From positions 1 through 22,182 of IMG/VR virus record IMGVR_UViG_3300010354_000760: DNA of 22,182 nucleotides, one strand, 5' to 3'. The notes below the pieces were generated by a model. It was not told where the DNA came from, searched no databases, and was given only the letters and a program-made list of their open reading frames with translations. The translations under genes and the position numbers were made by a program. Below are positions 1-22,182 of the stretch, piece by piece; the stretch's first letter is position 1, and each line of letters opens with the position of its first letter. The DNA is from a virus.

Positions 1-1362
1 AGCTTGCCATAACGAATCATAGGTAATTGTTGACCGGCTTCCGCTACTGTAACTCGGGAATCCAGCGTTTGAAGCAGTCGCAGCATTACCGGTGATGTTG
101 ATCGCCCAGGTTCCACTCGCGCCGGTTCCGGTCGGGGACGGGACGTTTGTTCCGATCGCAAGCCCTAAATTTGTTCTAGCGCCTGATGCGGTCGATGCCG
201 CCGTCCCACCGTTGGCTATTGCAACAATACCCGACACATTACCGGCGGTCGTAGCAGTCGTCGCAGAGGCAACAGATTGACTACCAATATTTGCTGATGT
301 GATGAACGTGCCACCACTATTAGGGAATCCCGCGTTTGTCGCATAATTGACAGACTGGCTACCGATATTACTTGACGTTATAAATGTGCCACCGCTACTA
401 GGAAGGTCGGCATAAACAGCATTCTGAGCTGATGACGCAAATGACACTGATTGACTACCAATATTTGCTGATGTGATGAACGTGCCACCACTATTAGGGT
501 ATCCTGCGTTTGTCGCATAATTAACAGACTGGCTACCGATATTTAGTGATGTAATAAAAGTACCCCCACCAGCGGGAGATGTAGCAGTCGTCGCAGAGGC
601 AACAGATTGACTACCAATATTTGCTGATGTAATAAACGTGCCACCACTATTTGGGTATCCTGCGTTTGTCGCATAATTGACAGACTGACTGCCAATATTT
701 AGTGATGTAATGAATGTGCCACCGCCAGCGGGGGATGTCGCGGTTGTAGCGGTCGTTGCAGTTGTCGCGCTTGTAGCCGTCGCAGCGTTACCAGAAATAT
801 CAATTGCCCAAGTGCCGCTAGCATTGCCCCCCGTGCGAGTAGGAACATTAAGATTAGTCCGAGCAGTAGCCGCATCCCCTGCGCCTGTACCACCATTAGC
901 TACAGGTAATATGCCCGAAACGTCCGTAGTCAGGCTAACAAGTGCGGTGCTATTTTTATAAAAATCGGTCCCGTTAGACCACACCGACATGATTTTTCCG
1001 GCGGGAATAGCGATTCCAGTGCCCGCATAGGTAGTATTACCAATTACTGTGGAGTTATAAATTGTAGCCGTATAGCTACTATCATTAAAAATAGTGTACT
1101 GCTTAGGACTTGGGGGAGCGTAAACAGCAAAACTATTACTGGTCGTAGTAGTCAGCCGAATCATGGCATTACGCGCCTCATCCGCCGCACCGTTTAACGC
1201 AGTAAAAGCTTGATTAGCTGACGTTACGCTAACTGTAATATAGCCTGAGATAGCGTCCTCAATAATGGTGCCCAAATTTGTATTGGTCGTGGTGCCCCAA
1301 GTACCGGCTTGGTCACCATTGGCTATAAGCTCGATGCGGAGATCAGGCGAGTAAGTGCTCAT
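1..1362 (-). CDS. Tail fibre-like repeat protein (partial, C-terminus off the left edge)
   Basis: An open frame of 454 codons runs from an ATG at 1362 to the window edge without a stop. The N-terminus (MSTYSPDLRIELIANGDQAG, then TWGTTTNTNLGTIIEDAISG) resembles the virion-proximal start of many phage tail fibre proteins. The body has typical fibre motifs: VANGGTGAG, SGTWAIDISGNAATA and a second SGTWAINITGNAATA. Residues of about 200-360 form six copies of a 26-aa repeat built on GGTFITSxNIGSQSV. The expected role is a trimeric host-recognition fibre outside the particle. It follows the 61-aa gene by 12 bp. The missing C-terminus could carry a receptor-binding or chaperone domain. The fibre role is inferred from composition and position; the receptor is unknown. 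Confidence 0.8.
   Translation of the reverse strand, partial: MSTYSPDLRIELIANGDQAGTWGTTTNTNLGTIIEDAISGYITVSVTSANQAFTALNGAADEARNAMIRLTTTTSNSFAVYAPPSPKQYTIFNDSSYTATIYNSTVIGNTTYAGTGIAIPAGKIMSVWSNGTDFYKNSTALVSLTTDVSGILPVANGGTGAGDAATARTNLNVPTRTGGNASGTWAIDISGNAATATSATTATTATTATSPAGGGTFITSLNIGSQSVNYATNAGYPNSGGTFITSANIGSQSVASATTATSPAGGGTFITSLNIGSQSVNYATNAGYPNSGGTFITSANIGSQSVSFASSAQNAVYADLPSSGGTFITSSNIGSQSVNYATNAGFPNSGGTFITSANIGSQSVASATTATTAGNVSGIVAIANGGTAASTASGARTNLGLAIGTNVPSPTGTGASGTWAINITGNAATASNAGFPSYSSGSRSTITYDSLWQA
281..766 (-). repeat. Six tandem 78-bp (26-aa) coding repeats in the fibre gene
   Basis: On the plus strand the units begin at about 281, 359, 455, 533, 611 and 689. Spacing is 78, 96, 78, 78 and 78 bp. 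The 96-bp unit carries a 6-aa insertion. Each encodes GGTFITSxNIGSQSV followed by either a YATNAGxPNS or an ASATTAT linker, so many units alternate as a 156-bp higher-order repeat. Conservation at the DNA level is high, which suggests recent duplication or homogenisation. Confidence 0.85.
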
Positions 1363-1374
1363 GTCGTACTACCT

Positions 1375-1560
1375 TTATTTGGCTGGAGGCGGCACCGACT
1401 TAACGCTGCTCGCCTGTTGTTTCTCTTGGTGAGCCATGCCAATTTGCCTGAAGCGCATGAACAGGTCAATGCACTCATTAATAGAGCCTGACGATAGCTG
1501 CCTCATAAGCACGTTGAACTCGGCGATGCTTACTTCACCAAGATTGATTTTGTCATCCAT
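1375..1560 (-). CDS. Small hypothetical protein between tail fibre genes (61 aa)
   Basis: The ATG at 1560 has a strong Shine-Dalgarno, AAGGAG, about eight bases upstream, and the stop is TAA. The protein begins MDDKINLGEVSIAEFNVLMR and ends in a short Pro/Lys tail. It is predicted to be mostly helical, with no membrane segment. It lies 11 bp after the 121-aa gene and 12 bp before the partial fibre gene, so it is co-transcribed with tail appendage genes. A role in fibre assembly is possible from position only. I recognise the general look of the family from metagenomic phages but cannot give it a function. Confidence 0.7.
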   Translation of the reverse strand: MDDKINLGEVSIAEFNVLMRQLSSGSINECIDLFMRFRQIGMAHQEKQQASSVKSVPPPAK

Positions 1561-1571
1561 TCATAAACTCC

Positions 1572-1937
1572 TTAAGGTTGAGGATCTACTGCGGGGGGAA
1601 CTGGAGTAGGAGGCGCCCAAGGCAGCGGCTCATCGACCACTGGATCTATTTTATCTGCTATTTGTTTAGCGATCACGCCATTTACATGTTCTTCATAGCT
1701 GTCAGTAACTACGGGTTGTATCCAACTCAACACAATCTCTTGCGTAAGCTGATCGTAGGGTACAAAATTAGGCTGATCAGGATTTGGCGTAAACGGCGTA
1801 GCACCGCTAAACATACCTGTATTACCGTTAGCGTCCGTACCCGTTTTAGTCCAATACGTCTGAACTACATAGTTTGGCATGGCGCCAACACGGGTAACTT
1901 TCATTCCAGTAACAGCCCAAGTGTAAGTGATGCTCAT
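1572..1937 (-). CDS. Phage hypothetical protein, DUF7936-like (121 aa)
   Basis: The ATG at 1937 follows TAGGAG with a seven-base spacer. The protein starts MSITYTWAVTGMKV and contains YVVQTYWTKTGTDANGNTGM, FSGATPF and a helical EEHVNGVIAKQI segment, then a proline-rich tail (residues about 105-121). The combination of the ITYTW start and the QTYW.KTGTD.NGNTG block matches a small protein family I recall beside tail fibres in cyanophages and related phages; the DUF7936 name is from memory. It sits just downstream of the S74 tail fibre. It may be a minor tail or fibre-associated protein. Function unknown. Confidence 0.72.
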   Translation of the reverse strand: MSITYTWAVTGMKVTRVGAMPNYVVQTYWTKTGTDANGNTGMFSGATPFTPNPDQPNFVPYDQLTQEIVLSWIQPVVTDSYEEHVNGVIAKQIADKIDPVVDEPLPWAPPTPVPPAVDPQP

Positions 1938-1973
1938 TTTACTACTCCTAAGTTAATTGTTATAGAACACTTT

Positions 1974-4900
1974 TTAATGCCCCCGCAGAGCCTGAACTTC
2001 TGCCCGGAGAGCGACAACTGATTTGGCTAACTCAATACATGCAGCTATGGCAGCGTTCCCGTAAGCCAAAGCTAAAGTGCCATCTGCGTCTTCAAGAACT
2101 ACTTCTGGCAGCAATTTTTGCCAATCTTGCGCTGAACAGCCAGCTTGCCGTTCGCCGCTATCAATACGCGTATAAGTACCAACTTTTACTACAGCAAGCC
2201 GGTCAACAAAATCATCAGGCAAATCAGCCCAATCTTTTTTCAGGCGCTCATCCGAGTAGGCGGTAACATTACCGGCCATAGTAAGGTTTCCAGACATATC
2301 CATTTGAAGTCGATTGGCTGCTGCCGACCACCCGCCGATGCGAAGTACGTTGTCGCTATCAAGACCCATATTGACGGCGTAATAGCCGCCACGATGGAAC
2401 GCCATTATTGCGCCGGCATTACCAGTAGAATAAATATTAAGCCCTACCCCGGATGACCCATTTACTGAACCATTTCCGTTTATTTGAGAATATCCATTTG
2501 GGTCAAGGTAATAAGTAGTGTCATTAGCGTCGTAGAAAATGGTAGCGTCAATTCGACTTTGTGCGTACACCCCTTTATTTAAATATAAACTGTAAGTAGA
2601 ACTGGTGTTTGAAGTACCAATACCCATACAATCATTACCTAGATGATAATAGAAATACCATCTACCGTTTGCTTCTCTATAAACTCCACCATAACCGCCG
2701 CCGTCGTACATCATCCCATTTACACCGCTATGAGAAACGAACATACCGCTGTAGCCATTTTTGTTGCCGTCTATTTGCAGTTGTGTATAAGTGCTACTGG
2801 CATTAGTGTAAAGATGCGCGCCATAATTATTAGGCCAATATATTCCATAACTACCATCAAACTGAATCCAAGTGCTTGGCCGAAAATATACGTTACCAGA
2901 AAGGAGTAACGAATATAAATAAGAAGTGCCGTTAGGATCACAATAATATCCAGTATTATTACTATCGTAGAAAATGGGGGCGCGGGCGCTATTAGCAAAA
3001 ATGCTATAACCACGGTCTACAGTAAAATAACTATCGTAAACATAACGCCAGTACCAACCGACGTTTGAATCATGTAAGCCGGTTGTTCCCCCACCACCGG
3101 GGATATCGGACATGAATGTAATACGCGACCCTATACCATATCCATACCAATTATTACGACCGGTGCCATATGTTGTTACATGGCCATAGCTATTTCCGCC
3201 AGAATTTGCAGACCACAAACCGTAAGCATAAGTTTGGAAATAAAGCCCAGTATCACCTTGAGAACGAAACCAATTATTCGCGTAAACTTCTCTTAACTGC
3301 GCACTGCTATCCATATTAATATAATAAGAGGTATCATCGCTATCGTAGAAAATGGGGGCGCGGACATCCCCACTAGCGTAGCTTATGCCGTGAACATGCA
3401 GTCTATACGATGCGGAAGGAGAGCCAATACCAACATTGCCAGTGCCAGTGTAAATGTTGGTGTTACTATAATAGTTTATATACGTTTGATAACCACCGTC
3501 TTGGCTATCTAAATGCAAATTACCGTTAGTTGCACAAACGGTTGCCCAACCAGCTGCGGGACGGCCATTTGTACCGACATAAAGCATCGCGCCCCAAGTC
3601 AAATTGGGTCCGTGTAGAGTCCCGCCCCTAACCCGGATAGCAGCATTAGATCCAGAATTTAAGTCTGTATAAAACGATGTGTCATCGCTATCGTAGAAAA
3701 TGGGGGCGCGAGCAGACCCAGTATTCATTTCTAAATATGCACTAGATCCATCTGAAATAAGTTGCATGGGGTATGTTGATTGATCTCCGCTATGATATAA
3801 ACGGCCCCACTTTATACGAGACCCCGGACCGTTATGCTCAAATACCATCTGTCCGACTAGATTGGCAACATTACTACCATGAGTAGCAGATATAGCATGT
3901 CCTTCTCCGGAAGCCCAGCTACCTCTTATATCAATATCTCTATATGTTGTTACTGAACCTTGCCCTGCACTAACATTAAGCGGAGCAAAATATGTTGTAA
4001 ACTGCCCGGTTTCAACACCTAATTGAGTTATTTTGGATGTACCGGCAGGATCGACATAATATCCAGTGTTATCGCTATCGTAGAAAATGGGGGCGCGAGC
4101 AGACCCAGCGGCTTGAAAATAATTTCTTGTTGTCTGCACCACTCCTACATGGTCAATAGACACCGCAGTTTTTGAACCAGTAGCGTAGCTATCTGTTGTT
4201 GCTAAATACATCTTAGTGCCATAAGCACCAGAGCCTTGTATATAAATTCCTGCCTGTGCAGCCGTGGTGGTGCCGCTCCCGCCATTCCACGTAATACCAG
4301 CGGCATAATCAGCGGTGGTTTGCCCATTAAAATGAATACCATACAGCCCCAGACCCGGAGTTGTGGTATTTATAGCCGCTTGATACGCCGACTGAATGCC
4401 GTTTGACGTAGACGCTGCAACCGTTCCCGTAGATGTGGCCGTTGAAGCGTTACCACTCAATGATGCTGTTATTGTTCCCGCGCTAAAGTTACCCGACGCG
4501 TCCCGAGCCACAATAGTCGAGACTGTGTTTGCGCTGGTAGCGTTAGATGTAACGGTAAATGTCTGAGCAGAAGAACCGTTAAACGATCCAGAACCCGACA
4601 AACCCGTACCGGATGTCGCAAATGTAAGGCTATTAGCTACTTGTGTAGCAGTTGTAGCCGACGTAGCCGACGTAGCAGTCGTGGCATTACCAGACAAATT
4701 AGCCGTAATCGTACCGGCGCTAAAGTCACCCGACGAATCCCGAGCAACAATTGTGTTCGCCGTATTTGCTGACGTAGCGGTGGTGTCAGAATTGGGGATA
4801 GACGCAGACGCGGTAAATGCGCTTGTGCCATTGCCTTTGACGTAGCCGGTCAGGGTTGTAGCGCCAGTACCGCCATTAGTTACTTGGAGCGTGCCAGTAA

Positions 4901-6317
4901 CATGGGTCTGAAGTCCGACCTGTCCCCAAGCCGGGGCAGTGCCCACACCACCTGACAGCAGGACGTTGCCAGAAGCTACATCCGCGAGCTTTGCCAGAGA
5001 TGTCGTCGTATTCGCGTAAATAAGATCGCCAACAGCGTAGGAACTAAGTCCAGTACCACCGTAGGCAGCAGCAATAGTGCTACCGTTCCAAGTACCAGCA
5101 GTAAGTGTACCGACTCCAGTAACACCCGTGTACGAACCATTAAGCCGCCCAGAAGGTAACGTACCGCTTGTAATGTTTGTCGCATCGGTCGTATCAGTTG
5201 TTGCTGAAGCTGCTAGCCCAGAAACCGCACCCGCACTAATCGCAATAGCCGTATTTGTAACGCTAGTGATCTGCCCCTGCGCGTTGACCGCAAAAACCGG
5301 GACGTTTGAGCCTGAGCCGTAAGTGCTAGCCGTAACGCCAGTATTTGAGATGTTAAACGTGGTGGCAGGGGAAAGATTTAAACCTGTACCCGCCGAATAC
5401 ACCTGAGCACTGGAAATCTGGACGAACGTAATGTTCGTTGTGCCAAACGTAATAGTGCCGGAGGTATTGCAGACATACGTTTCACCCGCGCCCGTATCGC
5501 CGGATGTGACAAAAAACGCATCGCCCAGACCCAGACCATTAGGGCTTTTGACCGCATATGTATCCGCATCAGTAGCGCGAGTCAGCACCCAAGCTACGGC
5601 CCCGCTACCTACGGTGGTAACGGTGTAAACGCCGTTTTCAAAAGCATTAGTCTGGTTATAGACTAAAATCCGGTCGCCGACCTGCGCGGTGGGACCGTCA
5701 GGCGCAAATGCAGCTAGAGTTCCCGCATTCGTCAGCGTTGCCCCGACTCCCACGCCGGGACCACCCGGCTGGTTATAGTTGGCGGTGAGGTTCCCCGTCG
5801 TGTTTGGCACTTCATATTTAACGGGCGAATGGTAAGTAATTCCTGACGAAACCTGCGTATCTACATAAGTTTTATTGGCAATATCAGTGCTACTGGTCGG
5901 TGTGGTTGATACCGTTCCAGAAGTTATATTCGCCGTAGAGATGTTGGCGGTGGATACGCCAAGAGTGCCAATATCAAGAATAGTGACCGCAGACCCCGCC
6001 GCATCCAGATTGACAGACCGTTCAGCGGGATAAGTACAGAATACGTCTTTAGAACCTGCTGCGAAAACAACCTTTGATCCAGCGTTACTAGACTCCAGCA
6101 CCGAATCCCGAGTAAGCGTGGGGCCAGTCGTTGAGTACGTACCAACACCAACCTCCCAGTCGCCTGTCGTTGGGTCAACTGCGGCGTAGTACGTAGTATT
6201 ACCGTTACCAATGACGCTAAAAGACTGAAACCCAGTAGATGCCCCACCTAGCGTAAAGTCAGCCGTGCCGGTCGTTGTGGTCGTTTCTTTAACTCGATCT
6301 TTTAAGACTAGCGCCAT
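1974..6317 (-). CDS. Large tail fibre/spike with C-terminal S74 self-cleaving chaperone
   Basis: This is a 1447-aa protein, the largest in the window. Residues 1-105 (MALVLKDRVKETTTTTGTAD...) look like a virion-attachment domain found at the start of many phage fibres. Next comes a long Ser/Thr/Gly-rich shaft with NGGTGAT-type and GNATTATSAT-type repeats. Residues of about 770-1310 hold five copies of an APIFYDSxxTxYYxDP module. The last 93 residues begin SDERLKKDWADLP, the hallmark of the peptidase S74 intramolecular chaperone: the Ser (about 1355) and the Lys of RLK form the autoproteolytic dyad, and cleavage occurs just before that Ser after trimer folding. It starts 7 bp after the repeat protein gene. 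It probably determines host binding. Confidence 0.9.
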   Translation of the reverse strand: MALVLKDRVKETTTTTGTADFTLGGASTGFQSFSVIGNGNTTYYAAVDPTTGDWEVGVGTYSTTGPTLTRDSVLESSNAGSKVVFAAGSKDVFCTYPAERSVNLDAAGSAVTILDIGTLGVSTANISTANITSGTVSTTPTSSTDIANKTYVDTQVSSGITYHSPVKYEVPNTTGNLTANYNQPGGPGVGVGATLTNAGTLAAFAPDGPTAQVGDRILVYNQTNAFENGVYTVTTVGSGAVAWVLTRATDADTYAVKSPNGLGLGDAFFVTSGDTGAGETYVCNTSGTITFGTTNITFVQISSAQVYSAGTGLNLSPATTFNISNTGVTASTYGSGSNVPVFAVNAQGQITSVTNTAIAISAGAVSGLAASATTDTTDATNITSGTLPSGRLNGSYTGVTGVGTLTAGTWNGSTIAAAYGGTGLSSYAVGDLIYANTTTSLAKLADVASGNVLLSGGVGTAPAWGQVGLQTHVTGTLQVTNGGTGATTLTGYVKGNGTSAFTASASIPNSDTTATSANTANTIVARDSSGDFSAGTITANLSGNATTATSATSATTATQVANSLTFATSGTGLSGSGSFNGSSAQTFTVTSNATSANTVSTIVARDASGNFSAGTITASLSGNASTATSTGTVAASTSNGIQSAYQAAINTTTPGLGLYGIHFNGQTTADYAAGITWNGGSGTTTAAQAGIYIQGSGAYGTKMYLATTDSYATGSKTAVSIDHVGVVQTTRNYFQAAGSARAPIFYDSDNTGYYVDPAGTSKITQLGVETGQFTTYFAPLNVSAGQGSVTTYRDIDIRGSWASGEGHAISATHGSNVANLVGQMVFEHNGPGSRIKWGRLYHSGDQSTYPMQLISDGSSAYLEMNTGSARAPIFYDSDDTSFYTDLNSGSNAAIRVRGGTLHGPNLTWGAMLYVGTNGRPAAGWATVCATNGNLHLDSQDGGYQTYINYYSNTNIYTGTGNVGIGSPSASYRLHVHGISYASGDVRAPIFYDSDDTSYYINMDSSAQLREVYANNWFRSQGDTGLYFQTYAYGLWSANSGGNSYGHVTTYGTGRNNWYGYGIGSRITFMSDIPGGGGTTGLHDSNVGWYWRYVYDSYFTVDRGYSIFANSARAPIFYDSNNTGYYCDPNGTSYLYSLLLSGNVYFRPSTWIQFDGSYGIYWPNNYGAHLYTNASSTYTQLQIDGNKNGYSGMFVSHSGVNGMMYDGGGYGGVYREANGRWYFYYHLGNDCMGIGTSNTSSTYSLYLNKGVYAQSRIDATIFYDANDTTYYLDPNGYSQINGNGSVNGSSGVGLNIYSTGNAGAIMAFHRGGYYAVNMGLDSDNVLRIGGWSAAANRLQMDMSGNLTMAGNVTAYSDERLKKDWADLPDDFVDRLAVVKVGTYTRIDSGERQAGCSAQDWQKLLPEVVLEDADGTLALAYGNAAIAACIELAKSVVALRAEVQALRGH
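1977..2255 (-). other. Peptidase S74 intramolecular chaperone domain
   Basis: Codons for SDERLK...ALRGH at the C-terminus of the large fibre. In known S74 domains (endosialidases, T5 L-shaped fibre) the domain helps the trimer fold and then releases itself by cutting before the motif Ser. Both catalytic residues are present here. The C-terminal helix (IELAKSVVALRAEVQAL) fits the usual terminal coiled-coil. Confidence 0.88.
2500..4110 (-). repeat. Five dispersed APIFYDS modules in the fibre shaft
   Basis: Four copies share an almost identical 22-bp stretch, plus-strand ctatcgtagaaaatggggg followed by cgcg, near 2962, 3340, 3688 and 4075. A diverged copy lies near 2527 (ATIFYDANDTTYYLDPNGYS). 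Each encodes (S/D)xRAPIFYDS(D/N)(D/N)T(G/S)YYxDxN. Modules are separated by 120-190 residues of unrelated sequence, so this is a recurring structural joint and not a tandem array. Confidence 0.85.
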
Positions 6318-6324
6318 ATCATTC

Positions 6325-7242
6325 TCACGATAATGTATTGATCTCAGTCCAAGTTGTTGCCTGAGAATCGTCTATGACAGTCCAATTTGGCGACTGTGCA
6401 TCATTGATCTGCGTCCAAGTTGTTGCTTGAGAAGTATTTATGACAGCCCAATTTGGTGACTGCGCATCATTGATCTGCCCCCAATTTGGGGTTTGAGAGT
6501 CATCAATAAGCTCCCAAAGCAGCCTAGCAGAGATTTGGTCAATCGCAATTGCGCCATCTGTAATGATAGAAAAAAACGTCGCTACTGCCAAGACCGAATC
6601 AAGGACACTAGCGGATTCGCTTACAGGGGCGTTGAAAATGGATGGCGCAACAAGCACACTATCCAGAGCAGTGGCAGACTCGGCCAAGGAAGTGACGAAA
6701 ATAACGGCAGTGGACTCCTGCTCGGACGCCGTAGCCAAGTCTGTAACGGAGGCAAAAAGCGTAGCCGAAGAAGTTACTTCATCGGCTGAGATCGCTAACT
6801 CATCTACCGTTGCCGAAAAATCTATCAGCGCACTAGGTGAATCTAAAGCTATAACAGAGTTCGTAACATCAGCTAAGAAGTTTACAGATGTTGAAGAACT
6901 GTCAGATGCGGTCACTGGCACGTAGACCGACGACACAAAGTCCGCCAGTGCGGACGCAGCATCTTGAGCGGAGGCTTGCTCTGAGACAGAGCCTAAGAAA
7001 TCTATAAGGACGGATACTGTCTCCGTCCCCGTTACTGACTCAGACGCATCGGCATTAAATATAGACGCCGCTACGCTAGTTTGATCTGACACCGTAACGG
7101 AGTCAGACATGATCCCTGCAAAATCAACTAGCGCAACGGTAGTCTCAGATATTGAAGCCGAGTCTTGTGTGAACGAATCGTAAACTACCCCCGCCCCTAC
7201 CGTTGCAAACGGAGTTGTAGCGAACGGGGAGAATCCAAGCAC
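6325..7242 (-). CDS. Repeat-built structural protein preceding the tail fibre (305 aa)
   Basis: The protein has three parts. Residues 1-26 (MLGFSPFATTPFATVGAGVV...) are a short Gly/Phe-rich lead. Residues of about 27-242 are roughly eleven tandem repeats of 20-21 aa with the pattern (E/D)SAxAxDSVxAxxxFxxxVx, rich in Ser, Ala, Val and Asp and likely beta-stranded. Residues of about 243-305 are tandem 11-aa repeats beginning W-x-x-I-(D/N)-(D/T)-(S/A)-Q. The TGA stop is 7 bp before the large fibre start. No catalytic motif or signal peptide is visible. It is probably a virion-surface or tail appendage protein. Function is inferred from position and repeat character only. Confidence 0.75.
   Translation of the reverse strand: MLGFSPFATTPFATVGAGVVYDSFTQDSASISETTVALVDFAGIMSDSVTVSDQTSVAASIFNADASESVTGTETVSVLIDFLGSVSEQASAQDAASALADFVSSVYVPVTASDSSSTSVNFLADVTNSVIALDSPSALIDFSATVDELAISADEVTSSATLFASVTDLATASEQESTAVIFVTSLAESATALDSVLVAPSIFNAPVSESASVLDSVLAVATFFSIITDGAIAIDQISARLLWELIDDSQTPNWGQINDAQSPNWAVINTSQATTWTQINDAQSPNWTVIDDSQATTWTEINTLS
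6328..6516 (-). repeat. 33-bp tandem repeats encoding WxxIxxSQxxx units
   Basis: Five full 11-aa units and one partial unit at the C-terminus of the 305-aa protein: WELIDDSQTPN, WGQINDAQSPN, WAVINTSQATT, WTQINDAQSPN, WTVIDDSQATT and WTEINTLS. The second and fourth, and the third and fifth, are most alike, pointing to a 66-bp duplication. Confidence 0.85.
6517..7164 (-). repeat. About eleven degenerate 60-63 bp repeats (20-21 aa units)
   Basis: Examples of units are ESATALDSVLVAPSIFNAPVS, ESASVLDSVLAVATFFSIIT and NSVIALDSPSALIDFSATVD. An acidic or Ser start, alternating Ala/Val, a central Asp/Glu and an aromatic Phe near position 15 recur. The DNA has diverged more than in the 33-bp array next to it. 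Confidence 0.7.
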
Positions 7243-7254
7243 AAAGGTTTATCC

Positions 7255-7836
7255 TTAAGCTGCATCAAGACTGAACGTATACGTAACATTCAGCGTGTCA
7301 CCGGATACCACAACCCGGTCACCGGGAGACTGGAAATCAGCTTCAGAAAACAAAATACCGGCAGTGCCCGAAGCAACCGAACATAGGAACGCACCTGCGA
7401 CCGTACCACCTGCACCTGTAATGCTGAACTGAGACGGCGAGGCGCTATTGCTAATGACTGACGGGTCAGCAGTAGTTGCAGTACCAAAGGTGACAGCTTT
7501 TCTGGAACCTGCATAGTTGGTGAACTCAGTCCAACCGCCGTGGGTCAAAAGCGTATCCGCAGCGGCATAGGTAGTGCTGGAACCGGGGCCAGTAACAAGC
7601 CCCAAATACCAAGCAGCCGTATAAGTGGCGCCTTTAAAGAACTGAGTATTCATGTCTTGCAGCCCTTCGTTGACCACAAGGTTATGCATTTCATCAGTCC
7701 ATTTAACAACGCCATCGGCGCCGACACACTCGACTTTAAACACGCCACCGGCTTTAGCAGACTCCGAAAATCCGGTCTTAGCGACCAGACCCGCCGCTAC
7801 ATTGTCAGTGGACGTTGCCGTATCTTTGTTGAACAT
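7255..7836 (-). CDS. Phage structural protein, hypothetical (193 aa)
   Basis: The preferred start is the ATG at 7836 (MFNKDTATSTDNV), with AAAGGG about six bases upstream; a TTG at 7854 in the same frame lacks such a site. The TAA stop of the preceding gene lies 11 bp inside this frame, so the two overlap. The sequence has FKVECVGADGVVKWTDEMHN (residues about 34-53), NLVVNEGLQDMN, AAWYLGLVTGPG and a beta-rich C-terminus ending TLNVTYTFSLDAA. I recall close look-alikes among uncharacterised structural proteins of metagenomic phages. It lies in the tail/connector block and is likely a minor virion protein. No enzyme motif is seen. Confidence 0.75.
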   Translation of the reverse strand: MFNKDTATSTDNVAAGLVAKTGFSESAKAGGVFKVECVGADGVVKWTDEMHNLVVNEGLQDMNTQFFKGATYTAAWYLGLVTGPGSSTTYAAADTLLTHGGWTEFTNYAGSRKAVTFGTATTADPSVISNSASPSQFSITGAGGTVAGAFLCSVASGTAGILFSEADFQSPGDRVVVSGDTLNVTYTFSLDAA

Positions 7837-7846
7837 GGTTGTCCCT

Positions 7847-8275
7847 TTAAGCAATACGAATAAGCGCAGAAACTACAGTATTGGTTGGCATGTTCACGGT
7901 GAACAAACCTGTAGCGGTTGACGTTTTATTAGACCCAAAATCCAGTACACATACCGCACCATTAGCCCCGGGCGTATAAATTAAAGCGCCACGAGCGGTT
8001 ATCGCCCCAGTCCACGAAGGTGATGAAAAGCTAACATACGTAGTACTACCACTAGAAGTTGCTTCAGCACCAATTGTAGCAGTTACTATTTGCCCACCAG
8101 CTACATAATTTCCTCCAGTAGCTTCATTAGAGGCGGTATACGCGGATGTTTCTGCGTTCAATGTGGCGAGATTGGTATACAACGCTAGATAAAACGTGTC
8201 CGTGGCAAAATTAATAGTGCCATTAAAAAGACCTGAGCGCAGCGTATTACACGAATAATTGCCCGTGAACGCCAT
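7847..8275 (-). CDS. Phage structural protein, hypothetical (142 aa)
   Basis: The start is the ATG at 8275 (MAFTGNYSCNTLRSGLFNG), which overlaps the upstream TGA stop by one base (TGATG), so translation is probably coupled. The protein contains TDTFYLALYTNLATLN, a Gly-rich GGNYVAGGQIV, then SWTGAITARGALIYTPG, VCVLDFGSNKTS and a terminal VSALIRIA. It is entirely beta-rich, with no membrane segment. It resembles an uncharacterised structural protein common in tailed-phage metagenomes. It is probably part of the tail or neck. Confidence 0.75.
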   Translation of the reverse strand: MAFTGNYSCNTLRSGLFNGTINFATDTFYLALYTNLATLNAETSAYTASNEATGGNYVAGGQIVTATIGAEATSSGSTTYVSFSSPSWTGAITARGALIYTPGANGAVCVLDFGSNKTSTATGLFTVNMPTNTVVSALIRIA

Positions 8276-8610
8276 CAAGCGACTCCAGTATTTTGCGGTA
8301 ATGGCGCCATACGATACTGACCATTCCGGTACGCATCGCCACGCTCAAGCCCATCACCAAGACGCCTAGCAAGCGCTAAGGCTTCCATATATTTTTGATT
8401 ATACAGCGCTAGCATATCTGCTTCACCCTTCATATAGGTGTAAGCCTCTACTAACGATCCATAAAGTAGCACTGTATCAAAGTTATCCCCAAGCCATGTA
8501 GTCGTAGCTGTGGTGATTGATTCGGGGTAATAGTAATAATGCAACTCTACGTTGTAGATCGCATCTGGAGTTGGCCCAAGAATAAACGACAACTCGTTAG
8601 TAATAGTCAC
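8275..8610 (-). pseudogene. Adaptor-like protein, C-terminal fragment after a frameshift
   Basis: This frame is open from about 8691 (TTT ATT CGT CAA...), encoding IRQSYPVPTDTGIPKYYALF before the first usable start, a GTG at 8610 that overlaps the TGA of the N-terminal part (GTGA). It continues TITNELSFILGPTPD, VELHYYYYPES, TTTWLGDNFDTVLLYGSLVEA and a helical end. These are the C-terminal blocks of the protein whose N-terminus is at 8990-8607. The two halves join seamlessly if one extra T is added near 8690. It could in principle be translated separately through the GTGA overlap, but it then lacks the start of the fold. Confidence 0.75.
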
Positions 8611-8990
8611 ACCACTGGTTGTTGGGCCAAACAGCGCATAATACTTGGGAATCCCAGTATCTGTGGGTACTGGATACGATTGACGAATAAATTAACGTCT
8701 TTATTCAATAAATATTCGTACGCCCCAGTGCCATCTATAACTGCTATCGAATATACAGCTAAAAAATCGCCCGGGCACGACAAATATTTATTGTTCGTAG
8801 AAGTAAGGCCAGTGACATTTTTTCTTAACGAAGGAAATTGCACCGAATTATAAATGCGCTGTTCCGCTTGCTTAATAAACGTATTTAGCTGTGTCGTTGC
8901 CGACACATACGTTCCATCAGCAAGGTACGTATCAGGAAACTGATTTTCCGTATACGACTGAATTGATGCAATTAACTCGGTGTAATTCAT
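8607..8990 (-). pseudogene. Adaptor-like protein, N-terminal fragment ending after a frameshift
   Basis: The ATG at 8990 follows the TAA of the preceding gene by four bases. Residues 1-98 (MNYTELIASIQSYTENQ..., TFIKQAEQRIYNSVQFPSLR, YLSCPGDFLAVYSIAV, YEYLLNKDVN) look like the N-terminal part of a head-tail adaptor or neck family common in short-tailed phages. The last 29 codons (LFVNRIQYPQILGF... to TGA at 8607) do not continue the fold; the expected sequence is in the neighbouring frame. Intact, the protein would be about 238 aa. Either a real one-base deletion, a consensus error or, less likely, a programmed -1 shift explains it. Confidence 0.78.
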
Positions 8991-8994
8991 ATTT

Positions 8995-9246
8995 TTAACC
9001 CATCGGGCCTCTGGCCATTACACCTTTAGTCGCCGCACCAGTGCCACGAATTTTGATACCCGTGGTTTTAACACCAATATCTCCTGCGGCTTTAGAAATA
9101 ACGCCGACAGACATATCAACGGTATCAAGTTTGCTGCGATTTGCGCGGTTATCAGTCAGCGGACCACCACTCATAGTATGTGGCGGCGCATAAACATCCG
9201 CAGGGCCAATCTCTTTACCTTTGACTTTCAAACTGTATTTGGCCAC
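8995..9246 (-). CDS. Small basic phage protein with GAATKGVMARGPMG tail (83 aa)
   Basis: I place the start at the GTG at 9246 (MAKYSLKVKGKEIGPADVY) because TGGAGG sits five to six bases upstream, inside the last codons of the preceding small gene; a GTG at 9258 is possible but lacks this spacing. The body has YAPPHTMSGGPLTDN and VGVISKAAGDIGVKTTGIKI, and the C-terminus reads RGTGAATKGVMARGPMG, which is Gly/Lys/Arg-rich. No membrane segment. It sits between a 56-aa basic protein and the adaptor-like gene. Probably a small virion-associated protein; function unknown. Confidence 0.75.
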   Translation of the reverse strand: MAKYSLKVKGKEIGPADVYAPPHTMSGGPLTDNRANRSKLDTVDMSVGVISKAAGDIGVKTTGIKIRGTGAATKGVMARGPMG

Positions 9247-9247
9247 G

Positions 9248-9418
9248 TTAGCCTCCACGAGAAGTATTACGCTGATTCATAGCACGCGCCAAATTACGGC
9301 CATACTTCTTCATTTCCATAGAAGTTACGCCGCCTTTTTTCATACCTTTAGCGTGCATTCGTTTTTCGTGGGCTTTTACCTCTTTATCGGCAATAGCCTT
9401 AACCTGTTTTTTGTCCAT
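9248..9418 (-). CDS. Short basic KKGG protein (56 aa)
   Basis: This small gene starts at the ATG at 9418, with AAGGAG six bases upstream, and ends at TAA (9250-9248), one base before the GTG of the next gene. It reads MDKKQVKAIADKEVKAHEKR, then MHAKGMKKGGVTSMEMKK and YGRNLARAMNQRNTSRGG. Lys, Arg and His dominate. The KGMKKGG segment recalls the Gly/Lys-rich proteins encoded at 11056-12463. It exactly fills the space between the zinc-ribbon gene and the 83-aa gene, and its end supplies the ribosome site for its neighbour, so the pair is probably coupled. Function unknown. Confidence 0.8.
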   Translation of the reverse strand: MDKKQVKAIADKEVKAHEKRMHAKGMKKGGVTSMEMKKYGRNLARAMNQRNTSRGG

Positions 9419-9428
9419 GTCCGGCTCC

Positions 9429-9860
9429 TTACGTCGTTGATACTGTGATTGTGCCTAAAGTTACCGTCAAAACCAAGTTATTTGGCGTAAGTCCGGCATC
9501 ATTTAGCCTAGAACCACCAACAGGGTTCCATCCCCATTGGAAGATACGACTACCCGCTTCGGGAGTTCCATTAGCATTTGGACCAGTTCCGCCAGTCAAC
9601 GCGATCTGCAATCCACTAGTGCCAGACGTAACATAACTAACATCCGGTCGAGGCTCTTGCACCGCTTGAGGATCATACACAGGATACATACCTAACTGCA
9701 ATTGCGGCTGGTCTGGTTCCCAACACTCAGGGCAAACTTTGATGGTTACCTGCTTAGTCTTGATGGTCAGCTTTTTGAGTTGCTTAAGCATGTACCGCTG
9801 CGCACAGCGGTCACACTCAGCAATCGTGTACTTAGCTGAAGCGTATTTTGGCCCTGCCAT
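9429..9860 (-). CDS. Zinc-ribbon structural protein of the connector/tail block (143 aa)
   Basis: The ATG at 9860 follows AGGTGA closely. Residues 16-19 are CDRC and residues 43-46 are CPEC, which with the 23-residue spacing suggests one zinc-binding ribbon. Between them is a Lys-rich strand pair (LKQLKKLTIKTKQVTIKV). Next comes WEPDQPQLQLGMYPVYDPQA and a beta-rich C-terminal half (GSRIFQWGWNPVGGS...). It lies directly downstream of the 318-aa adaptor-like gene, with a 3-bp gap. I recognise it as a recurring uncharacterised phage protein, likely a neck or tail component stabilised by zinc. Metal binding is inferred from the cysteines. Confidence 0.78.
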   Translation of the reverse strand: MAGPKYASAKYTIAECDRCAQRYMLKQLKKLTIKTKQVTIKVCPECWEPDQPQLQLGMYPVYDPQAVQEPRPDVSYVTSGTSGLQIALTGGTGPNANGTPEAGSRIFQWGWNPVGGSRLNDAGLTPNNLVLTVTLGTITVSTT

Positions 9861-9863
9861 ACA

Positions 9864-10820
9864 TCACCTGTAGAACATTTGTCTTGGCACATATCGATCA
9901 GGGGCCTTATCCCGATCTTCCTGCGACGCCAAGAGCCATTGTTCTTCGTACTGCGCCTTAAGGGCGGCAACACGATTGGGGTCCATATTTGGCAATTTCA
10001 TGGACATGCGATAAGCCAAACCAGAAACCATACACTCCACTAACCGAAAGGGGATGTCTTGAGTTCTGGTGCCCGTACCTGCGTCCTGCATACGGCGCAT
10101 ACGCCAATAAACGAACATATAAAACGGATTGCCTACCGATCCTTGATTTGGGATCGGCCAAATATTGATCGACGGAGGCCGGGTCACATAAACGCTAGTC
10201 CCCGCACTATACGTTGTAGCTACAGTATTTTGCTGCCCACGGCCACAATAGCTTATGTACCCAGCGGTGTTACCGGTCTGTGTAAGACTACTATAACTAA
10301 TTATTTCACTACCAATTTTGACAAATCCGGCAGCGGCTAACCCAGTCACGTCGCTCAAATAAATAGTTGCATCAGTGCTACTGGTAACCGCCTGCGCCAA
10401 AGTCGTTGCCGCTGTAGAGTTGGTTTCTGCTGTTTGCCGGTTAATCCAAACCTGAATAGGACGACCTTGTGCGTATTTGTTTGGGATTGTTGAATAAGTA
10501 GATTCGCTAATTCGATTGATATTAATATCAATCTGTGTAGTACCTTGCCCAGCATTTGTGCGAGTTACTTGATCCAACAAATCGATGGTATCGTTAGGAA
10601 GAGCATAAATCGCTTGATTGGGATATAGAGGAATCTGCCCCTCTTCAATAGTCCAAAGGTTGATACCCCGATTTGCCCACTCAATTGTTAGTAGATTGAG
10701 ACTTCTCCGCGCAGTACGAAAGTCATAACCCGTGCGCAATTCAGCACCGCAACGCTCAAACGCCTCTTCAATGAGATCGTTAACGTCAAGGTTAAATACT
10801 GAAGTGCCTGTGGTGGTCAT
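9864..10820 (-). CDS. Head-tail adaptor/tail structural protein (318 aa)
   Basis: The start is an ATG at 10820, five bases after the preceding TAA and without a clear Shine-Dalgarno, so coupling is likely. The N-terminus has FNLDVNDLIEEAFERCGAEL and TARRSLNLLTIEWANRGINL, helical blocks typical of phage neck/adaptor proteins. Middle strands include LWTIEEGQIPLYPNQAIYALP and a Ser/Thr-rich insertion (residues about 130-205). The C-terminal half has INIWPIPNQ, FMFVYWRMRRMQDAG and LVECMVSGLAYRMSMKLPNM, ending DKAPDRYVPRQMFYR. It would connect the portal to the tail. The family look is strong, though which ring it forms is uncertain. Confidence 0.8.
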   Translation of the reverse strand: MTTTGTSVFNLDVNDLIEEAFERCGAELRTGYDFRTARRSLNLLTIEWANRGINLWTIEEGQIPLYPNQAIYALPNDTIDLLDQVTRTNAGQGTTQIDININRISESTYSTIPNKYAQGRPIQVWINRQTAETNSTAATTLAQAVTSSTDATIYLSDVTGLAAAGFVKIGSEIISYSSLTQTGNTAGYISYCGRGQQNTVATTYSAGTSVYVTRPPSINIWPIPNQGSVGNPFYMFVYWRMRRMQDAGTGTRTQDIPFRLVECMVSGLAYRMSMKLPNMDPNRVAALKAQYEEQWLLASQEDRDKAPDRYVPRQMFYR

Positions 10821-10825
10821 GATTA

Positions 10826-11059
10826 TTATCGATGCCTTGCTGTCTTTTTAGCGATCGCCTTGGGCTGTTTTACAAACTGCTTCCCGGCGGCCTTTCCTGC
10901 GCGTTTAGCCCTCGTTGTAGCAGCATATTCAGCCGCTGACAAAGACTTGATAGCGGCTTCAGGAAGGTATCTTTCACCCGTGTCAGAAGATCGCTTACCA
11001 CTTTTAGTTCTCCATTTTTGAGCGGTCCAATTTTTCAGGGACTGCTGTGGAGCTTTCAT
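10826..11059 (-). CDS. Small basic protein, DUF5872-like (77 aa)
   Basis: The ATG at 11059 overlaps the upstream TGA (ATGA), so translation is coupled. The sequence runs MKAPQQSLKNWTAQKWRTKS, then GKRSSDTGERYLPEAAIKSL, a helical SAAEYAATTRAKRAGKAAGK and a Lys-rich end. The W.aqKWrTksGk...GeRYLP..ai..L arrangement matches what I remember as DUF5872, found in large DNA viruses and phages with unknown function. High charge suggests contact with DNA or with the packaged genome, but that is conjecture. It closes the block of small basic proteins. Confidence 0.75.
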   Translation of the reverse strand: MKAPQQSLKNWTAQKWRTKSGKRSSDTGERYLPEAAIKSLSAAEYAATTRAKRAGKAAGKQFVKQPKAIAKKTARHR

Positions 11060-11403
11060 ACTATCTTACCTCGCGTTTTACCACGCTTTGCGATACCGTC
11101 AGCGCGTTTGGAGGCAGAACTTACTTTACCACCTTTAGCAAATGTAGTGCGCAGTAATCTTGGCGCATCTGCATCACCTGCGGCGGGATTTAAACGCTTA
11201 AATCCTTCTGGGTACTGTTCTTGCACATTTAATTCACGTATTACCGTGGGAGAAGCATCACGTTCAGCCGCATCAGAAGACACGGTATCGTTTGCCGTAG
11301 AAGAAATAGTGCTTGAAGGTTCGTCTTTTCTTTTTCTAAATGCGAGAGCACTTGCACCAAGAAGCGCGGCTAAAGCAGCAAGATCTTTACCTCGGCGTGC
11401 CAT
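11056..11403 (-). CDS. Small basic protein with RADGIAKRGKTRG module (115 aa)
   Basis: The ATG at 11403 has AAGGA about seven bases upstream. Residues 1-10 are basic (MARRGKDLAA), residues 8-22 (LAALAALLGASALAF) form a short hydrophobic helix that could touch membrane, and FRKRKDE follows. The middle is Ser/Thr/Asp-rich and probably disordered. The last 28 residues are FAKGGKVSSASK then RADGIAKRGKTRGKIV, the module shared with the 109-aa gene at 11691-12020. ATGA overlap with the next gene. Function unknown. The hydrophobic stretch is only about 15 residues, so a membrane role is doubtful. Confidence 0.75.
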   Translation of the reverse strand: MARRGKDLAALAALLGASALAFRKRKDEPSSTISSTANDTVSSDAAERDASPTVIRELNVQEQYPEGFKRLNPAAGDADAPRLLRTTFAKGGKVSSASKRADGIAKRGKTRGKIV

Positions 11404-11406
11404 AAG

Positions 11407-11694
11407 TTATCCTTTGTACCCGCCGCCCCGAGCCTTATATTGTTTCGCTAGTAGCTGGGCCTTCCTCGCGGACCATTGCCCTGCGGCTGTGCCCTGTACC
11501 GCACGGGATTTGATGGATTCAAACAAAGCCTTACGCATGCTGGGTTTGGTATAAACCCCAGCCTGATTGACTTTAGATTTGACTTTGCCGCCCTTAGCGT
11601 ATTCAGTAAAGTCAGTATCATCCCTGCGGGCCTTTTTCTTCGGCCCGGGCATCTTGGATGGGTTGATATCACCCATTCCACGACTGGCTTTCAC
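11407..11694 (-). CDS. Small basic protein with QWSARKAQLLAKQY motif (95 aa)
   Basis: I choose the GTG at 11694 (MKASRGMGDINPSKMPGPKK), since it overlaps the upstream TGA as GTGA and has AAAGG six bases before it; an upstream ATG at 11724 would lie deep in the neighbouring gene. The protein has SKMPGPKKKARRDD, YAKGGKVKSKVNQAG, VYTKPSMRKALFESIKS and GQWSARKAQLLAKQYKARGG. The VNqAG.YTKP.MRK.LF and QWSARKAQLLAKQYKA blocks are ones I have seen in many phage genomes as an uncharacterised family. The KGG segment links it to its neighbours. Possibly a minor virion or scaffold-associated protein. Confidence 0.78.
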   Translation of the reverse strand: MKASRGMGDINPSKMPGPKKKARRDDTDFTEYAKGGKVKSKVNQAGVYTKPSMRKALFESIKSRAVQGTAAGQWSARKAQLLAKQYKARGGGYKG

Positions 11695-12020
11695 TTTTTG
11701 CCTTTCATATACCCGCCACCACACATAATAATGGTGCCACGAGTTTTGCCACGCTGAGCGATACCGTCCGCACGCTTAGAAGCCGTCATACCACCCTTTT
11801 TATATCCGGCGCCTTGATAGGCTTCATACTCACGAGCAGCTTCAGGGACAGATTCACGCATAGCTTTGGCCGCACGAATATCATCCCGTGCGGATTTAGC
11901 CATAGTAGTTGAGAACTTCGACAAAATGTCTTGTTCCCCTTCAATGCCCTTACGCATGAGCTGACGAGATTGCTCCAGCTTGGCGACCTCTTTTTCGGTA
12001 GGTTTGCGAATATTGGGCAT
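11691..12020 (-). CDS. Small basic protein with RADGIAQRGKTRG module (109 aa)
   Basis: The start is the ATG at 12020 (MPNIRKPTEKEVAKLEQSRQ), with AAGGAG eight bases upstream; the longer frame from a GTG at 12038 is less likely. Residues 1-75 are helical and charged (possible coiled-coil). Residues of about 74-98 are KKGGMTASK then RADGIAQRGKTRGTII, followed by MCGGGYMKGKK. The TGA stop overlaps the next GTG start. The end module is about three-quarters identical at DNA level to that at 11059-11136, so it looks like a duplicated segment. Confidence 0.77.
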   Translation of the reverse strand: MPNIRKPTEKEVAKLEQSRQLMRKGIEGEQDILSKFSTTMAKSARDDIRAAKAMRESVPEAAREYEAYQGAGYKKGGMTASKRADGIAQRGKTRGTIIMCGGGYMKGKK

Positions 12021-12031
12021 TGAAGTTCTCC

Positions 12032-12463
12032 TTAGCACTTACCGCCGTGCTTCATATTTTTACTACCGGCCATAACAATTTGTTTGCCTTTGGTATGACC
12101 CTTCTGCTGCACGGTGTGCTCGCCGTGGGGGCGTTTGCCGCCAGCAACAACTTTACCCATGGCGCTAGCCTTAACCGAACCACCAGCGGCGTAAGCTTTG
12201 CCGCCCTTTTTCATACCTTTAGCTTCGGCCATTTCGTGTTTGACCATGGATTTAGGAGCGCCTTTAGCTTTCATAAAAGACACTTCTTTCTTCATCATTG
12301 CCTTGGACTCTTTCATTTCACCACCCTCTTTAAATTTGCGGCCCTTATCGGCCTCCATAAATTCCTTGCCAACCTTTTGCGGGATGCCAAGGCGTTTAGC
12401 AGCGGCGGGGTTGTTAGCAACCAACGCCATCAAATTGTGTTGTTTACCTGTTTTACTCGGCAT
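12032..12463 (-). CDS. Lys/Gly-rich basic phage protein (143 aa)
   Basis: The ATG at 12463 lies within the end of the holin-like gene (11-bp overlap). Residues 1-38 (MPSKTGKQHNLMALVANNPA, AAKRLGIPQKVGKEFMEAD) form a compact conserved block known to me from many phage genomes. The remainder is low complexity with Met, Lys and Gly: KEGGEMKESKAMMKKEVSFM, KGMKKGGKAYAAGGSVKA, VQQKGHTKGKQIVMAG and KHGGKC. The QKGHTKGKQIVMAG stretch aligns with QRGKTRGTIIMCGG of the next protein, so it belongs to the same module family. Highly positive; possible DNA or membrane-surface contact. Function unknown. Confidence 0.78.
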   Translation of the reverse strand: MPSKTGKQHNLMALVANNPAAAKRLGIPQKVGKEFMEADKGRKFKEGGEMKESKAMMKKEVSFMKAKGAPKSMVKHEMAEAKGMKKGGKAYAAGGSVKASAMGKVVAGGKRPHGEHTVQQKGHTKGKQIVMAGSKNMKHGGKC

Positions 12464-12644
12464 CGTCTTTTTTCTTCAGAAGTTTCTGAACCGTATCAGT
12501 TTCGTATATACGAAGTGATACATAGACAATTCCTAGAAGCCCACCGACAAGTGTTACCACTGGATTAAGCCATCCCATTACGCCAGTAAACAAAACAGTC
12601 AGAGATGCCCCATCCGCCGCTATCTTTAAATCACTGGTACTCAT
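12453..12644 (-). CDS. Holin-like small membrane protein (63 aa)
   Basis: The ATG at 12644 follows GGAAG by about eight bases and overlaps nothing important upstream (the preceding TGA is one base away). Residues 1-13 are polar (MSTSDLKIAADGA), residues 14-46 are hydrophobic with a Gly-Trp-Leu-Asn-Pro break at 24-28, giving one long or two short membrane helices, then RIYETDTVQKLLKKKDDAE forms a charged tail. This small size, topology and the RIYET.TVQK motif match small holin-like proteins of short-tailed phages, which permeabilise the inner membrane at lysis. No lysozyme or endolysin is visible nearby, so the assignment rests on topology and motif. Confidence 0.7.
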   Translation of the reverse strand: MSTSDLKIAADGASLTVLFTGVMGWLNPVVTLVGGLLGIVYVSLRIYETDTVQKLLKKKDDAE

Positions 12645-12645
12645 T

Positions 12646-12900
12646 TCAACACTTCCATGCCCGCAGAGATTTATTGATCCGACTGTTCGGGTCCTTGGCT
12701 GTCTTCGATGAAGTCAGCTTCTTCTTCATACCGGTCATACGGGCGCAAAAAGACTTTTTCCGGGCGCCCCCCTCGGGTTGAGGGGGTTTGAGACCCGGTT
12801 TCCCCGGATTGGCAGCGTTGTAACTGGCTCGCCCTTTGGCATTCAAACCACCAGAGGGACTTTTGCCTTCTTTGCGTTGCCATGCCGGAGTCTTAGCCAT
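12646..12900 (-). CDS. Small basic protein, DUF6321-like (84 aa)
   Basis: The ATG at 12900 overlaps the end of the preceding structural gene by 8 bp. The sequence opens MAKTPAWQRKEGKSPSGGLN and AKGRASYNAANPG, continues through a Pro/Gly-rich linker, and ends RKKSFCARMTGMKKKLTSSK, TAKDPNSRINKSLRAWKC. This arrangement (TPAWQRKeGKsp.GGLNakGRaSY ... RKKSFCARM.GMKKK ... DPNSRINKSLRAW) is one I recognise as DUF6321, widespread in phages and of unknown function. The basic charge and cysteines suggest nucleic-acid contact. It begins the run of small basic genes. Confidence 0.82.
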   Translation of the reverse strand: MAKTPAWQRKEGKSPSGGLNAKGRASYNAANPGKPGLKPPQPEGGARKKSFCARMTGMKKKLTSSKTAKDPNSRINKSLRAWKC

Positions 12901-13171
12901 AGAACACCGTTACTTTTGCGTTACTCAAAACGGCGTAGACGTTCGTAGAAAACAAAACACCAGAAGCAGGGATCAACGCATTAAAGGTTTCACCGTTAGC
13001 TGTGGTGTTTATCGTCATTACCGTAGCGCCGCCAGCGCCGCCATTTTTTAGGATGACGGAACCAGCGTTACCACCGGGCTCAATAAGTAACCCACGCACC
13101 CGAGTACGGCCTCCATAGACCGTACCAGAAAGGGCTAAAGAATTAGCCTTTACGTCTGTTTGGACGGCCAT
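12893..13171 (-). CDS. Small beta-rich structural protein (92 aa)
   Basis: The ATG at 13171 has a perfect AGGAGGT six bases upstream, the strongest ribosome site in the window, implying abundant synthesis. The protein starts MAVQTDVKANSLALSGTVYG, has GRTRVRGLLIEPGGNAGSVI and ends YAVLSNAKVTVFYG. It reads as a compact all-beta domain, without cysteines or membrane segments. Its place two genes after the major capsid protein and its strong ribosome site suggest a virion protein made in many copies, such as a decoration or outer capsid subunit. That role is inferred. Confidence 0.75.
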   Translation of the reverse strand: MAVQTDVKANSLALSGTVYGGRTRVRGLLIEPGGNAGSVILKNGGAGGATVMTINTTANGETFNALIPASGVLFSTNVYAVLSNAKVTVFYG

Positions 13172-13183
13172 GTTGACCTCCTA

Positions 13184-13669
13184 TCAGTTCTGAGCTGCAG
13201 TTGGTGCCTGAGCGCCGTTAGAAGCACGAACCACATACTCAATGGTGATGGTTGCAGCGCCGGTCGAAGCGGCAGTACCGACGGGAGCAAATACACCAGT
13301 GATGATCACATCAGAAGAGCCGACATTCACAAACGTCGAGGGAGAGGCATAAGTTACGGAAGCACGGCCAGTAGCGATTGGGGTAGTGGTAGCCCCGCCA
13401 ACCGTACCAATCGTAGTTGCACCGGCTTTAACGGTGATGGTATTGCCCGTACCGGCGTTAAACGCAGCGGTTACGTCAATATAGATGTTTAGGATTTGCG
13501 AGCCAGCGGGCAAAACCGCAACTCTCGTATCCGTCGTGGTCGTTCTGGTAATCGCGCCAGACTGAGCAACAGTGGTCAAACCCATGTTGCTGATGGTACC
13601 TGCGGTGGTACCGGTGGTGTCTTTTACCGTGCCCAGACGCCAAGGGCCAAGGTGGGAAGCAAAACCCAT
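13184..13669 (-). CDS. Structural protein after the capsid gene (161 aa)
   Basis: I choose the ATG at 13669 (MGFASHLGPWRLGTVKDTTG), since GAGGAG stands seven bases before it; the frame extends to 13687 but without a ribosome site there. The protein is beta-rich and Ala/Thr/Gly-rich: GTISNMGLTTVAQSGA, VAVLPAGSQILNIYIDVTAA, FNAGTGNTITVKAGAT and a terminal TITIEYVVRASNG. I recall similar proteins encoded just after major capsid genes in metagenomic phages. It is probably a capsid or tail decoration subunit. It is the first gene after the terminator and the structured leader at 13682-13735. Confidence 0.76.
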   Translation of the reverse strand: MGFASHLGPWRLGTVKDTTGTTAGTISNMGLTTVAQSGAITRTTTTDTRVAVLPAGSQILNIYIDVTAAFNAGTGNTITVKAGATTIGTVGGATTTPIATGRASVTYASPSTFVNVGSSDVIITGVFAPVGTAASTGAATITIEYVVRASNGAQAPTAAQN

Positions 13670-13675
13670 GATAAA

Positions 13676-13681
13676 CTCCTC
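13676..13681 (-). promoter_or_regulatory. Shine-Dalgarno GAGGAG adjoining a potential pseudoknot
   Basis: On the minus strand GAGGAG is followed by TTTATC and ATG (13669). The base immediately upstream (13682) ends the second inverted-repeat arm, so folding of that arm would sit directly against the ribosome site. This could gate translation of the 161-aa protein. Confidence 0.6.
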
Positions 13682-13735
13682 ATGCACAAGTCTCTATACC
13701 ATCGGTGCATCGTCCACTAGGCTGGTCGGTATAGA
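13682..13735 (-). promoter_or_regulatory. Leader with interlaced inverted repeats (possible H-type pseudoknot)
   Basis: In the minus-strand RNA, arm 1 is UCUAUACC (13735-13728) pairing with GGUAUAGA (13700-13693), 8 bp. Arm 2 is AUGCAC (13710-13705), inside the loop of arm 1, pairing with GUGCAU (13687-13682), 6 bp. The pairings interlace, so they form either a pseudoknot (17-nt, 4-nt and 5-nt loops) or two competing hairpins. The third loop is tight for spanning 8 bp. No convincing sigma-70 promoter is seen between the terminator and this element. The pairing is read from sequence; function is inferred. Confidence 0.45.
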
Positions 13736-13761
13736 TTAAGATCCTAGACGTAAAGACAATA

Positions 13762-13795
13762 TATATTAAAAGAAAAGGGGGCACAAGGCCCCCTT
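13762..13795 (-). terminator. Rho-independent terminator after the major capsid gene
   Basis: A perfect 8-bp GC-rich stem (AAGGGGGC / GCCCCCTT, plus positions 13775-13782 and 13788-13795) has a 5-nt loop. On the minus strand it is followed by TTTTCTTTTAA, a U-rich tract. It lies 5 bp beyond the capsid TAA. It should end or attenuate the capsid transcript, so downstream genes need read-through or their own promoter in 13682-13761. Confidence 0.88.
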
Positions 13796-13800
13796 CCCGA

Positions 13801-14709
13801 TTAGGCTCCTTGAGAGCCGTACATACCCAGCGGATCGCTCCAGCCAAAGCTGTAACGCTCACGAGCCTTGTAGCGCACGTTGCCGGTATCAAAATCACCG
13901 TCCATCGATTGCTGCAAGGGGGTGCGCACGAAGTGCTTCATGCCGTTAGGAACATCAGTGGTCAGGAACCATGCGTTCGTATCGGTCAAGAAGTGGTTAA
14001 TCGTGTAACCCTCGGGGATCGAACCGTTGTTCTTAAGCGCGTTGATGTCGTTGTCAGTGGTGCCGACACGGAGTTCGGTTTCCAACAGACGAGTTGCAAC
14101 GAATTGCAGCGCCGGGGGAACAATCAGTTTCTTGGGGCGAGCGGCGATCAGCAGATCACGTTCGTCAGTCCACAAGCTAATCTGAATAACGGCGGCCTCA
14201 AGCGAGGTCTCATTCAGGTCAGCAGGGGTGCTGGGAATGTTGCTGTTCGTACCACCAGACACCAAGGGGTGCGAAGCAGAGAACAGAGGCACGCCATCGC
14301 CACCATTATAGCCAGCGGTGAAGCCGTTGTTTAGAACAGCAGCAGCCTTGACTTGTTTGGTGTACGCCATAGCACGAGCCAGAGCCTTGGTGTAACGAGC
14401 AGACAGGCTGTCGTACAGGTTGTCCTCGATGGCCTCTTCGGTCAGCGAGAAACCCAGAGCAATGGTTTCATGGTTATAGCGAGCGGACCAAGCTTCCTGA
14501 CCATTGTCGTACGCGATGGCAGAACCTTCGTTCTTCACCGGTGCGGCGCTGAAGCCAGACAGTTTGGTTTCCTCTTCAAAACTACGTTCCGAAGTCTCGG
14601 TTTCGTAGATCTCTTTATGCTCTTCGCCGTAACGTGCGTACTCCAGACCAAACAAAGCGTTCAGACCGGGGAGCAGTTCTTTGAGCAGTTGTGCGCGTGA
14701 AATAGCCAT
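13801..14709 (-). CDS. Major capsid protein (302 aa)
   Basis: The ATG at 14709 has AAGGAG about six bases upstream. The protein starts MAISRAQLLKELLPGLNALF and contains EYARYGEEHKEIYETETSER (an extended arm region, residues about 23-45), SFEEETKLSGFSAAPVKNEG, TLNNGF-like helical segments, RPKKLIVPPALQFVATRLLE and a C-terminus RYKARERYSFGWSDPLGMYG. The length and the order of helix and strand blocks fit an HK97-fold coat protein of moderate size. Genetic context is decisive: it lies after the scaffold and decoration-like genes and immediately before a strong terminator, as for a highly expressed coat protein. It forms the icosahedral shell. Confidence 0.88.
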   Translation of the reverse strand: MAISRAQLLKELLPGLNALFGLEYARYGEEHKEIYETETSERSFEEETKLSGFSAAPVKNEGSAIAYDNGQEAWSARYNHETIALGFSLTEEAIEDNLYDSLSARYTKALARAMAYTKQVKAAAVLNNGFTAGYNGGDGVPLFSASHPLVSGGTNSNIPSTPADLNETSLEAAVIQISLWTDERDLLIAARPKKLIVPPALQFVATRLLETELRVGTTDNDINALKNNGSIPEGYTINHFLTDTNAWFLTTDVPNGMKHFVRTPLQQSMDGDFDTGNVRYKARERYSFGWSDPLGMYGSQGA

Positions 14710-14719
14710 GTTCTACTCC

Positions 14720-15298
14720 TTAGATACCGGTTGTGTTGTTGTACGTATGGGTGTTGATTTTCACAACAAACTCAACGTACGTGTCAGTGCCGGTAGCGCT
14801 AGCGGGGATAACGTCCACGATACGAATAGGCAGAGTATTCGTAGTATCCGTGGTGTCATCAATAGCTTGCGCCGAATCGCCAGTGGTGGTACTGCCCGAG
14901 TTCAAAATAACCGAAGTATTACGACCAACGGCGGTACGACCCAGACCGGCGATAGTGGTGCCAGAAGAGACCATCGCTACTTGAAACAAGGCGCGGGGGT
15001 CATCAACCACGTACGCGAGTACGTTCGACACACCGGAGGAAGGAGCATACTGCGCTTGCACAGTCTGTCCAGACGAATTGGTGTACTGAACACCAACACA
15101 AACACCGAGCGCTTGGGGCGCAGCGGTACCATCAGCAATCACTGCGCACTTGCCGGAAGCCAGCAGTTCGACGAGATCGCCATTAAAAACAGCCCCAGAA
15201 TCAACCGGGACCAGACGGGTAGACCCCGCATACGGCGTACCACCAATGCTATTGATGGGACGAAAACCGTAGGGAGCACTGACTGTAGGATAAGCCAT
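14720..15298 (-). CDS. Capsid-associated (decoration-like) structural protein (192 aa)
   Basis: The ATG at 15298 follows GGAGTA with seven bases between. The sequence opens MAYPTVSAPYGFRPINSIGG and continues TPYAGSTRLVPVDSGAVF, NGDLVELLASGKCAVIADGT, ALGVCVGVQYTNSSGQ and YVVDDPRALFQVAMVSSG; the end is rich in strands. It lies between scaffold-region genes and the major capsid gene. I know this family as a recurring structural protein in metagenomic phages, in the slot where decoration proteins often occur, but its place in the particle is not established here. Confidence 0.78.
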   Translation of the reverse strand: MAYPTVSAPYGFRPINSIGGTPYAGSTRLVPVDSGAVFNGDLVELLASGKCAVIADGTAAPQALGVCVGVQYTNSSGQTVQAQYAPSSGVSNVLAYVVDDPRALFQVAMVSSGTTIAGLGRTAVGRNTSVILNSGSTTTGDSAQAIDDTTDTTNTLPIRIVDVIPASATGTDTYVEFVVKINTHTYNNTTGI

Positions 15299-15316
15299 TG
15301 TTTTACTCCAAAAAGT

Positions 15317-15766
15317 TTAAGTTCCTCTACCAAAACTAGTCGTGGATTTTTTCTCTTTATAAAGAGGCATCCTCGGGTCGCTTTGGCGCATGAGATTGTT
15401 GTCTACAGCTTCCGTCTGGGCTTGTGTTTGCTTTGAGTAAAACTCATTGCGTTGGCGAACAAAGTCCACAGGGGTTTTGCAGAGCAACAAACCGCCGATC
15501 TCAATATTGTCCCTATAACGAGACGCAGGATCGACTAACAGTCGGAATTTGGGTTGTTCCTCAACCGGAACAGGCTCCCAACCTTCACGGAGTTTGGCCG
15601 ATAGGTTACGCGGGTCAGCGTTGTTCAGGGTCGAGACACGAATCCAGCGATATGCGTAATCCGGCATTTTGTCCGGTTCAGGCAAAAGCTCGGGCTGCTG
15701 CCACTGCTTAGGGCGCTCCGAGATCGCACGTGTTTCAAGTTCTCTTGCGAGACGGTTTTCAGCCAT
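15317..15766 (-). CDS. Hypothetical phage protein of the head module (149 aa)
   Basis: The ATG at 15766 overlaps the scaffold TGA by 8 bp, so the two are coupled. The sequence is polar: MAENRLARELETRAISERPK, YAYRWIRVSTLNNADPRNLS, AKLREGWEPVPVEEQPKFRL, NIEIGGLLLCKTPVDFVRQR, then a helical EFYSKQTQAQTEAVDNNLMR and a tail ending STTSFGRGT. YRWIRVSTL...DPRNlsaKLREGWEPV and DNNLMRqsDPRMPL are familiar conserved blocks of an uncharacterised phage protein. Position between scaffold and decoration genes suggests a head assembly accessory. No catalytic motif was found. Confidence 0.77.
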   Translation of the reverse strand: MAENRLARELETRAISERPKQWQQPELLPEPDKMPDYAYRWIRVSTLNNADPRNLSAKLREGWEPVPVEEQPKFRLLVDPASRYRDNIEIGGLLLCKTPVDFVRQRNEFYSKQTQAQTEAVDNNLMRQSDPRMPLYKEKKSTTSFGRGT

Positions 15767-16733
15767 TTCGGGCCTCCTTCACAAACTCCTTCACATACTG
15801 CTCAGGAGTGATGCCCAACTTTTTAATCAAGTTGAGCTGGCTCGTCTTCAACTTCACCTTTTGGGGCGAAGTACTCCGAGTTGCCGGTGCCACGACTGTC
15901 GCGGGTTTGGTACGTACAGGCTCGCGGGGCGTTTGTTCTTCTTCCTCCGATGCAATCGTTGTAGTGAATGCTTCAGGGAATCGTTTGCGCATCGTTCTGT
16001 CCAATGCACGGTAATAATCGTCGGACCCAACCACAACGCCATTTGCCTTAAGCTCTTCATGCAGACCTAAAGCATACGCCGTCATACCTTTATTTGGGCC
16101 AAACCACGGATTGCGCTCTTGCCACTCCTCCGCTTTTGGGTCAACCCGTCGGGCTGGTTGCGTCTGTTGAGTAGTTTGTACATCAAAATTTTCCTCCTGT
16201 AAAGAGGGCATTTTGAAGTTTTGCGCTTGCATGACCTTTATGTTGGCCTGCTGCATCGCTTGCTGCGCCTCAACAACTTTATCAGTGTCGCCAGCATCAT
16301 AGGCTTCTTTATAAGCCCGTTTGGCCGCATCAAGCTCTAACTGCGCTGCACGCTGCACCGTAGAAACGTATTCTTTTTCCCCAGTAGACAGGATATTTTT
16401 AATACGTTTATTTTCTTCAAGCAATTTTTGTGCCACAACCAAAGCTTCTTGATGCTCTCGGAGGGCGGCTTCTTTTTCTCTGCGCTCGTCATGCCAGACT
16501 TTGCGCATCTGCTTGAGTTTTTCTTTAACGGTATCGTCGTACTGATCGAGTTCGTCTTTCTCTAGTTCTTCAACCAGAGGTTTTGGCATCGGGGTCTTAC
16601 CACGATCTTCATCGGGAGTATCGTCCTCGATCTCGATTTCAATATTAGATTCTGCAGAAGCATTTTGTTTGTCTTCTGCTTTGCTATCAATTTCATCAGG
16701 AAATTTAAACTCGTTTTGTTCCATCGAAGGCAT
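15759..16733 (-). CDS. Capsid scaffolding protein (324 aa)
   Basis: The ATG at 16733 is preceded by AAGGAG seven bases upstream; an ATG at 16724 has no such site. Residues 1-65 are very acidic (IEIEIEDDTPDEDRG). Residues of about 65-175 are heptad-like, with many Lys, Glu, Gln and Ala (VWHDERREKEAALREHQEAL), consistent with coiled-coil. Residues 195-265 hold a compact block including NPWFGPNKGMTAYALGLHEE. The C-terminus is basic and helical (KKLGITPEQYVKEFVKEARN), a common coat-binding end of scaffolds. Position before the coat gene supports this. It would shape the procapsid and then leave. Confidence 0.83.
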   Translation of the reverse strand: MPSMEQNEFKFPDEIDSKAEDKQNASAESNIEIEIEDDTPDEDRGKTPMPKPLVEELEKDELDQYDDTVKEKLKQMRKVWHDERREKEAALREHQEALVVAQKLLEENKRIKNILSTGEKEYVSTVQRAAQLELDAAKRAYKEAYDAGDTDKVVEAQQAMQQANIKVMQAQNFKMPSLQEENFDVQTTQQTQPARRVDPKAEEWQERNPWFGPNKGMTAYALGLHEELKANGVVVGSDDYYRALDRTMRKRFPEAFTTTIASEEEEQTPREPVRTKPATVVAPATRSTSPQKVKLKTSQLNLIKKLGITPEQYVKEFVKEARNG

Positions 16734-16747
16734 TTTGTACTCCTTCC

Positions 16748-17173
16748 TTATTTACGTTTAATACCACGGGGATCGTCAACCACACCTTCAACACTGTCGT
16801 CGTTGATGATGCGAAATTCACGACCATGAATAACCAAACGGGAACCGGTATGCGGGCGAATCAAAACAAAATCGCCTTTTTTACACCATGGGCCGGTGGG
16901 AAACCGTTTTTCGTCTTTGTAGCAATCAGGCCCAAGATCAACTACAAAAAGAACAGTGGTCAAGGTTTCTTCAACACGGATGGTCTCGTCTGATTTAATC
17001 AGACCGACCTCTCCTTCAAATTCCTTGTCCACTTCAGGCACCGCACACAAAATACGATAGCCTGACGGGCGGGGTAGTTGTTTGGCTTTTTCCTCTGCGC
17101 TTGCAGCAAAGTTATAAGCCCCGACAACTTGCGGGTTGCTGGCGTCTGTAGCCAGCAAAATAGAATCAGTCAT
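16748..17173 (-). CDS. GroES/Cpn10-like co-chaperonin (141 aa)
   Basis: The ATG at 17173 overlaps the upstream gene by 8 bp. Residues 1-32 are an extension. Residues of about 33-133 follow the Cpn10 order: LPRPSGYRILCAVPEV as the first strands, EFEGEVGLIKSDETIRVEET as a GroES-type mobile loop with the hydrophobic GLI, then VLFVVDLGPDCYKDEKRF, GPWCKKGDFVLIRPHTGSRL and REFRIINDDSVEGVVDDPRG. These align by eye with GroES VLAVGNG, VKVGDIVIF and LIMSESDILAIV. It is probably a co-chaperonin that replaces or adjusts host GroES to fold capsid protein, as T4 gp31 does. It lies between portal and scaffold, close to the coat gene. The length exceeds GroES (97 aa). Confidence 0.75.
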   Translation of the reverse strand: MTDSILLATDASNPQVVGAYNFAASAEEKAKQLPRPSGYRILCAVPEVDKEFEGEVGLIKSDETIRVEETLTTVLFVVDLGPDCYKDEKRFPTGPWCKKGDFVLIRPHTGSRLVIHGREFRIINDDSVEGVVDDPRGIKRK

Positions 17174-17357
17174 CCGAGTTCTCCAATCTTTCTGCTAGGT
17201 CTTGGATTACAGAGCATGCGGCCTCAAGACCTCGTAACTGGCCGCATACGAAACGATACTCATCAAAATCTTTGCAATTACCCCGTGCAACAGCTTCTGT
17301 CAGCACTTGCATACGATCTTTGTATTGCTCAAGTAAATACTCCAAATTTTTGTCCAT
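17166..17357 (-). CDS. Small hypothetical protein downstream of portal (63 aa)
   Basis: The ATG at 17357 overlaps the portal TAA as TAATG. The sequence MDKNLEYLLEQYKDRMQVLT, EAVARGNCKDFDEYRFVCGQ and LRGLEAACSVIQDLAERLEN is helical and acidic. The DEYRFVCGQLRGLEAA segment is a recurring motif in small proteins between portal and scaffold in many phages. I know no function for it. The TGA stop lies inside the start of the GroES-like gene, so the portal, this gene and the co-chaperonin look translationally coupled. Confidence 0.78.
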   Translation of the reverse strand: MDKNLEYLLEQYKDRMQVLTEAVARGNCKDFDEYRFVCGQLRGLEAACSVIQDLAERLENSDD

Positions 17358-19837
17358 TACTCACCTTTTGTCGGTTGTGAATGTTTTGTTGATAAGTGTT
17401 TGAGCACGTCAACGCTCAAGGTAGCCATCATCTCTTCACGCGATGCCTTGCTATTTACAGCGGCTTTAACGGCATCTATTTTGATACGTTTGTCGTCGGT
17501 CTGCTGCTGCGCGGCAATCCGTTGCCGCTCCACTTCAAGTTGTGCGGCTTTTAGTTGCGCGTCGGTCTGATCTTTCGCCGCTTTGCGCTGCTGTTCCTGC
17601 GCTTTAATCTGCAGCTCCTGCATCTGTATCTGGACCAACGGATCTTGCGCTTGCTGCTGTGCCTGTTTAGCCGCCATCTCTTGCTGATTAGTCAACAGCA
17701 ACTGCTGAGCCGCTTGCGCCAGCATGGGAGACAACCGCGCCTCAACTTCAGGTGACAAGTAGTTATCCTCACCATCCTCATTTTTCTCGGGGGGCAACGG
17801 CATACCCAACTGCTGCTCAATCTGACGCCGGTACTCAAAGCCCAAGTGCTCACTGATGTGCGCCATCATGGACTGTTGCAACATCTTGGCCTGTGGGCTG
17901 TTCTGCAGCAACATCTGTATCTTCGGGTCGTTCATCGCAGACATATGCACGGTGATATGCGCTTGATGGTCTTGCATCAAGAACGCCTTGACCGGACGCA
18001 TCATCAGGATGTGCTGATTCTCCGTCACGGGGTCCATCGGCTTCATGTCGTCTTCCATCGGCACGAGCTTGTCGGCATCCTTGATACCCATCACGTCCAA
18101 CATCTGACGATTTAATAGCGGCATGTTGAATATCTGCGGATTGTTCTGCGCCATCTGGAACACAGCCTGCATCTGCACAATCTTCTGCGCCATAGTCGCA
18201 GCGTTGGGGTCTGACACAGGAATCACGTCTACGTTGTCGTAGTCGCTACGTTTTGCCATGCGGTTGCCAACATCCGGCTCGTAGTTATACTCCTCGGGGG
18301 TATAGTCCGCGATGATGTCTTTGAGAAGGCCCAGCTCCTGCTTCATCGAGTAGTGGATGCGCGCTTGAATAGCTGACATGTTCTTAAGCGTACGCTCAAG
18401 AATAGCCAGCGTCGTACCCACCGGAGCCTGTGCGCTCATGTCAGACAGACTCAAGTCTGCGGTGTTTGCAAACCTGCGTCCCTCCTCGATGATCTTGTCC
18501 ATCAACCCAGCCAAAGTCTGACTAGGCTCCTTGTACGGCAGGGGCAACAAGTTGTCGCGCAGCGTGCCAGAGGGCACATCAACATCGCGCCACTCCCCCG
18601 GACTGATCGGCGTATCGTCGCCTTTTACCCGCATGCCGCGAGTTTTAAATCCCCCGGGGAGATTACTAAGAGTACCAGCATCAACAAGCTGCCTAATAAG
18701 ACTAGTACCGGACTTAGCAAAAGCGCCAATAAGGTGGATAAGTCCAAAATAATAGAAACCAAACCCGGGAACGTATCCGTAGTGGACGAAGTGCTGTCGC
18801 GGCTGATAGGTATCATCGTCAGGCTCCCAGTTACGCCGGATCGCCAAAACCTTCTGTGACCCCTTCTCGATTGTGATCACATATGGCAGAGCGATGCCCG
18901 TCTCCTTGCCACGCTCTTTGTGCTCGTATCCCTTGAGGTTACGGTGCACGTGCATCTCAAGAAATTTATATCTATTGTCAGACGTAGCCCTGAAGCCCAG
19001 CTTTTCAGCGATCTTCTTCTCTACTTCATCCAACACGTTATCAGGTGGTCCTAGATCTATATCTCTGTAGAACCCTGCGTACTGCAAGCGCTTCAAATCG
19101 TTCTCAGACTTACGCATCACATGCGTAATCCGTTCCGCAGAGGCCAGATCAGACGCACCATATGGCACCACAAGATCTTCTGCGGGGATGAACATTGACA
19201 CCTGCCGCTCAAGATGAGGGTCGTAATACACCTTCTTGAACGCATTACCCGCCAACCCCAGACCCCACAACATCCGCTCGTGCTCAGGCCGATACTCCTT
19301 CATCACGTCGGTTAATTGGTAGTTCATGTCCTCTTGGACACGCATCGCGGATTCTTTTTTAGCCGGTGTTTCACGACCAACGATTTTTGTTTTAACTGGA
19401 CCGCTGGCGGGAAACGTAGCCATCATGGTCTCTGACTGAAACTTAACCAGAGCTTCAGCGAGGATCGGGTGATACACCCCGCACGCGCCTTCCCACGGCT
19501 CGGCTCGCTCTTCAATTTTTAAACCCAACAGCTCAAGTCCATCAACATATGTCTGCAGCCAATCTTTACGGGAGGCCACGTCTTCGTCGTAATCACCAAC
19601 TAATTCAGAAGCGATTGCTTCCAAATCTTCTTCGCTCATGTGCTCGGCAAGATTTGCGCTGAAGTCTGGCTCATCTTCTTCGCCGGGTTTAATTTCAAGA
19701 ATAGGCTGACCATCAATACCAAGCACAACTGATTCTGGGTCTTCAATTTCAATTTCGATCTCAGGCCCTTCCTGCTCCACAAGATCGTCAATACCCAAGG
19801 GTGATTGATACAGTGCTTTGTCAATATTTGTAGCCAT
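17357..19837 (-). CDS. Portal protein (826 aa)
   Basis: The ATG at 19837 is preceded by GAGGTAG. Residues of about 1-75 are strongly acidic. The central part (residues about 75-600) has DWLQTYVDGLELLGLKIEER, EPWEGACGVYHPILAEALVK, FQSETMMATFPASGPVKTKI and PEHERMLWGLGLAGNAFKKV, the pattern of phage portal rings, then a CFG-like region with DLSDMS...IHYSMKQELGLLKDII. Residues of about 690-790 are a Gln/Lys-rich coiled-coil (QIQMQELQIKAQEQQRKAAK). This dodecameric ring sits at one capsid vertex and passes DNA. At 826 aa it is longer than most portals (about 450-750), mostly through its acidic and coiled-coil ends. Confidence 0.87.
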   Translation of the reverse strand: MATNIDKALYQSPLGIDDLVEQEGPEIEIEIEDPESVVLGIDGQPILEIKPGEEDEPDFSANLAEHMSEEDLEAIASELVGDYDEDVASRKDWLQTYVDGLELLGLKIEERAEPWEGACGVYHPILAEALVKFQSETMMATFPASGPVKTKIVGRETPAKKESAMRVQEDMNYQLTDVMKEYRPEHERMLWGLGLAGNAFKKVYYDPHLERQVSMFIPAEDLVVPYGASDLASAERITHVMRKSENDLKRLQYAGFYRDIDLGPPDNVLDEVEKKIAEKLGFRATSDNRYKFLEMHVHRNLKGYEHKERGKETGIALPYVITIEKGSQKVLAIRRNWEPDDDTYQPRQHFVHYGYVPGFGFYYFGLIHLIGAFAKSGTSLIRQLVDAGTLSNLPGGFKTRGMRVKGDDTPISPGEWRDVDVPSGTLRDNLLPLPYKEPSQTLAGLMDKIIEEGRRFANTADLSLSDMSAQAPVGTTLAILERTLKNMSAIQARIHYSMKQELGLLKDIIADYTPEEYNYEPDVGNRMAKRSDYDNVDVIPVSDPNAATMAQKIVQMQAVFQMAQNNPQIFNMPLLNRQMLDVMGIKDADKLVPMEDDMKPMDPVTENQHILMMRPVKAFLMQDHQAHITVHMSAMNDPKIQMLLQNSPQAKMLQQSMMAHISEHLGFEYRRQIEQQLGMPLPPEKNEDGEDNYLSPEVEARLSPMLAQAAQQLLLTNQQEMAAKQAQQQAQDPLVQIQMQELQIKAQEQQRKAAKDQTDAQLKAAQLEVERQRIAAQQQTDDKRIKIDAVKAAVNSKASREEMMATLSVDVLKHLSTKHSQPTKGE

Positions 19838-19845
19838 GTTCTACC

Positions 19846-20526
19846 TCAGTAGTATTCCCGTTTCCTACGAAACTCACGGGGTTCATCTTGTTCATCGGTC
19901 TCAAGTTGAATAAAGCCCCCTCTGCGGTACCGCAGTAGTGCCTGAGTCATCGAGTCCACCATGTCGTCATGCTCACCAGACGGGAAGGAGGCGACTTCTT
20001 CAACCAGTTCTTCCGCCCAACGGGTGTCGGGAATCCATACTCGCCCACTTGCGAATAGGTCGGCTACTGCGTTCAGACGAGCAATCTTGTCATTACCTTT
20101 GCTCGGTGTAAATTCTTGCACAGGTATGCCCATCTGTCTAAGTTCAAATATTAAGGGCGAACCCGCCGCTTTTGCTTCAATAATGCACGCATCGGGGTCC
20201 CACTCTTTAAACTCTTGATACGCCCGCGCTTTTAATTCAGGAAACTCCATCCGTTTTTTAAACGCATTGAGCAATATTATGTTCGATTGTGGCAGTCCAA
20301 CCTCGTCGTCTTTATAGAACACCCCCCACGTGGTGCACGCCGAATAGTCCGCTCGCTCAGTCTTGAGAAACGCCGTATCCCACGACTGGATTATGAACTC
20401 ACACTGAGGCGGGTGGTCCTCCTCCCATATCTGCCACCACTCCCGCTTGATGATCGCACTTACATCAGAGGTGGGCTGCTGCATGTACTGGGCTTGCCAT
20501 TTAGCCACCGGCAGCTCAGAACGCAA
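19846..20526 (-). pseudogene. terL: Terminase large subunit, C-terminal nuclease part (after an in-frame TGA)
   Basis: This shares the frame of 21357-20560 and continues it after one TGA codon at 20562-20560; the frame is open from 20559 and the first possible start is a TTG at 20526. Counting from 20526, residues 46-53 are IIQSWDTA, with the first acidic nuclease residue (Asp50). IIEAKAAG (Glu117) and the terminal HDDMVDSMTQAL (Asp187, Asp188, Asp191) complete the RNase H-like headful nuclease triad. It ends KREYY then TGA. The nuclease cuts the packaged DNA. Without read-through or correction the ATPase and nuclease domains are separated. Confidence 0.85.
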
Positions 20527-20559
20527 GGCATCAAGTTCTTTATAAGACCAAAACTGCGG

Positions 20560-21357
20560 TCATAAGGGTTTACCCGAAGGTAGGATAGCTGGGAACTCAA
20601 TCACCCGCCAGTCCTCGCCCTCCCGCTGCGCAGCGGCTTTTAACACCTGACCAGTCAAATCTTTCTTAGACCAACGAGTCATCACCACCACGATCGCCCC
20701 GCCCGGCTGCAGGCGCTGTCGCGGACCCGACGTGTACCACTCGTAAGTCTTGTCGTAAATCTCAGAATTAGTCTCAGCCAGCGTGGCTTCTTGTTCTGAG
20801 TGAGGGTCGTCGATGATGAGCAAGTCTGCGCCCTTGCCAGTTACCGCACCACCGATACCAATAGCAAAGTACTCGCCCGAATAGTTAGTTGCCCAGCGAC
20901 CCGCCGCCTTACTGTCGGCCTGCAGACTCACTTCTGGGAATATATCTTTGTAACGGTCCCCGTCCACCAAGTTACGCACTTTGCGACCGAACCCCACAGC
21001 AAGCTCTGCCGTGTGCGAAGTCTGAATAATCTTTTTGCCCGGGTACATCCCAAGGAACCAAGCTGGCAACAGGTACGACGCAAACTCCGATTTTGTATGC
21101 CGAGGCGGCATATTAATAATTAAACGCTTGATTTTGCCTTCAGCCACCTGCTGAAACGCTTCGGCCATCTTCTCGTGATGCCAGCCGTGAATAAAATTAG
21201 GCCAGACATATTTTACGAAGGCCATAAAGTCCGATTTAACTAACTCTTTAGTTTTAGCCCGCCTCGCTTCGGCTATTAAGGCACCGACCTTCTGCCGCGC
21301 AGCCTCCGGCAAGTTAGGCAGCGCCTTCTCGGCAGCTTCAAGAAGCTCGGGGCTCAC
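20560..21357 (-). pseudogene. terL: Terminase large subunit, N-terminal ATPase part (ends at in-frame TGA)
   Basis: The start is a GTG at 21357 (MSPELLEAAEKALPNLPEAA), which overlaps the preceding gene by 20 bp. Residues 83-90, MPPRHTKS, are a terminase-type Walker A; residues 179-184, LLIIDD, are Walker B; VVVMTRW at 223-229 is the downstream coupling motif. The frame stops at TGA after PSGKPL. It continues in the same frame with PQFWSYKELDAL and then SELPVAKWQAQYMQQP. In terminases I recall, the position after PSGKPL is Trp (PLWP), so TGG has become TGA. The full protein would be 503 aa. It is the ATP motor that drives DNA into the capsid. Confidence 0.87.
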
Positions 21358-21955
21358 CTAAATCCTCTGAGTTTTCTTCGGATTCGGTCGTAACCGGACC
21401 AAATTCGGCATCCAAATTGATCTCTGCTACCGATTTTGGCTCTTCTTTGGGAGTTATATCGATTACTTCCCCAGTAAAAAGCTCCAAAGTCTTTTTTAAG
21501 TCAGATTCGATGTCGTGAATGGTGCGATGAGTGACTGTTATGTCGATTCGATCGCTAAAACTACCCACATTTGACAAGCGCCCCAAGTTTTCTAGCGCTT
21601 TTAAACGAACTTTTGGGTCTGGATCAGTGGATTCCAATATAAATCGGTTAGTCACGTAGTTGCGCAACCGCCGCCCCACGTCCAAAACCTCTTGGTCCCA
21701 CTCATTTAGGATTGATTCTAAGTGAACTATTGCACCGGGCGTAGTTGTTTTTGGCGCCGGGGCTTTGGATGCTGCAAATAACGAACGGGCTTGCGCCTTG
21801 TCAGCCTCGTTTATTGCAACTTGCAGCCCATTATTAGCCAGTTCTTGTACCGTCTGGAACATGGCATGAGCTTTTTCTCGGAAGTCGTCGATCTCTTCCG
21901 GCTTAGTATCAAAAGGCAAAGGTATTCCTACCTCTGGCGTTATAACGATTGGCAT
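21338..21955 (-). CDS. terS: Terminase small subunit candidate (205 aa)
   Basis: I use the ATG at 21955 (MPIVITPEVGIPLPFDTKPE); a GTG at 22009 in the same frame adds 18 residues. Neither has a clear Shine-Dalgarno, so the start is uncertain. The protein is helical: PEEIDDFREKAHAMFQTVQE, a Pro/Thr linker, ILNEWDQEVLDVGRRLRNYV, KVRLKALENLGRLSNVGSFS and SDRIDITVTHRTIHDIESDL, with an acidic tail. The order of the LNEWD...RRLRNYVTNR..ES.DPD...R..ALE.LG block matches proteins that precede the large terminase in related phages. It overlaps the terL start by 20 bp. The DNA-recognition role is inferred from context and homologue recall. Confidence 0.7.
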   Translation of the reverse strand: MPIVITPEVGIPLPFDTKPEEIDDFREKAHAMFQTVQELANNGLQVAINEADKAQARSLFAASKAPAPKTTTPGAIVHLESILNEWDQEVLDVGRRLRNYVTNRFILESTDPDPKVRLKALENLGRLSNVGSFSDRIDITVTHRTIHDIESDLKKTLELFTGEVIDITPKEEPKSVAEINLDAEFGPVTTESEENSEDLGEPRAS

Positions 21956-22009
21956 GGTGCGCTTGTAGCCCTTCCAAAGTTGCGCGACTGTATCAGAAAT
22001 ATACCCCAC

Positions 22010-22182
22010 CCCGCAACATCTTTTCGGGTCCCCTTGACGGGGGGTGTTTCTATAAACACGTTTTGATATGAGCGGCTAATTTTATGAAGGGGTAGGGGGG
22101 CCTATTAGTTTGTTAAGTGCTACGTGGTTTGAGATTGGTTGTGCATATTGCTATGCGTGGCCGTGCGTGGGTCCCATCAGCC
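22010..22182 (-). other. Upstream end of the module, no supported gene
   Basis: No open frame here is convincing. Two small inverted repeats occur: GTGTTT/AAACAC with a 4-nt loop (22044-22059), and CCCC/GGGG with a 5-nt loop (22030-22042). Neither is followed by a T-tract. No strong promoter or ribosome site for the terminase genes was found. The minus-strand end of another gene may lie at the far right, but the readable peptide is too short to judge. Confidence 0.4.

What the first reader, a model, noticed from the sequence alone, without database searches (positions are those of the whole stretch)
11056..12463. Paralogous cluster of small basic proteins sharing an RGKTRG end module
Two neighbouring proteins end in KGG(K/M)..ASKRADGIA(K/Q)RGKTRG, with roughly three-quarters identity at DNA level (11059-11136 and 11727-11801). 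A third has QKGHTKGKQIVMAG, aligning with QRGKTRGTIIMCGG. KGG segments also occur in the 95-aa (11407-11694) and 56-aa (9248-9418) proteins. N-terminal parts are unrelated (hydrophobic helix, coiled-coil, MPSKxxKQ block), so the module looks like a portable tag. A shared tag on differing small proteins suggests a common partner, such as packaged DNA, the portal lumen or a protease. It could be a cargo or ejection signal. No function is established.
Basis: partly seen in the sequence, partly recalled or inferred. Interest (0 to 1): 0.65.

Follow-up and report, generated by a model that had tools for sequence, protein, structure and literature searches.

The report
Portable C-terminal tag on phage proteins
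A group of mostly uncultured water-living viruses of bacteria puts the same short tail-end tag on several otherwise unrelated, fast-changing small proteins encoded between the capsid and neck genes, most likely to dock them onto or into the virus head, in the way that phage T4 tags its injected defence proteins.

Summary
Two window proteins (11056-11403, 11691-12020, minus strand) end in KGG..ASKRADGIA(K/Q)RGKTRG; 12032-12463 ends in a divergent homologue (alignment score 114; best of 300 shuffles 63). In IMG/VR a DNA pattern for RADGxAxRGKTRG reached the 120-stretch limit; a looser pattern hit 11 stretches in 257 Gb of bacterial and archaeal genomes. A tag HMM finds 271 ORFs in 128 loci (reversed-sequence control at most 11.7 bits). 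In 209 of 297 ORFs the core ends exactly 3 residues before the stop; 289 N-terminal parts form 110 BLAST clusters. All 120 pattern loci belong to one HTVC023P-like phage group; 105 of 108 tags lie between major capsid and neck adaptor genes. The tag marks one capsid clade (33 of 34 complete slots; 1 of 152 in sister clades). N-termini are hypervariable (2-5% shared when capsids are 86-95% identical; adjacent DUF6321 98-100%). Codons vary, so selection acts on the protein. I found no prior description. Best explanation (0.5): a C-terminal capsid-targeting or docking tag on hypervariable head-associated proteins, analogous to T4 CTS or encapsulin cargo-loading peptides. Virion presence and partner are untested. 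The KGG segments at 11407 and 9248 are not the tag.

The parts
11056..11403 (-). 115-aa tagged protein; hydrophobic N-terminal stretch (LAALAALLGASALAF), long linker, C-terminal tag
   Evidence: SD AAAGGA
11059..11136 (-). tag copy 1: KGGKVSSASKRADGIAKRGKTRGKIV, the common type ending 3 residues after RGKTRG
   Evidence: tag HMM 50.7 bits
11691..12020 (-). 109-aa tagged protein; helical N-terminal domain whose orthologues in the DSL-LC04 clade carry a different, related tail
   Evidence: alignment A2; AlphaFold model with helices 9-70 (block pLDDT about 67-83) and residues 72-109 disordered (block pLDDT 37-44)
11694..11801 (-). tag copy 2: KKGGMTASKRADGIAQRGKTRG + TIIMCGGGYMKGKK (long-tail type)
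   Evidence: tag HMM 46.8 bits; same long-tail type in other loci
12032..12463 (-). 143-aa protein: N-terminal MPSK block (phrog_16759; related to phrog_22033/25121 'virion structural protein') + Lys/Gly linker + divergent tag
12035..12124 (-). tag copy 3 (divergent): GEHTVQQKGHTKGKQIVMAGSKNMKHGGKC
   Evidence: score 114 to L119 tail, against at most 63 in shuffles
11407..11694 (-). untagged conserved neighbour (phrog_17747); its KGG is not the tag
10826..11059 (-). untagged conserved neighbour (phrog_14910)
12646..12900 (-). DUF6321 protein; a second portable basic block; its homologues in 6 other loci carry the tag after DUF6321
   Evidence: Pfam PF19846 71.3 bits, cut-off 28.5; cluster 8
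13801..14709 (-). major capsid protein: upstream boundary of the tag slot
   Evidence: phrog_371 8e-23; tree and slot analysis
13184..13687 (-). cement-like protein between capsid gene and tag slot
   Evidence: aligned with DSL-LC04 'cement protein'
9864..10820 (-). head-tail adaptor-like protein: downstream boundary of the tag slot
   Evidence: aligned with DSL-LC04 'Pam1 adaptor protein'

Best explanation
The module is a dedicated C-terminal docking (capsid-targeting) tag, about 20-25 residues long: S-A-S-(K/S)-R-A-D-G-(I/C)-A-x-(R/K)-G-K-T-(R/K)-G-(K/R/T)-(M/I)-(V/C/I). It is used by one clade of aquatic HTVC023P-type podoviruses. Several small, basic, Lys-rich and mostly disordered proteins with unrelated N-termini carry it at their C-terminus; they are encoded between the capsid/cement genes and the neck adaptor. 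The tag most likely binds one conserved morphogenetic component (scaffold, capsid inner face or portal) during prohead assembly, so that different and quickly replaced payload proteins are carried in the head, possibly to condense DNA or to be ejected with it. SHOWN: the tag is real, under protein-level constraint, C-terminal, portable, 2-5 copies per genome, confined to the head-completion slot, clade-specific, on hypervariable partners, in genomes without a recognised S78/S14/S49 protease. INFERRED: virion location, the binding partner, and delivery into the host.
For: Tag on 271 ORFs in 128 loci; 209/297 end exactly 3 residues after the core; 110 BLAST clusters of N-termini. 16 of 18 long records (42-70 kb) have 2-5 copies, clustered in one place; the other two records end before the slot. 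All 120 pattern loci carry markers of this phage group and 105/108 tags lie between capsid and adaptor genes. Clade-specific: 33/34 complete slots against 1/47, 0/74, 0/31; capsid clade support 0.996. Hypervariable N-termini: shared in 2-5% of pairs with capsids 86-95% identical, adjacent DUF6321 98-100%, adaptor 97-99%; 8.5% against 70-100% with a laxer search. Synonymous codons are largely free: 47% identical against 37% expected. Variable tag positions agree within a genome across unrelated proteins (p <= 0.006 at 4 positions), as expected for a common partner or for copying of the tag. Orthologues of 11691-12020 keep the helical domain and have another, related tail in the sister clade. 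The tail is disordered in the model. Most families universal in tagged genomes also occur in an untagged relative, so the partner may well be an ordinary structural protein. Precedents: T4 internal proteins, diverse with only the capsid targeting sequence conserved (PMC3012670); encapsulin cargo-loading peptides on an HK97-type shell (PMC7355545).
Against: I found no virion proteomics in the papers held, so virion presence is unproven. The N-termini lack recognisable enzymatic or inhibitor domains (2 Pfam families in 100 representatives) and are poor in order-promoting residues (14.6% against 27.9% in the capsid protein), unlike the folded T4 IPI*. A basic tag (mean net charge about +7) could simply bind DNA. 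Sister phages with 57-64% identical capsids do without it. Within-genome agreement of tags can also come from recombination.
Confidence: 0.5

Rival explanations
1. The tag anchors the proteins to the virion from outside or at the neck (decoration or neck-completion proteins), not inside the head: variable, disordered, basic display proteins fixed by a conserved C-terminal anchor.
For: The slot lies between cement and adaptor genes; variable surface proteins are also expected to be hypervariable.
Against: No folded display domain is recognisable in the N-termini; Lys-rich, Cys- and Trp-poor composition suits contact with DNA better than surface display (inference).
Confidence: 0.2
2. The tag is mainly a nucleic-acid-binding motif: the proteins are protamine-like condensers of packaged DNA (or bind phage RNA/DNA in the cell) and the N-termini are spacers.
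For: Tag region carries about +7 net charge and N-termini about +5.7; structural gene position.
Against: Non-basic positions (D2, G3, A5, G8, T10, G12) are as conserved as the basic ones, while R7 and R11 interchange with K: more than plain charge would need. Strong C-terminal placement.
Confidence: 0.15
3. The tagged proteins act in the infected cell, not in the virion: the tag binds a host or phage factor (for example in transcription or host takeover) and the cluster is a moron-like accessory locus lodged in the structural operon.
For: Hypervariable content typical of accessory loci; no recognised structural domains.
Against: In near-complete genomes tags are confined to this slot apart from a few weak or related matches; the MPSK block is shared with families annotated as virion structural proteins.
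Confidence: 0.1
4. Chance or Lys/Gly low-complexity similarity, or a DNA/RNA element that happens to be translated.
For: The tails are Lys/Gly-rich.
Against: Reversed-ORF control at most 11.7 bits; bacterial and archaeal genomes give 11 stretches in 257 Gb with a looser pattern; synonymous codons vary.
Confidence: 0.02

Closest known systems
T4 capsid targeting sequence (CTS) of internal proteins IPI, IPII, IPIII
   Same: A short terminal peptide conserved on otherwise diverse, small proteins of a hypervariable set (PMC3012670).
   Different: The T4 CTS is N-terminal and removed by the prohead protease (own knowledge); here the tag is C-terminal and no S78/S14/S49 protease is found.
Encapsulin cargo-loading peptides
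   Same: C-terminal peptide on different cargoes encoded next to an HK97-type shell gene (PMC7355545).
   Different: About 10 residues binding a hydrophobic pocket in encapsulins; here 20-25 residues and strongly basic; shell binding untested.
DUF6321 (PF19846) and the MPSK block (phrog_16759)
   Same: Small basic blocks of the same locus that also move between proteins; both occur together with the tag in some loci.
   Different: Different sequences; DUF6321 is found in 539 phage records, mostly cyanophages, whereas the tag was found only in this group.
C-terminal sorting tags with a dedicated enzyme (LPXTG, PEP-CTERM)
   Same: One tag on many unrelated proteins of one genome.
   Different: No hydrophobic segment in the tag and no evident dedicated enzyme (not excluded).
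Tail of DSL-LC04-clade proteins (KGGLVTSRGQGKVxRSKKTRIC / RGQGAARKTKGCKIC)
   Same: Same position on orthologous N-terminal domains, partly alignable, and found on two N-terminal families.
   Different: Only one copy per locus and a different core.

Membership tests
T4-type capsid targeting sequence | Short terminal peptide shared by otherwise unrelated small proteins of one phage | tested here: met
T4-type capsid targeting sequence | Located at the N-terminus | tested here: not met
   tag is C-terminal; 209/297 end 3 residues after the core
T4-type capsid targeting sequence | Cleaved by a prohead protease | tested here: inconclusive
   no S78, S14 or S49 hit in 15 genomes, controls rang; S77 search had no positive control
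T4-type capsid targeting sequence | Payload proteins are hypervariable between related phages | tested here: met
T4-type capsid targeting sequence | Tagged proteins are inside the virion | not testable with these tools
   needs virion proteomics or cryo-EM
Encapsulin cargo-loading peptide | C-terminal peptide on cargo genes near an HK97-type shell gene | tested here: met
   (shell assigned by phrog_371)
Encapsulin cargo-loading peptide | Binds the inner face of the shell | not testable with these tools
   complex prediction not available
LPXTG/PEP-CTERM-type sorting signals | Hydrophobic segment next to the motif | tested here: not met
   tag is hydrophilic and basic; 5 of 289 N-terminal parts pass a hydrophobicity threshold, 4 of them apparently upstream tag DNA read in another frame (inference)
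LPXTG/PEP-CTERM-type sorting signals | Dedicated processing enzyme co-occurs with the tag | tested here: inconclusive
   most universal families also occur in HTVC027P; a 463/97-aa family and a TerS-like protein had no hit in the partly covered untagged relatives
Pfam, PHROGs or PDB family containing the tag | Profile or chain matching the tag | tested here: not met
DUF6321 (for 12646-12900) | Score above Pfam's gathering cut-off | tested here: met
   71.3 bits against 28.5

The most novel reading that the evidence does not exclude
A previously undescribed, C-terminal, apparently protease-independent virion-loading tag by which one aquatic phage clade loads a hypervariable, largely disordered set of payload proteins into its heads for delivery into the host. 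The tag evolves with a clade-specific receptor on the capsid, scaffold or portal.
Probability: 0.4. Interest if true: 0.85.

Novelty: new variant of a known kind. Interest (0 to 1): 0.7.

Why it matters
If the tag is a virion-loading signal, it gives a sequence handle (a 20-25 residue profile) for reading off which of the many 'hypothetical' proteins of an aquatic phage group are carried in the virion and possibly injected; such proteins are otherwise invisible to annotation (2 Pfam families matched in 100 tagged representatives). It would extend the T4 idea of a conserved targeting peptide on a hypervariable injected arsenal to podoviruses, with a C-terminal tag and without an evident protease. 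It also offers a short natural tag for loading foreign proteins into phage heads.

Tried and rejected
(1) Low-complexity chance: rejected by the reversed-ORF control and the low hit count in bacterial and archaeal genomes. (2) DNA repeat or RNA element: rejected, synonymous codons vary. (3) Walker A reading (GIAQRGKT fits GxxxxGKT by letters): rejected, Pag-Yong1 has GRT and the DSL-clade tails lack the pattern, and a disordered C-terminal peptide cannot form a P-loop fold. (4) KGG in 11407-11694 and 9248-9418 as tag members: rejected, no core and no tag-HMM hit. (5) Pfam Gram_pos_anchor hit on 11056-11403: below its cut-off (18.3 against 20 bits) and on the hydrophobic N-terminus, not the tag. 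(6) tblastn of the tag against GenBank phages found nothing; reading relatives by hand found one tagged isolate genome, deposited in three records. (7) PDB searches with the tag, 12032-12463, DUF6321, 8995-9258, 11407-11694 and the capsid protein gave nothing useful. (8) Literature: no paper with the motif, DUF6321 or Pag-Yong1 (the one hit for the letters RGKTRG is an unrelated imaging paper); none with a matching packaging-signal description.

Full report
WHAT THE WINDOW IS. The window is a whole virus record of 22,182 bases from a tailed phage, structural genes on the minus strand: terminase, portal (17357-19837), GroES-like (16748-17173, phrog_3188), scaffold-like (15759-16733), major capsid (13801-14709, phrog_371), cement-like (13184-13687), a cluster of small ORFs (12900 down to 10826), adaptor-like (9864-10820), then tail genes. 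Portal and capsid searches place it with the HTVC023P-type podoviruses: capsid 73% identical to Planktothrix phage Pag-Yong1, 57-64% to Phage DSL-LC04, HTVC023P, HTVC027P, 023Pt_psg01 and CRP-901.

Two ORFs end in the same module at the coordinates given, 75% identical in DNA over 17 codons, and a third carries a divergent homologue. Loci found by the pattern contain a tag by construction, but the HMM also found further copies: 271 ORFs of 20 bits or more in 128 loci, against 152 ORFs matching the strict pattern. Reversed ORFs reach at most 11.7 bits.

IT IS A C-TERMINAL TAG. In 209 of 297 ORFs (15 bits or more) exactly three residues follow the core, and 55 more carry tails of 10-15 residues, commonly T(M/I)(V/I)MCGGG.xKG or TMIxMxxGGxxC; a 17-residue tail matches the window's MPSK protein. 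Only one ORF had more than one domain. The N-terminal parts fall into 110 BLAST clusters among 289 ORFs; some counts are inflated by wrong start codons, but well-defined families (MPSK, DUF6321, the 11691-12020 family and others) share nothing but the tail. Codon choice in the tag is close to free (47% identical within a locus, 37% expected, 41% between loci), so the protein is selected, not the DNA. In the AlphaFold model of 11691-12020 the N-terminal part is helical and residues 72-109, which hold the tag, are disordered (11 sequences, mean pLDDT 63.8).

WHERE IT OCCURS. In long records (42-70 kb) 16 of 18 have 2-5 copies, packed in one stretch; the other two records stop before the slot. 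All 120 pattern loci carry markers of the same phage group, and where capsid and adaptor genes are both present 105 of 108 tags lie between them. Sampling capsid relatives from four starting points, the tag is in 33 of 34 complete slots of the window clade (support 0.996), 1 of 47 in the DSL-LC04-like clade, 0 of 74 CRP-901-like and 0 of 31 HTVC023P-like. The four sets are the best matches to each query, so intermediate lineages are under-sampled. Among GenBank phages I found it in one genome type, deposited three times: a 308-aa protein in the same slot ending GRDGCAKRGRTKGRFI.

THE TAG STAYS, THE PAYLOAD CHANGES. Between phages whose capsids are 86-95% identical, a tagged N-terminus has a counterpart in 2-5% of comparisons; DUF6321, the 10826 protein and the adaptor have one in 94-100% and the 11407 protein in 61-67%. 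A laxer search gives 8.5% against 70-100% for small conserved neighbours. The N-termini are Lys-rich (13.5%), nearly free of Cys and Trp (0.1% each) and poor in order-promoting residues (14.6% against 27.9% in the capsid protein). Conversely, the helical domain of 11691-12020 occurs in the DSL-LC04 clade with another tail (RGQGKVIRSKKTRIC or RGQGAARKTKGCKIC) that is partly alignable with the tag and sits on two N-terminal families there. Within a genome, tags on unrelated proteins agree at variable positions more than expected (p <= 0.006 at positions -1, 4, 14, 15), from a shared partner, from copying of the tag, or both.

MECHANISM. Position, portability, clade-specific divergence and hypervariable payload fit a docking signal to a common structural partner. 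Families present in all 14 tagged near-complete genomes mostly occur also in untagged HTVC027P; exceptions are a 463/97-aa family, and a TerS-like protein present in 12, had no hit in the partly covered untagged relatives. This favours an ordinary morphogenetic protein as receptor over a dedicated enzyme without excluding the latter. No S78, S14 or S49 protease was found in 15 genomes with ringing controls; S77 could not be controlled. [quoted passage not shown] encapsulin cargo-loading peptides are a second (PMC7355545). The MPSK block is related to families annotated as virion structural proteins and is a stand-alone 58-aa protein near internal head protein genes in a phiKZ-type phage, which is only circumstantial. 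I found no virion proteomics for any relative, so head location and ejection are inferred.

VERDICT. The tag is undescribed in Pfam, PHROGs, PDB and the papers searched, functionally closest to known targeting peptides, hence a new variant of a known kind. Interest 0.7: sharp, quantitative and directly testable in an isolated phage, with the mechanism still unproven.

Noticed in passing
L318:2408-2932, L332:8421-8804, L350:3764-4288: MPSK-block proteins that end in a DUF6321-like tail (PQPEGG..KKSFCARMSG..KRWKC) instead of the tag, so two portable C-terminal blocks may substitute for each other.
   Followed up: partly
L093:11860-12048; L209:42-227: Small proteins of the tail region carry the core (ADGVA.KGKTKGKNLGD and similar) at their N-terminus instead.
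   Followed up: no
L271:10656-11393, 21481-21864, 22144-22509 (HTVC023P); window 8995-9258: A different repeated motif, RG.GA(A), near the C-terminus of three HTVC023P proteins and as RGTGAATKG in the window; possibly another tag.
   Followed up: no
window 19846-20526 and 20560-21357: Large terminase is split in two ORFs here (and in G008), though about 490-545 aa in one ORF in most relatives; frameshift, intron or sequencing error.
   Followed up: no
L270:7313-7657 and loci L354-L433: DSL-LC04-clade tail KGGLVTSRGQGKV.R.KKTRIC on two N-terminal families, one copy per locus, in the portal-GroES gap instead of the capsid-adaptor slot.
   Followed up: partly
L210:162-2003: Tag at the very start of a Patulibacter MAG contig joined to a GC-rich ORF; probably an assembly chimaera.
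   Followed up: no
L203, L205, L209: Tags on contigs binned to Chitinophagales, Gammaproteobacteria and an unnamed bacterium; probably phage contigs in MAGs that may hint at hosts.
   Followed up: no
window 1-1362: Repeated GGTFITSxNIGSQSV units in a tail-fibre-like protein.
   Followed up: no
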